Source: Cryptosporidium bovis (lineage: Eukaryota; Apicomplexa; Conoidasida; Eucoccidiorida; Cryptosporidiidae). From it: a DNA stretch of 64,000 nucleotides. Positions 1 to 64,000 of this stretch are shown piece after piece. The DNA lies in NCBI GenBank assembly GCA_009768925.2, contig VHIT02000028.1, positions 620,896-684,895 of the forward strand. The letters are read 5' to 3'. Under the pieces are notes generated by a model. The model did not search any database. It was not told the DNA's origin and worked only from the letters and a program-made list of their open reading frames with translations. The first letter of the stretch is position 1. Each line of letters opens with the position of its first letter. The translations under genes and the position numbers were made by a program.

Positions 1-1160
1 ATTCACGTTTATTTATACCATTAAAGACCACTAATAAACCTCTTATTATAATTATTGCTTACACTCCGGGTTTTGTGTTTTAACTATTGCTTGCGCGCCA
101 ACATCAAGGCGGTACTTTTTTTTAATATTACGAGGATGTGAACTAATTAAAATAGTGCATAGATGAATAATGTTACAGACTATATATATTATTACAGGGA
201 AAAAAAAGAAAAAAAATACTTGTTTACTGGCAAAATAGAGGGATGTTAATATTCTCAATCCGCCAATTTTTTTTATATTTATTTGTGATTTCTTCCTAAT
301 ATTTTTACTTTATAAATGCAATACATGTATGTTTGCTTCTTACTTGTGTTTTACAATGTAAACGGAGTATCCCATTTTATTCCTTTTATTATTTATCACT
401 CCACCTTCTTCTTTTCTCGGTATGAAAAAAATTTATTACAATTTTGAAAATGGTAACTCACACGAAATGTACACTTTAGTTCGGTCAAACTAAATTTCTA
501 TATACACATGTAATTTGGGAATATGAAGCCATAGTGCCGGTTTAATTACGTGTATTAATTGCATGCATCAAAATATCATTTCAATGCATAATTTGAATAA
601 AATTTTATGATTTTTACTGTCTGTAAATTTGAGCAATATTAGAAAGCAGGTATTTTTGCTATAATTAGAACTAAGCAAGTAGATAATATTTGTTAGTCAA
701 AAATTACTATGTGAAAATATTCTTGTAGAGTTGCGTTGTGGGTGTAGAAAAAAACAATGTGGATGATAGAAGAAAATTACATAAATAAGGGGTAATGTCA
801 CTATTGTTTCTTTTTTTCGCATTTCATAGGGTCGTTTTTAATAGATAACTTCCATATTTTTTAGTTGTGGCAATCCGAGAAAAATGAGAATGCCCATATC
901 TTTAACTTAGATTTATTCGAGTGAGTAGATAATTTAATGTTGGATACGGATTGTATTTTGATTCCTTTTCCCATTGATTTAAACATGTATTCATCTGTGC
1001 ACATATTTGCTTTTCAACTTAATCTTTTTTTCTTAATTAACTAATTTTACTCTTAAGACTTTGATTTAGTTTATGTTAATTGAAATTGTAACATAATATC
1101 ATCTTTTTGGCACCAAAAATACTGCAAATACCTTGAATGATTTTTGTTTAATATTTGAAC
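1..1160. other. intergenic, no gene seen
   Basis: No reading frame here looks coding; the only short one (minus strand, 52-258) is phenylalanine/isoleucine-rich AT noise. The stretch holds a GCGCGC-containing word at 91-101, a GGCGGTA word at 108-114 and the AP2-type palindrome TGCATGCA at 560-567. The last few hundred bases should carry the promoter of the coiled-coil gene that starts at 1161. Confidence 0.6.
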
Positions 1161-1789
1161 ATGGAAGAGTCAACTATACATATGCCAATAATAAATGTTT
1201 GGAACAAACAAATGGAGAGAATTAGGATATTTATTAAACAAAATCTGAATTTAGAAGTTGAGGATGTAAACAGGAAATTCCAAACACTACAAAAAGAAAT
1301 GCTCGACGAGATTAAAGGACTTCTGTATATAAATTACAAAGATAGAATTGCCGACCATATTTCTGACGTAAGCTTATCTATATATTTAAATATTCACATG
1401 CAAATAAAAACATGCATGTAAATATATTAACTATTTTAATACTAACGTGACCATTTGTTCACTTTATTTTTCTTTTTGTTGACTAATTTTAGGATAATCC
1501 AAAAATGACAAGATTAATGAGTGAAAACAAATTATTGTTAAACCAACTTAAGGAATTAAGCAAAGAAATCATTCAAAAAAGTGAAAAACTAAATGAAAAA
1601 AATTCAGTCATAGAAAACTACCAAAAGGAAATAAGAAGGCTTGAGCTTGAACAAACTGTCAATAAAATCCAAGAAAACATGGATAAAGATCAAACTCAAG
1701 GACACATATCGAAACTTGAGAATCAAATTGCAACACTAAACCAGAAACTATGCATTATAAAAGATGCACTTAATAGTAGCTCACATTAA
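1161..1789 (+). CDS. two-exon coiled-coil protein, function unknown
   Basis: I do not recognise the family. Exon 1 is 1161-1367 (starts MEESTIHMP) and exon 2 is 1493-1789; the 125-base intron has donor GTAAGC and acceptor TTTTAG and keeps the frame at phase 0, giving 167 residues. Without splicing, exon 1 runs into the intron and stops after a run of AT-rich codons. From about residue 70 to 155 the protein is almost purely charged and helical (Lys/Glu/Leu/Asn heptads), a probable coiled coil. There is no signal peptide or membrane segment. The first ATG is at 1161; the frame is open a little upstream only from a TTG. A structural role, for instance in a cytoskeletal or kinetochore complex, would be a guess. 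Confidence 0.7.
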
Positions 1790-2656
1790 ACCTTTTTTCT
1801 GGCCTCCAAATAGTACTCTCCAAAACCATAATACATATGATATAAAATTGCAAGCACACACTTTTGTCATACAGTCAAATAACCACATATCCGCACATGT
1901 AAAGTTCAGTAATTGTAAATTAGTTGATGTTTAAACAAAATAAGTACAGTTCTAAAGCTGAACGAAAATCAAACGCAAATTTAAACTTTTATTTTCTTTT
2001 TTTTCCCTCCTCATTTTTCTCCTTTTTAGATTTATCTGACTGTTCTCACGGCTCCCTAATTAATCTTGAAATTAGTTTGCTTGTCTCAAAAAGAACTATT
2101 AAAGGATTTGGCGCCTGATCTTATTTAGCAATTCATGCAAAATAGAAATGTATATAAAGAAATAAATTGAGGAGACAAAGTTTGCTAATACGACTGTTAA
2201 GATGTAAAGTAGATTAGGAGGGGTGAGGAAGAAAGATAAAGAAATAAATACAAGAGTTCTTGGAACATATCGAGTAAATATAGGTATTTTACTGATAATT
2301 TAAGGAATAAAAGTTGTATTTGTGGGGAACATAGTCAAGTTAAAATAATAAATTACAGGAAAAAATACTGCATGAAGCAGTAATTTACTTAAATGTATTA
2401 AATATATAAAATAAAGTGTGTATATATAAGTGAATAATTTGCTTATTTTTTGTTCCAGTATTTAAATAATTGAGCAACTATATTATATTAGACGGGCAAC
2501 AAGCAAATATGTTATCAATTTAAAAAGAATAATGTTAGATGAAATAAAGGTGATGAAAGGTAAATAGGAGTATTTCTTTTTTCACTCAATGTCACACTCT
2601 TTACTCTCACTATAAATAGAAATATACAAGGAATGCCAAATTAAACCGAATCAAAT
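1790..2656. other. intergenic between coiled-coil and UEV-like genes
   Basis: No convincing gene. A 64-codon frame at 1924-2118 starts at TTG and reads as low-complexity F/S; I leave it out. A GGCGCC word sits at 2110-2115. The distal part is the presumed promoter of the gene at 2657. Confidence 0.5.
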
Positions 2657-4789
2657 ATGATTAACGGTCTACATCAAGTTCTGGGCAACAAATTTTCAAA
2701 AACAAATGAAAAGAACACAAAAATGAGTAATATAGTTGAAATACATAAAAACAGGATAAAAAATGAAATAGAAAGATTGAAGTCAAATCAATGCAAACTA
2801 AGTAACTGTGGCGAAAGTGAAACTGGTATTGGCCTTGATAATGACGAAAAGTTACACTTTCATGTAAATAATGTGACAATATATAGTAAAACAAGCAAGA
2901 ACTATATATTAATAGAAATATCGTTGACGATAGATAATTTGGACTCATTTAATACTAATACAGTTCCAGTAGAGATTATACTGTATAAAGATTTCCCGTT
3001 TGGTTTTCCAGACATAATATTTCCAACAACATGTTGTTTTCCAAGTTTAAGTGACGGAAGAAGTTTTACGGTTGAAATACTAAACAATAGTGAATGGTCA
3101 CCAAGTAAAACACTATTGGACATAGTAGGTAATATACGAAGTTTTTTAATACTATACAATAAAAAAATATCAACAGTGGGTGCTAGTGATCTATACATAG
3201 GAAGTTATAGAAGTCCAATTTCTTTTAACTATCGCTGCAGCAATTCCCTTATATATCCCATATTAGAGTCAAATATAAAATTTACAGACGAATTATACAG
3301 CGAAATAATTGATAGTCATTTAATATTAAAGTCGAACAATAACATTAATAAAGGCAATGGCAGCATTCATTCAATAAGTAGACTTATATCTCAAAACAGC
3401 AAAAATATCGCTAAATCCTTGGTACCTATACCTCTAAACACAAGAGGAATAACAAGGGAAACATCAAATTGGAAATTCGAAAAACCGTTTATAAATATCA
3501 ATTTTGTATTTAATAATACAAATATAATATTATTTGACTCGATACTTTTAATTATTGAAAATAATGGTGAATATTATACTGGAAATTGTAATGATTCAAA
3601 TCCAGATAATTACAGTAATGTTGGTATTATAAGTGCAATATCTAATATAACACACAATATATTTTCGAAAAAAAGTCAAAAAACATCATCATCTTCCTCT
3701 TTTTCAGATGAGATACTATCTGATTCTTCACTTTGTGGAAATGTCGTATTATGGTTTTACCTGTCTACTATAACACATATATTTGATAATACTGGTAAAC
3801 TTATATTTGGAAATAAGGGAACAGTTCCGAATGAAATAACTGAAAAAATAAGCAAATTGGAATACAGTGAATGTATTATCATTATTATCGGCTACGACTT
3901 ATTGCATGAAAGATCTAACCTTAATTTCTATTTTCAAAATGAGCTTATCAAAGTTTCTAAAGATAATAACAAACCAATTATTATTAAACTTAAATTTCAT
4001 AACAGTAAGGCAAAGCATGAAAATTCTTGCTGTCTTTCCTTTGCTAATAATATTAGAGATAAAGTTAAAAAAATAGGAAACTATTTTCCAGATAATTGTT
4101 ATAATCCAAATTGGGACTCATATTTTCAACTTAAACTACTTGAGAATATAAATAACAAGTACCAAAACATAATTACATCCAATCATATTAATTTATGCTC
4201 TGATATCATATATAAATGGGTTACTATTTCCTCCAAATTGATTGAACTAACATCATTTATTTCAGAAACCGATGACAAATACTACGACGAATCGAATAAC
4301 TTGGTTAAAATAATGCAACAAGTACTTATTAGTAGCCCTGTTAAAAATATACTTCATTCTCGAAAAGGAACGAGTAGTTACGGTCTTTATACAAGCGATT
4401 CCGCTGCTACCTTGCAACCAAACAATCATTCACATAATCACTCACTAGAGACGGATGTTAATTCTGGACCAAGTATTAATACTGCTATTCATGGTCCCGT
4501 CATAGTAGAAAGTATCGAAATAAATGACTTTGAATTTCCCAATCACAATACAAATATTGATAATAGCTCAGAAGACATTGACAGTACAGGAAATAATACA
4601 CTAAATGAAAACCAGAGTTGTGATGATACAGACGATTACGGCAATATTGAGTGCAAAAAAAGATCAAACAGTGGCATTTCTTCAAGCAATACTGCAGAGA
4701 AGCAACAATGCAACCATATTCAGTTACATGAGGACAGTAGTGTCGACCTAAACGAAGACATGGGCAATGAATTGCAATTTAATATATAA
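2657..4789 (+). CDS. large protein with N-terminal E2/UEV-like (UBC-fold) domain, no catalytic Cys
   Basis: A 710-residue protein. Residues about 23-170 read like a ubiquitin-conjugating fold: an N-terminal basic helix, a DFPFGFPDIIF segment at 112-122 in place of the E2 YPxxPPxxxF motif, and WSPSKTLLDIV at 147-157, which matches the WSP..T...VL segment after the active site. The HPN motif and catalytic cysteine are absent; the Cys position appears to be Phe137. This suggests a UEV-like, non-catalytic partner (inference). The remaining 540 residues match nothing I know: a possible second alpha/beta domain at about 275-470 and a disordered acidic, Asn/Ser-rich tail. Two Met codons (1 and 23) could start translation; Met23 lies immediately before the predicted first E2 helix. 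Single exon, no signal peptide. Confidence 0.6.
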   Translation: MINGLHQVLGNKFSKTNEKNTKMSNIVEIHKNRIKNEIERLKSNQCKLSNCGESETGIGLDNDEKLHFHVNNVTIYSKTSKNYILIEISLTIDNLDSFNTNTVPVEIILYKDFPFGFPDIIFPTTCCFPSLSDGRSFTVEILNNSEWSPSKTLLDIVGNIRSFLILYNKKISTVGASDLYIGSYRSPISFNYRCSNSLIYPILESNIKFTDELYSEIIDSHLILKSNNNINKGNGSIHSISRLISQNSKNIAKSLVPIPLNTRGITRETSNWKFEKPFININFVFNNTNIILFDSILLIIENNGEYYTGNCNDSNPDNYSNVGIISAISNITHNIFSKKSQKTSSSSSFSDEILSDSSLCGNVVLWFYLSTITHIFDNTGKLIFGNKGTVPNEITEKISKLEYSECIIIIIGYDLLHERSNLNFYFQNELIKVSKDNNKPIIIKLKFHNSKAKHENSCCLSFANNIRDKVKKIGNYFPDNCYNPNWDSYFQLKLLENINNKYQNIITSNHINLCSDIIYKWVTISSKLIELTSFISETDDKYYDESNNLVKIMQQVLISSPVKNILHSRKGTSSYGLYTSDSAATLQPNNHSHNHSLETDVNSGPSINTAIHGPVIVESIEINDFEFPNHNTNIDNSSEDIDSTGNNTLNENQSCDDTDDYGNIECKKRSNSGISSSNTAEKQQCNHIQLHEDSSVDLNEDMGNELQFNI

Positions 4790-5321
4790 TTCCGTCCAAA
4801 TCATATCCTTATACCCAGAAAAAACTCAAAGTCAAAGTGGGAGCGAGTACATTTACAAACAGGGTTTTGCCTATTACTTTTTTTTTACCGCCACTAATTT
4901 CCCCATACACCATTCCAAAACAGTTATGGGGGGCCACCTGGTGAGGGGTACAATAAATACTGATTATGTTACATACTAAAACCATCCAAGACAAAATGTC
5001 TCAGTAATACATCTCAAATATTTTTTAAAAAAGTTATTATAATTATAACTATAAAATAATATTTATCTGCTATTAATGATTACGAGTAGACGGAATAACA
5101 AATAAATAAATTATATATATAGTATCACTTTTATTTTAACGTCATAGTCTCCCCCTTCCATATTTATGCTATTAACACTATTTTAATTTATAGCGTATTT
5201 GTCTTGACTGTCACTTGTTGAAATATAGACGTCAGCCAAACTCGTCACTTTGATAATTTCTTCGTTACTTAACTGAATATTCAGTGCTTTTGCTAAGTTT
5301 GAATTGATATAGAAAAACAAA
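4790..5321. promoter_or_regulatory. upstream region of cyclophilin with GC-rich dyads
   Basis: No gene. It contains TTTACCGCC at 4884-4892, an inverted repeat CCCCATA (4901-4907) / TATGGGG (4925-4931), and a run of six G followed by CCACCTGGTG (4934-4943). G-rich boxes are described as Cryptosporidium promoter elements, so these are plausible control sites for cyclophilin 390 bases downstream, or structure in the 3' UTR of the preceding gene. Confidence 0.4.
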
Positions 5322-5837
5322 ATGCCAAATCCAGTTGTATACTTTGATATATCTATCAACCAGGCACCTGTCGGCCGTATTACAATGGAGTTGTTTGCAG
5401 ACAAAGTTCCACAAACTGCCGAGAATTTCAGGGCACTGTGCACGGGTGAGAAGGGAATGGGACAGTCCGGCAAGCCTTTATGCTACACTGGTTCATTCTT
5501 CCACCGTATTATCCCACAGTTCATGATACAGGGTGGTGATTTCACGCGTGGTGATGGTACCGGTGGTGAGTCTATTTACGGACAAAAATTCAGGGATGAG
5601 AACTTTATCTTTCAACATAATGCTCCATTCTTGCTTTCCATGGCAAATGCAGGTCCAAACACTAACGGATCGCAGTTTTTCATCACAACAGTGCCATGTC
5701 CTTGGTTAGACGGAAAACACGTTGTTTTTGGCAAGGTCTTGGAGGGTGAGGATGTAGTTAAAAACATCGAAAAATGTGGCTCCCAAAATGGTAAACCAAC
5801 AAAAACTGTTTGCATCACCGCATCAGGAGCTCTCTAA
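5322..5837 (+). CDS. cytosolic cyclophilin (peptidyl-prolyl cis-trans isomerase)
   Basis: A 171-residue single-domain cyclophilin A-type enzyme that isomerises X-Pro peptide bonds and is the expected cyclosporin target. Active-site residues are all visible: Arg62, Phe67, Met68, Gln70, Phe120, Trp128, Leu129 and His133 ([31 protein letters not shown]). A seven-residue insertion at about 47-53 (GQSGKPL) is the divergent loop seen in plant, nematode and protist cyclophilins. No signal peptide or extension, so it is cytosolic. The reading frame is less AT-rich than the neighbours, which fits a highly expressed gene. The convergent SAP-domain gene ends 205 bases downstream. The family call is firm; a paralogue-specific name is not possible. 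Confidence 0.95.
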
Positions 5838-6042
5838 GTTTTAGAATTTTTCCTTTTGTTCAGCTTAAGAATTTATTTGATTCTCCGTTTCACCCCTTTA
5901 TTCTCATATATTTGTTTGACTTGGTGGAATGTATGTGTAAATAGCCGTATGTTCGCATTACAATAATATGCATTTGTACATTATTGCAATGTTCGTATAC
6001 CACAAAGATGATCGCTATTATCTATAAAGGACCGATTTGAGA

Positions 6043-7119
6043 CTACTCGCCTTGAAAAGACAGTATTGCCTTAATTATGTCGAGTTTTTTTGATTTCGGA
6101 TTTATTTCCAAGTTAATTTCACTGCAAATATCCTTTAATTCTGAAACCTTCATTGAGTTAAGTACATTCTCACTATAATGAGGTGTTTTTGCAATCCTTG
6201 CTAATTTACTTGTTTTTTTAATAGATTTTTGTTTCTTTTCATTACAACTTTTCTCCGAATCAGTTTTTTTATTTGATTTTGACTTTCTGAAACTCGAAAC
6301 TTTCTCGCTATCACACATTGACTTAAGCTCTAATGAGTAGTTTGAAACTAACAAACTTGGATTTGCTGCCTCTGCTGCCTTTACAACTCTTCCTTTAAGC
6401 GTTGGTGGTTTTATTTTACCCAGATTTGTCTTCTCTAAAACGCTCTTTAATGGATTAGTTTCCATTTTTCCTGTATTATTTTTATTGCCCTTTTTACTTA
6501 TAACACCCTCGGTTTTTTGATTATTTGATTCCTTGGTTATACTTTTCTTTGGCTCTACTTGTTGAATATCCTCATTCTGAAGACGTCTTAGCCTGCTCTT
6601 CTTAAATGGTGCATTTTCGTTACTCACATCCTCAACAACGCAAACATTGTTATTTTGTGAGGTTCTTTTTTTGCCTTTACTTGTTACAACGTCTACATCA
6701 TCCTCGATTTGATTATTTTTGATATTAATTACCTGCAACTTTGAATGCATTTCTGATAACTCTTTAATTAAATTTTGCTTCTCTTTAACTAATTTTGATA
6801 GTTCCTTTTCGTAATTCTTTTTATCTTTGGATGAATTGCATGCTTCCTTTTCCAATTCGAATATCCTCTTCTCCTTAGATTCCATTTCTAGCTCCCTCAA
6901 ACTCAATTTTTCAGTTATACATGCTATCTCACTCTGTAAAGACTCATTTCTTTCTTCCAACACACTCAAACTAACCATTTGATCTTTCAGTACATCTATA
7001 TAAGCTTCAAACTTTCTTGTCTCCATCTCAACTATTTTTCTCGTTGATTTCTCTATTTCTGCTATTCCCGACTCTATATAACCCTGAAAAGGGTGATACA
7101 TCACGTTTGATTCACTCAT
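6043..7119 (-). CDS. coiled-coil protein with C-terminal SAP-like motif
   Basis: A 358-residue, strongly basic protein. Residues about 15-150 form a long Glu/Lys/Leu coiled coil; the middle is basic and disordered with KKGKK/KKSR-type clusters that could act as nuclear localisation signals; the last 40 residues (MKVSELKDICSEINLEINPK...LDIIKAIL) resemble a SAP motif, a helix-turn-helix that binds AT-rich DNA. I infer a nuclear, DNA- or chromatin-associated protein, but no named orthologue is recognised. Start ATG at 7119 is the first in frame. It is convergent with cyclophilin. Confidence 0.65.
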   Translation of the reverse strand: MSESNVMYHPFQGYIESGIAEIEKSTRKIVEMETRKFEAYIDVLKDQMVSLSVLEERNESLQSEIACITEKLSLRELEMESKEKRIFELEKEACNSSKDKKNYEKELSKLVKEKQNLIKELSEMHSKLQVINIKNNQIEDDVDVVTSKGKKRTSQNNNVCVVEDVSNENAPFKKSRLRRLQNEDIQQVEPKKSITKESNNQKTEGVISKKGNKNNTGKMETNPLKSVLEKTNLGKIKPPTLKGRVVKAAEAANPSLLVSNYSLELKSMCDSEKVSSFRKSKSNKKTDSEKSCNEKKQKSIKKTSKLARIAKTPHYSENVLNSMKVSELKDICSEINLEINPKSKKLDIIKAILSFQGE

Positions 7120-7990
7120 CTATCTTACTTTTGTTCTTTCTTAATTATGTTGATAAAACTAACAATTTTGCTGTTCTATTTTAGTTTATACGTTCACTTA
7201 AAAAAATACTCTCACTTTTTATTGTATTTTGTTTAGTTCTTGTTTATTCTTTTAACTTTCACAAGTACATAAATAGATCCAGAAATTTGTTATTTTTTGT
7301 TCAAAGCAATATAACGTAAGTGTATCCTTTGTTGTAAAAAAAGCAATTGTATTCTATCGACTTTGTTTTATGTGCCTTTATATTAAGATGATTTTTCTTA
7401 CTTGCAATACACCTCAAATTTGCATGTTCCTTATCTTGATATTAATTTGGGAAAAAATGACAAAAAAGGGAGATAACCCGATCACCTTTTTTCCTCTTTA
7501 ACTATTTTTCCTCTATTTACTTATATTTTTGGGTGTTTCCTATTACAAACACTTTTTTATTATTATTTGTAAATATTTATTTATGATCCACAAGTAACCC
7601 GCCTTTTTCAAATAGTTCCATTGGTAAATAAGGTGTAAATTCAAGAGCCGACACAAGCAAAAGTAGAGTACTCAACATAACGTGAGAAAATACAAAACAC
7701 TGTTTACTGGAAATGGCTAGAAATTACATGAGAATAGGAAGTTAGATGGAAATTATTTGAAGTATAAAGAAAATGGTTATTATAACAATAGTAGGCTTTA
7801 AATTAGAGTAAAACAACGCTCTGAGAAAACAGATGCGATATTAAAGTTGTGTTTTGATTTATATTATATATTTCAAGTCACACACATCCATTGTTAATCT
7901 TTTTCCACAATGTTGTATTTTGTCATGTTGCATGTGCATGCATGTGCATGTATGTGTAATGACCTATTTGCTGCAATTTTCAATATTTCA
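7120..7990. other. intergenic, upstream of SAP-domain gene
   Basis: No gene. It must hold the promoter of the SAP-domain gene and the 3' UTR of TIM17. A TGCATGCA palindrome (7935-7942) embedded in a CATG/TGCATG cluster at 7926-7951 lies only about 50 bases past the TIM17 stop. Confidence 0.4.
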
Positions 7991-8476
7991 CTATTTTATG
8001 TTATTTATTCTATTCATTTGTAAAATTTTTTGATAATCTTCAAATTGTTGTCTTGGAGTTTGAACTGTTCTCCTATTCATTCCAATAGAGACTATTTCTA
8101 TGACAGTTAGTAAAAACCCTCCTGCCATTGCACTTTTAAGCGATGTTTTAAATCCATTTCTTATAGATAGTACACCTCCTGTGGCTGCTCCCGACAGAAT
8201 AGCATTCCAATGATCTTCTTTTCCTCTCATTTTAGATAATAAACAGTCAAATGACGAAAATACTCCCCCCCATATTGCAAAACTGGTGCCTAATGAAGCT
8301 GCTGATCTTCTGGCAAACAATAAACCACTTGATATTGATTCTAATTTGTTACTTGAGTACTTCATGCCCTTGAAAAAATTCGTAACGAAGCCACCTATAG
8401 AACCCATTGCAAAAGCACCACCCATATCTTCTATAACTCTATCTGGGAATGGCTCCTTTATGATGTCACCACTCAT
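7991..8476 (-). CDS. TIM17: TIM17-family mitochondrial (mitosome) inner membrane translocase subunit
   Basis: A 161-residue member of the Tim17/22/23 family, part of the TIM23 presequence translocase that moves proteins across the inner membrane. The hallmark segment GGVFSSFDCLLSKMRGKEDHWNAILSGAATGGVLSIRNG is present in pieces typical of Tim17 (SFDC, RGKED.WN, SGA.TG), with four Gly/Ala/Ser-rich hydrophobic segments spanning about residues 15-125. The N-terminus (MSGDIIKEPFPDRVIEDMGGAF) keeps the conserved EPCP-like start of Tim17 (here EPFPDRV). In Cryptosporidium the organelle would be the relict mitosome. Single exon; start ATG at 8476. Confidence 0.93.
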   Translation of the reverse strand: MSGDIIKEPFPDRVIEDMGGAFAMGSIGGFVTNFFKGMKYSSNKLESISSGLLFARRSAASLGTSFAIWGGVFSSFDCLLSKMRGKEDHWNAILSGAATGGVLSIRNGFKTSLKSAMAGGFLLTVIEIVSIGMNRRTVQTPRQQFEDYQKILQMNRINNIK

Positions 8477-9235
8477 TTTAATTGTTTATCAATATTAGTA
8501 AATCTAAACAAACTACATAAATTGATATGTTTATATTTTTCTTTAAATATAATCTTTAGAGACAAAATATGGCTATTTGAAACCACTTCTGTTAATATTT
8601 TTACTGTATATAAATTGCGTACGTGTATTTGTTCAGATATATATGAACAACACCCACTACTCTACAATATCAAAATAAATATTAAAAATTCTATTTTGTT
8701 TTACTAACAAGCCGATTCATACGCACCTGTTAATTTCCCGGGTTTATTACTATTCCCACTAAACCAGGAACCGAGTTGTTTTTGTGATAAAAATACCACA
8801 ATAGTTGTTACACAAAAATTCTCTTTTTCTCACTTAAATTTCAGCCCTTTGCAAATCGAAGTGTATATAAACTCACTTATTTCTAGAATATAAAATATAT
8901 GCTTTTTTTCTCTTTCAAATCAATAAATATAACATATGTAGATCCCGTCTGGCAAACACTAACATTAAATTAACTATTCATTCCAGGCATCACAGTATTT
9001 ATCCACAGATGGTCAAAATAACACCAACTATCTTAACTGTTCCCCAAATGAAAAAGGAATAAACACTGTAATCTTTTATACCTCAAAACCGCTCTCCGTT
9101 ATATAAACCAGCTACTTTAATCAAATACTGTGTAAAACATACAGCCGAACATCCAAGAGGGGTAAATAAATTTTATCAAGCACCGATCATCTACTGTAGT
9201 AATATTAATTATTCAAAACGCCACCCTGCTGGTCT
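8477..9235. other. intergenic between TIM17 and tRNA-Cys
   Basis: No gene seen; short frames here are AT noise. It holds the TIM17 promoter on the minus strand and the 5' flank of tRNA-Cys. Confidence 0.5.
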
Positions 9236-9307
9236 GGATCGATAGCTCAGTGGTAGAGCAGGCGACTGCAGATCGTCTGGTCCCTGGTTCAAATCCGGGT
9301 CGGTCCT
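9236..9307 (+). tRNA. tRNA-Cys (anticodon GCA)
   Basis: A 72-nt cloverleaf without intron. Acceptor GGATCGA (9236-9242) pairs with TCGGTCC (9300-9306) with one G-U; discriminator is T, as expected for tRNA-Cys. D-arm GCTC/GAGC, anticodon stem GGCGA/TCGTC around loop CTGCAGA (GCA anticodon), T-arm CCTGG/CCGGG around TTCAAAT. Box A (TAGCTCAGTGG) and box B (GGTTCAAATCC) are intact. No T-run follows the mature 3' end; the first one is at 9362-9366, after a GC-rich hairpin. Confidence 0.96.
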
Positions 9308-9366
9308 TGAAGTTCGCGCCGCGCCCGTGTTTGGGTGCCCTGCATCGGGCCCGGCGCAGCCTTTTT
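9308..9366 (+). ncRNA. GC-rich hairpin and Pol III-type T-run downstream of tRNA-Cys
   Basis: Directly after tRNA-Cys, arms GCGCCGCGCCCG (9316-9327) and CGGGCCCGGCGC (9346-9357) form a stem with 11 of 12 pairs (one C-C mismatch) and an 18-nt loop that itself holds GGG/CCC. The sequence then ends in TTTTT at 9362-9366. Since no T-run separates it from the tRNA, Pol III should read through both, giving a tRNA-hairpin precursor. Whether the hairpin is only a structured trailer or a mature small RNA cannot be told from sequence. Confidence 0.5.
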
Positions 9367-9372
9367 GTAGTC

Positions 9373-10072
9373 ACAAGTATAAATAGCAATGTCCTACAAC
9401 CTTCCCCTCTCCCGCCTCATTTCGCTGTTTTTCCAACATTCACTTACTGACACTTATTCCATACATTAAAATTATTACATGCATATGGCGCCGTCAAGGC
9501 GCCGCATTGTTAGATCATGGGTAGACGTGACGTTATGAGTACATGTGCGCAAAACAAGAAATTTGTGGGACCATTTATGTATATATAAATATATATTAAA
9601 ATATATACTTATATATATTGAATATATTCAGGTATTTTTTTATGAATAATACTTAAAAAATTAGTATATGTATCTATGCATATGTTAATAATAAAATACA
9701 AATTGAGAAAAAATAATTAAGGAAGGAAAAGAGAAAGGTGTTGGAACTAGCATAAATATAGTTTATATATTCCTTTTTTCTTCTTTTCTTTTTTCATTCA
9801 TATATCGAGAGCCTAAGAGTTCGTGTGAAAAAAAATAAAGAACTGAATGAAAAAAGATTAAATTAAAATTGAATATTTATATAATCTGAATAAGAATAAA
9901 TAATAAATTATTATTTGACATTAATACACAACAATAAGCTTAAATATAGCTATATAATTTAGTATTAATACTGCAACAACTATATACATATATATTTGAA
10001 TGTAATAAAGTATTGAAAGGTTTTAGGTTTAATTTACTGTTTATTTGATTTGGTAAATAAAATAAGGCAAAA
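9373..10072 (+). promoter_or_regulatory. promoter and long leader of the alveolin gene
   Basis: No gene. Two GGCGCC words (9487-9492, 9498-9503), the first within ATGGCGCCGT, are followed by a TATATA-rich tract (9577-9628) and pyrimidine-rich sequence near 9775-9800. The same order, ATGGCGCC then a TA tract then a leader of several hundred bases, recurs before the genes at 17282 and 23318. Confidence 0.4.
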
Positions 10073-11230
10073 ATGGCAGATGTACCAGGATCAGAGGATG
10101 TAAATTCATCACAACAGTCTTATAATCTTCCTCCACAATTCTCAAACGAGCCAGATGTAAGGACAATGGCATCAATTAAGGCAACGCTTTCCAAAAAAGC
10201 TGAGGAATTAGTCAAGGCAGGTCAGCCATATGTAATGACAAGTTTAGGTCCAATACCATTACCAGATAATGTTAGAAACCAAATACCAGAAAAATTCGTG
10301 GCTGCACCAGTATTGGAGGAAAGAGAGGTTATAGTTGCTAGAAGAGAAGTACAGGAAAGAATAATAGAGGTTCCACAAATTCAATATGAACACAAGTTTG
10401 TTGAAGTTCCGCAAAAGGTAGTTGTGGAAAAAATTATACCAATTCCGAAAGATGTTGTTAGAGAGGTTGAAATACCAAGATATACAGCAACTGTTGAAGA
10501 GAAAGTTATTGAAGTACCACAAGGTGTTAAATTTGTTGAAGTTCCTGTTGAAGTTCCAATAGCATACCCACCAAGAATAGTTCCTGTTCCAAAACCATAT
10601 ATCGTAGAAAGAACTGTTGAATTATCACGCCCTGTAATTGAAGAACGCTTGTTAGAAGTTCCACAGAAAGTATATCGTCAAGTACCATATTATAAAGATG
10701 TCGAGGTACCATTTGTTGTTCCAAGATATGTTGAAAAACTTGTTGAAGTACCATTCCATCCAGGTATGATGTATGATGAAAATATTTTAAATCAATCAGT
10801 TCCTCCTATTCCACCCCAGTCACAACAGCCATTTATGATTCCTGGAACAGCTCCTACAAGTGCACCTTTACTATCTATGCCACAACCAATGTATGCGCCT
10901 AACGATCCTAATGAAATTGCTTCTGATGGTCTTCCATCACATCCTGCTATCCCACCATATCACATGTTACCTAAAAATCAACCAGGTTCGATTCCTCAAA
11001 TGATACCATTGGCAAATTCATATGCAGCTTTTCCATTACCTCAAGGTGTTAATATGACAAATCATATGTTAAATGCTGGTAATGCTGCTCACATTCCAGG
11101 AAAGACACCCATACCGTTTAATCCGCCTCAACAACAAAATCTGATTACTGGAATGAATTTAAATCAAGTTAACTACCCAAGTAATCCTCGTCAACAGTAT
11201 CCTTATCATTATCCTCCCCGACAACAATAA
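10073..11230 (+). CDS. alveolin (inner membrane complex protein)
   Basis: A 385-residue alveolin, a filament protein of the subpellicular network under the inner membrane complex, which gives the zoite its shape and strength. Residues about 90-235 carry the diagnostic Val/Pro/Glu/Lys repeats (EVPQ, KFVEVP, VEKIIPIPK, EERLLEVPQK, DVEVPFVVPRYVEKLVEVP). The N-terminal 90 residues are conserved-looking (IKATLSKKAEELVKAG); the C-terminal 150 residues are Pro/Gln/Asn-rich and disordered. No signal peptide, single exon. The cysteine palmitoylation motifs seen in some alveolins are absent. Presence of this family places the genome in the alveolates. Confidence 0.93.
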   Translation: MADVPGSEDVNSSQQSYNLPPQFSNEPDVRTMASIKATLSKKAEELVKAGQPYVMTSLGPIPLPDNVRNQIPEKFVAAPVLEEREVIVARREVQERIIEVPQIQYEHKFVEVPQKVVVEKIIPIPKDVVREVEIPRYTATVEEKVIEVPQGVKFVEVPVEVPIAYPPRIVPVPKPYIVERTVELSRPVIEERLLEVPQKVYRQVPYYKDVEVPFVVPRYVEKLVEVPFHPGMMYDENILNQSVPPIPPQSQQPFMIPGTAPTSAPLLSMPQPMYAPNDPNEIASDGLPSHPAIPPYHMLPKNQPGSIPQMIPLANSYAAFPLPQGVNMTNHMLNAGNAAHIPGKTPIPFNPPQQQNLITGMNLNQVNYPSNPRQQYPYHYPPRQQ

Positions 11231-13634
11231 ATACTATTACAACTGGGAGGAGAATAAATAATAGAAAAAAATATTATGTCAATAAAATAGGAATTTAGTG
11301 TTTTATTTGGGTTTTTATTTGTTATTTCTCTATTGAACTCTACCTCAATTGTTTATTAACTTTATATTTAAATTATATACTCGATTTTTTTTATCTTAAA
11401 TCATTTTTGACTAATTAAACGTACTTTGATTCTAGTTAAGATTATACAAATAACACTGGATACTGTAATCTCTATATTGAATATTTGAAACCTACTTAGA
11501 GACTAATTATTGAAATTTACAGCTTACATTGTATTATACATTCAATCACTATATATATACATACTTGTATTTAACTAAAGTATATGCACTAATTTATGTA
11601 CACTCAACATTGTATATTAAATTCAGCTTGTTGTATAAACAAATTTATCACAATAAAAATGGAGTGGTATTTTTTATTTTATAACGTTATTTCAGCCACA
11701 TTCCTTTTGTTCAATACAAGTTCTTTTTTTCTATATTGTTATATCTCAGGATTCACAACTGTAATGATAATCACTTGGTAATAACAAATGTCACAGTTCC
11801 AAGTATTGAAACGATAAAAGAGTCAAAATAACAGTAAAATTAATGTATAAGAAGTGAAATTTACCAGGTAGAATTAGTTTTTACAATGTATTTGATATGA
11901 AACAAAATATTAATTTGGTAAATCACAGTGTCTTATGGCACATCAAAAATTCTGATTTGATTACAATATTTTCCAGAAAACGTTAAATTTTGTCTAAATG
12001 TATACATGGATGAAAATTGTGGTTAATTATTGCCTTTTAAACATAGCAATCCCGTTGAGTATGATTAAATGAAAATATCAAACTAGAAGGTATGCATTAA
12101 GTTAATGCCTTATGTGAACGTATATTTGTTCAGTATAAACTCAAAGTCGGCTCGTTTACGAAACAAACACAAAAACTTTCATAGTGTTTGATTCGAATGC
12201 TCCGTACACCTTATAGTAAATTTATTTTTACAAACAAAAAATGCATAAATCGTGCCCCACATAATCAAATATAAACCAAGATAAAATATAAATACAAAGA
12301 AAATCACTATGAGTCTGGTCAGACATATCAAATAACTTTTGCTTATTTGATATGAAAAATAAACAAGTTACTACGAAGCTATGTTTGAACAACAAGAATG
12401 ACAATTGGAGACGGCCTCTAAGGAAATATTTGTCATATCATGACAATTTTTGATTAGTAAATTAACACAAATCTGAAAGAGAAATATGGAACAATATGTG
12501 GTTTTGTGTGTCAAATTTTCTTTTGCAAATAGTCTTAAATGATGTTTTCGTAATGTTGTTTTTTTAAAAGGAAAAAATGCTTCGGTAAAAAAAGATCCAC
12601 CTTTTTAATCTGACCTCTAGTACTCTCTCTAGAGTCAACTTAAGGTCATCCGCCTATCTCTCGTGCGATTCCCATCTAAACATTTTCTCCTACTACTTTA
12701 ACAGTTGTTCTAACTATCAACTTCAAACTTGCACTACTTTAAGAGAGATATTTACATTTATCTCCTACTAGTTAAATATTTACAAATGGATATAAAAACA
12801 TATACATTATGTCTATATATGTCTAGCCAAATTGCCGCCCATTCTTCAATAGTAATAGTAGTTAAAACAAAATACGTCCGGTGTGCCCGCCTGATATAAG
12901 TAGTTTTTGGTACCTATTATTAGAATTATTAAATAGGTATTAAATACAAATACAATAAATGAGGTAAAATTTGATTAATTTAATGGTTAAAATGTAAAAA
13001 AGTTATTATACAAGATTGAAGGTCAATAAATAGAACAAATACATTATTAAATATAGAAGGAATTGGCGTACAGAAAAAATGTAGTGTATGAAAAGTGCGA
13101 ATAATTTAAAGATTTGAATATGGAATATAAAATCAAAAAAAGATAAAAGTTGAATTTGTTTAACACTAATTTAGCTTTAAATCAAATATATAGTTTTAAA
13201 ACACATTTATTGGTTAATTGTCCTATTTAAATAAAAAACTGAGTTTTAGTACCATTATATCTGTTTAATACAAGTAAAATGTCAACATAGAACCACAAAC
13301 AGTAAAGTGGCAGAAGTTAAAATAAGTAATTAATTTATAAAAAACAGCATTGAATGCTTGTGTTAATTGCTTTCCTATAAAACCGTGAATTTTACATAAT
13401 AATCGTTAGAATACTATATCTAGGTTGGGTTGAAGGAGTGTAATAAATTGGGTATCATTTCTATAGCTAAATTTGATTTCTAAACTAATTTACTGTTAAC
13501 TTGTGAGAACACTGTATATGTCTAAAGGCCATTTAAAAATTGGAAATCAGAAGACTATTTTTTATTGTTTAAATCATTTCTTTTTAGAACAAGTAAAAAT
13601 AATAAACCAATACTCACATTAATTCCTAACTAAA
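11231..13634. other. 2.4-kb gap with RNA-like inverted repeats, no gene
   Basis: No coding frame is convincing. It contains a perfect 12-bp stem (CATATCAAATAA, 12324-12335, with TTATTTGATATG, 12343-12354), a hairpin TGTCAT/ATGACA followed by TTTTT (12431-12451), and nested stems TGACC/GGTCA plus TCTAG/CTAGA at 12611-12648 in a GC-richer patch. This is by far longer than usual for a compact genome, so a non-coding transcript is possible. Confidence 0.4.
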
Positions 13635-14459
13635 ATGAATTTAAATACAATAAAAGAAAAGTCAAACAGGGATTTGGACCTTATAAATAGTAATAACGTT
13701 AGTGTGGCAAGTAATAATTACAATATGGTATTACGTCAGTACAATAATAGTAATATGAATACTCATGTGAGATATAACAATCACAACAATAAAGCAAATT
13801 TCAATCATGACAATCGAAATAAACATGGTAATAGCAGCAACTATCGTATATATAGGAATGAAATATTTAGTGAATTTTCAAACATACATAAAAATAGGAA
13901 AATGCCATTTAAATCAGCTTTAAATATGGGAGAAAATATGAGTAACAGTTATTTAGAGTCAAACTTTATACCAGAATATCCTATTACATACTATTCAAAT
14001 CAGGAGCTAATAAACCAATGTGTACATTCTCTGGCAGAGCCCAGGCAGTTGTATTCATATTCATCTCCTGTGGGTGATTTGGAGAAAACTATTGAAAACT
14101 ATGAAATACACGAATGTGGTTGGAATAACTACAATTCATTCACGCCAATTAATTTCGGATCATTTGAAACGTTGTTTGACAAAAGAGAGAGTCCTTTATG
14201 TTGTAGTCTCGAATCACAAAAAGGAACTTGTTCCTCATTTGAAAGAATAAATAATGGTATTTATCTCCAAAATAGTAAAAAAAATACAAATTACTTAAAT
14301 TATGGAAGCCAAAAATTTGACAGATCCTCAAATTTAAATCTAGACTACTGTGAAATATTTTGTCTGGATGAGTTGCCTAACATTGATTTTGAACAATATA
14401 CTGTCCCAGTTAATTATTTTGAAAGACTTCCAAATCCTAGTATAGGTCATATCAAGTGA
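13635..14459 (+). CDS. Asn-rich protein, function unknown
   Basis: 274 residues, not recognised. The first 90 residues are dominated by Asn with His, Tyr and Ser (low complexity, no stops and sensible codon use). The rest is more ordinary, with short conserved-looking acidic/aromatic patches such as CEIFCLDELPNIDFEQY near the C-terminus. No signal peptide, membrane segment or coiled coil. Its upstream gap is the long structured one. The acidic hydrophobic C-terminal patch could be an activation or interaction motif, but that is speculation. Confidence 0.6.
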   Translation: MNLNTIKEKSNRDLDLINSNNVSVASNNYNMVLRQYNNSNMNTHVRYNNHNNKANFNHDNRNKHGNSSNYRIYRNEIFSEFSNIHKNRKMPFKSALNMGENMSNSYLESNFIPEYPITYYSNQELINQCVHSLAEPRQLYSYSSPVGDLEKTIENYEIHECGWNNYNSFTPINFGSFETLFDKRESPLCCSLESQKGTCSSFERINNGIYLQNSKKNTNYLNYGSQKFDRSSNLNLDYCEIFCLDELPNIDFEQYTVPVNYFERLPNPSIGHIK

Positions 14460-14750
14460 AATGGTAATAAATTTGACTTACTTATAGATGTTATTTTGCG
14501 AACAATATACCACTGAGAAAGAGAAAGAATTTAGAGCGAAGTTACTACAAAAATAGAAGAAAGCATAGTGGTTACTCATTTATTTGAAAACTTTGTATAA
14601 AGAAGCTCTCTTTAATTATTATTGTTTTTGCGTATATTTAAATAATATATATTCCTTATTTTAAATCTAATTTTTATACAATATTAAAATATAATAAATG
14701 TTTATATCAGAATCAACATGCTTTTATAAGTAATAACAATAACGGATATA

Positions 14751-15164
14751 TTAAGATATTTCGATAAGTTCGATATTGTATTCAGATATGCCTCTTAAAA
14801 CCTGAACTGTTATAAAAGAATAATATGATCCAGGTATCAAACAAAGTACACCTAACATAATAGATGGCAAAGAATTTAAATATTCTGTATCCAATACGAG
14901 AGAAATTCCAAGCAATAAAAAGCATATTCCAACAATTAATAGAAAAAATGATACCATTATTGGTTTATACGATATATTATTGAAACTATCAAAATTAGAA
15001 TAGACTGTTTTACCATCTACATTTGTGCCAATATCATCATTTTTTAATTTATTATTTCTCTGTTTTATAATATCTTTTTTATTGTTCTCTCTACTTCTAA
15101 TACCCATTTCGACCCCCTTGTTTTCTGTCAATTTATTTGTTTCTTCCTCTGCTATTTTATCCAT
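14751..15164 (-). CDS. TMEM230/TMEM134-family membrane protein
   Basis: 137 residues with a polar N-terminal half and two transmembrane segments (about 73-92 and 97-118) joined by a very short loop. The arrangement SYKPIMVSFFLLIVGICFLLLG ... SIMLGVLCLIPGSYYSFITVQVLRG matches the TMEM230/134 fold, including the LxxxPGxYxxxI.....RG hallmark after the second segment. Family members sit on endosomal, Golgi or secretory vesicles in animals; a trafficking role here is inference. Start ATG at 15164. It is convergent with the Asn-rich gene. Confidence 0.8.
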   Translation of the reverse strand: MDKIAEEETNKLTENKGVEMGIRSRENNKKDIIKQRNNKLKNDDIGTNVDGKTVYSNFDSFNNISYKPIMVSFFLLIVGICFLLLGISLVLDTEYLNSLPSIMLGVLCLIPGSYYSFITVQVLRGISEYNIELIEIS

Positions 15165-15517
15165 TTGTTTATACTATTTTAACATAACCTTATATTCAAT
15201 TCTACTAATTTGCCTCCTTACCCTATTATTGCTCCAAAGTAATACATAAAAATAATTTGTAAATGTTCAAAGGAACAGTAGTAATTAAAACAACTAAGCA
15301 ATTTCTAATTCAAGAAAAAACTTTAAACTTGGACTACTTTTTTGTTTAACTTCTGTCAATTTGCTATTGAAAATAACACCACTTGTTAATTCAAACAGGA
15401 TATAATTCTGATATTTCTATTGATGAACTAAACTCAAACGGAACTTCATATAACAGGATATAAACAATGATAGTTAAAGATTTTTCTTCGTTCAATTAAT
15501 GTTAACCCCAAAAGGAC

Positions 15518-15523
15518 AAAAAA
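15518..15523 (-). terminator. Pol III terminator of tRNA-Phe
   Basis: Six consecutive T on the minus strand, one base past the tRNA-Phe discriminator. It contrasts with tRNA-Cys, which has no T-run until after a hairpin. Confidence 0.85.
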
Positions 15524-15524
15524 G

Positions 15525-15597
15525 TGCCTTGACCCGTGATCGAAACGGGGACCTTAAGATCTTCAGTCTCACGCTCTCCCAACTGAGCTATCAAGGC
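15525..15597 (-). tRNA. tRNA-Phe (anticodon GAA)
   Basis: A 73-nt cloverleaf on the minus strand without intron. Acceptor GCCTTGA pairs perfectly with TCAAGGC, discriminator A; D-arm GCTC/GAGC; anticodon stem TGAGA/TCTTA around CTGAAGA (GAA anticodon); T-arm CCCGT/ACGGG around TTCGATC. A T-run of six (15518-15523 on the complementary strand) immediately follows the 3' end and is a typical Pol III terminator. Confidence 0.96.
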
Positions 15598-17281
15598 GCA
15601 CGCTGTCGACCCATACACGTCTCCTTTTAACACTTGTTGATGATTTTTTTAATATTAACAGTAGTCGATTAATTTTAACTTAAATAGTAAAAATAGTAAG
15701 CAATTCTAATCGCATCAAACATAAACAATGAATTGGAATTAATGTTCTACATTTAAGATATTGGGTGGTAGTTTAATTTAAATTTACTGTTGGAAATATG
15801 TTATTATTCCCTTTTATCTATTTGCTATATTACAACATGTTTGTTGTTATATATTTATTTTATTTGTTTATTATATACACTGCTCAGTGTTACTGCTATA
15901 AATATCTAATCGTATTTTCTCACACTTTCTACCTTGTGTCATTGTTATTTCCACTAAACTATGAACCCCTTCTTAATGAGTATTTAATGGCAGTTCGATG
16001 CCAACCTTTGTGTTTAAATAAGGAGAGAACCGACATCACAAGAGAACTAGAACTTAGGGCATAAAGAATCTGCAGTGCATTCACTACCTGATCGCATCAG
16101 GGATCTTCTACAGATCACTATTATAAAGAAGGCATAAAATGGTGTCTGTAATTCTAGAGATGTTTCATTTAAAGCTTACTTAATACACGAGAAACAAGCG
16201 GATATCTTAGTCAAAAAAAGACAAAATGAGCGACATAAGCGAGAAGGTCAAAGCATACCTCAACTAATATTGATAATAGTGATGTCAATTAAATGTAGTT
16301 AGTGTGGAAGTCCGTGAAGTAACACCAAACGATAAATCAAAAAAACACATTTTTTTCGGGACTAACACACACCAATCCACCGTAAGATGTACATATTTTC
16401 CGACTCGTTAACACATTGACTTTGTACTGCAGTTCTATCACTTACTATCATATTAATTTCCAGTTCATCCACCTTCCTTCTCCCTGTTGTAATACCCCTC
16501 CCCTTTCGTTCTCCTAATATTGTTATTAGACATTGTTTCAGTAATGATGATACGTGCAACTAGTATTACTACACGCCTGTTCCATTACTCCCACCTTTTG
16601 CTCTCTTATTTTCCTGTATCACATTCCTGCCTCTCCATATTGTAGCTTTATCTCATTTTATTATGTGATAAATAAATGTACGCAATGGCGCCAATTCTTT
16701 TCCATATTAATTTATATATATAATATGTATATGTATACATATACATATATATAAATTATCATTTTTATTTTTTCCTATGGAAATACGTAACTTACATGTC
16801 TTTTTCCATGTAACAATTAAGATAATGAAAGTGAAAGAAGATAGTATAAATATATAAGCGTGTAAAATACAGGGGAGAAAAGGGTAGGAAAATACACATT
16901 ACAGTTAAATTGAAAAAATAAGGTGAACATTGGCAGTGCATGTTTCATTGATTGAGGGCATTTACTTGGTTAGAGCACACAAAGAAGATCACAAGAAACA
17001 GAGAGAAAAGCAGCAATAAGACGATTGAAAAGAAAATAATCGGATTAAATTGTCCGTAGGTTAAAGGATATTTTAATTCGTACATTATCTATTAGAAAAA
17101 CAAAAGCAGTGATTCGCTTCTTTTCAGATTTATCTATCCTCTTAGAATAACTTTGGTCCCAGGAAGCGAGGATATATACAACAATATTTACTATTACCAT
17201 ATGCCTCTTTTACGCAAGTGGCATTGCAAGGGAATAATATATAAATAGATAATAGGAACTCTAATACAAAAATAGACTGAA
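15598..17281. other. intergenic, promoter of the gene at 17282
   Basis: No gene accepted. An 88-codon frame at 15798-16064 is hydrophobic AT noise followed by an odd polar tail. At 16087-16116 two adjacent 5-bp hairpins, CCTGA[TCGCA]TCAGG and GATCT[TCTAC]AGATC, occur in a GC-richer patch. ATGGCGCC lies at 16685-16692, followed by a 26-bp AT palindrome centred at 16735/16736. The last 500 bases are the presumed leader of the gene at 17282. Confidence 0.4.
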
Positions 17282-17752
17282 ATGTCAGAAAATAATAATT
17301 CTGCACATCAATGTGCCTCTATGGTGGCACCAGCATCAGTAGTACTTTCTCAAAGCGATGCAGCAGCCCCGTCAACATCAATATTAAATTGCTGTTCAGC
17401 CTTGCAAACTACTGACAAAGGCTCTGATCCAGCTTTAAGCATGAGTTCAGCTCCACAAATAGGCAAAATTCGTTTTGCATCAACAGGAACAACAATTGTG
17501 ACAAGAAATGGTGTAATATCATTCGATGAATTTTTGAGAAAAGGAGCTCCTGTGGATCAAATGCTTATTCCGCCGTTTCCACAGGTAAATGGTATACCTA
17601 TGTTTGAGGACGGAACTCCTGATATTGCAACAATACACTCAACCTGCAACATAGTCAACCTCTCACAAACTAATCAAACAAACACTATTCCACAGTGTGA
17701 TATTGGGACAGGCACAAGCACTCCACTTCCGCAAGAAAAAGATAGTCTCTAG
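17282..17752 (+). CDS. small Ser/Ala/Thr-rich protein, function unknown
   Basis: 156 residues, not recognised. A Ser/Ala-rich first third is followed by a conserved-looking core (GKIRFASTGTTIVTRNGVIS, then FDEFLRKGAPVDQMLIPPFP and VNGIPMFEDGTPDI) and a polar tail. No signal peptide or membrane segment. Codon use is richer in G+C than neighbouring hypothetical genes, which argues for real expression. Its upstream region copies the alveolin gene's layout: ATGGCGCC about 600 bases before the ATG, then a TA tract and a long leader. Co-expression with the alveolin is therefore a testable guess. Confidence 0.7.
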   Translation: MSENNNSAHQCASMVAPASVVLSQSDAAAPSTSILNCCSALQTTDKGSDPALSMSSAPQIGKIRFASTGTTIVTRNGVISFDEFLRKGAPVDQMLIPPFPQVNGIPMFEDGTPDIATIHSTCNIVNLSQTNQTNTIPQCDIGTGTSTPLPQEKDSL

Positions 17753-18205
17753 ATCTAAACAAATATCAAGTATTGTTATAAATTACACAAATATTTGTAT
17801 AATTCGTGTTCCTCTAAACAATCTCTTTTAAAAGATGCATTTAAATACTATGCACATCACTTATGCATGCATGCAATATAGTGGATATAGTAGGAAAATA
17901 CTAGAAACATAAGGTAGAATTTTATCCTTTTTATCATTACTACTAATATCAATATTGCTCCTCAGAAAAAAGTATCAAGGAAAATAGTTATTGAAATGTG
18001 ATGTATGACAGGCGGTGTAGTACTAGTGTACTTGGATTATAATGTTATTTGTAGATTAAATCAATAGGCGTTAAGTTGGTTTATAGTAGATGATAAATTA
18101 GAAAGTTAAACAGATAAATGAATTTTGTTTATAAATTTTGAAACTCGTATATTTGTGCATGTGCATGTTTTCTTTCTCATTTAAAAGTAGGATGAATAGC
18201 ATGTT
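17753..18205. other. gap between convergent genes with TGCATGCATGCA
   Basis: No gene. A TGCATGCATGCA run (17864-17875), an overlapping pair of AP2-type palindromes, lies in a gap flanked only by gene ends, so it cannot be an ordinary promoter of either neighbour. Confidence 0.4.
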
Positions 18206-21200
18206 TTATTGTAGATTAATATCGTTATTGTGGGGGAAGGATCGGGTTGGAGTGGATGCTGACCAGAGAGACAGCCTTTCTTCCCAATCCATGTCTTCCA
18301 TTTCTATTTCCTCTTCAAGTTTACCTTGGATATCTGAAACATCAGTATTTTCATTTTGATGTAAAGTACTCAACAATATCTGATTTAAATCGTCGTTATC
18401 CATTTGTAAAGTCAATTCAAGTTTTTCCGTTATTTTAAATTCATTGTTATTCATAGAAGATAATATATTTTCACATCCTTGGGAAGTATTTAATAAAGAA
18501 AGCAGTTTCTCTTCAACAATCTGTGAGTCATCCATCATTTTAGCTTTAGTATTACTATTATTATCATTATTTTCGGTAGAAATGTCTAAATTTGTATTAT
18601 GAACATTATTATAACTACCAGTCTTCAAGTTTTTCATGTTAAACAGTGATTTCTTTTTGTTGTAAAATGGTATTTTTTTCCCCCTATTTATTTGGTCCTC
18701 GAAAATTTGGTCTATATACTGAGAAACAAATTGTAATGTATGTGCATTACCCGAATATAATTTATTATTTATCAAATAGACAATACTTTTCCTAGGTACT
18801 ACCAGAAATTGATTAAGTGTTTTAATGGAAAAATATGAATTTTTTACTTCAATAGCTGATATATTTGATAAACCATTTAAACTACTAGTCAGTTTTTTTA
18901 TACTTCTGTCAACACTAAGAATGTTCTCTCTGGAAAATAATGATGAATAATAGTACTCGTCATGCAACACAATACTTTGAATCCTTTTTAAATAACTTTG
19001 AAATACCAAATTCAAACTCCAGTAGTTCATGCATTGTGTAAATGTTATGCATGACACACAAAAAGTAAGCGAGTTGGTATAAAGTTGTTGAATATCCCTT
19101 AAACTTAAGAACTTGTACTTTGAAGTAATCTCATCCACTGGAACCCCACAAAACAAGAGTTTGAGTATATTACTTGCATACAGTCTTTGATATCTTACAA
19201 GTGTGTTTATGTCATTTTTCAGCTTAGGCGGCAAGTTACCACTTTTTATTTGACTGGCCAGGAATATAACCTCTAAATCAAATCCTAATTTAACTATTGA
19301 TTGACGTTCCATAGTTCCCATATTCTTAACTATTTCATACAAGTTTTCCCAGTCTATTCTATAATAAGCTTGTAACTGGGGTAAGGGTGGTGAATTCATG
19401 ATACAGGATGTTTGTTTGTTTCGTTGATTGCCACCTTCGTCCGTTAAAACCTCTGTACCTTCCAATACCTTATTTGGAATTGGAGTTACTTGAAATGCCA
19501 TATAGGTTAAGTCATCAGGCAATGTGTTCAACATATTCTCACACATTTCTTTGTTTAAATCATAACCTGTTGATGGAGATAATCCCGAGGCAACTATAGA
19601 CCTACCCAAATTTGTGCATAAATGATCTAATATATAATCCTCGCCTACTAGCATGTATACATAATTTTTCCCTCCTCCAACCCAATTTCTTTGCACTACC
19701 ATTCCATTATTAATCAGGTATTCCAGCGCATTTTTAAGTAAACCATTTGAATCTTTTATATCTTTATTTGTACTAAAGTTGCGGTTTTGAAACCTTTTTT
19801 GATGATGCATTAATGTACTATCTATTATCAGGTTTAGAATCGATCTTTTACCAGCACTTACTTCACCCTCACGAGCATATCTTATGCAATCCGCATTCTC
19901 CCTTATAACTGCCAATATTTCCAATATGAGACGCGTTAAACCATTTATATTGGTATAAAATGTACTTTTTAAGGGAGACATATCTGAAATTAATAATTCA
20001 ATTGCAGTTCTTATTTGTTCACTATCCCTTATATTTATGTCTGCATGACATTTATTTTCTGTATTACCATTAACTAGTATAAAGCTTTCGCCATATGGAC
20101 TTTTTTGTCCAACTCTTCCTGCTCTTCCTGACATTTGTTTATAGTCAACACATGTTAAAAATGTCTTTCCTATATTTATTCCTCTAAATATCACTCTTTT
20201 TGAGGGTAAATTAACACCAGCAGCTAATGTTGAAGTGGCTGTCAACAAAGATAATATACCATTGCGATACCCCTTTTCAACTATTTTTCTTTCTGTATTT
20301 GAAAGTCCCGAATGATGATACCCTATTCCACACTTAATACATTCAAGTAAATTCTCATTATATTTACTTTTTTTATTACTATCTGAGCTTGAACTAATTA
20401 TTTCTTCCACCAATTTCATTCTCATTTTATCTATTTGTTTTACTTTAGTTTCAATTTCCCTGTTATATGCAATGGCTTTATTCTCCATTTCTTCCAAATT
20501 TATACCTTCATAAAACGATTTTTTCAAGCATCTGGCATAAAATAGTGCAGTTGTTTCAACAGAATATTTTGTTGGACAAAAAACCAATACACTTTCACCT
20601 CTTTTAAGTGAGTCCCAACCCAAAATTAATAGATCTTTCATATTTACCTGGGGATATTTCCATTTACTTAGTCCTATATTTTCTTCGTTAAACTCTTTAC
20701 TATCATATTTTAAATATAATTCGTTTATTTTCCATTTACTAATAATTCCCAACTTATCGTCACTGCTTCCATCAAGAGCACTTGTTTCTAACTTTTCAGC
20801 CACACACTGATTGTCATCTTCTCCATAGTAATTTTCGCTATTATTTTCTGGCTTTAGATATGATCTACCATTTAAAACTATATGCTCTTTCAAAGGCACG
20901 GGCCTATAATTACTTTGGTACACAACTGCATCTAACCAATTTCCTATATCTATCAGATTAGGTAATGTTGCACTCATACCTATTATTTGAATAGAGTTCT
21001 TATCATTTTTTTCAAATAATCCACTTAACAGTCTTATCTTAGTTAACATTACCTCCAATATATATCCTCTTTGGTCATCACCCAGTAAATGCAATTCGTC
21101 AACTACTATGACACTAAGTCTTTTAAATAAATCTCCATGTTCAATGTAGTAATTTATGATTGAATTAGCCTTTTCTATGGTAGCCACTCCTATATCATAA

Positions 21201-21799
21201 GTTTCAAATAAGGGACTTTTACTACCATGATGAAATTCACTTACTTTTAGACCGCATATATCCCCACCAACCTTGTAATATGAATCCCTTTTTTCTGATA
21301 CTAAAGACACAAATGGGAATACAACTAATGCTCCTCTTCCAGTTTCTAATACCCTTTTGTACATTAAAAGTTCGCTAACTAGGGTTTTTCCACCACTTGT
21401 AGGTGCTGAATACACCAAGTTTTTTCCATTCAACACACCTGGTCTAGTTATACACTCATACTGCCATTCATACAAACTCTCAAGTCCTTTACTACAATAA
21501 TATTTCACTAATCTAATGTCCAAACCTATATTGTGTATTGAATTTCCGCTTATTTCATCCACCATAAATACATCGTTTCCATCGTACAATTCAATATTTT
21601 CTAATTCAAACTCGTCATTATCTAATTTGTTCATTATTTGTTCATTATTCTCTATCTCACCCATTAAATTTATATCCAATTCATAGTCATTTGAGTCATT
21701 CATTACCTCATATTCAGTTATATCATTTGTATACATGTCTAGCTCCAGTTTCAAAGACAAATCCAAATCACTCATTTCTACATCGTTTGTATTATTCAT
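18206..21799 (-). CDS. HELQ: HELQ/Mus301-type superfamily 2 DNA repair helicase
   Basis: 1197 residues. An acidic N-terminal 90 residues are followed by a Ski2-like helicase core: Walker A APTSGGKT (132-139), DELH Walker B (234-237), SAT (276-278), motif IV FCPT (407-410) and QMSGRAGR (555-562). TSGGKT, rather than the TSAGKT common in POLQ, and the lack of any polymerase domain point to HELQ, a 3'-5' helicase acting at stalled forks and in crosslink and double-strand break repair. The winged-helix and ratchet regions follow to about residue 950; the last 200 residues are acidic and Asn-rich. An E2F-like word TTTTGGCGAA (21834-21843 on the complement) is 35 bases upstream of the ATG. No intron. 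Confidence 0.88.
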   Translation of the reverse strand: MNNTNDVEMSDLDLSLKLELDMYTNDITEYEVMNDSNDYELDINLMGEIENNEQIMNKLDNDEFELENIELYDGNDVFMVDEISGNSIHNIGLDIRLVKYYCSKGLESLYEWQYECITRPGVLNGKNLVYSAPTSGGKTLVSELLMYKRVLETGRGALVVFPFVSLVSEKRDSYYKVGGDICGLKVSEFHHGSKSPLFETYDIGVATIEKANSIINYYIEHGDLFKRLSVIVVDELHLLGDDQRGYILEVMLTKIRLLSGLFEKNDKNSIQIIGMSATLPNLIDIGNWLDAVVYQSNYRPVPLKEHIVLNGRSYLKPENNSENYYGEDDNQCVAEKLETSALDGSSDDKLGIISKWKINELYLKYDSKEFNEENIGLSKWKYPQVNMKDLLILGWDSLKRGESVLVFCPTKYSVETTALFYARCLKKSFYEGINLEEMENKAIAYNREIETKVKQIDKMRMKLVEEIISSSSDSNKKSKYNENLLECIKCGIGYHHSGLSNTERKIVEKGYRNGILSLLTATSTLAAGVNLPSKRVIFRGINIGKTFLTCVDYKQMSGRAGRVGQKSPYGESFILVNGNTENKCHADINIRDSEQIRTAIELLISDMSPLKSTFYTNINGLTRLILEILAVIRENADCIRYAREGEVSAGKRSILNLIIDSTLMHHQKRFQNRNFSTNKDIKDSNGLLKNALEYLINNGMVVQRNWVGGGKNYVYMLVGEDYILDHLCTNLGRSIVASGLSPSTGYDLNKEMCENMLNTLPDDLTYMAFQVTPIPNKVLEGTEVLTDEGGNQRNKQTSCIMNSPPLPQLQAYYRIDWENLYEIVKNMGTMERQSIVKLGFDLEVIFLASQIKSGNLPPKLKNDINTLVRYQRLYASNILKLLFCGVPVDEITSKYKFLSLRDIQQLYTNSLTFCVSCITFTQCMNYWSLNLVFQSYLKRIQSIVLHDEYYYSSLFSRENILSVDRSIKKLTSSLNGLSNISAIEVKNSYFSIKTLNQFLVVPRKSIVYLINNKLYSGNAHTLQFVSQYIDQIFEDQINRGKKIPFYNKKKSLFNMKNLKTGSYNNVHNTNLDISTENNDNNSNTKAKMMDDSQIVEEKLLSLLNTSQGCENILSSMNNNEFKITEKLELTLQMDNDDLNQILLSTLHQNENTDVSDIQGKLEEEIEMEDMDWEERLSLWSASTPTRSFPHNNDINLQ

Positions 21800-23317
21800 T
21801 TTCTCCCTCCCACATCATTCATTTATAATTAAATTCGCCAAAAAAATCTTGCACCTTTCTTTATTCCTATTAAAGTGATAAACTACATTGTCTTACACTT
21901 ATATATATAATATGTAATATACATGAAATTATATACAAATATTTAGCCTTATAATTAATCAGTCTTGCTTCTCAAAACAATCAAAACCAACTTGTTTTGT
22001 ATTGTTTGTTGTTATTTTTATACGTTAATTATGATTTATATAACCATTTGACTAGTAAAAGCTATCACCCGTATAACTCTAGTATTACAGTTACATAAGT
22101 TATCATCTATATTACGCAAACATTAAAGCATTTTTTCAAATCTTATTGTTTATTTTTTTTCTTTCTACCATTATCTGTATTCCACTTCAATGGATACATG
22201 CCAATACTTATTTAACTGCACCGCTAGTTACCTCCACTCTGTAAAATAACAGGATAAAAATTAGCACTGAAATTTTTAAATATATTAAAAAAACAACCCA
22301 CATTTCATGCATGTATTTTTTAATAATATTTTATCTCATAACCTAGCAAAGTTCATAGACATATCCCAAATTACAAAGTTCTTAGTTCTGAGAATAGCAA
22401 ACTATATATTTAAAAAAAACATTGATAAGAAAGAAATTATTGTCTATTATAATGCAAACCATGAAGCGAAAAAATAAAATATATAACACACTACACAATG
22501 AATTACATTCTGTTCGCTACTGAACACTATTTTCCCTATTAACTTCACATTAATCCAGTGTGAACATCTATCTGTGGCAAACGAGTATAAAATTCATATT
22601 ACTTCAGAGTCTTTAATTCCATGCAAATATATGTTATCTCTAACTCAAGCGTCTTTTCACACGGACACATTTATGACTAGTTCAGGAAATAAAATTGAAC
22701 ATTGAATTAACTACTTATCACACATACGTCTTGCTTTCAATTCTATTTAACATGGCAAAAAAAACAAACTTTCCCGTGACACTTATATCTAATTAAACTT
22801 AAAAGTAAACAATGTATGCAACACGCAAATTGAAGAAAAATATGCAAATATATTAATGAATAATACATATACTCCTCTTGTACTGCATATTAACTTATTA
22901 ATCGATACTTCCCGCCGAAATATGGTATGGCGCCGTGTTTACCTTGAATGTGCACTTGAATGCGAAAAAGTCAATAAATTAAAAAACATGGAATGTTGCG
23001 AGTGTAAATGAAAATATATATAATTTAAGTATATATATGTACTTATATGTGAATATGGAAAGATATAAGTGTCACCTTTGTTTCTTTCTTTTTGTCTGTA
23101 CAGGATAAAAAAGTAAGGAAAGGTGGAAAGAGGGACTAGTAGAATAAGGGTATATAGTTGCGGTGTACTTATTCAAAAATATAATATCTATGCGCAATAG
23201 AACAGGGAATATTTGTGATGATAATGCAAAAGAAATACGAGCTTTAGTAAACTTGAGAAAGAATAAGGTGAATAAATTTGGTAATTTAGCTTTTGAGTTT
23301 TGTGTATTGTCAATAAG
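21800..23317. promoter_or_regulatory. 1.5-kb gap: divergent promoters of HELQ and TMEM184-type gene
   Basis: No gene. HELQ is on the minus side and the membrane protein on the plus side, so both promoters are here. ATGGCGCCGT at 22927-22936, just after CCCGCC, is followed by a TA-rich tract (23013-23040) and a leader of nearly 300 bases. Confidence 0.4.
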
Positions 23318-24625
23318 ATGTCATGGAGGTGGTTTATAGCTAGTGCGTCAACTTTACTTACACTAATGATATCAATAGTGAATATATTTCACCAGTATAT
23401 GAATCTGATTAATCCAAAAATACAGTTGTGTATATGTAGAATACTAACAATGATACCAGTATATGCAATATTATCGTATTTATCCTGCATAACTGTTGAG
23501 TATTCCGTTCCATTAAGCATAATTAGAGACTGTTACGAAGCATATGTAATGCATTCATTTTTGCAGTTGTTAATTATATATGTTGGGGGTGATTTTGAAG
23601 TTGTGAAGATATTAATCAATTCAAAAAATGCGAGTGGTGAAATATGGCCTCAATATTACTTCAAAAATATTTTATATCATTTTAAAAATAATTCAGTGGA
23701 TTCCGAGGGTGAGATTTACAATAACAATGTTAGGAACAAAACTTTATATCATGAAACAAATAATAATTATAATGAAGTAAAACACAAAATGTCAAGATTT
23801 TACTCTTACATTAAACTTGGAGTTCTTCAATTCGTCATTATAAAACCGTTAACTGCGATTGTATCACTATTGCTTGAAAATATTGGATACTATAAACCAG
23901 GGACATTCTCATATAAAGATGGATTTCTATATATGATAACAATAAACATGATATCAGTATCAGTATCAGTTTATTCTTTGTTTCTACTATACATTTCTCT
24001 AGTCAAAGAACTTTTACCTATTAAACCAGTATTAAAGTTTTTTTGTATAAAATTCATTATTTTCGTTAGTTTTTGGCAATCAATTATATTGTCAATGTTT
24101 AACCATTCAAATATTTACTCGAATAATGATCCGAAGTATATCATTAAACTTCATAATTGGTTACTTACAATTGAAATGACATTTTGTGCCGTCATATTCG
24201 GTATTGCCTTTCGTGTTGACAAAAGTTTAAATAATAATGTCAATTTAAATAACAAAGATCTTAGTATCAACAGTAGTGACAATCAAAATAGTCCAAACGA
24301 TTATGATGTAGGAAAAAGATACACAGTCAACCATTTTGACAACATTAATACTAACAATAACGAAAATCCTTTTATAAATAACTACGTTAGAAATAAATAT
24401 TCTAAAAAAGATTATTCATCACTAACAAAGGATGCTGAAATTACACAAAAAAGAGTTTATTTAAAGAGATACACAAAAAAATTTGTCAGTGGAATAATTA
24501 ATATTTTTGACCCACTTGACATTATTAAAGATTCTATTTTCTTATTTAAATCATTAAACAATCCAAGTTACAACTATATAAACGAAAACAGCATGCATTA
24601 TTTTGGTGGCGCCATTACCTGCTAG
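23318..24625 (+). CDS. TMEM184 / organic solute transporter alpha-like membrane protein
   Basis: 435 residues, multi-span. The pattern of seven hydrophobic segments (roughly 8-27, 38-58, 70-90, 165-190, 205-232, 240-262, 283-300) and the motif set ILSYLSC, IIRDCYEAYVMHSFLQLLI..GG, IKPLTAIVSLLLE and LLPIKPVLKFFCIKFIIF are those of the TMEM184/OST-alpha family, implicated in transport or vesicle trafficking. The last 140 residues are Asn-rich, polar and presumably cytosolic. Translation is taken from ATG 23318, the first in frame; the open frame reaches a few codons farther only through a TTG. A GGCGCC word at 24608-24613 lies inside the coding end. Confidence 0.82.
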   Translation: MSWRWFIASASTLLTLMISIVNIFHQYMNLINPKIQLCICRILTMIPVYAILSYLSCITVEYSVPLSIIRDCYEAYVMHSFLQLLIIYVGGDFEVVKILINSKNASGEIWPQYYFKNILYHFKNNSVDSEGEIYNNNVRNKTLYHETNNNYNEVKHKMSRFYSYIKLGVLQFVIIKPLTAIVSLLLENIGYYKPGTFSYKDGFLYMITINMISVSVSVYSLFLLYISLVKELLPIKPVLKFFCIKFIIFVSFWQSIILSMFNHSNIYSNNDPKYIIKLHNWLLTIEMTFCAVIFGIAFRVDKSLNNNVNLNNKDLSINSSDNQNSPNDYDVGKRYTVNHFDNINTNNNENPFINNYVRNKYSKKDYSSLTKDAEITQKRVYLKRYTKKFVSGIINIFDPLDIIKDSIFLFKSLNNPSYNYINENSMHYFGGAITC

Positions 24626-25138
24626 AATCAACCACTACATATAATGGCAGTTAAATATTCATATTTGTAATATTGAATATAATTTTTGTTTTGTTTATTC
24701 ACATATTCTGTTGTGTTAACTCTCAGATGTTTAATTATATTAATGACATTAAATTCAACAAATCATTGAATGTCTCTTCTATCTCCGGATTTGCTTTGGC
24801 TCTATTGCTTTCTTAACTCATTTATTTATGTGTATAGATGTGAATTAATGGACACATTTAGTTACACTTGAATCTTTTATTTGAGATTATTTTTCTGCCT
24901 CATGTAAATGTAGCCGAGTAGTGTTCCCGCCCACATGCGCGCTGCATATGTAATATTGTGTAAACCCACACTTGGAAAAGGTGATATGTGAAAGTAAATG
25001 ATATAAACCATAAAATTGAATAAATGTGAAAACAGGGTTGAATTTTTATTTTTTTGTTCTATTCTACTCTGCTTTACTTCAACTCAGTCTATCTTGATTT
25101 TAAAGCGCTAATTCGTAAATAAGTTATATGTAGATGAA
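24626..25138. promoter_or_regulatory. upstream region of spliced coiled-coil gene
   Basis: No gene. It holds TTCCCGCCC (24924-24932) and GCGCGC (24937-24942), both E2F-like, about 200 bases before the ATG at 25139. Confidence 0.4.
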
Positions 25139-26802
25139 ATGATTTCTGAGCCATTTTCTGAAATATACAGGTAAGTTACAAGTATTTAATTTGGTGTGTT
25201 GAAGAATGGCTTTTTTTACTCATGATTTGTATAATATCTTTATACAAAATATCGCAAGGAGGATAGCATAATAATGGAAAGAATGTGGAGATTGATAAAA
25301 TTTGTGTTTAATCTATTGACTTTTTGCTCTTAATTCGGCTCTGATTTAGAACCGTGCAGGAATGTTGTCCGATTAGAAATCCATTGTTGGACTATTCTGA
25401 CATATTGAGAAGTATTTCAGATATAAACGTAAGTCTATTGAAGAAGGGAGGGAAGACATATTTTACAAATGATTGTAAATCAACGAAACACTATTTGTTT
25501 CCCTTCTTTATTTTTATATACTTGTAATATATGTATATTGTCTATGATCTTTAGGAGAGAAAAAAAAGATGGAAATTGGCTTTTTGTAACTCATTTGAAT
25601 GTGCGAATGCATTGACTCATCTATTAGAGAACAATTTAGAAAGTTTACTTAACAATGAGAATAAACTGAGATTAGAGGAGAGTATTATGGAAAAAAAGTT
25701 GGAAATTACTGAAAAGAAAGAGGAATTAAACGTGAAAATAAAGAATACAGAAGAACAATTGGGTAAAACATTAGAAAATATATTGAATGAAATTAAAAAA
25801 TTGTCAATAGAATGTGTTAAATTAGAGGACGAGTTCACAAAGAAGACTTCTAATATTCCAAATATACTGGAAAAAATAGGTAAAGGTGACATTAAACTAG
25901 AATCTGAGTATTTTGGCAAGAAAGTGACGGTTGAGGATATAAAAAATTTACAGGATACAAGGAAAAGACTTTTGGTTGAGTTAGAAGATCTTATGAGTGT
26001 TGAAAATAAATTAAGGAAAGAGATACAAGAACTTGAGCTTAAGTGGAATAGTTGTCGTCAAATGACTAGGAGACTTGAAAATGAAATATTATTGAAAAAA
26101 ACTGAGACAAGCCATCAGGCTATTCAAATAGATGAGCATATAAACCGTCGTTTAAGTATATCAACTGGTCTTACAGAAAATAATTCCGAGTGCGTTAAAT
26201 CCAAGGATGGAAATACTGACTCTCAAAAAAGTAATGAACATATAGAAAATAGAAGAAATAGAAGAAATAGTGTAGCAAAGTGGATTGGGAGATTATCGGT
26301 TAATAATGAAAAGGGCAAAAAGGACGAATTTGATGTTCAATATGATGAGTCAACTACCTCAAGTATAGAAAACAAGGATGAGGAAGTTCAAGGTGAATTG
26401 CAAGTACTAAATTTGTTGAGTGTAATTAAAGTCGATGAATTAGAAAACATTGAGAATAGTTCAGAACTTAGTTTAAAGATTGATCCATCACCACTGTTGT
26501 CCAAATTTTTGGATCCCAGTTTTAAGTATGTTAAAGGTATGGAGCCTATTTTTGACAGGAATGAATGTAATAACAGAAAAACTAGTGGCATGTTTAATAC
26601 TGGCAGTATAGATTTCAAGATAAAAACTAAAAATCAGTATGATGGAACAAAAACATTCGAAGAAATAAGTGCTGTTAATGAAAATAAATCAATTAATTGC
26701 GAGGATATTGCCTTGTTTAATATATTTATTGGTGAATTAAAGAGAAATGAAAATATACCTATTTCTTCAATAGGTAAATTGATATGTAGTACACTGAAAT
26801 AG
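25139..26802 (+). CDS. three-exon coiled-coil protein, function unknown
   Basis: The long 3' frame has no start codon of its own, and an in-frame TAG stands directly before the acceptor at 25553-25554. I join exon 1 (25139-25170, MISEPFSEIY), exon 2 (25350-25428) and exon 3 (25555-26802): introns of 179 and 126 bases, donors GTAAGT and GTAAGT, acceptors TTTAG and TTTAG, phases 2 and 0. Every junction stays open and gives 452 residues. Residues about 60-200 are a long coiled coil; the remainder is Ser/Asn/Glu-rich with a basic RRNRRNS patch. There is no signal peptide. An upstream E2F-like pair suggests cell-cycle expression, so a spindle, kinetochore or cytoskeletal role is possible but not shown. 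Confidence 0.78.
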
Positions 26803-26816
26803 ACTATTAATATTAT

Positions 26817-29800
26817 TTATTTCTTAATATATTCTTTGTTATTATAGTATTTGTTTTGAAACAAAGACATTTTTGTCCATGGTGAGAGTTTTCCTATATA
26901 ATTAATATATTTTTTATTTAACGTTTTATTATTATATTCAAAAAAAAGTATAGTTGGTTCTTTATAAAGTGGGGAATTGCAGGGAACTCTAATGGAACTA
27001 AAAGTATTCTTAGTATCGTTTTGTCCTTCATTAAAACAAATATTACTATTCTCATTTTTACAGTAATAAACATCCTTAAAAAAATCAACCTCTTCTTCAA
27101 AAACAAATTTCGAAACATGATTCCATAAATTATTATTTGACTTCTCGTCTCCTTTATAAAGTATTTTGTTATCTAAATTACATTTTACATTACTACTCTC
27201 TTCATACATTGAAATAAGTTTTTCCCATAAGTAATTAGCTTCCTCAATTTGTTTTTTATTCTTAATAACTCTAATATTCTGTTTATAGTCCCTTTCTGTA
27301 TTAATCAAATATCTTAAACGCATAATTTTTTCTTCAAGAAAATCATTATGCTCTTTTCTGTCCAAATCTCCATTTAGTATCATCTCTCCCATTACTTCCT
27401 CAACAAAGTCCTCCAAATGATTCATTTTACTAGAAAGTGCATATTTATTTAATTTACTTAACTTGAACAAATTTATGTCTTCATTAAGTGTATTACATGT
27501 TATTGACAGTAACAATCTGTGTTTATTAATTCCATATACATAACTTATTGAATCTTCCATTGCATATTCTATGTGATTTTTTCCATCATAATGTTTAAAT
27601 AATTTGTTTCTCAAGTACTGTTGATTATCGCTATCAACTAATACCTCATTTATTCCCCTAAATCCACATCTTTTAAATGAATTTAATCCGTATCTTTTTA
27701 CCGTAAAACTTCCTAATTTTATATTAACATATCTTCTTCCTTTATAGCTGTCATTAAATAATATTCTTGATTTACAATTAAATACGTTCTTTTTTTTCCC
27801 CAATAATCTCATGCTTCTATTATCTTTTCCAATAAATCCTTTTGAACTATTTGTTCTCTCTGTATTTGCTACCTTATATAAACAGTATTCCATTTTTTCA
27901 TAGCTACTTTTGTTATACATCGCTTTTAAATCTGCTATACAACTTTTGTTGCTTTCATCTTGACTACTTTTGTAAATATTCGTCTTACTAACTTTATTGT
28001 TAGTAATGTCATCGTTACCAATGTTATTATTACCATCATTACTATTATTATCATTATTACTACTATTATTGTTATTATTATTAATATTACTATCATTATT
28101 ATCATTACTATTACTAACATTATTGCCATCAAGACTATTATTCTCAGTCATTTTATTATTAGTTCCAGTGCTATTCGCACTTATCTCGGCCTTGGATAAG
28201 ATAAGTCCCATATTTACATTCTTTACTGGTGAAAATGTATTTGAATTTGCTTTTAAATCAATAACATTTCGTGTACAAATGCTTTTCTTTAATAAAGGTG
28301 ATGATGCGTAAATATTTTTTCCATTTATTTTTGGTTCTATTGGTACTTTGGTTGTTTCTAAAACAAAAGACTCTGTTTTAATGTTTTCTTCCTCTTTATT
28401 AATCACAGAAAAATTGCTTTCAATACTTTTATCCTCTTTAATCTGCACTTTTTTCAAGTTTAAAAAACTCTTACTCACCAAATTAGGCTTGGCTTTAACA
28501 CAAGAATCAGCTAATTTTGAAATATTTGTTTTCATTGGTATTTTATTTTCGGCTTTTGTCTTATTGAAGATAGTCTTTTTAGCTTCATCCCCAACATCAT
28601 TGTTGCCATTCTTTTGAACCACCAAATGACTATCTTTATCCTTTGAAATTACCATTTTCACTCCCTTCTTAGGCAGATTTAACTCTTGTTTATATAATTC
28701 TTCCTTAAATCCAATGTTTGAAACCACACTACTCTGATTCTTAGTAATGACCTTTGAAATGTCACATTTCATATTAAAAATCTTTAACTTACCCGAAAAA
28801 TTGCCATCATTTTTGCTCTTTTCCATTAAAAAAGGCATACTTCTAACACCTGGTAAACTTAAATTCTCATCTCTTATATTGATATCAATCTCATCTGTAC
28901 CCTTCCTTACTTCTTTAATGTTATTCAGTACTTTTTGAAGATTATATAAATTATCCCTTTTAATACTAACTCTCACTTTGTTTAGATCTTTCCCACTTAA
29001 TATCAAATTTTTCTGCAAATCTATTATTATTCTCGATTTGTTTTCATTTCCAAAATTTATACTCAACTTCTTTATTCTCTCATTTTTCAAACTTAATATG
29101 TAATTTCTGAGAATATCCTCACTTTGTTTTATTTCATCTAACAATATCCTGGCATTTTTTTTCTCAAACCCTTCCCTAAATAGTTTTATCCGTTTCTCAC
29201 CCTTCTCAACCCCCCTTTCAGGTGAAATACCTATACAACTGCAAAATAAAACTTTTGGTTCAAAATTAACATTAGAATCTTGCCTTTTATTTATCTTATC
29301 GATGCTCTTTGCTATGACATTATGCCTCCTCAGATACATACTGTTTTCTATTTCCCTTAATTCCCCTTTTATCTTAAATAATATGGAATTAAATATAATG
29401 CTTTTCTTAATATTCAATGCAGCGTTGTCCAGGTTATTTATATATACATTTCTCTCAACAAAATTTGCCCTTTTTGAAATCTGTTTGTACAAATCTGCCT
29501 TATTTTTATCCCCATACGTATTACACTTGGTGGTATTCCCAATAACACCAATTTCATTACAACTATTTACACCACTAATACCATTACTTCTACTGCAAAC
29601 ATTGCTACTATCTAAATCACTCCTTTTCCTTTGCTCTGCTAACAATAAACTCCTCCCATAAACAACTTCTTTTCTGTTCAATTTTAAACCAAGGTCCAAT
29701 TCGTTATTGCAAGCTGAAATTGTGTCGGCACATTTATTCGCATCTACAATGTTCGTTCTAGCACAATTTCTAGCAAGCAAATAGTCATACTTATGATCTT

Positions 29801-29912
29801 TCACCTCCTCAGCTTCATTCAGCGAGAGAAGCACTGGTTCCTTTGGCGAACAAGAAACCGATTCATTATACAAATTTCTTTTTATTATCATGTTACTTAA
29901 AAAACTCTGCAT
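26817..29912 (-). CDS. large basic Asn-rich protein, probable main part of a two-ORF gene
   Basis: 1031 codons from ATG 29912, function not recognised. It is strongly basic, with a Lys/Asn-rich N-terminal 650 residues, a low-complexity Asn/Ser/Asp stretch (28000-28135 in the DNA), and a more ordered C-terminal 350 residues containing FKRCGFRGINEVLVD, helical Glu/Lys-rich segments and conserved-looking aromatics (ANYLWEKLISMYEES). A second open frame, 29939-30442, lies just upstream on the same strand in the frame that a -1 shift would connect. The gap between them is 26 bases and is filled by a perfect hairpin. I think both belong to one gene of about 1190-1208 residues, joined by frameshifting, a 53-base intron, or a base missing from the assembly. 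Confidence 0.65.
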   Translation of the reverse strand: MQSFLSNMIIKRNLYNESVSCSPKEPVLLSLNEAEEVKDHKYDYLLARNCARTNIVDANKCADTISACNNELDLGLKLNRKEVVYGRSLLLAEQRKRSDLDSSNVCSRSNGISGVNSCNEIGVIGNTTKCNTYGDKNKADLYKQISKRANFVERNVYINNLDNAALNIKKSIIFNSILFKIKGELREIENSMYLRRHNVIAKSIDKINKRQDSNVNFEPKVLFCSCIGISPERGVEKGEKRIKLFREGFEKKNARILLDEIKQSEDILRNYILSLKNERIKKLSINFGNENKSRIIIDLQKNLILSGKDLNKVRVSIKRDNLYNLQKVLNNIKEVRKGTDEIDINIRDENLSLPGVRSMPFLMEKSKNDGNFSGKLKIFNMKCDISKVITKNQSSVVSNIGFKEELYKQELNLPKKGVKMVISKDKDSHLVVQKNGNNDVGDEAKKTIFNKTKAENKIPMKTNISKLADSCVKAKPNLVSKSFLNLKKVQIKEDKSIESNFSVINKEEENIKTESFVLETTKVPIEPKINGKNIYASSPLLKKSICTRNVIDLKANSNTFSPVKNVNMGLILSKAEISANSTGTNNKMTENNSLDGNNVSNSNDNNDSNINNNNNNSSNNDNNSNDGNNNIGNDDITNNKVSKTNIYKSSQDESNKSCIADLKAMYNKSSYEKMEYCLYKVANTERTNSSKGFIGKDNRSMRLLGKKKNVFNCKSRILFNDSYKGRRYVNIKLGSFTVKRYGLNSFKRCGFRGINEVLVDSDNQQYLRNKLFKHYDGKNHIEYAMEDSISYVYGINKHRLLLSITCNTLNEDINLFKLSKLNKYALSSKMNHLEDFVEEVMGEMILNGDLDRKEHNDFLEEKIMRLRYLINTERDYKQNIRVIKNKKQIEEANYLWEKLISMYEESSNVKCNLDNKILYKGDEKSNNNLWNHVSKFVFEEEVDFFKDVYYCKNENSNICFNEGQNDTKNTFSSIRVPCNSPLYKEPTILFFEYNNKTLNKKYINYIGKLSPWTKMSLFQNKYYNNKEYIKK

Positions 29913-29925
29913 TTTAATATTATCT

Positions 29926-29966
29926 GGGGGAGTATTTCTTAAAATACTCCCCCTCCTACAAAATTT
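29926..29966 (-). other. slippery heptamer plus perfect 12-bp hairpin at an ORF junction
   Basis: On the minus strand, reading 5' to 3': heptamer AAATTTT (29966-29960) in frame as A AAT TTT; six-base spacer GTAGGA; arm GGGGGAGTATTT (29953-29942); loop TAAG (29941-29938), whose TAA is the stop of the upstream frame; arm AAATACTCCCCC (29937-29926). This is the textbook layout of a -1 programmed frameshift site, and -1 is the frame needed to enter the 1031-codon frame downstream. A competing reading is a 53-base phase-0 intron, donor GTAGGA at 29959 and acceptor GCAG ending at 29907. Confidence 0.5.
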
Positions 29967-30442
29967 AACTTATCCTCATCATTCACTATTGGCAGACTTA
30001 ATTTTCTCATCGGAGTATTGTTTTTTCCCGAAAACAATATTGAGTAATCCAACTCTTTCCTTCCCGTATCCACACCTCCGTCTTTACTATTTTTACTAAA
30101 ATCTAATATACCAGTATAATTGTTATTATTATTCTTTCTCAAGTTATTCATCAATTTTTTTGTCTTCAATTTATTTACTACACTGTTTGAAAACTTTTTC
30201 AAATGTACTTTCAATATTGCTATTCGATAAATTAAGTCAATGTATTTTCTTGACTTTATTCTTCTTACTATATTCGTAAGATCCTTATCTATCTTATCTA
30301 GTTCTTTCATCTGTTCTAACATGTTTATCCGATCTCTCGCTCTTATTTTCTCCATCTGAGTCTTATCATAACCCAAGAGACTATCCTTTCCCCCCTCAAC
30401 TACTCCCCTTCTTGTTGGAATCACAAGTTTTTCAACTCTCAT
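29939..30442 (-). CDS. upstream ORF, probable N-terminal part of the same gene
   Basis: 167 codons from ATG 30442 to a TAA that lies in the loop of a perfect hairpin. The product is basic and helical (MEKIRARDRINMLEQMKELD, then a Lys-rich YIDLIYRIAILKVHLKKF segment) and ends in an odd glycine run, FVGGGVF. That last stretch is what one expects when a frame runs out after the true junction. It is not a known domain. Same strand, same composition and immediate adjacency to the 1031-codon frame argue that it is the amino end of that protein. As a stand-alone gene it would be a small basic protein of unknown role. Confidence 0.6.
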   Translation of the reverse strand: MRVEKLVIPTRRGVVEGGKDSLLGYDKTQMEKIRARDRINMLEQMKELDKIDKDLTNIVRRIKSRKYIDLIYRIAILKVHLKKFSNSVVNKLKTKKLMNNLRKNNNNNYTGILDFSKNSKDGGVDTGRKELDYSILFSGKNNTPMRKLSLPIVNDEDKLNFVGGGVF

Positions 30443-30865
30443 TTTTTATTTTTGCCATTCACTATTCTAACTATAAGGCACATTTTCTGGTTTAATTTTT
30501 TTGTTTATACTCACACTACAGTCTAAGTAACCCTCTTTGCTTGTATTCACTATCAATCTACCCAACTAATCCGTTTTTTTCGTGCTCCTCTGAAGTTGTC
30601 ACATATGCTGTTAGTACTCCTATATTACGTCATCATTATCTTGTTCAGGCTCCTTTTCTTTTTCGTTATTTCATTTCCACTTTCTTAGCCGTGTATTCCC
30701 ACCTTTGCACACTAAATAATCTCAATTTATTGCACTCACAAAATTCCCGCTAAAATGTTATGGCGGTTGACTATCAATTATTAAAAGAAGGTACCGAAGA
30801 ATGAAGAAAAGAGGCAAACTTGCAAAAGAAGTTGGATTAGAAAAGTTGGAAAATTTATATAAGTT
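30443..30865. other. intergenic, promoter of the minus-strand two-ORF gene
   Basis: No gene accepted; the short frames present start at TTG and look random. The promoter of the two-ORF gene should be here. Confidence 0.4.
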
Positions 30866-30953
30866 AAAAACCCTGACTGACTGAAGTCAGGTCCCAGATA
30901 TCGTAATTCGGACTCTTTTTGCGATATATGGGCTTGAGGGGTGATGAGCACCT
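30866..30953. ncRNA. cluster of three hairpins, candidate structured RNA
   Basis: A GC-richer patch holds CCTGACT/AGTCAGG (30872-30878 with 30885-30891, 7 bp), CCCA-G-ATATCG/CGATAT-A-TGGG (30893-30903 with 30922-30932, 10 of 11 pairs), and GGTG/CACC (30940-30943 with 30949-30952). On the minus strand the first hairpin is followed by TTTTT (30870-30866), as in a Pol III terminator, which favours a minus-strand RNA. No known RNA family is recognised. It sits about 120 bases before the P5 ATPase ATG, so it could instead be structure in that promoter or leader. Confidence 0.35.
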
Positions 30954-31069
30954 GAATGGTAGGGCTGACTCTAATTGTGTAACACAAATAGAAAGAAACA
31001 TTAAAGATTACTGTCTTATGTGAGGGTGGACTTCAGAATTAGAGTTTCGAGAGTAGAAATAACTTGAAA

Positions 31070-34000
31070 ATGCCGTCTTCAGATTGGTGCGAGCCATCGA
31101 ACACAATAATAAGTATAAATTTTGCACTCAATTACCTTAAGATTGTAGGTATTTATTTTATTTTACTAGCAATATGGGGTATTTGCAGAGAAATTTATAA
31201 TAGATATGTTTGTTTGAAAGATGTAAAAAAAACAACTGGCAGCAACTACAGAGGGTATAGAGACTGTATCTCAGGCAGGTTGCTTAAATATACATATCCT
31301 GTTTTGATTCTTCTATCTCAGATATTTTTATGCATAGTTATTTGGAATGTAATATGTTCATCAGCAGTTAGTGTACAGCCATATTGGAATGAGAGAGCCA
31401 AGACATATATAGTATTTTACTGTACAGGTCTGACATTGTGTTTGCTAATGCACTTTACTGAGCCGTTTCTAACAACATTTTTTTTAGTTCACGAATCTCT
31501 AGATAAGTGCAAATATATTAAGTCAAAGGGTAGTTGTTTTGGTATTCGTTCCATATTAAACTACATCGGAATAAAAGTGGCTAATGTGCAAAAAGGTGAT
31601 GATAATAATAATGAAAACATAAAGAACAACTATGATTGCAAAATTAATTTGAATTCAAATAAGGTAAATTTCCCACTATTGAGGGTATTTGAAAGTGATA
31701 AAAGTTCCAGATACTTTTGTTATAACCAAGTTACATATACGTACTCAAATTCTGTATCTGATTTTGTGTCTCATAACCAAAATGATTTATTTGATGATAT
31801 TTTGAATAGTATCAACACTAATTCAACATATGAAGGTTTATCTACAAATAAGGTAAAAGAATTACTGTTTAATATCGGGAAAAACAATATAGAATTACAA
31901 GTACCTAATATAATTAACATATTTATAAGGGAGATGTTGCATCCATTTAATATACTAAGATTTGGTTCTTTGTACCAAGGCATATTTCTTAGATTTTACA
32001 TTTGGTCCGTGCTTTGGTTTATTGTTATCTTATTTACAACGATTAAAACTCTTAGAATAATAATAAGCAGCCAAAAAAATATAAAAGAGGCACTCAATAA
32101 TTATATTGAAAGATTAGTTACAATTAAAAGAGACGGTTGTATTATGAATGTTCCATCTCATGAGCTTGTTCCTGGAGACCTGATTCTCCTCCCAAATGGA
32201 TTTACAGCTCCCTGCGATATTTATATTGTTTCTGGATGTGCAATAGTGAATGAATCATTTATTACTGGAGAATCAAGTCCTGTTGTTAAAATGCAAATTG
32301 AAGTTGAATCAAGAAAGTCCTACCCTAACAATGGCAGATACTCTTTTTCAAATTCAAATAGTGAATGCGACAAAAAAACTTGTTCTACATTTGATTCAAT
32401 TAACAATCTATTTTTGGACACTTTTGAAAACGATCATTTTAGTTATAGCAGTGAAGGCTCGAATTTAAATATTAGTCACAATCAAAGTCAGTTACTTACA
32501 CAAAAACCTATATACATGGGTACAAAAATAATTAATTCAATATCATCAAATGAGTCAATTAACTCAGCCTTGGGAGTTGTGTATAGAACCGGAATATATT
32601 CATCTCACGGTCAATTGCTTTATAAAACAATAAACATCTATTCAAATATGAACTCTTATTCAATATCTAACATTAAGTATATAAGAAATATTTACATTCT
32701 GTGGGTAGTTATGTTTATTTTAGGTATAGTAATTATAATTTACCAAAATTTCACTTTGGGTTGGAGCACAGGTTCATTCTTTTTTGCAGTAGGGACTTTT
32801 ATTCAAATTCTCCCATTGTGGGCTCCAACCTGCGTGCAATTCTCTTTAAGTAAAAGTGTAGAAAGGCTCGAGAACAACCATTTAATGAAAACTTCTTTTC
32901 CAATGGACATTCCAGTTGCTGGGAAAGTTAAGGTTTTGTGTTTAGATAAAACAGGAACTTTAACCTCAAATAAAATGGTTTTTATTGGTATTGTAGACGC
33001 AAATAACCAGACTAATTTTAGTAAAAATGATATTTTTTCTCCAAATATGGAGAAAACAAGCAAAGATTTTGGAGACCTAGCATCCTCTACTTCGTCTTTA
33101 TCTTCTCTGAACTTAAAAAGCATTGTTTCCTTAAATAATGTCGTTAATAATACAGCCGAGTGTGGAAATCATGAATTTAATAAGTTAAATCTCCAGATAC
33201 AAAATGAAAACAACTACGAAACTTCAACAATATCTATAGACGAAGAGGACCCACTTATTAATAAGAAAATAATGGAAACATTTAATCAATCTAAATCAGC
33301 AAAGCACTTATTGGATCTTCCACCAATAATTGATGTTAATTCTTTAAATATAAACGATATCACCTACATTGGGCTTTGCTGTTGCAATAATTTGATTCCA
33401 AATAATTCAGAAAATGGTGTTTTATTGTTAGGTAATGACATAGACAAGGCAATATTCTCAAATACATCTGCTAAAATTAAGATACAAAACGAAAAAAGAT
33501 ACATTTCGTTAAATGAGAACTCAATTCATTCAGACTCTGTAGAAAACGTTAATGAATATCCTTTACAAGTTATAAGAATAAATGAATTTGACTGGAATTA
33601 CCAATGTATGTCCATAGTAGTTCACCATAGAATACTGAATAGGTACTTTGTATTTTGCAAAGGTTCTCTTGAATCCTTGATGGAAATTACGAAGAAACCA
33701 GATTTTTCTTCATTGAACACTTGTTTCGATACCTATAAAGACTCTATTGGTGATTATCAACAGTTTTCATGTAATATAAAGAATAAAAACAACCAAATGA
33801 TTCAGAAAAATATTGAATTTAACAAAGAAAATTCAATGGAAAGTTGTAATGGATGGGAGGGTAGTGATAAGGATCTGGTTGATGCTAGAGAGGTTTTGAG
33901 TTGCACCATGGAAATGGACTTGAAAAGCCCAATGGAAATGAAAATGTCTCATGATATGAAAAATGTTAGATTTAGTAAATTCTTAGATAAAAATAATATT

Positions 34001-35863
34001 GTTAATGGATACAGTAAACTCGGATATTATGTAATGGGGATGTCATATAAAGAAATAAAAGACCCAGTATTACTCGATGCACTGATTAATAAACCCAGAT
34101 CAAATGTCTCAAGACGAACAATAGAGTCAGATTTAACGATTATCAACTACTTGTTGTTTTACAACAATATTAGACCTTCAACCAGGGAGTTTATAAGTAA
34201 TGTAAAATTATCTGGAATAAAGCCTGTTATACTTACAGGAGACTCTCCTTACACGGCTTTATCTGTAGCTCAAAAGTCTGGGATCATTGGCCTTAACTCT
34301 AAGATTGCAATAGGCGACGTAATTCACCTTAATGGACCAAATAAGGATGTTCTTGTTTGGCATGATTACATTGTTGGACCTACAAAACCAATACCCAACG
34401 AGAAAATATACAATTCAAGTGAATACAATTCACTTATTGTTACCTCCAAAGCCTTTTTGTATCTTTTAAACAACAAATATGACGAAAAAAATGATTCCAA
34501 TAATGATGGATATTATGAAAATGGTAAATCGATTAAAAAATCAAACAATTCGAATTTAAATAAGTTTCAACATCAAAAAAATGATTCATTTTTATCCTCT
34601 ACATCATCGTCACTGTTGTCATCATCCTCTTCCAAATCAACACTCACATCCTCAATATCTTCTTCATCTTTCTCTCCTATATCGCCGTTATTATTATCCT
34701 CATCCTCTTCATTATTGGATCTTGTTTTTGACAGGATTAAGATATTTGCCAGGTCAAGTCCGGAACATAAAAGACTGGTTGTACAAGAATATAAGAAAAA
34801 AAACATAGTAACAGGGATGATTGGGGATGGTGTTAATGATCTACCTGCGTTTAAAATGGCCGATATGAGTGTATCTGTCCACGAAAAAATGACAGGTTAT
34901 CCAAAATATTCTATATTAAATGAAAATATGAACAATAATGATGATAATATTAGTAACAATAGTAATCAATATTCATCACCTATGACATTGGCATTTTCTT
35001 CGTTCTCTGTAGAGTCTGACAATATATTAAAAGTAATAGATCTGGTTAAAGAGGGGAGAGCCTCAATGGTAACAACACTGGCTTTATTCATGTTTTTATC
35101 TTTCCAAGGTGTATTCTATTCTATATATAAGAATATTCTATTCACTATGGCTCAAGCTAATCTGCCTGTAATGACATATGTATTCATTGATATTGCATTG
35201 GTATTTCCATCCATATGGTTAATGATATTATGTAAACCAAAAAAATATATAAGATCAATCAGACCAACTAGTAATTTACTTGGTCCCAATGTCATTATTT
35301 CCTTTCTATCTTTACTTATTACAAGTCTATTCTTCTATTCAATTATGATAACACGTCTTCTTAATTCAAGTTGGGTTACCCCTTCTTACGAGCATAATAA
35401 AAACATTCCTGTTGAAATGTGGTTTCAGCGTCAAGACAATTACGAAGCCTCAACTACTTTTATTTGGATGGGACTACAACTTTCTTCTATTTCTCTAATT
35501 CTGTCTTTTGGTGGAAATTTCAGAGAAAGAGTAACTAGAAACAAATTCTTGATTTTATGGGTATTCATTTGTCATGCTTTTTTGTTATTATTGTGTACAA
35601 CTGGACCAAATGCACTAACTTGCTTATTTAGAGTGAATTGTACTGATTCAATAGACAGACATTTTAACATCAATTTGTTTGGATTCAATATATTCACCAT
35701 TACCGGTGGAAAATTTCAAGGATCTAGTCCTCATAATTTATTTCCCTTTAACTGGAAAATTGAATTTATATTCTGGAATTATTCATCAATATTCTTCATG
35801 TCCATCATTTATTGGTGGATCACTTCCAAAACTTACTCCAAGGTCATTATGAATACCGACTAG
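31070..35863 (+). CDS. P5-type P-type ATPase (ATP13A-like cation/polyamine or lipid pump)
   Basis: 1597 residues from ATG 31070. P-type landmarks are clear: actuator VPGDLILLP and TGES (399-402), phosphorylation site DKTGTLT with Asp626, nucleotide-binding CKGSLE, TGDSPYTALSVA, and hinge GDGVND (Asp1253 region). IPVAGKVKVLCLDKTGT and APCDIYIVSGCAIVNESFITGES are typical of P5 ATPases, which move polyamines or transmembrane helices across endolysosomal or ER membranes. About ten or more membrane segments are visible, with two near the N-terminus and six after residue 1330. The M4 motif, normally PP-A/E-LP, reads LPLWAPT (581-587), which is unusual. Two long Ser/Asn-rich insertions (about 640-760 and 1150-1225) enlarge the cytosolic domain. 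No intron. Confidence 0.88.
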   Translation: MPSSDWCEPSNTIISINFALNYLKIVGIYFILLAIWGICREIYNRYVCLKDVKKTTGSNYRGYRDCISGRLLKYTYPVLILLSQIFLCIVIWNVICSSAVSVQPYWNERAKTYIVFYCTGLTLCLLMHFTEPFLTTFFLVHESLDKCKYIKSKGSCFGIRSILNYIGIKVANVQKGDDNNNENIKNNYDCKINLNSNKVNFPLLRVFESDKSSRYFCYNQVTYTYSNSVSDFVSHNQNDLFDDILNSINTNSTYEGLSTNKVKELLFNIGKNNIELQVPNIINIFIREMLHPFNILRFGSLYQGIFLRFYIWSVLWFIVILFTTIKTLRIIISSQKNIKEALNNYIERLVTIKRDGCIMNVPSHELVPGDLILLPNGFTAPCDIYIVSGCAIVNESFITGESSPVVKMQIEVESRKSYPNNGRYSFSNSNSECDKKTCSTFDSINNLFLDTFENDHFSYSSEGSNLNISHNQSQLLTQKPIYMGTKIINSISSNESINSALGVVYRTGIYSSHGQLLYKTINIYSNMNSYSISNIKYIRNIYILWVVMFILGIVIIIYQNFTLGWSTGSFFFAVGTFIQILPLWAPTCVQFSLSKSVERLENNHLMKTSFPMDIPVAGKVKVLCLDKTGTLTSNKMVFIGIVDANNQTNFSKNDIFSPNMEKTSKDFGDLASSTSSLSSLNLKSIVSLNNVVNNTAECGNHEFNKLNLQIQNENNYETSTISIDEEDPLINKKIMETFNQSKSAKHLLDLPPIIDVNSLNINDITYIGLCCCNNLIPNNSENGVLLLGNDIDKAIFSNTSAKIKIQNEKRYISLNENSIHSDSVENVNEYPLQVIRINEFDWNYQCMSIVVHHRILNRYFVFCKGSLESLMEITKKPDFSSLNTCFDTYKDSIGDYQQFSCNIKNKNNQMIQKNIEFNKENSMESCNGWEGSDKDLVDAREVLSCTMEMDLKSPMEMKMSHDMKNVRFSKFLDKNNIVNGYSKLGYYVMGMSYKEIKDPVLLDALINKPRSNVSRRTIESDLTIINYLLFYNNIRPSTREFISNVKLSGIKPVILTGDSPYTALSVAQKSGIIGLNSKIAIGDVIHLNGPNKDVLVWHDYIVGPTKPIPNEKIYNSSEYNSLIVTSKAFLYLLNNKYDEKNDSNNDGYYENGKSIKKSNNSNLNKFQHQKNDSFLSSTSSSLLSSSSSKSTLTSSISSSSFSPISPLLLSSSSSLLDLVFDRIKIFARSSPEHKRLVVQEYKKKNIVTGMIGDGVNDLPAFKMADMSVSVHEKMTGYPKYSILNENMNNNDDNISNNSNQYSSPMTLAFSSFSVESDNILKVIDLVKEGRASMVTTLALFMFLSFQGVFYSIYKNILFTMAQANLPVMTYVFIDIALVFPSIWLMILCKPKKYIRSIRPTSNLLGPNVIISFLSLLITSLFFYSIMITRLLNSSWVTPSYEHNKNIPVEMWFQRQDNYEASTTFIWMGLQLSSISLILSFGGNFRERVTRNKFLILWVFICHAFLLLLCTTGPNALTCLFRVNCTDSIDRHFNINLFGFNIFTITGGKFQGSSPHNLFPFNWKIEFIFWNYSSIFFMSIIYWWITSKTYSKVIMNTD

Positions 35864-36212
35864 ATATCCGTTGTTTAAAGGAAAGAGCTATTGAATCATT
35901 CAAGAATATATTAAATAAATGCCTCATTATCATAAAGAAAATGGAATAACCAATGTCCATGAATAGACAATACCAAAAGAGACTATATTGAAAAAAAATA
36001 AAACTATTCAAAGAATACAACAATCAAAAATAACTCCGAATCAGAGACCTGACTATCGCGTTGACAATACAAGACAGAAGTAAAATTACAGATCATTTGT
36101 TGTCATATTTGCGTTCTAGACTTTTTGATTAAAGGTTTTAATCTTATTTACATGTGCATGCATAATTTTTATCTAGCACCAGGCGCCAGTATTCTTTTTG
36201 GTGTCAAAAATA
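35864..36212. other. gap between convergent genes with TGCATGCA and GGCGCC
   Basis: No gene. TGCATGCA (36155-36162) and GGCGCC (36182-36187) are 20 bases apart in a gap bounded by the ends of both neighbours. Promoter-like words in such a place might start an antisense or non-coding RNA. Confidence 0.4.
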
Positions 36213-38594
36213 TTAGTTACGTTGCATACTCATTTCTACACCAAACTTCCTTATAAAACTAGTAATAGAGATAGGCTTCCATAGTGAATCCTCGAATTTG
36301 TCATTTGATGCACTCTTCTCCAAAAAATAAATCACACCGTCGCCTATATAGAACAAATGCCTTAGCTTAGTATCTCTAATAGTGAAATAATCACTCATAA
36401 CTTTATTGCTCACTGTACAACCACTATTTTCAATGGAATATATACGCTTTCCATAAGTTATGTCCCTTCTGTTGCTTGGTTTCAGCACTAAGCCTGTCTC
36501 ACTTGAAACCCACTCTAACAGTCCCAAAACAAACGAATCTTCCCAGTTTGACTGATTGTTATTGTTACTATTTTTAACTTTGCAACTTTTTTCCAAAGTA
36601 GTGTAGTTTATCCATTTATTTGTACTATTTTCATCATCATAAATGTGGTCTGAATAGTAATTAATGTAAAAATCGATCATCACGAGTCCCCTTGTTAAAA
36701 ATACTTTTGTTCTGGATGAGATCATCACTCTTTTTGAAAATAAAGTCCTCCAATACTCGTACCAATTCAATATATCCCTAAATCTGGAATTAACATCATT
36801 TAAATTACCGCATATGTGTTCAAATTTGTCCATATTACTGTTTCCATTTCTCTCTTCAGTTACAGATCCCACATCTTTAACAACATTGGAATCGAAATTA
36901 CTCATGTTAACATTGTAAATATGCTCATCCATATAACAATTATCGCTTTTACCTGTAATCCTAGCATTATATTCACTTTTCAAATTACTCAATTTTTCAT
37001 TTAAACATGCTAACCATTTAGGACCTATTACTTCAACGAACAGCTGAGACACTAAAAACCTATCAAGTAAGTTCTCTTTAAGCCATTCATCCAAGTAGTC
37101 AATACTAAATAAATTTTGTAACTTGTAGTCTTTATTTATTGTTAAATTATTCTCCAAATAGGCACTCAATTTCGGATAAATTATAGACAATATCAAATAT
37201 GTAAACTCATTATTTGTCTCATCAGCGTATTCTATATGTTCACTCCCAGCATTAATATCTTCATCCGCGCTAATATTGTTTAATAAAATGTGATTTGATT
37301 CCAGTACTGGTTTCCACATACTTAATAATGTTATTGGCCAGACTTCAGGTGGTTCCCATATATTCAATGCCGTTTCTATATGCTTAGACATTAATTTGGC
37401 TATAAAATAGCCAGAGCCGTGTTTGTGATAATATGGGAGCCAAGCGAACAACCACTTGTGTTCCAAAACATTCAATTCCTCATTACCTGTTTCATTAATT
37501 TTCAATTGAAGTTTTTGTGATTGTTTCTTCCATATTACCTCCTCCAGTAATCTAGTCCTCACATATTCATCAGGAATAATATTATCCCAAATCTGTAATA
37601 CACAAAGTCCAAAATTGGTTTCCTTCACTGGGTCCCAATAATACAAATAATAATTCTCCAAAGATTTACCTATTATTGTGATCACCAATTGTTCATAACA
37701 GTGTCTTGAATTATAGTCCACTTCTTCATCTGGCCTGTTGTTCTCAAATAATATAAACAATGTCTTTATAGATATCCACATGTTTGTTCCGTACTCAGGG
37801 TCATTTTTCAAGTTCCAGTTTTTTACATACATTTTATACAAAATGTCCTCTAATATATCTTTTATTATCTTACTGTATGGTAAATATGATTTTGAAGTGT
37901 CTATTGAAGAATTGTCCTTAAATCCAGAGAATATATCGTTTACCTCCTTAATCAATTCTTCCACTGCCTCACCAATGATACTTATTTTATTATACTCGCT
38001 TTTATTTGAATTTATATTAATAACTTCTTTATCACTATTTTCTTCAAACAAACTTGTGAGCTCCTCACAATCGGATACACTTTCTATTTTATGGTTAAAA
38101 TTAATGAAACACTTATTCAATTTATTAGTTATTACATTCAAGTTTTCAAGTATTTCCTTTCTTCTCACTAAATTTTTTGTTGCCTCTTCTCTACTCTCTA
38201 TTTCCGTCTCACATTCCCCTAGGGAAGCCTTCAAGTCATTTCTTCTTGCAATAATTTCATCTCTGAAAGACAGTATTAGTTCGAGTATCTCATCTAAAAA
38301 GCCTTCTTCTATCTCTATTTTTTTTCTCAAATTTAATTTCATTTTCTTGTCTTCCAATTTACTGTCCCCATTGTCTTCATTTAACTCAATCAACGAATTT
38401 ACCTCGTCTGCCTTACACCTTCTTTCTGGTTGTACTCCTATGCTGTTTTTTCCACTCTTAATGACAATTGGTTCTGATATACCTGTACCATCCACTCCTA
38501 ATCCTCCGCCTTTAAAACCCATCTTCCTTATTATTTCGAATCCTTTCCCATATTTATGTTGAAACTCCCCGTGAGAATTCTTTTTATCCTCCAT
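36213..38594 (-). CDS. TFIP11/Ntr1 (Spp382)-like G-patch spliceosome disassembly factor
   Basis: 793 residues. An N-terminal G-patch (about 16-57: YGKGFEIIRKMGFKGGGLG ... SGKNSIGVQ) is followed by a basic/acidic linker, a coiled coil and a GCFC-type helical domain with the diagnostic segment WEPPEVWPITLLSMWKPVLESNHILL. This is the architecture of TFIP11 (human) and Ntr1/Spp382 (yeast), which activates the DEAH helicase Prp43/DHX15 to release the lariat intron from spent spliceosomes in the nucleus. Usual length 700-840, so it looks complete. Start ATG at 38594; no intron. Its presence fits the modest but real intron content of this window. Confidence 0.88.
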   Translation of the reverse strand: MEDKKNSHGEFQHKYGKGFEIIRKMGFKGGGLGVDGTGISEPIVIKSGKNSIGVQPERRCKADEVNSLIELNEDNGDSKLEDKKMKLNLRKKIEIEEGFLDEILELILSFRDEIIARRNDLKASLGECETEIESREEATKNLVRRKEILENLNVITNKLNKCFINFNHKIESVSDCEELTSLFEENSDKEVININSNKSEYNKISIIGEAVEELIKEVNDIFSGFKDNSSIDTSKSYLPYSKIIKDILEDILYKMYVKNWNLKNDPEYGTNMWISIKTLFILFENNRPDEEVDYNSRHCYEQLVITIIGKSLENYYLYYWDPVKETNFGLCVLQIWDNIIPDEYVRTRLLEEVIWKKQSQKLQLKINETGNEELNVLEHKWLFAWLPYYHKHGSGYFIAKLMSKHIETALNIWEPPEVWPITLLSMWKPVLESNHILLNNISADEDINAGSEHIEYADETNNEFTYLILSIIYPKLSAYLENNLTINKDYKLQNLFSIDYLDEWLKENLLDRFLVSQLFVEVIGPKWLACLNEKLSNLKSEYNARITGKSDNCYMDEHIYNVNMSNFDSNVVKDVGSVTEERNGNSNMDKFEHICGNLNDVNSRFRDILNWYEYWRTLFSKRVMISSRTKVFLTRGLVMIDFYINYYSDHIYDDENSTNKWINYTTLEKSCKVKNSNNNNQSNWEDSFVLGLLEWVSSETGLVLKPSNRRDITYGKRIYSIENSGCTVSNKVMSDYFTIRDTKLRHLFYIGDGVIYFLEKSASNDKFEDSLWKPISITSFIRKFGVEMSMQRN

Positions 38595-39519
38595 TTTAAT
38601 GCCCTATTTGTTATATTAAACGCTGTATATTTTCTGTTATAAAACCGAAATTACTATACAACCATTAACTCTATTTATTGTAATATTAACTACGTCATAG
38701 CTGCTTTTCCTTCCCTATACTTTTTTGTTCATCGAAATCGTCCTATATTTGAATTTTCTAATTCAAATGAAAAAATGTGTACGCTTATCTGCACTATCTT
38801 CCTGAAATCTCTCACATATACATATTCTAAAACTAATATCTAAATAAGAAGTGTAATATGGAAATCTAATTTGCCAAAAACCGGTCTACCATTTGAGATT
38901 TATTTGAAAACAATTCAAAAAAATAAAGGTAAAATACAGCGAGATGTGTAATTTAATGGGCGGATTTTTGTCCTATTTTAGAAAAGATAGTTTCATCCTC
39001 CCTACTTATCTCAAAAGCTAGTGCCCTTGAAAGAAAATGTCTACCAGCAAATTACAAACAACACTACTGTAATCAAGAAAGGTGAAAGAAACAATGCAAT
39101 AAAAAACATATATTATTTGACATATTAATGCATCCATATTGACAGTAAAAAAACCACTATTTACCCAACACACCTTTTTATCCCATCTTTTTTCTTTATT
39201 TTTAAAAACAAAATATACAAAATTATGTGTTTAAGGCGGTAAAGCATGGCGCCGTCTCTAATAGAGACGTATATTAATTATGAACATAAATTTTATAGTC
39301 ATAAGAAATAGGAATGAGAAAATAAATTGGTAATCATAATAGTAGCTAGCAGTATTGAATAAAACTAGATAAGTAAAAGTATATAGTTAAGGGAAAAAAA
39401 GAAAACCGCTTAAAATTATTAAACGATAAAACAATTGTTTCCTTCATCACGTCTAAATAAATACTTTTCTGCACCAGTCACTTTTACTTTCTTTATTGGT
39501 TTATTGATAGGTTTCAAAA
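38595..39519. promoter_or_regulatory. divergent promoter region of TFIP11-like and eS6 genes
   Basis: No gene. GGCGGTAAA (39235-39243) overlaps closely with ATGGCGCCGT (39246-39255), both within 290 bases of the eS6 start. This is the only place where both recurrent words of the window occur together. Confidence 0.45.
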
Positions 39520-40185
39520 ATGAAACTAAATATAGCAAACCCTACAACGGGACTACAAAAGTGTATTGAAATTGATGACGAAAAGTTGCTTTTACCATTC
39601 TTTGAGAGAAGAATTGGAGCAGAACTTGACTGCAGCTTTTTAGGGGATGAATTTAAAGGATATATAATGAAGATAACTGGTGGAAACGACAAACAAGGTT
39701 TTCCAATGATGCAGGGCGTTTTAACAAGCAACCGTGTTCGCCTTCTCTTTAGGAAAGGAATGAAATGCTACAGACCACGCCGTACTGGTGAACTCAAAAG
39801 AAAATCAGTGCGTGGTTGCATTGTCAGTCACGATTTGTCAGTATTGAGTTTAGTTATTGTTGAGAGAGGTGAACAGGACATTCCGGGACTCACTGATGGC
39901 GAAAAACCAAGACGTCTTGGTCCAAAGAGAGCATCCAAAATCCGTAAGCTTTTCAACCTTGGTCCATCTGAAGATGTTAGAAAACACGTTATTAGAAGGA
40001 AGATCGAAGGTAAAAACAATACCAAGGCACCAAAAATTCAACGTCTCGTTACTAAAGAACGTCTACAGAGAAAAGAGAGGTATAGACGTATATTGAGAGA
40101 ACGTTCCATTGCATCAGCAAATGCCAAGAAGGAATACCAGAAATTACTCGAGTCACTCAAAAAGAAAAATGAGAACAGTAAGTGA
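39520..40185 (+). CDS. RPS6: 40S ribosomal protein eS6
   Basis: 221 residues with the full eS6 core: [20 protein letters not shown], the [24 protein letters not shown] block, [21 protein letters not shown] and [16 protein letters not shown]. It is a small-subunit protein near the mRNA channel. The C-terminus is short and basic ([20 protein letters not shown]) and lacks the classical cluster of five phosphorylatable serines found in animal S6, so S6-kinase control there is doubtful; Ser near RERSIAS remains a candidate. Codon use is richer in G+C than the neighbours, as expected for high expression. A pyrimidine-rich tract precedes the ATG. Confidence 0.96.
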
Positions 40186-40430
40186 GGGGGTTTAAAGGTG
40201 ACTAAAGTAGTGTATCTAATGAATACCAGCTATTTGTCCCCTTCGATGTAGAGTTGGTATTCTCATAGCTATTTATAAGACTTTTATTTTTCTCCAACTA
40301 AATACTATCCAGAACTAAAGTGCTATCTGTTTCTCTTGTTATATTTACTAACTCCAAATCTCTTGTCACTTTCTTTCGAGACTAGCATGGTGGTTACTTT
40401 AAATTGTTTTTCTTTCCTCGATAGTCTGGG

Positions 40431-40504
40431 TAGCAGCATAGACACTTGTACACCAAGGTGCTGCTAACGGCTAGGGACGGTCCAGAGAGTCACTGTGGAC
40501 ATGT
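40431..40504 (+). ncRNA. two-hairpin patch, candidate snoRNA-like RNA
   Basis: Hairpin 1: TAGCAGCA (40431-40438) with TGCTGCTA (40459-40466), enclosing an internal loop and CTTG/CAAG (40445-40448 with 40454-40457). Hairpin 2: GTCCA (40480-40484) with TGGAC (40496-40500), then ACA at 40499-40501 followed by TGT. The order hairpin-hinge-hairpin-ACA recalls H/ACA snoRNAs, but there is no good hinge box (ANANNA), so the family call is weak. It could equally be structure in the eS6 3' region. Confidence 0.25.
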
Positions 40505-40665
40505 ATTAACGCACTATTTAGTTGCAAAACTACTTCAAATTAAGAAGGCATACTACTTTATGCACTTTTTCCTCCCGTTTACTCGCATGCAAATCTACAT
40601 AGCACAAAATAAAGAAAAGTTGACTTTCATTTACCGGGAATTAAGAGTAGAACATGACACCGACT

Positions 40666-40689
40666 ATTTACCGCCATACGGCGGTAAAT
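40666..40689. repeat. 10-bp inverted repeat of the GGCGGTAAA word
   Basis: ATTTACCGCC (40666-40675), loop ATAC, GGCGGTAAAT (40680-40689), perfectly complementary. The half-site recurs at 4884, 39235 and 47684. It probably binds a dimeric factor in the M16 peptidase promoter. Confidence 0.5.
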
Positions 40690-40760
40690 TTTTACATGCA
40701 TTATAAGTTTAAGCAAATAAAGGATGAGAATAGGAATAAAAATCAGTGTAATTTCACGAA

Positions 40761-43700
40761 ATGAGAATTTATATTCCAAAGATATGTGGATTTTTTACCC
40801 TGCTTTTGTTATCGTTTTTTGGGTATAATGGTGATGGAGAGGGCAAAAATGCAATATTGAATGAAATTTCATATGTACAAAAACGGAGCATAGGCTTAAA
40901 TAATGGGTTTAATAGCTACCTCAACCCATTAAGGATTAGAAGTGGAATTTTTCAGTCTTTAGAACAGAGTATGTCTCCAGAATTACACCAAAAAGCATAT
41001 ACAACATTAAAGGGAATAAACACATTATTAATTACAGACAAAAGTATGTTGGAGTCTGCATTTTCATTTGGAGTAGGGTGCGGATATTACCAAGACCCCG
41101 AAGATATTCCAGGATTAGCACATTTGATGGAGCATGTAACATTCTTGGGTAGTGAAGATAATCCAGACCCAATAGGATGGGACGAATTTTTACTTAAAAA
41201 AGGCGGAGTTTCAAATGCATATACTACAGGTGACTCGACAGTATTTTATATTCTCACAATTCCAAGAGAGTTGAAGGATGTGATGTCTTATTTTGCAAAT
41301 ATGCTTATAAAACCAACTATAGACGAAAATAGTTCAGTATCGGAAATAGATGCAGTTGACCAGGAACATGAGAAGAATATTCCAAATAAAATAAGAGTAA
41401 TGATTGAGCTTGCACTTCATTTGTCCCCAAAGGAGTGTCCTGCTGGAAAATTTGGTACGGGTAATAAAGAAACTCTTTATGATAATCCTATAAAAAACAA
41501 TATTGATCTTAGGAATGCCTTAATAAACTATCACAAAAATTGTTATACTAGTGGAAATATATCACTAGTAGTTATGGGTCCCCAATCTGAGGCAGAATTA
41601 ATAGAGATTGCAAATCATATAGATTCATTATTCCCATCAAGCACTAAAATAGAAAAAAGTCTATTATCTGATAAGAATAGGATTGATAACAAAAAATTTA
41701 TGAATATTCACGGCAATTTATCTCCACAGGTTAATAACCAGGAAGATATATTTGGGAGAATTCATATTGGTACAGGAGTTGATTATTACAATAAGAAAGC
41801 AAATCTTGATATCAGTTCAATAGGTACTGTAGGTGATTTAAAATTGAAAAAAGAAAGCGATGGTAATGAAGACTATATTATGGTTGATTTAATTAAAATT
41901 CCAAAAGGAGATTCATCACCCCCTTTAATTATTATTTACTGGGATTCTCTGGAAAATTCCTTAGATATACTAAGAAATAATGCTGAGTGGCAAATGCTTA
42001 AATTATTACAGTATTATTTCGAGGACCAAGGACCAAATTCAATATACAATAAATTACTGAAGAATAAATTAGCATCTACTTTGGAATATTTCGATAATAC
42101 AAGTTCAAAGTATTCTATTTACGGACTTTTACTTACAGCTACAGATGACTCAGAAGAAATAACACACGATATTGCAAATATTGTTGCAAATTATATGAAT
42201 AACCTAATTGGCCAAGTTGTTAATAATGATGACCACAGATGGATAGACAATTTCTATCAGAACTATTCTAGTATGGCTGATATTGATTACCTTTATGACG
42301 AGGATAGAAATATAGCAGGGATTGTTTCTCAAGCAGCTGAGAATATGTTATTCTTTCCAGATGAGCCTGAGATTGCATTATCCGCCTATAATAAGCCATA
42401 TAATTTAACCAAGGATGGGAAACTCAGTGATGCACAGATAAATTCTTTAAAAATATTTTTAGAGTCTCTAAAACCAGAAAAAATGAAAATAATAAAGTTA
42501 ACTGATATTGATCTTGATCGAATTAAGAACGAATATTACTTCGAGCCATACAAAGTCAACTATTCAATATCTAAGATGAAAATTATGACTGGAACTAATA
42601 ATATTGACGAGGGTGGTGATACAAGCAAAGCAAAGGCTGGTCAAGACGAATATTCAAATCTATCGGAATTATTAACTTGTGTTCCACAAAATTTAGAAAT
42701 TGTTAAGGTGGCAGACGACAAATGTCCCACATACAAAGAGAACGGAAAGGAAGTATCTGGCCAAGAATTAAAAGATTTGTTTATCCCATGTCCATTAATG
42801 ATAGAGGATGGAATAAGTATATATTGGAAGGGCCCAATACACAAAACACCGACAATAAATATAACTTTTGTTCAAAGACTCAAAAATGAGGATATTAAAA
42901 ACAATACAAGAAGAGCCTTAATATCAAAAATTCACGCTATCATTCAGAATACTCGTATTACATCCTCACTTTCATCACAAGTATCGTGTGGTTTAGAAAC
43001 AAACATTATCTTTAATAGAGGAAGATTTGTATTTACTATTCAGTCATATAGTTCTAATTTTGAAGGTGTAATAAATAAGATAAAAAATTCAGTAGCTAAT
43101 GAAAAAAATATACCTACCAAATCTGAATTCGAGTATGCGTTGAATTACCTTAAATTGGATGTTTTAAATTTAAGTGAATCAATGGCATATGACATTGCAT
43201 CTGACATAGCATATAGTGTATATTTATCAAATTACTATTCACAAATTGAATTAAGGGACACTCTTCTTAGTGCAGAAATAAAATATGAAGAATACATTGA
43301 GGGAATTAAGGGTGGGTTTTTAAGTATTGGATACATAGATTCAATAGTTATAGGCAATATTACGCCAAATGATGCAATAGAGTATGTTAAAATACTTCAA
43401 AATTCATTCTTACCTAAAACAATACCATACTCGGAAGCAGCACAAGATGGTATTGCAGAGCTTCCAAAAGACATACATATTACTGTTAAAAATCCCATTT
43501 CAGATGATTTGAACAATGCAGTAGTGGCTCACTTTATAACACCACCTGTGGATTTAATTGACTCTTCAATATATTATTCCATTGGTGAAATGACTAACTC
43601 TCAATTCTATGATATTGTCAGAACAGAATGGCAAGATGGATATATTGCATTTGTTTCTATGGACTATAAAACGCCTTCTATGTCATTAATAGCTGGCGTA

Positions 43701-44480
43701 CAAACAGTTGAGAAAAATTCAAATACACTAACATGTCATTTGTTCTCTGCTTTTGATCTTATATTTAGAAATATTAAAGATGATTTAACCAATTCCTCGA
43801 AAGCTGAATTTGAAAACAAAATTAGATGGCTCGGTCTTTCTCAATTTTCGACTCATATCTTAGACACATTTTCAAACTACGTTGGTCACATGTCAAAATT
43901 AATAATAAGTCATGAACTATGTTTCGAGAAAAATAGACTTATTGAGGATGCAACACAAATGTTTATTTCTGATCCATTAGTTTATATAGATAAATTTAGA
44001 AACCTTATAAGTAAATCATCAGATTTAAACAGACGTGTTGTCGTTGTAGAACTCATTGGTAATGATAACGAGAGTAAAACTAAGGATGGTACCGGAAACA
44101 AACTAAATAGAATATTAAATGCCATTGAACCTCCTTCAAATCAAGAATGCATTGATTTAATTAAAGAACAGTTGTTAGATTCTATAAATATACAACTTTC
44201 TCAGGATAAAGATAAAAAATTAAGAGGAAGAAAGAATACCCCTTCTAAAAACGGAACAGATAGAAAATACATTACTTATGATCAAAGCAAACAATGCGCC
44301 GTTTATGAGAATAATGCTGTTATTGCCAGTGGGAAAAATTCTCAAGAAATCAGTCCTTTATTGAACATTTTTGGCAGAAACATTTCATTTAACAAAAATA
44401 AAAATAATGTGAGGTTATTTGATATTGTTAATAGAAAGAAGGGTATTAAGAGGAGAACATGTAATCATGACAAAGAGTGA
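40761..44480 (+). CDS. secreted insulinase-like (M16) metallopeptidase
   Basis: 1239 residues. An N-terminal signal peptide (KICGFFTLLLLSFFGY, residues 7-22) predicts entry to the secretory pathway. The first M16 domain is catalytically complete: inverted zinc motif HLMEH (His121, Glu124 base, His125) and the third ligand Glu202 in DQEHEKN, at exactly the spacing of insulin-degrading enzyme. Three more M16-fold domains follow, as in pitrilysin/IDE. The last 90 residues are basic and low complexity. M16 peptidases are strongly expanded in Cryptosporidium and many are secreted; specific substrates cannot be inferred. The GGCGGTAAA inverted pair lies 72 bases upstream. Single exon; ATG 40761 is directly followed by the basic n-region of the signal. 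Confidence 0.92.
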   Translation: MRIYIPKICGFFTLLLLSFFGYNGDGEGKNAILNEISYVQKRSIGLNNGFNSYLNPLRIRSGIFQSLEQSMSPELHQKAYTTLKGINTLLITDKSMLESAFSFGVGCGYYQDPEDIPGLAHLMEHVTFLGSEDNPDPIGWDEFLLKKGGVSNAYTTGDSTVFYILTIPRELKDVMSYFANMLIKPTIDENSSVSEIDAVDQEHEKNIPNKIRVMIELALHLSPKECPAGKFGTGNKETLYDNPIKNNIDLRNALINYHKNCYTSGNISLVVMGPQSEAELIEIANHIDSLFPSSTKIEKSLLSDKNRIDNKKFMNIHGNLSPQVNNQEDIFGRIHIGTGVDYYNKKANLDISSIGTVGDLKLKKESDGNEDYIMVDLIKIPKGDSSPPLIIIYWDSLENSLDILRNNAEWQMLKLLQYYFEDQGPNSIYNKLLKNKLASTLEYFDNTSSKYSIYGLLLTATDDSEEITHDIANIVANYMNNLIGQVVNNDDHRWIDNFYQNYSSMADIDYLYDEDRNIAGIVSQAAENMLFFPDEPEIALSAYNKPYNLTKDGKLSDAQINSLKIFLESLKPEKMKIIKLTDIDLDRIKNEYYFEPYKVNYSISKMKIMTGTNNIDEGGDTSKAKAGQDEYSNLSELLTCVPQNLEIVKVADDKCPTYKENGKEVSGQELKDLFIPCPLMIEDGISIYWKGPIHKTPTINITFVQRLKNEDIKNNTRRALISKIHAIIQNTRITSSLSSQVSCGLETNIIFNRGRFVFTIQSYSSNFEGVINKIKNSVANEKNIPTKSEFEYALNYLKLDVLNLSESMAYDIASDIAYSVYLSNYYSQIELRDTLLSAEIKYEEYIEGIKGGFLSIGYIDSIVIGNITPNDAIEYVKILQNSFLPKTIPYSEAAQDGIAELPKDIHITVKNPISDDLNNAVVAHFITPPVDLIDSSIYYSIGEMTNSQFYDIVRTEWQDGYIAFVSMDYKTPSMSLIAGVQTVEKNSNTLTCHLFSAFDLIFRNIKDDLTNSSKAEFENKIRWLGLSQFSTHILDTFSNYVGHMSKLIISHELCFEKNRLIEDATQMFISDPLVYIDKFRNLISKSSDLNRRVVVVELIGNDNESKTKDGTGNKLNRILNAIEPPSNQECIDLIKEQLLDSINIQLSQDKDKKLRGRKNTPSKNGTDRKYITYDQSKQCAVYENNAVIASGKNSQEISPLLNIFGRNISFNKNKNNVRLFDIVNRKKGIKRRTCNHDKE

Positions 44481-45156
44481 ATTATTACTCGTGAAAAAAA
44501 TATAAGCAAATACTTGAGTTGTTTTGTACACTATTTAAGGTAACAAAGCAAAAAATAAACACACACTCTATGTAAATGAATAATGCTATTATATTAAAGT
44601 AAAAATTGCAGGCGAATCACTTTGAATCTGGAGATTCGAACACAAACAATACGAACTACATTATTAGTTAAGTTAAACATAATTTTCAATTCTATCTAGT
44701 CAATGAGTTTTATGTTTCTTTTCTATATATCCATAGTATATACAAATTTTATTAATTCTTTATAAATAAAACCAATATAATTTAGTGTCCATGGGCATTA
44801 ACTCGAATATTACTTTTCTTAATAATATTTTTAGATTAACTTAGTTTTTGGGAATATATAATGTTATTCTCATATTTCCCGCCAAATCTATCACATTCGG
44901 TACTTGCTAGAAAAAAAGCAATAACAATAGAGAGATATGTTTAAAATATAAAATAATGAATTAATTTATGGGAGAAATTAAGTAATTATTTTCATATTTA
45001 TGTTTATTTGTCAAAGTTGAGATTACATTATCACTTTTTTACGGGAGCGTGAGTAATTCGTAAATTAAACAAAACGGGAATGATATAAATGTATTACTTA
45101 AATGAATACAAATATATATATTTATTCACACAGAAACACACAAGTAAGAAAAGTGA
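44481..45156. promoter_or_regulatory. upstream region of SLX1 with E2F consensus
   Basis: No gene. TTTCCCGCCAAA (44875-44886) is a textbook E2F/DP site, 270 bases before the SLX1 ATG. Nothing else stands out. Confidence 0.55.
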
Positions 45157-46494
45157 ATGCAAATAATGGAATGTGAAAACAAATACATGGGTTTAAATTC
45201 TTCACATTACTGCTATTTACTTATATCAGAGACAAAAAAAAAAGCAAGTTATATAGGTTATTCAGTAAACCCGTGTAGAAGGTTAAGGCAACACAACGGT
45301 GAGATAAAGAATGGAGCGAAAAAGACAAAAGTAGGTACACCATGGGAAATAGGTATATGTGTGGGAGGATTTCCGGATCGTATTTCAGCTTTGAGATTTG
45401 AATGGGCGTGGCAGCATCCAAATATATGCAGAGCAACAAGAGAATATATGACTTCGTGGAAGATAGTTAAAAAAAAGAAATCTGACGAGAAAAATAACGT
45501 TAAAGCTGTATTAAAAAAAAGGCAATGGAGTATTCAACAAAGAATATGGATATTAGTTTGTATAGTGACATTAACTCCTTGGAAAGATATGAATTTGGAT
45601 GTATTTGTGTTGAATAATAACATCGAGAATATTATCAAGGAATATATCAACAAATTAGGTAAATTACAAAATAATTATAAAATAACTGACATCACTATAG
45701 ATTCACTATTAATGTTCACATATAATGGCACGGATTGTAACTTTGAGAATGGGACCAAATTTTTAAGATGTGATTACAATGCGTTCAAGGACATCCAAAA
45801 CAATAATGTTAACTCTATTGAAAATGAAATAGTAAGCCATATTCAAGATAATTCTATGTGTTTTAGTTTAGATTATGAATGTAAAATTGAAACTATATGT
45901 ACAATTTGCCAACAGAAAATTGAAAATAATAGAAAGTACATATTATTCCCTTGTTGCGACGGCATGAATATTCATGTTTCTTGTATTCAACCTTGGGGTG
46001 AATCCTATAAAGTAAATAATGAAAATAGTTTATTCGATATTTCTGCTCCCTTAATACCTGAACAAATCTCCTGCCCATGTTGTTTTCAAATTTACAATTG
46101 GTCTGAAGTTAAATTGAGGCACATTAAAAAATTTGAATTTAAAGATGGGAATGAAGTTGAAAACAAGGTTAACAACAAGTCAATTACTAATAACTCTTTG
46201 GAAATTAATAAATCAATCCATGAAAAAGCAACTGACTCGGAAGCTTTTAAAAAAAATGATACAGATATGGGTTTTGATATTGAAACTAATAGGGAGAACT
46301 CATTATCAAATTACATTTGTTTTTCAAGCGACAATAATATTGATGCAGGAAATGATAACAATAAGAGTTATAACTATAAAGATGAAACGAGTCTGAATTG
46401 TGATAATGTTTTTTTGTCCTCTGAGGATGATAATGATATTAAAGAAGTGTCGCAAAGATGTGAATTTATCGATTTAACTATCGATTCTGAATAA
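45157..46494 (+). CDS. SLX1: SLX1-type structure-specific endonuclease
   Basis: 445 residues. A GIY-YIG nuclease domain at about 17-95 (YCYLLI ... SYIGYSVNPCRRLRQHNG ... GTPWEIGICVGGFP ... LRFEWAWQHP) carries the catalytic Arg41 and Glu82; FEWAWQ is diagnostic of SLX1. A C-terminal Cys-rich RING/PHD-like module begins with CTICQQKI and ends with CPCCFQIYNW (about 247-315). SLX1 with its partner SLX4 resolves Holliday junctions, flaps and replication forks. The human protein has 275 residues; this one is longer through an inserted linker and an acidic Asn-rich tail ending in ECEFIDLTIDSE-like residues, a possible SUMO-interaction motif (FIDLTID). The E2F site upstream fits S-phase expression. 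Confidence 0.92.
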   Translation: MQIMECENKYMGLNSSHYCYLLISETKKKASYIGYSVNPCRRLRQHNGEIKNGAKKTKVGTPWEIGICVGGFPDRISALRFEWAWQHPNICRATREYMTSWKIVKKKKSDEKNNVKAVLKKRQWSIQQRIWILVCIVTLTPWKDMNLDVFVLNNNIENIIKEYINKLGKLQNNYKITDITIDSLLMFTYNGTDCNFENGTKFLRCDYNAFKDIQNNNVNSIENEIVSHIQDNSMCFSLDYECKIETICTICQQKIENNRKYILFPCCDGMNIHVSCIQPWGESYKVNNENSLFDISAPLIPEQISCPCCFQIYNWSEVKLRHIKKFEFKDGNEVENKVNNKSITNNSLEINKSIHEKATDSEAFKKNDTDMGFDIETNRENSLSNYICFSSDNNIDAGNDNNKSYNYKDETSLNCDNVFLSSEDDNDIKEVSQRCEFIDLTIDSE

Positions 46495-46603
46495 TTACAA
46501 ACATAGCATACTAAGTCATTAATCCTTTTTTACCCTTGTGTTTTTTATGTTTTTATTGTTATTCATTGTATATACTCATGCATATATTTTTGCATAAAAG
46601 CAG

Positions 46604-47383
46604 TCAGTTAATAATGCCACAAGGATCGGTATTTTTATCATTAAAGTGGCTATATCTTATGCTTTCAGTACTTAAAATGGACTCTTTACTTTGTGTCTCA
46701 TCACTTAAACATTCGTTATTTACGAAATTAGGTGTTAAAAACACAGGGAAATAGCTTTTATGATCGTTCTCTTGAAAAGTGTCATTCGAGTCTTTAGAAT
46801 AGACTTTGCTTTTTATGTTACCAATAATAGATTCTCTTAGACCTTGTAATTTTTCAAGTTTTGGAACACCTATACTCTTTTCTATGACTTTAAATGTTAA
46901 AGAAATTCCCTTAATTAAAGCTGAACTTATTGAACTCTCTTGTTCATCGAAAATATTATCTCCGAGAATTGGTTTTATTTTGCTATTAATGCCATCTGAC
47001 TTCTTGGTATTTTTGTCTTCGAAAGAGATACTTTCTGTGGAACTGAGATTGCTGCCCTTACTTGTTACAGCTCTACTATTAGAATCAACGTAATTATCAG
47101 GTGAAAAGTCGTCATATTTTATATTTAGTTTATCTAAAAATACACTTTCTATTTGATCAGTTACACAATCATTATTTTTAACGGAATCATCTGGATCATA
47201 GTAAAAATTTGTATCATATTCGTGCTCTATACAACTAACAAAATTTATACTGCCAATAGAATTATCATTGACACCACTACCTTCTTGTATTTTAACTAAA
47301 TTTGGCACAGCTCTTGTAACATTTTCAATTTTTTTTTCGTAATTATCACTTTTATTACTATCCATTTCATTTTGATTAAACAT
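46604..47383 (-). CDS. acidic Ser/Asn-rich protein, function unknown
   Basis: 259 residues, no recognised domain. It is rich in Asp, Ser and Asn; one more ordered segment near residues 150-190 (SSALIKGISLTFKVIEKSIGVPKLEKLQGLRE in part) could form amphipathic helices. No signal peptide or membrane segment. It ends 110 bases from the convergent SLX1 gene and shares its upstream region with the divergent Maf gene. Start ATG 47383; Met7 is also possible. Confidence 0.55.
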   Translation of the reverse strand: MFNQNEMDSNKSDNYEKKIENVTRAVPNLVKIQEGSGVNDNSIGSINFVSCIEHEYDTNFYYDPDDSVKNNDCVTDQIESVFLDKLNIKYDDFSPDNYVDSNSRAVTSKGSNLSSTESISFEDKNTKKSDGINSKIKPILGDNIFDEQESSISSALIKGISLTFKVIEKSIGVPKLEKLQGLRESIIGNIKSKVYSKDSNDTFQENDHKSYFPVFLTPNFVNNECLSDETQSKESILSTESIRYSHFNDKNTDPCGIIN

Positions 47384-48127
47384 TTTAATTACTTTTAAAA
47401 AGTAAATTGGGATGAAGACGGAAAAATAATAAAATTATACTTAAGTCCATATATTGTTATTCACACTCATAAGTTACTTAGATTGAACTTTAAGTTGTAC
47501 TCATTCACAACAAAAAAACGTTAATTTATGCACATCAACAACATTTAGCGTCTTAATCTAGCGGAAGAATGGTCATAATACGCAGATACTCTTTAAATAT
47601 TACATTTGAGTGGCAATAAACAAAAACATTTTTTTCACCTAAAGACCTCACAGACTGACCTTTCTATGGTGCGCATGTAATTAGGCGGTAAATGTATTTA
47701 ATATTTTATATTGGTATATTTAAATAGTTTTTACATCTTACATGGAATATGCTATTGAATTCTTCCTTTTGACCTTAGGTAAGTGATAAATTATATTTCA
47801 CACATTAATAAGATAAGTAATTAAATGTAATTTGGGAGTTAAGAATAACTTTTCGATGATTGTTTGTAATAGTTGTCGGAGAAACATATTGCTTGGTAGT
47901 TAGATTCAAAAAAATTCGATATTTTGACCTTGTTAAAAATATGATATGAATGTAGTTTTTTAGGTGTTAAGTTCATACTAAAATGAATTATTTAATAAAC
48001 ATCAGGCATACTTTATCAATACTTGTTGTTGTGGCGCCACAACAAAAAAAAGTAACAGGAAAGACGATAATGTTCAATAGGAGATCTAAGATAAGTATTT
48101 AGTTTACTTGTTTGTCGAACATTAATA
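47384..48127. promoter_or_regulatory. divergent promoter of unknown acidic gene and Maf gene
   Basis: No gene. GGCGGTAAA at 47684-47692 and a perfect 20-bp palindrome TTGTTGTGGCGCCACAACAA (48026-48045), centred on GGCGCC, 83 bases before the Maf ATG. Confidence 0.5.
48026..48045. repeat. 20-bp perfect palindrome with GGCGCC core
   Basis: TTGTTGTGGCGCCACAACAA reads the same on both strands with no spacer. Its position 83 bases before the Maf-family ATG suggests an operator-like site for a symmetric dimer; the core is the same GGCGCC seen in other promoters of the window. Confidence 0.5.
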
Positions 48128-48739
48128 ATGGAAGAGTATGATATAATACTAGGTTCTACTTCTGAAATAAGAAAAAGAACGTTGGCCAGAGCGAACATTC
48201 ATATTACAAAGACGATTTCATCGGATTTTGACGAAAGAAGCATTTCAGAAAATGATCCTGAAGTGCTAGTTAAAAGGCTTTCTGATTCAAAAATGAAATC
48301 AGTGATTGAGAAGTTGGATTATAAGAAAAAGTTTGACAAAGTTATTGTTATTTCAGCAGATTCAGTGGCATATAAGGATGGAGAAATTAGAAATAAACCT
48401 AAAGATTGTGATGAAAAAAGGAGATTTTTGAAATCATACAGTAATAGTTACGTAGATTGTATAACTGGTATATCATTATACAATTTCTTTACAGACACAT
48501 GGCTAAATGATGTTTCAACCTCTAGAGTTTATTATAAAGAAATACCTGAAGAAATGATTGATGAAATATCTATGAATTCTGAAATAATTGGACATTCATG
48601 TGGAGGATTTGCCATTGATTGTCCTTTATTGGAGAGATATGTTGACAGAATCGAAGGATGTAAAGACAATATTCTCGGAATATCTGGTCTTAAGACTCGA
48701 ATGCTCATTGGAATGTCAATAGAAACGAAGAAAGATTAA
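48128..48739 (+). CDS. Maf/HAM1-like nucleotide pyrophosphatase
   Basis: 203 residues of the Maf family (eukaryotic relative ASMTL N-domain), which hydrolyse non-canonical or modified nucleoside triphosphates, typically dTTP/UTP or m7GTP, to monophosphates, a house-cleaning role. Seen: the N-terminal LGSTSEIRKRTL signature (usual LAS.S.RR..L), VISADSVAYKDGEIRNKPKD (usual V..ADT.V...G.ILGKP), and SYVDCITGISLY and HSCGGFAID (usual AGGY.I.). Length is normal. No signal peptide; cytosolic. The family aspartate of ADT is retained as Asp in ADS. Confidence 0.9.
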   Translation: MEEYDIILGSTSEIRKRTLARANIHITKTISSDFDERSISENDPEVLVKRLSDSKMKSVIEKLDYKKKFDKVIVISADSVAYKDGEIRNKPKDCDEKRRFLKSYSNSYVDCITGISLYNFFTDTWLNDVSTSRVYYKEIPEEMIDEISMNSEIIGHSCGGFAIDCPLLERYVDRIEGCKDNILGISGLKTRMLIGMSIETKKD

Positions 48740-48816
48740 TAGTTGAATCGTCAATGGTAACTTAAGCGATTTAACTAATCTATAAAAGTACATTTAATTT
48801 GTCAATAAAACTCCTG

Positions 48817-49374
48817 TTACGAGTACTCCTGATCTATATTTTGATTTGCTTCTTGTAATAACCATGTAATCTGTTGTATTGTTAATAAACAAGAAATGAT
48901 GGTTACAATTAATTAGTTGTATTTGATTTATTGAACAAAGTTTGTCCATATTATATGTTAGCTTACCTGATGTTTTCTTTTTTGGTTGATTGATGGTCTC
49001 CAGTTATTTTTAGAGATGTTTTTTTTAACATTGACTGTTCCTCTGTCTTTATTGTCACTTTCATTTAATATATCTTTTGCATTCAAAACTTTAATGTTTT
49101 CATTGGAAGAAATGCTATAAAATTCACTTAGATATTTGTTCTTTTTTGAATTAGAGTTCTTTTTTTTGGACTTAATTCCCTTTTTACTTGTAATTAAACC
49201 AATGTTCTGTTTACTCGGGATCTGTTTTAATTTTTCGCTTTTACCTTCATCCTCTATTAACTCTCCAATAATTGAACTGGAAGAACTAGATACCTTATCT
49301 TTATCTGTATCTGATAAAGAGGGAATAACTTCGTTATCTTCATCAGAAGAATATTCCTGAAGCAAGTTATTCAT
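48817..49374 (-). CDS. PRCC-like splicing-associated protein, two exons
   Basis: Exon 1 is 48967-49374 and exon 2 is 48817-48870, separated by a 96-base intron (donor GTAAGC, acceptor AACAG, phase 0), giving 153 residues. The join restores the PRCC C-terminal signature: NQKRKHQ from exon 1 continues as ITWLLQEAN in exon 2, matching the family's QQ-K/R-RKHQITYL..QA. The acidic start MNNLLQEYSSDEDNE also resembles PRCC (YASSDESE). PRCC proteins associate with spliceosome and nuclear bodies; animal members also affect MAD2B. This one is very short because the Pro-rich middle is missing. TTTGGCGC (E2F-like) is 42 bases upstream of the ATG. The call rests on a short motif. Confidence 0.72.
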
Positions 49375-49735
49375 TAAATTCGCTTTATTTGTGTTACATA
49401 ACAAATAATACTAGTGCGCCAAATTTAGGAAATTTTTGGTAAGGCCATGCAAACAGTTCTTTTTAAATCAAAATATTTTCCATTATACATGCAACTATGA
49501 AAGCGAAAAATGGCAATAAATAACATCAAGAACAGTTATTAACTCATGTATTACAAAGAACAATGGCGAATCAGCACCAAATCGCAGATTACATTGACAA
49601 ATAAACAGTACGGAAACAATACTTATCATGGAATACAAATATTATTGAGATATACATGATGTTTCCCAAAACAAACAATTAAAAAAAATCTACTTCTATA
49701 CCTAAAAATAAAGATAAACAAAACAATAGCTTCAT
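49375..49735. other. short intergenic gap
   Basis: No gene; promoter of the PRCC-like gene and 3' UTR of the thioredoxin reductase. An E2F-like GCGCCAAA (49416-49423) is the only notable word. Confidence 0.5.
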
Positions 49736-51334
49736 CTAACCACACTTTCCACCTCCGCATCCACCAGATGCAACATAAGACTCACCAGATCTTTTGGTTA
49801 TTTCGAGGTATGCGAAAGATTCAGCATCAGTTGGGTGGATACCAATCATATTGTCAAAATCAGATTTTGTGGCACCAAGTTTTATTGCAAGGGAGAATCC
49901 TTGCGTAATTTCACCGGCATTTGGTCCAACAAAATGGAATCCAACAACTCTGTTTCCGAGACTCTTAACAACAATAAGCTTCGAAAGACAATTAGGAGGT
50001 AAAGAGAAATCCATCTCGTTTTCTCTAAGATATTCAGGCTTTTCCCTATGAGAGGCAGCAACCTCCAAAGTTGTGAATTCAGAAAGAAACTCCTCAACAT
50101 CATCTTCACCGTATCTAGCAGTGGCAGCTTCAGAAGAGAGTCCAACGTGACCGTATTCAATAGGAGTAAATACGGTTGTAGGAATGTAGTCGTAGTCAAT
50201 GTACTCATCTGACCCTGCATAAAGCCTTCTTGCAAGAAGAACACCTGCTCTGATGGCAACAGGTGTAAGTTCAGGTCTTCCCTCAACGATATCACCAATA
50301 GCAAATATACTTGGGACCGAAGTAACATCTTTAGGAGCAATAATTTTACCAAATTCATTAACGTTAACACCAACATTGCTCAAATTAAGATCTTTGACAT
50401 CAGGATATCTCCCTGTCGCATACATGACTGTATCATATTCTTCATTTGTGCCATCGCTAAAAGTAACTTTAAGCAAGTTGTTCACTTTTTCAATATTAAT
50501 GGGAATAACTCCGGTTTTAAATTTAGTTCCAGTTGACTTCATATAATCAACAACTTTTTCAGAACAAAGTCTATCAAAGCCTCTCAAAGCAATTGATCTC
50601 ATAGATACAGTTGTATCAAAATTTAACTCAGTTAAGAAACCAGCAGTCTCCAATCCAATATAAGAGGCACCTACAACAAGCGTCTTACCAGGAGCTTTTT
50701 GAAGATAAAAAATATCATCAGAAGTAATTGCATGCTGTAATGCTCCAGGAACACTTTCTGGAATTAATGGACGACCACCAGTCGCCAATAATATGTGTCT
50801 ACCGGTAATAACCGTGTGATTGCCGTTATTGTCATAAGAAACAGAATGAGCATCCTCTAATTTAGCCAAAGAATTAATGTACACAACACCATTTACTCTT
50901 AAACCAGTGCGATAACTGAAATTTAACATTCTGATGTGATTCCTTATCGTTTCCACCAATTTCCCCCAATCAAAATGGGAAGATGTTTTTATACCAAAAC
51001 TACCAGAATCGTTGTGTATTAAGTTAGAAACTTTACCAGAGTAATGCATTAACTTCTTTGGAACACATCCGACATTCACACATGTCCCACCTAACCCCCA
51101 TTTTGTGCCCTGAGTAGAAGGTTTAACATAATCAAACAAAACTACTTTCTTTCCGAGCTTGGATGCCTCTTTTGCAGCAGCCAAACCTCCAGAACCACCA
51201 CCAATAACTATTAAATCATAGTCAAATTTAAGTCCCGTCATATTTACTTGAACAAAATTCAGTATGAACAATAAAAGAAATATATTCCGTAAATTTATAA
51301 CTTTAACTTTTCCCGCCCATAAATTTCTTATCAT
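49736..51334 (-). CDS. TrxR: thioredoxin reductase, large-type, apicomplexan GCGGGKCG
   Basis: 532 residues from ATG 51334, or 501 from the internal ATG at 51241. Flavoprotein disulfide reductase: FAD motif VIGGGSGG, redox disulfide GGTCVNVGC (Cys85, Cys90) followed by VPKKLM, NADPH motif VGASYIGLETAGFL, second FAD motif FAIGDI, dimer-interface HPTDAE, and the C-terminal redox pair GCGGGKCG (Cys526, Cys531) that replaces selenocysteine in Plasmodium and Cryptosporidium. It reduces thioredoxin with NADPH, the key antioxidant step where glutathione reductase is lacking. The extra N-terminal 31 residues contain a basic start and a hydrophobic stretch (IFLLLFILNFVQV), which could be an organelle- or membrane-targeting leader. 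Divergent from TRAPPC1. Confidence 0.94.
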   Translation of the reverse strand: MIRNLWAGKVKVINLRNIFLLLFILNFVQVNMTGLKFDYDLIVIGGGSGGLAAAKEASKLGKKVVLFDYVKPSTQGTKWGLGGTCVNVGCVPKKLMHYSGKVSNLIHNDSGSFGIKTSSHFDWGKLVETIRNHIRMLNFSYRTGLRVNGVVYINSLAKLEDAHSVSYDNNGNHTVITGRHILLATGGRPLIPESVPGALQHAITSDDIFYLQKAPGKTLVVGASYIGLETAGFLTELNFDTTVSMRSIALRGFDRLCSEKVVDYMKSTGTKFKTGVIPINIEKVNNLLKVTFSDGTNEEYDTVMYATGRYPDVKDLNLSNVGVNVNEFGKIIAPKDVTSVPSIFAIGDIVEGRPELTPVAIRAGVLLARRLYAGSDEYIDYDYIPTTVFTPIEYGHVGLSSEAATARYGEDDVEEFLSEFTTLEVAASHREKPEYLRENEMDFSLPPNCLSKLIVVKSLGNRVVGFHFVGPNAGEITQGFSLAIKLGATKSDFDNMIGIHPTDAESFAYLEITKRSGESYVASGGCGGGKCG

Positions 51335-51828
51335 AAATAAATATGAAATAATATATTTACCAAATAGAAAACCCCGAGTTTTAGTTGTATTATACAAAAA
51401 AAACAAGTTTGATGCGTGATTTTTAAGTCAAAAGAACGACTTGAATATAGAGTATTCCAAAGACTTTAATATGTTACTAAAAGTAGTTGTATTTTTGAAG
51501 AGCTAATTTCAAACGAAAAAAATAATACACTTCTTTGCTGCGCTATATTTTGCTTTCTCCTCAGAAAAAAAACAGATTAGCTTTATATGCCTCTATTTAT
51601 GTTGTGTTATTTGATTGTGTTGTATGTATTTAGATAAGAACAACGATATTGGAAATTAATATTATTAGATGTATCACCATTAAAGTAAAGCGTTATGGCG
51701 CCACATATATGTGCTTTATGAGCATTAAGGATATATACCTGGAAGACACACAGTAATGGAAGTTCTCCTTTTAAGAGATATAAAAATATAACATTAAGAG
51801 TACAATCAAAACTTTGAAGATACGTTAA
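51335..51828. promoter_or_regulatory. divergent promoter of TrxR and TRAPPC1
   Basis: No gene. ATGGCGCCA at 51695-51703 lies 130 bases before the TRAPPC1 ATG. A TTTTCCCGCCC word (51307-51317) falls within the TrxR leader codons rather than here. Confidence 0.4.
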
Positions 51829-52388
51829 ATGTTTTATTCACTCTACATAAATAACAAGAATGGGAGCTTAATATACCAAAAGGTAAGTTTTAGACGATTA
51901 ATACAAATATTTTACGGTAAAATGGAATATTGAACATCTGTTTTATTTTTAATATTTCAGGACTTCTCGGATATTCAATTATCTGCAAATGACAGAATCA
52001 GATTAGCATCTACTTTTCACGGACTTTGCACAATTGCGAGACAAATATCACCTGTGAAAACAAAGAAGTCGAATGAAATTATTCGAAGTCCTAGAGGTAT
52101 TAGCTCAATAGTTACTGACTACTTTAGGATGGAATGTTTTGAAACCCTAACAGGTAATTTTTATTGATTTAACATTATTTCCGGAACACGGTAATTAGTT
52201 CTCTACTCACTTTAGGGTTAAGATTTTTTCTAGTTGCAAGTAATGAGACACACGGATTAGAGGATTTACTTAATAAAGTTTACCAGAAATATACAGATTA
52301 CGTTTTAAAGAACCCCTTTCACGATCTAGATATGCCAATTAGGTGCTTGCTTTTTGACAAGGAAGTCGAGCAAATATTCTCAATTTAA
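51829..52388 (+). CDS. TRAPPC1: TRAPPC1/Bet5, TRAPP complex longin-type subunit, three exons
   Basis: Too fragmented to show as one open frame. Exon 1 51829-51882 (MFYSLYINNKNGSLIYQK), exon 2 51961-52153, exon 3 52216-52388; introns of 78 and 62 bases with donors GTAAGT and GTAATT, acceptors TTTCAG and TTTAG, phases 0 and 1. The 139-residue product matches the 145-residue human TRAPPC1: an opening strand of the longin fold, RMECFETLTGLRFFLVAS (human YYETPTGIKVVMNT), and DLLNKVYQKYTDYVLKNPF (human DVLHHIYSALYVELVVKNP). TRAPP tethers ER-derived vesicles at the Golgi and acts as GEF for Rab1/Ypt1. The exon structure is firm because every junction restores a conserved segment. Confidence 0.9.
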
Positions 52389-53039
52389 TGAAGATTTTTC
52401 AATGTACGAATTAACAATATAAGCAATTTGTTAACGGAAATGAAACTAGATAAGTTAGATTATACATTGTATTATAACTGTCCCAACAGATAATCAGTAG
52501 TATTTAATAATACATATAGTTTAGTTCTAGAACGCTCGTAACGATAATAAGATTGTTAGTAGTAGGACAAACACTACTGGATGAAATATCGTATCAATCA
52601 CGGTAATGTGATTGAATAATAGAAACTACATTTTTTTTAATTCTGTTAAATACCAGTTTTGTTAAGTACATATAGTGGTGAATCGAATTAATATAAGGAA
52701 GTTGGAGTTGAGGTCTCAAACAATAATAGGGCAAGAATTTTTAGTATTTATATCATTCTTTAAATATATGATTGAGAACTAAAAAAGAACTGTTCTCATG
52801 TAAACTTAAACCAAAAATTCAAAATTTGAGTTGTCTCGATTTCGCGCCAGTTGATTACTAATTAATATTTTACCGGTTTTTCTTGACTGCCGCATGCAAA
52901 TACCGGCATTAATAATCGGTCAAAAATTGAAGAAGAAAAGGTTGGGAGTAATACAATAAGGCAGAGTTTTTGTTTTTTTCGTTTTGTTTTATTTATATTT
53001 TTATTTAATTAGGAAAAGTGTGAGTGAAAAAAGAAGAAA
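52389..53039. promoter_or_regulatory. upstream region of MAPK2-like gene
   Basis: No gene. TTTCGCGCC (52840-52848) is E2F-like; repeated ACCGG/CCGGC words at 52871-52876 and 52903-52908 flank CGCATGCA (52891-52898). The site cluster is about 130-200 bases before the ATG. Confidence 0.4.
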
Positions 53040-54719
53040 ATGGAGTACTCTGAGGGCGATTATAATATGATATTGGAAACAAGCGAAAGAAAACTTATTG
53101 CGGATGATTTGATGGGAATAGAAGTTACCAAAAATAATGAAAAACAAACAAGAGTAGTGCCTATAGATAATAACAACAGCTTATTTGAAGATGTTGAGTT
53201 AAAATCAAAATTAAAAAAAGAAGTGAAGTGTTTAACTGCATATAGGGGCGAAAAAACAGGAGATAGAAGCTTAAATTCTGAGTATACAATTAAGAGTGAT
53301 GATAGCGATATAAATATGATTCGGAATGACAATGCGGGTAACCATAACTACTGTCATAACCATAATAACAACAATAATAATAATAATAATAACAGTAATA
53401 ACATTAAGAATTGTAAATCGACGTCAACAACAGCCTCTTCATTGTCGAGCTCATCACTACCCCATCCTCACAATAGATGGAGCATACCTTCAAGATATCA
53501 AGTGAGACATTTAATAGGAACAGGTTCGTATGGTCATGTATGTGAGGCATATGACAGTAAAGAGAATCGTTTAGTGGCAATAAAAAAGATACATAGAGTT
53601 TTTGAGGATTTAATTGATTGTAAGAGAATATTAAGGGAAATAGCAATACTTAACAGATTAAATCACGATCATATAGTCAAGATTTTGGAGATTTGTGTTC
53701 CGGAAGATAAAGAACACTTTGATGAGATATATCTTGTATTGGAGATTGCAGATAGTGATTTTAAGAAACTATTTAGAACGCCTGTATATTTGACAGAACT
53801 TCATGTGAAAACATTACTATACAATTTATTGGTCGGATTGAAGTATATTCACTCTGCAGGGATATATCACAGAGATCTTAAACCTGCAAATTGTTTGGTT
53901 AACCAGGATTGTGGCGTTAAAATATGTGATTTTGGTCTAGCCAGAACAGTGAAACCAATAATTGAGAGTAGTATAGACAACAAAAAAGGCTGTGGTGAGA
54001 CCAGTGTAAAGGAAAATGAGGAGTATAACCAAGAAGGGGAGAGGTTTTTAAAAAGACAATTAACTGGGCACGTTGTAACAAGGTGGTACAGAGCCCCTGA
54101 ATTAATATTGTTGCAGGAAAACTACACAGAGGCAATAGACATGTGGAGTGTTGGCTGTATATTTGCTGAGCTTTTAAACATGTTAAAAGAAAATGTTGCT
54201 TATTATAGTGATCGAAGCCCGTTGTTTCCAGGAAGCAGCTGCTTTCCACTTTCACCGGATAATAAACAAAATAGTGAGGATTATCGCTTTAAAATTAGGG
54301 GAAACAGGGATCAACTTAACATGATATTCAACATACTTGGATCCCCTCAGGAGGAAGATATTGAAATATTGGAAAAGGAGGACGCCAAAAGATACATAAG
54401 AATATTTAACAAGCGTTCAGGAATCGATTTACGAACGAGATTTCCTGGTGCATCTAATCTAGCAATAGATCTTCTCAAAAAAATGTTGGTTTTTAATCCA
54501 TCTAAAAGGATTACAGTTGAAGAGGCACTAAGTCATCCTCTATTTAAAAATATAAGAAATGAAAAACTTGAAGTTATTTCAAATGAAAAAGTAACATTAC
54601 CATTTGACGATTGGGGTTCTATGTCAGAAAGGGAACTGAGATATTATTTCCTTAAAGAAATTCAACGTTATTACTCAGATTTAGTTATTCCAAATTCGAT
54701 AAAAATGGGATTGGAATGA
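53040..54719 (+). CDS. MAP kinase of the apicomplexan MAPK2 type (TGH activation motif)
   Basis: 559 residues. A 150-residue N-terminal extension contains a His/Asn run and a Ser-rich stretch. The CMGC kinase domain (about 153-525) has GTGSYGHV, VAIKK (Lys182), HRDLKPAN (Asp280), DFG (297-299), RWYRAPE and the common-docking type C-lobe. The activation-loop motif is Thr342-Gly343-His344, not TEY or TDY; a TxH motif is the mark of apicomplexan MAPK2 (TSH in Plasmodium map-2). The loop carries about 40 extra residues between DFG and TGH, and the segment RSPLFPGSSCFPLSPD is shared with that group. With His in place of the second phosphosite, activation by a normal dual-specificity MEK is unlikely. 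Single exon. Confidence 0.92.
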   Translation: MEYSEGDYNMILETSERKLIADDLMGIEVTKNNEKQTRVVPIDNNNSLFEDVELKSKLKKEVKCLTAYRGEKTGDRSLNSEYTIKSDDSDINMIRNDNAGNHNYCHNHNNNNNNNNNNSNNIKNCKSTSTTASSLSSSSLPHPHNRWSIPSRYQVRHLIGTGSYGHVCEAYDSKENRLVAIKKIHRVFEDLIDCKRILREIAILNRLNHDHIVKILEICVPEDKEHFDEIYLVLEIADSDFKKLFRTPVYLTELHVKTLLYNLLVGLKYIHSAGIYHRDLKPANCLVNQDCGVKICDFGLARTVKPIIESSIDNKKGCGETSVKENEEYNQEGERFLKRQLTGHVVTRWYRAPELILLQENYTEAIDMWSVGCIFAELLNMLKENVAYYSDRSPLFPGSSCFPLSPDNKQNSEDYRFKIRGNRDQLNMIFNILGSPQEEDIEILEKEDAKRYIRIFNKRSGIDLRTRFPGASNLAIDLLKKMLVFNPSKRITVEEALSHPLFKNIRNEKLEVISNEKVTLPFDDWGSMSERELRYYFLKEIQRYYSDLVIPNSIKMGLE

Positions 54720-55478
54720 TTTTAATTTATAGTAATCACAATTTTGGAATATTAAGAGATATACATTAATGGCTATTTTTATTTTAATAGTGTTAGTGCT
54801 CTTTCAAGTTCCAGTTCAAACTTAAAAATAAATTGGTGATACCACCATCACAAAAAAATTAATGTTGAGCATTTTCATGACATCCTAAGATTCACAAAAA
54901 TTATAAATATGTATTCGATTTAAGATTTTTTAAACTTTTATTTAGACATTTTTTTCTTTGCATATTTATTTTAATAAAATTCACTTCTTTTTTAACTTCA
55001 AATTCTTTGTTGACAAGTACTTTCATATAATAATGTGGATTGCTTAATTTTTCGAGGTAATTTGTTTGTTATAAAATTGATAAGGACAATAAAAAATTAT
55101 TTTCATTTTCTTAAGTACTTATGAGTTACCAATAAACCAGTGAATAATTTAGGCATTTTTTTCCTGTTTTTCTGGTACCATTATTTTTTTAAATCTACTT
55201 TACTCTTTTCCGAGAACACAAAGTAAATATTGTTGATCTCAAAATACTATTAATTTAATAATATTGATTAAAGCATTTCAAATACTGAAAAAAACAAAAT
55301 TAATAATGTTATTTTGTTTAATGAAAACATATAGAGAAAAACAGATACATAGTTATAAATATATAGGTAGGAGGTGTATATTTTGAAAAGGGAATAAAGG
55401 GAAAGAAATAAAAATTGAAGAAATGGACTATTGATATGTAAATAGGGTTTAACGGTATTTGATGAATTTTATGATGAG
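54720..55478. other. intergenic, no gene seen
   Basis: Very AT-rich. No coding frame, RNA gene or recurrent GC word was noticed; the promoter of the RND permease must be here. Confidence 0.5.
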
Positions 55479-58400
55479 ATGAGTGTATATAGAAATGAAG
55501 AAATTACGTGTGTGGAGAGTTTAAATTATGACAAAGACGAAAATGATACAAGAGAGGAGGATTTTGATTGTGAAAATAAAACTCCTATGAAAAAGGTTAG
55601 TATTTTTTTAAAACAATTAGCAAGCATACAACCAGACATTGTCGAATTTGTTGCAAATAAATTTGGAGCATTTGGAGGAATTATATATGAATATCCTTGG
55701 TATTTTATAATAGCGTCTATATTTATGACTCTATTATGTTGCATTGGATTTATTCCTGGAATACCTGGATGGATAGACTCATCTGAACAATTATATTCTC
55801 TTCCATACAGTCTTGCTAGAGATCATGGAAAACTTCACGATCAATTATTTAGTAGTACGAGAAGCAGATCTCAATTAATTGTGGTTACTTCACAAACTCC
55901 AGGAGAGAATGTATTTACATGGGAATTTATTGAAATAGTTTCACAAGTAAATAAGTTAATCAGAGGTGAATCTTTGGATGCAGTTGGAGGAAGAAGAGTC
56001 GGAGTTGCAATTAATTCTGAAGGTTATAGCAAGAATTTAGAAGTAAATAAATATTATTTGAATGGTGGGAACAAATCAAATGAAAAAAAGGATTCAGATC
56101 CACTTACTCTTTCTCACGACAAGTTTTTAACATATAATGATATTTGTACAATCAATTCGTTTGGATTCTGTTCTGTTCAAAGTATAGTGGAGGCAGGTGC
56201 TTTGGATATGAAGTCAATATTAGAAAATGGAGAGGATCCAGAACTTTATATGTTGGATGGGTTTGTTTTTAATTTAAAAAAACAAGCCTTTATTCCGGAC
56301 TATATCATAGGAAAAATGAAAACAAAGCCGTGCATTAAAACTTTACCTACTGATTTAATATCTAAAATACTTTCGCCAGATAGATATTATAGTTCTAAAA
56401 AAGGTCCTGGATTCTCAGATGCAAACATAGAATGTATCGTTGGTGGAGAGGCGTTTTTATTAGTTTATGATATATTTGAAGATGGAACGCCAGAGAATTT
56501 AAAAAGAAATCTGCTTTGGGAACAGTCACTTGTAAGTATACTTAGAGATAACAGAGATTGGGGGAGAGCCAGAATATCATTTAGTGCATTTAGAAGCAGA
56601 GATGATGAACTTAAGGCATCAACATCAGAGAATTCAGATATACTACTTGTTGGACTCACATTCACGTTGTTATTCTTTTATGTCGCTATGGCTAATTTTA
56701 GTTTTGATTTATATAAAATGAAAACATATAGTGGACTTGCAGGTTTGTTTGCAGCTCTACTTGGACTTGCGTCTGGAATGGGATTAATGTCGATATTTGG
56801 AGTCTCATTTGTTCCAACAGTGCTTGTTACTCCGTTTTTGATTATGGGTGCGGCTGTTAACTATTTGTTTGTTATAGTGAATGCATATGCAACTGGCTAC
56901 ACAATTCCAAGTACAAAGGAAAGATGTAGATTGGCCTTAAAGGACAGTTCAATTGGGATTACTATCACAATGTGTACTGGACTTGTATCTTTTTCAATTG
57001 GAGCAGTTGGAGAGCCGTATTTATCAATTAGAAATTTTTGTTTGTTCTCAGCAGCATCTATTATATTCACATATATATATGTATTCATATTCATGTTTCC
57101 AGTACTTTGTCTAGACGCAAAGAGGGAAGCTATGAGGAGAATACACATTTTCGGTTTACCAAAACTAACCTCAAATGATATAAAAGCATTTAAGGAACAA
57201 AGTCAAGGCAAATCTATACCAATAGATAACATTGATTCATTTGCGGTAGTAAGTTATAATCTTTCGAGAGTTTTGTACGAATATGATATTAGTCTTTATC
57301 CCCAAAGTGAAATAAATGAATTTGGTGAACGAGTATATGTTAATCCTTTAAAAAAGTTTAGAAAAAAAGTTTTACATATACCTTTATTGTCCAAGTATTC
57401 AGAAAGATCATTTAAATCCACAACGGAGGTATCTCAGCAGTTTGAACCACGCATTACAAGCAACAGGGAATTGGATTTCGTTACTCAAGAGATTGATTCT
57501 AATTCCATTGATAATCTCGAAAACACTGTATTGGCTAATAGCCGTCATAACATGGAAATAGTAAAGGAGTCACACGATATAAAAAGCAATTACGAATATC
57601 CAAATGTTGACGATTTATTACAAACTTTGTTGGCAGAGCCAACAGGAAATGTTGGAAGAGGAACGAGAAGAATGATGCTGCATTATATAGGACCAGTAAT
57701 GGCCACACCTTTGGTAAAGTTATTGGTAATAATAATTTGGATAGCATTTTTGGGTGTCTCAATATACGGATTTACTAAAATGGAAAGTGGCTTGGACTTC
57801 AAAGATCTACCACCACCCTCGAGCTATTTGAAAAGCTTTGATAGAGATTTATCAACTTATTTTAATAAATATGATGTACCAACAGATATATATTTTCCAG
57901 AAAGATTAGAATGGTGGAAATTAAACATCCAAGATAGAATATTTGACTTTGTTGAGCGTTTGGAGAGATTAGAGTCGACGGAAAGGGTAATTGATCCACT
58001 TTACAGTATAATGAAAAATCAAAAATTAACTACGAAGCTCAGAAGTGGAAATAAAGAAGTATTTCAAGAAGCCTTGTATCAAGAATTATACCAAAATCCG
58101 GATAGTAACTATAAACAATTTGCTTTTGATTTCGTTTGGAAAGAGAGAGAACTAATTACATACAGAATTAAACTATTAGCTAAAGGAATGCCTACTTCTC
58201 AACAAAAGGCTGATTGGATGACTTCAATTAGAAAGCTATGTGAAGAGGAAGAAAAGAACGAAACTTTGCCAATAAAGGTTGTCGCATATAATTATATGAT
58301 GATATTTTATGAAAGTGATCTTAGAATATTGTCAGAATGTTTTTCAAATATGCTAAGTTGTGGAATTGCCATTGAACTTATTACTCTTATGTTAATACCT

Positions 58401-59015
58401 GAATTAATGTCTGGGTTATTCGTTATTATATTAATGGCTTGTATTGATATTGGATTGTTTGGCTTTATGTATTATTGGAATGTTAAATTAAATATGGTTA
58501 GTATGATTAATCTATTATTATCAATGGGATTTGCGGTTGACTATTCTACTTTAATGACACACACATTTTCCCACTGCTATGGGGAAACAAGAAATCATAG
58601 AATGATTGAATCTCTTGGACTTATGGGTGCTCCCGTGTGTCATGGTGCCATGTCAACCTTTCTCGGAATAGTTGTTCTTTCTGGAAGTTCTTCATATATT
58701 TTCACTGTGTTTTTTAAAATGATGGTTATGGTAGTTGGGTTTGGAATTTTTCATGGAGTCGTTGTATTACCTATTCTTCTTTCTATTGTTGGAAGAATGC
58801 CATCTCATTCCTTTGATTTAATAATTGAAATGACAAATTGGATTAGAAAAGGTTCTAGACATTTTGATTATATTAATAATTTCTCTGGAATTCAAATGAT
58901 AAAGGGTAATAGCGAAAATATCGATATAAAATTGAGTAAAAATCTCGTTCAGGACGTACAATTAAGTTCTAATTTAAGACACTCTCGTGGAAATACAATA
59001 GATTACATTAAATAA
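55479..59015 (+). CDS. Patched/NPC1/Dispatched-like RND permease with sterol-sensing domain
   Basis: 1178 residues in two similar halves, as in RND proteins. One membrane segment near 70-95 precedes a large luminal domain; a five-span sterol-sensing-type block lies at about 385-545 (LLVGLTFTLLFFYVAM, then GLFAALLGLASGMGLMSIFG and VPTVLVTPFLIMGAAVNYLF). The second half repeats this: a membrane segment at about 745-765, a luminal domain and a second block from about 950 to 1105, including LLSMGFAVDYSTLMTHTFSH and GAPVCHGAMSTFLGIVVL. In the canonical GxxxD the aspartate is retained in the second half (AVDYS) and Asn replaces it in the first (AAVNY). Family members move sterols, lipids or lipidated proteins; substrate here is unknown. 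No cleavable signal. Confidence 0.9.
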   Translation: MSVYRNEEITCVESLNYDKDENDTREEDFDCENKTPMKKVSIFLKQLASIQPDIVEFVANKFGAFGGIIYEYPWYFIIASIFMTLLCCIGFIPGIPGWIDSSEQLYSLPYSLARDHGKLHDQLFSSTRSRSQLIVVTSQTPGENVFTWEFIEIVSQVNKLIRGESLDAVGGRRVGVAINSEGYSKNLEVNKYYLNGGNKSNEKKDSDPLTLSHDKFLTYNDICTINSFGFCSVQSIVEAGALDMKSILENGEDPELYMLDGFVFNLKKQAFIPDYIIGKMKTKPCIKTLPTDLISKILSPDRYYSSKKGPGFSDANIECIVGGEAFLLVYDIFEDGTPENLKRNLLWEQSLVSILRDNRDWGRARISFSAFRSRDDELKASTSENSDILLVGLTFTLLFFYVAMANFSFDLYKMKTYSGLAGLFAALLGLASGMGLMSIFGVSFVPTVLVTPFLIMGAAVNYLFVIVNAYATGYTIPSTKERCRLALKDSSIGITITMCTGLVSFSIGAVGEPYLSIRNFCLFSAASIIFTYIYVFIFMFPVLCLDAKREAMRRIHIFGLPKLTSNDIKAFKEQSQGKSIPIDNIDSFAVVSYNLSRVLYEYDISLYPQSEINEFGERVYVNPLKKFRKKVLHIPLLSKYSERSFKSTTEVSQQFEPRITSNRELDFVTQEIDSNSIDNLENTVLANSRHNMEIVKESHDIKSNYEYPNVDDLLQTLLAEPTGNVGRGTRRMMLHYIGPVMATPLVKLLVIIIWIAFLGVSIYGFTKMESGLDFKDLPPPSSYLKSFDRDLSTYFNKYDVPTDIYFPERLEWWKLNIQDRIFDFVERLERLESTERVIDPLYSIMKNQKLTTKLRSGNKEVFQEALYQELYQNPDSNYKQFAFDFVWKERELITYRIKLLAKGMPTSQQKADWMTSIRKLCEEEEKNETLPIKVVAYNYMMIFYESDLRILSECFSNMLSCGIAIELITLMLIPELMSGLFVIILMACIDIGLFGFMYYWNVKLNMVSMINLLLSMGFAVDYSTLMTHTFSHCYGETRNHRMIESLGLMGAPVCHGAMSTFLGIVVLSGSSSYIFTVFFKMMVMVVGFGIFHGVVVLPILLSIVGRMPSHSFDLIIEMTNWIRKGSRHFDYINNFSGIQMIKGNSENIDIKLSKNLVQDVQLSSNLRHSRGNTIDYIK

Positions 59016-59861
59016 AAGTTATATTTATCTCTAAACACTAGGTTGTATTTGTTTATTTAGATGCACGTGATAATTGCTCTATTCTATTAAATAAGGAATA
59101 TGTATTACACAAAGAGATAAATTACAAACAGTACTTTTGTACACAATTCGACATTAACAGTTATTACATAATATCAATCTTTTATTTTAACAATTATTTT
59201 TAATAATGTAATAACTTATATTTATTCAACTCGGGTTTTTAACACTGTTCATAACTACATTCTTTCTCATAATTTTAGTATATAAACACTAACAATGTAG
59301 AAGATAAGTCATCTTATTTTGTTCATTCCCCTCTTATACCATAAACCATCTAGCAAAAGTGTAAGAATAACTTTGAACCAATTACTTTAATATAGAGTTA
59401 AAAGGAGAGAAATTGCATAATATGTATCACCAAATTTGAATTATCTAGTAAATGAGCAGATTTTAACTTAGTTTAAGAACTTTAACCAGTTTTTTTGTTG
59501 CGTAAAGCTGAATGGTGATATTATGTAAATCCACAATATAAAAGTAAAAACTAGGAATAGCGTTTGTTTGCTAATAACCATAAGGATTTAAAATAAATGA
59601 AACATAAGTAAATTGCTAGTTTACACAAGCAATAGAAACATTCGAATGTTTATTTACATAAATTATTCATATATATCATAAATTTGTCGTGATTATAAAT
59701 ACCGTTTCCATCATTGCCAAATAAACACAATAATTAGCAATAACCAATATAAAAATAATAGTATCAACACACTGGTGATTTTAAATCCGAAGCTAGATAA
59801 TCGTAATTATAAATTCAATTATGTTATATTCACATCATTTTGATATAGAAATAAGTCAATT
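59016..59861. other. gap between convergent genes, no gene seen
   Basis: 846 bases of AT-rich sequence between two gene ends. I see no coding frame, RNA gene or clear repeat in it. Confidence 0.5.
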
Positions 59862-60875
59862 TCAAGATAGAGGAAGACTCCCAACAATTCTGCTGTACAG
59901 ACTCCTAATTTTCTTGTACAATCTCTTAAAAATCTTATCTTGAGTTTTTCCATAGTTACCAATCACAATACTGGGATAATTAAATGAATTAAGTCTATCA
60001 CTTATAACATCATTAATAACGTTTAGATCTTCATGAAATAGGAGTTTATTGCCCCAGGGAGCATTGGTTATAATTTTAAGACCATTTTCTGTTTTGAACA
60101 AACCTTTGTAAATATTGTAGTACGAACCATCAGATTTATGTAAGGTAAATGACTGCTTATTATAAGAGTAAGAATCATTTTCTGACAAAAAAATCGCCAT
60201 GTATTTGTCGTCTACGATAAATAATAAAGCAGAAGGAGTTCCATCGTGAATAATGTTTAAGAAATATGCCTCATCAGTAAAAGTCCGATTCGACTTTATC
60301 AACTTTACTATCTCAATGTAGTCTCTATTAGACGGAAATGTAGTCGATGTTATTGGATGCCAGTCATTAGGAGGTAGCTGTGGTCTGAATGATTTGATTA
60401 TCTCGGGTATGAACTTAAAATATGAAATCTCCTCTTCTAAAAATATATTGATTCCCCATGGACATTCGGTGGATATTATTTCTGAATTATTTTTCTTAAG
60501 TTCAAGTTTATTTAAACAAAAAACATCGTTATTACAATTTATGTATACCTTCCCGTTTTTTCCAATTATATCTCCAACAAAGTGTTTCTCAATGTATATC
60601 AAGATATAATTCTTTAGTTCTATTTCATAAAAGATAATGTGTGTATTCTCTCCATAAATAGGTATTTCAAAACTACCAGTATATGTCCTTTTTTTGAATT
60701 TATTATTTATATTTGTTGCAACTATTGTAATTGGTCCAAATCCATTTTTGTCATTTAATGTTGGAAGTGAGTCAATAATATTTTTTTCAGCAGTAAAATG
60801 GTTTGGTTGGACTTCGTTATCTGCTTCAATAATAATTATCTCTCCTGATTCTGAAATCGATGTTTTCTCACCCAT
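59862..60875 (-). CDS. protein with a tandemly duplicated domain (PWG repeat), function unknown
   Basis: 337 residues, family not recognised. Two roughly 100-residue copies can be aligned by eye: copy 1 about 62-163 and copy 2 about 196-298. Both open with RT-Y/F-T, run through beta-strand-like hydrophobic alternation, and close with PWG (139-141 and 273-275), F.E-E/D and a final helix ending in SF. The N-terminus is acidic (SGEIIIIEADNE) and the C-terminus basic (KRLYKKIRSLYSRI). No signal peptide or membrane segment. A two-lobed binding protein is the simplest reading (inference). It lies next to a decayed region and a repeat protein, so it may be lineage-specific. Confidence 0.65.
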   Translation of the reverse strand: MGEKTSISESGEIIIIEADNEVQPNHFTAEKNIIDSLPTLNDKNGFGPITIVATNINNKFKKRTYTGSFEIPIYGENTHIIFYEIELKNYILIYIEKHFVGDIIGKNGKVYINCNNDVFCLNKLELKKNNSEIISTECPWGINIFLEEEISYFKFIPEIIKSFRPQLPPNDWHPITSTTFPSNRDYIEIVKLIKSNRTFTDEAYFLNIIHDGTPSALLFIVDDKYMAIFLSENDSYSYNKQSFTLHKSDGSYYNIYKGLFKTENGLKIITNAPWGNKLLFHEDLNVINDVISDRLNSFNYPSIVIGNYGKTQDKIFKRLYKKIRSLYSRIVGSLPLS

Positions 60876-63001
60876 TTTATTTTCATTCGATATACAATTA
60901 AAAAGGCGACATTAAAAAACCAAACTCCTTCCTTTAATAATCAAAAGCTTTATCTATTTATTAACTAGATTTTCATATTTCATGAGCAAAATAATAGTAA
61001 ATTAAATAAAAAGCCACACTTCTTCAAAACACTTGGAATAAAGTGTATCCCTAAGACCTTTTCTACCTAAGTACCTAGTTATTCTTAGGAAAAAATCACT
61101 TTCTATTCTTTACACTTTAATTTCACATTTAATTTTTTTTAAATCCTTTATTTTTGAGTGAAATTCTCAAATATCTGGCATATTATATGTATACGTCTAC
61201 ATTTTTGTATGTTACTACTGACGGTATAAAAAGGAATAGGGGAAAAAAGAAAGAGGAAATAAGAATTAAAAAAATTAGAAATAATCAAGTGAAATATTTG
61301 TGTATGTACGATCTTTTAAATTTGGAATGAGTTATTTTAAAGTACCAATGTGTCGTAAGCCTAAATTATTCATTGTGTAATTTTTAATATCTGTATTATG
61401 TGTGTGAATACAGTAAATTTCTCACATTTAAAACTATCTAGTTTTAATTAACGAACAAAAAACATGTATAAATACACAATTATGTTTTCTACATTAGAAA
61501 AAGTCTCGTTCATTATTATTTTATAGTACTATTAGCACTGATTTACACTTGGAAGCATTGCTTTTTCTTATTGGTATTTGGTAAATCACATATATAATAC
61601 GTCCATATATATTTATTGTTTTATTAGGCACTTAAATTATTATACAGGTTTTTTTTTCTTTGAACTTAAATTATTGTAAAAAAAGTCTATCATATTAAAT
61701 TATAAAGCACAATTTTATTTGTGATTAGTGAATACAAATTCACTAAATATGGATTCTGGGATTATTATAAATTTGTTATTGATGATAGAGCTTCGATAAA
61801 ATATTATATTTATGTGATAATTATCAACAATACACCTTCTTTAAATAAGTTTAAAGTTGCGTTTGGCGTTGAATGTGTTTTGAAGATCAATAATAATCAA
61901 AAATTCAAATATTTAATTCGTATTATACACTAAATCTTCCAATATAATTTTTGCTAAAAAATATCCACCAATTATTTATGTAAAAAAACATTTATTACAC
62001 GAATACAAATTAAATTACAGTTTATTTTTATCAAAAATGTCTCTATTGGATTCTATCCATACTTTTTTTTATTAAAATCCTTAAATTGTTTAATTTTTAT
62101 ATTTTGGCCATAATTATGTATAATGTCTAGAGAATGTAATTTTTCACTCTCAGATAGCAATTTATTATTTGCCAATGAACCAGATTGAAAGATTTTAATG
62201 TTTTACAGATGGTGGTCATATTTTTTTACCAATATTTAAATTATGAACGAAAGTTGAGAATAATTCTGCAAGGTTATGATCGGTAGCTCTTTGTTTAATT
62301 ATATCAATAGAATCTTGATTATCTAGAGATTGAATATTGCTCAGCACATGATTACAAGATTTGTATATTCAGAAAATATCAATGTAATAACATTAATATA
62401 CACAAACACACACGCAAATACTCCTTTGTTAAAAAGAAGTGATATGAATTATTTCATATTTGAAAACACATAAGAGCAGTTAATTAAAATAAAGTGGTTA
62501 ACCTTTTTTTTAAATGAACTAAAGTTTGTAGTTGGTACCTTTTATATTTGATCTCCACTATCAAAATGTCAAGGATACCGACAAGAATTTATTATAAATA
62601 ATTTATTGTGAAAGGAAAAAACAGATAAAAAGATGCAAGAACATATTTATATCTTGAAATGATGATTAATTCAATTATTTCTTGCTAAAAGTCAAGTATA
62701 ATTGCTAACTTTATGATTTCTGATATTTTAAATATTTTGTGAAATTATTTTATATACCAAAATTTAATTATAGTTGAATTTAATATGGTTGTAAGCAATT
62801 ACTACGTTATGTTTGTTGTGTTATCCAATTATTTATATTGATTAATTCTTTAAGAATACATTAGTTTGTTAATAGTTACGAAATTAATTCATAACCTTGA
62901 TTAGAATTATTTTTGAAAAATAATACTAGTTTAATAATATCATGATTTGCCTGAATTTATAGCACATTATAACTTTTTATGTTTATAACTTTAATTTCCT
63001 A
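60876..63001. other. 2.1-kb very AT-rich gap with gene remnants
   Basis: The AT content is visibly higher than elsewhere. A 70-codon plus-strand frame at 61721-61933 starts only at GTG and has no other support. On the minus strand at 62053-62368, two protein-like frames follow each other in different phases; they are listed as a pseudogene. Otherwise nothing is seen. Confidence 0.45.
62053..62368 (-). pseudogene. possible decayed coding fragment
   Basis: Two consecutive minus-strand frames have protein-like composition within a nearly pure AT desert. Frame A (62368-62216, 50 codons) reads with a balanced mix such as CNHVLSNIQSLDNQDSI and KQRATDHNLAELFSTF, then ends at TGA after a run of seven A. 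Frame B (62202-62053, 49 codons) is in another phase and reads FQSGSLANNKLLSESEKL and HSLDIIHNYGQ before TAG. Neither has an ATG or clean splice sites joining them. Open frames of this length do occur by chance in AT-rich DNA, so the claim rests on residue composition. Confidence 0.3.
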
Positions 63002-64000
63002 TTATCTCGATACCTTCTTTAATGATTTCTTTATCTTTTCATAGTCGATTTTTTCCTCTGGTGTACTTTCTTTTGATAATCTGTCTAGTTTTTCTTTACG
63101 TTCTTTTTCTTTCTCGAGCAATTCCTTTTCTCCTTTAGTTCCCACTTTCTTTCCCTCTTTAGATTTTGTTTTCGCTTCCATTTGAGTCCTTAAATCATTT
63201 AATTTCTCTTTACATGTAGCCATATAATCATAATCAAAATTTCTAAATCGTTTCATATATTTTTCACTTTCCAGCCTTTCTAATCTTCGTTCGGGAGTTT
63301 CAACCCATTTCAATGACGTTATTACCTCACTATAAGGATTGTCTCCATCACCACCTCCAGAACTGGATCCTTGATTTGGATCTTGTTCACCTCCAGAACT
63401 GGATCCTTGACTTGGATCTTGTTCACCTCCAGAACTGGAACTTTGGTTTGGATCTTGACCACTGCCATCACCACCTCCAGAACTGGAGCCTTGATTTGGA
63501 TCTTGACCACTGCCATCACCACCTCCAGAACCGGATCCTTGACTTGGATCTTGGCCACTGCCATCACCACCTCCAGAACCGGAACCTGATCCTTGACTTG
63601 GATCTTGTTCACCTCCAGAACTGGAGCCTTGATTTGGATCTTGGCCACTGCCATCACCACCTCCAGAACTGGAACTTTGGTTTGGATCTTGTTCACCTCC
63701 AGAACTGGATCCATATTTTTTTTTATAATCTAATCTTAAATCAAGTACTAAATCAACAAGTTCCGATGTTACTTGCCACTTTAGTTTGTTTAATTCATTT
63801 CTTGCATCAGTACCAGGTTTATCTCTAAATTTCTTTTCTAATTCATCAAATTTTTTATCACGATCACTCTCTAATTCTTTAATTTTTTTCTGTAAATCAT
63901 TCCATGCCTTTTCTTTTTCAGTTAATTTTTTATTATCATCTTTATTATCACCTCCAGAACTGGAACCTTGTCCTGGGTCTTTGTCTCCACCACCTCCAGA
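63002..64000 (-). CDS. Ser/Gly-repeat protein, C-terminal part, cut by window end
   Basis: The frame is open from the window edge to a stop at 63002, so the N-terminus is missing (332 residues visible). Order from the edge: a Ser/Gly linker with DPGQG; a charged helical domain (KAWNDLQKKIKELESD ... NELNKLKWQVTSELVDLVLD); eight tandem Ser/Gly units at about 63350-63715 of two kinds, short SSSGGEQDP-N/S-Q (4 copies) and long SSSGGGDGSGQDP-N/S-Q (4 copies); then a second helical domain (LKWVETPERRLERLESEKYM) and a Lys/Glu-rich tail. Both helical domains contain LKW, suggesting they are related. The Ser-rich linkers could be O-glycosylated if the protein is secreted, but no signal peptide is in view. 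Family not recognised. Confidence 0.75.
   Translation of the reverse strand, partial: SGGGGDKDPGQGSSSGGDNKDDNKKLTEKEKAWNDLQKKIKELESDRDKKFDELEKKFRDKPGTDARNELNKLKWQVTSELVDLVLDLRLDYKKKYGSSSGGEQDPNQSSSSGGGDGSGQDPNQGSSSGGEQDPSQGSGSGSGGGDGSGQDPSQGSGSGGGDGSGQDPNQGSSSGGGDGSGQDPNQSSSSGGEQDPSQGSSSGGEQDPNQGSSSGGGDGDNPYSEVITSLKWVETPERRLERLESEKYMKRFRNFDYDYMATCKEKLNDLRTQMEAKTKSKEGKKVGTKGEKELLEKEKERKEKLDRLSKESTPEEKIDYEKIKKSLKKVSR

Follow-up and report, generated by a model that had tools for sequence, protein, structure and literature searches.

How two long reading frames that overlap on one strand, and lie out of register by one base, come to be expressed is the question raised by a locus of Cryptosporidium bovis. 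The window analysed here, a whole stretch of 64,000 nucleotides, is the end of contig C23 in a genome of 9.06 Mb and 43 contigs. The answer favoured by the comparison of sequences, to which we give a probability of roughly three in four, is that this nuclear gene uses programmed −1 ribosomal frameshifting, a feature retained by most of the Cryptosporidium species sampled.

Layout of the junction and its fold

First of all, ORF1 (29939..30442, minus strand, like all features described below) defines the 0 frame. It starts with the ATG at 30442 and contains 167 codons followed by the stop codon TAA (29941-29939); it encodes a conserved N-terminal protein, and a stand-alone product is predicted for it. 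ORF2, in the −1 frame, is open for 1050 codons (26817..29969), or 1031 codons when counted from the ATG at 29912 down to 26817. Since the −1 frame has a stop codon TAA in the sequence at 29970..29972, the switch of frame must occur downstream of that stop. The shift site A AAT TTT (29960..29966) is in phase, and its Phe codon TTT (29962-29960) would be the last 0-frame codon of the fusion; ORF2 then provides 1047 codons after the shift (29960-26820), and the fused product would be composed of 161 + 1047 = 1208 codons. The site is followed by the 6 nt spacer GTAGGA (29954..29959) and by a perfect 12-bp stem with a TAAG loop (29926..29953), the putative frameshift stimulator. The arms of the stem are GGGGGAGTATTT (29953-29942) and AAATACTCCCCC (29937-29926), and the loop (29941-29938) contains the 0-frame stop codon of ORF1, with 18 nt between the Phe codon and this stop.

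Two features by which −1 frameshifts are recognised are found here, namely a structure 5–9 nt downstream of the site (the 12-bp stem after 6 nt) and a 0-frame stop near the site together with a long open −1 frame. The first-pass annotation of this DNA had described the 167-codon ORF, the heptamer, the 6-base spacer, the 12-bp stem, the stop in its loop and the long −1 frame, all of which are present as stated; its −1-frame stop before the heptamer, followed by a 1031-codon frame, was likewise confirmed in the sequence (TAA 29972-29970; open to 26817). In the 124 kb that were read (G000:C23:560896-684895, 30% GC), the coding score is 44 bits over 168 codons for ORF1 and 263 bits over 1049 codons for ORF2, and no other two of the 54 coding-like ORFs overlap, or nearly adjoin, on the same strand in different frames.

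The stimulator is a simple hairpin, with −20.2 kcal/mol in a 54-nt piece, an energy equalled in 1 of 1378 other coding windows of 54 nt. The 81-nt fold from 29980 to 29900 reaches −24.2 kcal/mol (z −4.5), and none of 200 shuffles was equally stable. In this extended fold (29900..29966), seen in one sequence only, an outer 10-bp helix around the hairpin pairs the shift-site side with sequence near 29910 (AAAUUUUGUA with the downstream UGCAGAGUUU). The pattern GGGGG-N(8-38)-CCCCC occurs at 10 distinct places in the genome, and the longest perfect stem around the other nine has 9 bp. Among the 25 longest of 37 pairs in the window are other perfect inverted repeats of 11–14 bp, mostly AT-rich. Among 5000 synonymous 3′ arms that preserve the −1-frame peptide, 163 fold as well as the real arm and 82 pair perfectly; the real arm exceeds synonymous chance by a modest margin only and gives a modest hint that the RNA as such is under selection. 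At the gathering score no Rfam family was matched at the site, and two tRNAs reach it elsewhere in the window.

Conservation of protein on both sides of the proposed shift codon

A protein search with ORF2 gave only its own protein among a capped set of 7984 candidates scored, and a region search with ORF2 residues 660–1050 returned seven relatives (P0004–P0010) together with the window's own protein; neither search gave an ORF2 protein of C. xiaoi. Three relatives, those of chipmunk genotype I, C. canis and P0009, span the hairpin region. The hairpin falls within the −1-frame codons for RGSILRNTPP, and its DNA, read in the −1 frame, is conserved protein (FCRRGSILRNTPP here; FSQRGSIASRNTPP, FSRRGSIQLRNTPP and FRKGGSVDLRNTPP in the relatives), and therefore the hairpin is coding. 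To the junction peptide KFCRRGSI-LRNTPP of the window correspond KFSQRGSIASRNTPP in chipmunk genotype I, VFSRRGSIQLRNTPP in C. canis and YFRKGGSVDLRNTPP in P0009; the core RRGSI-LRNTPP is QRGSIASRNTPP, RRGSIQLRNTPP and KGGSVDLRNTPP, respectively, in the same three relatives. The segment RRGSI (29957-29943, −1 frame) resembles a basophilic kinase site, the pattern of which is R-R-x-S, and this could be a reason for conservation at the level of the protein.

Over the first 20 residues of the −1 frame, 12, 14 and 10 of 20 are identical between the window and chipmunk genotype I, C. canis and P0009, respectively, with medians of 4, 3 and 3. This identity is reached by only 6, 5 and 7 of the first 500 ORF2 windows, and by 75, 22 and 118 of all 1030, in the same order; in comparisons between the window and these relatives, no other stretch within the first 500 ORF2 positions is conserved as well as the junction, and the C-terminal half is conserved equally or more highly. 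Between C. canis and chipmunk genotype I the junction is unremarkable (14/20, reached in 151 of 951 windows). The C. ryanae protein (P0004), which is without the RGSI-RNTPP segment, was entered in this comparison as 0/20, having no sequence in the 20 residues that follow the shift. C. felis P0010 is without the conserved N-terminus and bears on nothing at the junction; its source names it DUF4183, and its start model may be wrong.

A 53-nt spliceosomal intron (29959-29907, GTAGGA...GCAG), which the first-pass annotation had offered as an alternative, would join the frames in phase, and a hairpin can bring splice sites together; however, it would delete the conserved RGSI-RNTPP-Met segment, its donor GTAGGA is unlike the GTAAGT of this genome, and the C. 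canis frames appear to abut, leaving no room for it. Since the hairpin is coding, the 53-nt intron is excluded as the usual product, and to a spliced junction of this or any other kind we assign an almost negligible probability. Of Cryptosporidium introns, 84% begin with GTAAGT (PMC2483917). In the present genome it is the enriched donor, 6 of 50 sites linking coding frames where 0.65 are expected (3 of 6 junction places in the 124 kb). For GTAGGA the count is 0 of 25, under a rule that cannot count the window's own site, where the −1 frame is open across. GTAAGT does not occur among the 338 GT-AG pairs up to about 700 nt that would fuse both frames; GTAAG occurs as a donor once, at 30268, and its intron would have to span at least 362 nt and would delete conserved ORF1.

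On the 0-frame side, a profile of the N-termini gave 6 hits, namely the window and P0012–P0016, with stand-alone ORF1 proteins listed in C. xiaoi, C. hominis, C. meleagridis, C. ubiquitum and P0016. For C. hominis, the entries of ORF1 and of ORF2 each give the longest contig as 990,770 bases. These five relatives stop 5–7 codons past the shift Phe, a residue shared by all 6 stand-alone ORF1 proteins, the window's among them; the C-terminal ends are NFVGGGVF, NFVEGGVF, YFHEGGV, YFHKGGV, HFHKGGVFL and YFHKGGVLI. The same split at the same codon thus appears to be kept in several relatives, which is rare for an ordinary cellular gene. This speaks against an assembly error, such as the single missing base proposed by the first-pass annotation, or a chance frameshift mutation in the isolate. 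Short T and G runs do lie beside the hairpin, but ORF1 proteins with the same end stand alone in five other sequences, four of which are from named species, and C. canis appears to have the same −1 break, all this across long branches; a slip would need to have happened again and again in separate assemblies. The missing-base proposal therefore fails, and error or mutation is left with a very slight probability.

We also asked whether any DNA coding an ORF1 end can read [SC][RQ]RGSI at −1. This two-frame test succeeded for 6 of 6 ends at one register (the window in known DNA, the other five as feasible), the five informative ends coming from related species and not being independent draws, and the +1 control gave 0 of 6. 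The background, from which P0002 and P0003 were excluded as duplicates of the window proteins, was 4–9 in 10,000: the reading is possible for 8 among the 8745 remaining family heptamers and for 82 among 200,000 random ones. If both frame readings hold, the DNA is nearly fixed as TTT-N6-GGGGGAGTAT in all six, so that the 6-nt spacer and the 5′ stem arm are probably invariant across the six sequences. Such hidden-frame results are feasibility arguments from proteins, not observed DNA; one scan each of genome contigs and viral contigs gave no relative with orthologous DNA. A looser cassette, AY-TTT-N6-GGNGGNGTNT, occurs at 4 places in the genome, the window's included, and at 1 in the reversed control; the other three places (G000:C2:285594, C8:292391 and C23:45827) may be chance.

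A further mark of −1 frameshifting is a conserved break with the 0 frame before it and the −1 frame after it, and this is what the proteins give, with P0009 as the exception: orthologues of several species conserve the 0 frame up to the shift Phe and the −1 frame from the next codon on, which supports the frameshift first proposed for this site. The main rival is an independent start of ORF2 on a dicistronic mRNA. ORF1 would be made alone, ORF2 would begin at its conserved Met (M-x-S-F, 29910..29912) by reinitiation or leaky scanning, and the hairpin would serve as a spacer element. This Met is conserved and could be an independent start, and the ORF2 proteins of C. hominis and C. meleagridis begin with it (MSSFLG). 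Its ATG lies in an A-rich context 26 nt after the ORF1 stop, and polycistronic transcripts are reported in C. parvum, of which a review counts 201 (PMC12246861). However, with an independent start one expects no protein constraint between the ORF1 stop and the ORF2 start, whereas the −1 frame from the shift site to the Met is conserved as protein, with RNTPP and further residues past the ORF1 stop, in the four proteins showing it. Moreover, conservation changes frame at one codon, the sole indel between the shift site and the Met is a whole codon, and P0009 is listed with a fused frame. The independent start is on these grounds unlikely, at odds of perhaps one in six or seven.

The apparent break in C. 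canis and the continuous protein P0009

In the C. canis protein P0007, residues 65–126, when read one base on, are the ORF1 protein. This hidden reading matches P0009 without gaps, with a score of 205 (mean 114 and maximum 144 in 100 shuffles), and P0005 with 183 (shuffle maximum 129), and the other shift scores 82 against P0009 (shuffle maximum 97). It is feasible for KNQYF to stand immediately before the −1-frame SRRGSI in C. canis, and a like test succeeds at only 3 of 8751 family hexamers. C. canis therefore appears, from these readings of its protein, to have the same −1 break, the frames abutting without room for an intron, and the annotated N-terminus of its protein is likely an artefact of bridging the break. 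The models of C. ryanae P0004 and chipmunk P0005 also skip parts near the junction, which fits the same cause and is not decisive; the N-terminal parts of the public gene models P0004, P0005 and P0007 appear to bridge the break with doubtful introns.

P0009 is listed as one continuous protein through the junction. It groups with C. canis in the ORF2 and ORF1 trees (support 82/94 and 94/91), the latter including C. canis with 64 residues only, and it seems to suggest that a fusion of ORF1 and ORF2 is tolerated in a canis relative, with uninterrupted DNA assumed from the listing. Strongly supported forks are few in these trees, with stars on 2 of 5 and on 1 of 7 inner branches, and breaks occur to either side of the midpoint root. 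Probably, then, the ancestor already had the break and P0009 lost it, because one such loss is simpler than several gains in the same direction at one codon.

Proposed slippage, comparable systems and gene context

Under the programmed −1 frameshift, most ribosomes would finish ORF1 and release a protein of 148–167 aa. A fraction would stall on meeting the hairpin while UUU, the Phe codon, occupies the decoding region; moving back by a single base on U UUU, these would read on into ORF2 and produce the ORF1–ORF2 fusion. The stem 6 nt downstream would help the −1 slip at the Phe codon. We infer that the slip takes place, how efficient it is and what part the hairpin plays in it, and likewise the native DNA sequence in the other species and what each of the two proteins does. 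The same fusion protein, and conservation at one site, would also follow if the frames were joined in the RNA, whether the polymerase slips at the T run or editing inserts a base there. The T run at the shift site has only four bases, however, and a hairpin at 6-nt spacing fits ribosomal slippage; we know of no such editing of nuclear mRNAs in this group, and joining at the RNA level is given a low probability.

As for the shift site, the heptamer of the X XXY YYZ type is in phase in the window, as the first-pass annotation had it, but it is not the conserved part. The codon before the shift Phe is Asn, Tyr or His among the six sequences, and the classical A AAT TTT is seen in the window alone, although chipmunk genotype I could have it; the shared shift element, as far as the proteins indicate it, is NAY UUU, not the classical heptamer. 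Since a Tyr or His codon before Phe, as in other species, cannot re-pair at −1, only the Phe tRNA would re-pair fully there, if its codon ends in T.

Such NAY codons are read by queuosine-carrying tRNAs. Asn, Asp, His and Tyr together make up 22% of these proteins, and 6 of 6 have Asn, Tyr or His immediately before Phe; this NAY pattern, from six proteins of few lineages, may be chance. The genome has two matches to the tRNA-guanine transglycosylase (TGT) family (G000:C8:222387-223460 and C38:382017-382655), so that queuosine modification is likely in the parasite. A doubtful extension of the frameshift reading, for which we would give long odds, is that the −1 shift depends genus-wide on slippage of the Phe tRNA alone, always after a NAY codon, and that the ratio of short to fused product could respond to gut queuine.

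The nearest comparison is PaYIP3 of filamentous ascomycetes, for which the authors favour −1 frameshifting by slippage of the single P-site tRNA at a non-consensus site (PMC3777964). Like that gene, the present one is nuclear and non-mobile, with short and long products (predicted here), a downstream RNA structure, a non-consensus shift site and a break kept over a large clade, PaYIP3 having two clades that differ (PMC3777964). The PaYIP3 site is U UUU UCC, followed after 2 nt by a pseudoknot, and was tested by tagging and reporters (PMC3777964), whereas the case here is an alveolate one, putative from sequence, with NAY UUU and a simple hairpin 6 nt downstream. In direction, spacer, structure and early 0-frame stop the locus also resembles the viral and retroelement-derived −1 frameshifts, including mammalian PEG10 and Ma3, and A AAT TTT of the window fits their pattern of X XXY YYZ, a 5–9 nt spacer and a stem or pseudoknot (PMC5009743, PMC3777964). 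Unlike them, it has no Pfam match suggesting a mobile or viral gene, and tandem slippage is impossible at the Tyr/His sites of other Cryptosporidium species. The mitochondrial frameshifts of Perkinsus are also frameshifting in a myzozoan, but the genes concerned are those of an organelle (PMC9550989), whereas the present gene is nuclear and has a hairpin.

Among stable chromosomal genes, few cases of frameshifting that is conserved in evolution are known (PMC5009743). For Cryptosporidium and Apicomplexa, the matches listed from the open-licence literature, by titles and the starts of abstracts, include no frameshifting in a nuclear gene. If the reading is true, this would be a cellular −1 frameshift conserved over long protein branches, gene models in several species would have split this gene or bridged the break with doubtful introns, and a compact native site would be available for studying slippage without tandem re-pairing.

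As to the identity of the proteins, no Pfam family passes the cut-off for ORF1, ORF2 or the five relatives scanned, a sequence search of the PDB gave nothing significant (best E 0.42), the AlphaFold model of the C-terminal part has a mean pLDDT of 36, and locus tags guessed from the C. hominis number gave no literature match. The nearest relative of ORF2 is that of C. ryanae (60% over 327 columns), and ORF1 has 91% identity to C. xiaoi over 105 columns. In addition, the window carries an apicomplexan inner-membrane-complex protein, and its thioredoxin reductase is close to the two top PDB chains, which are presumably those of C. parvum.
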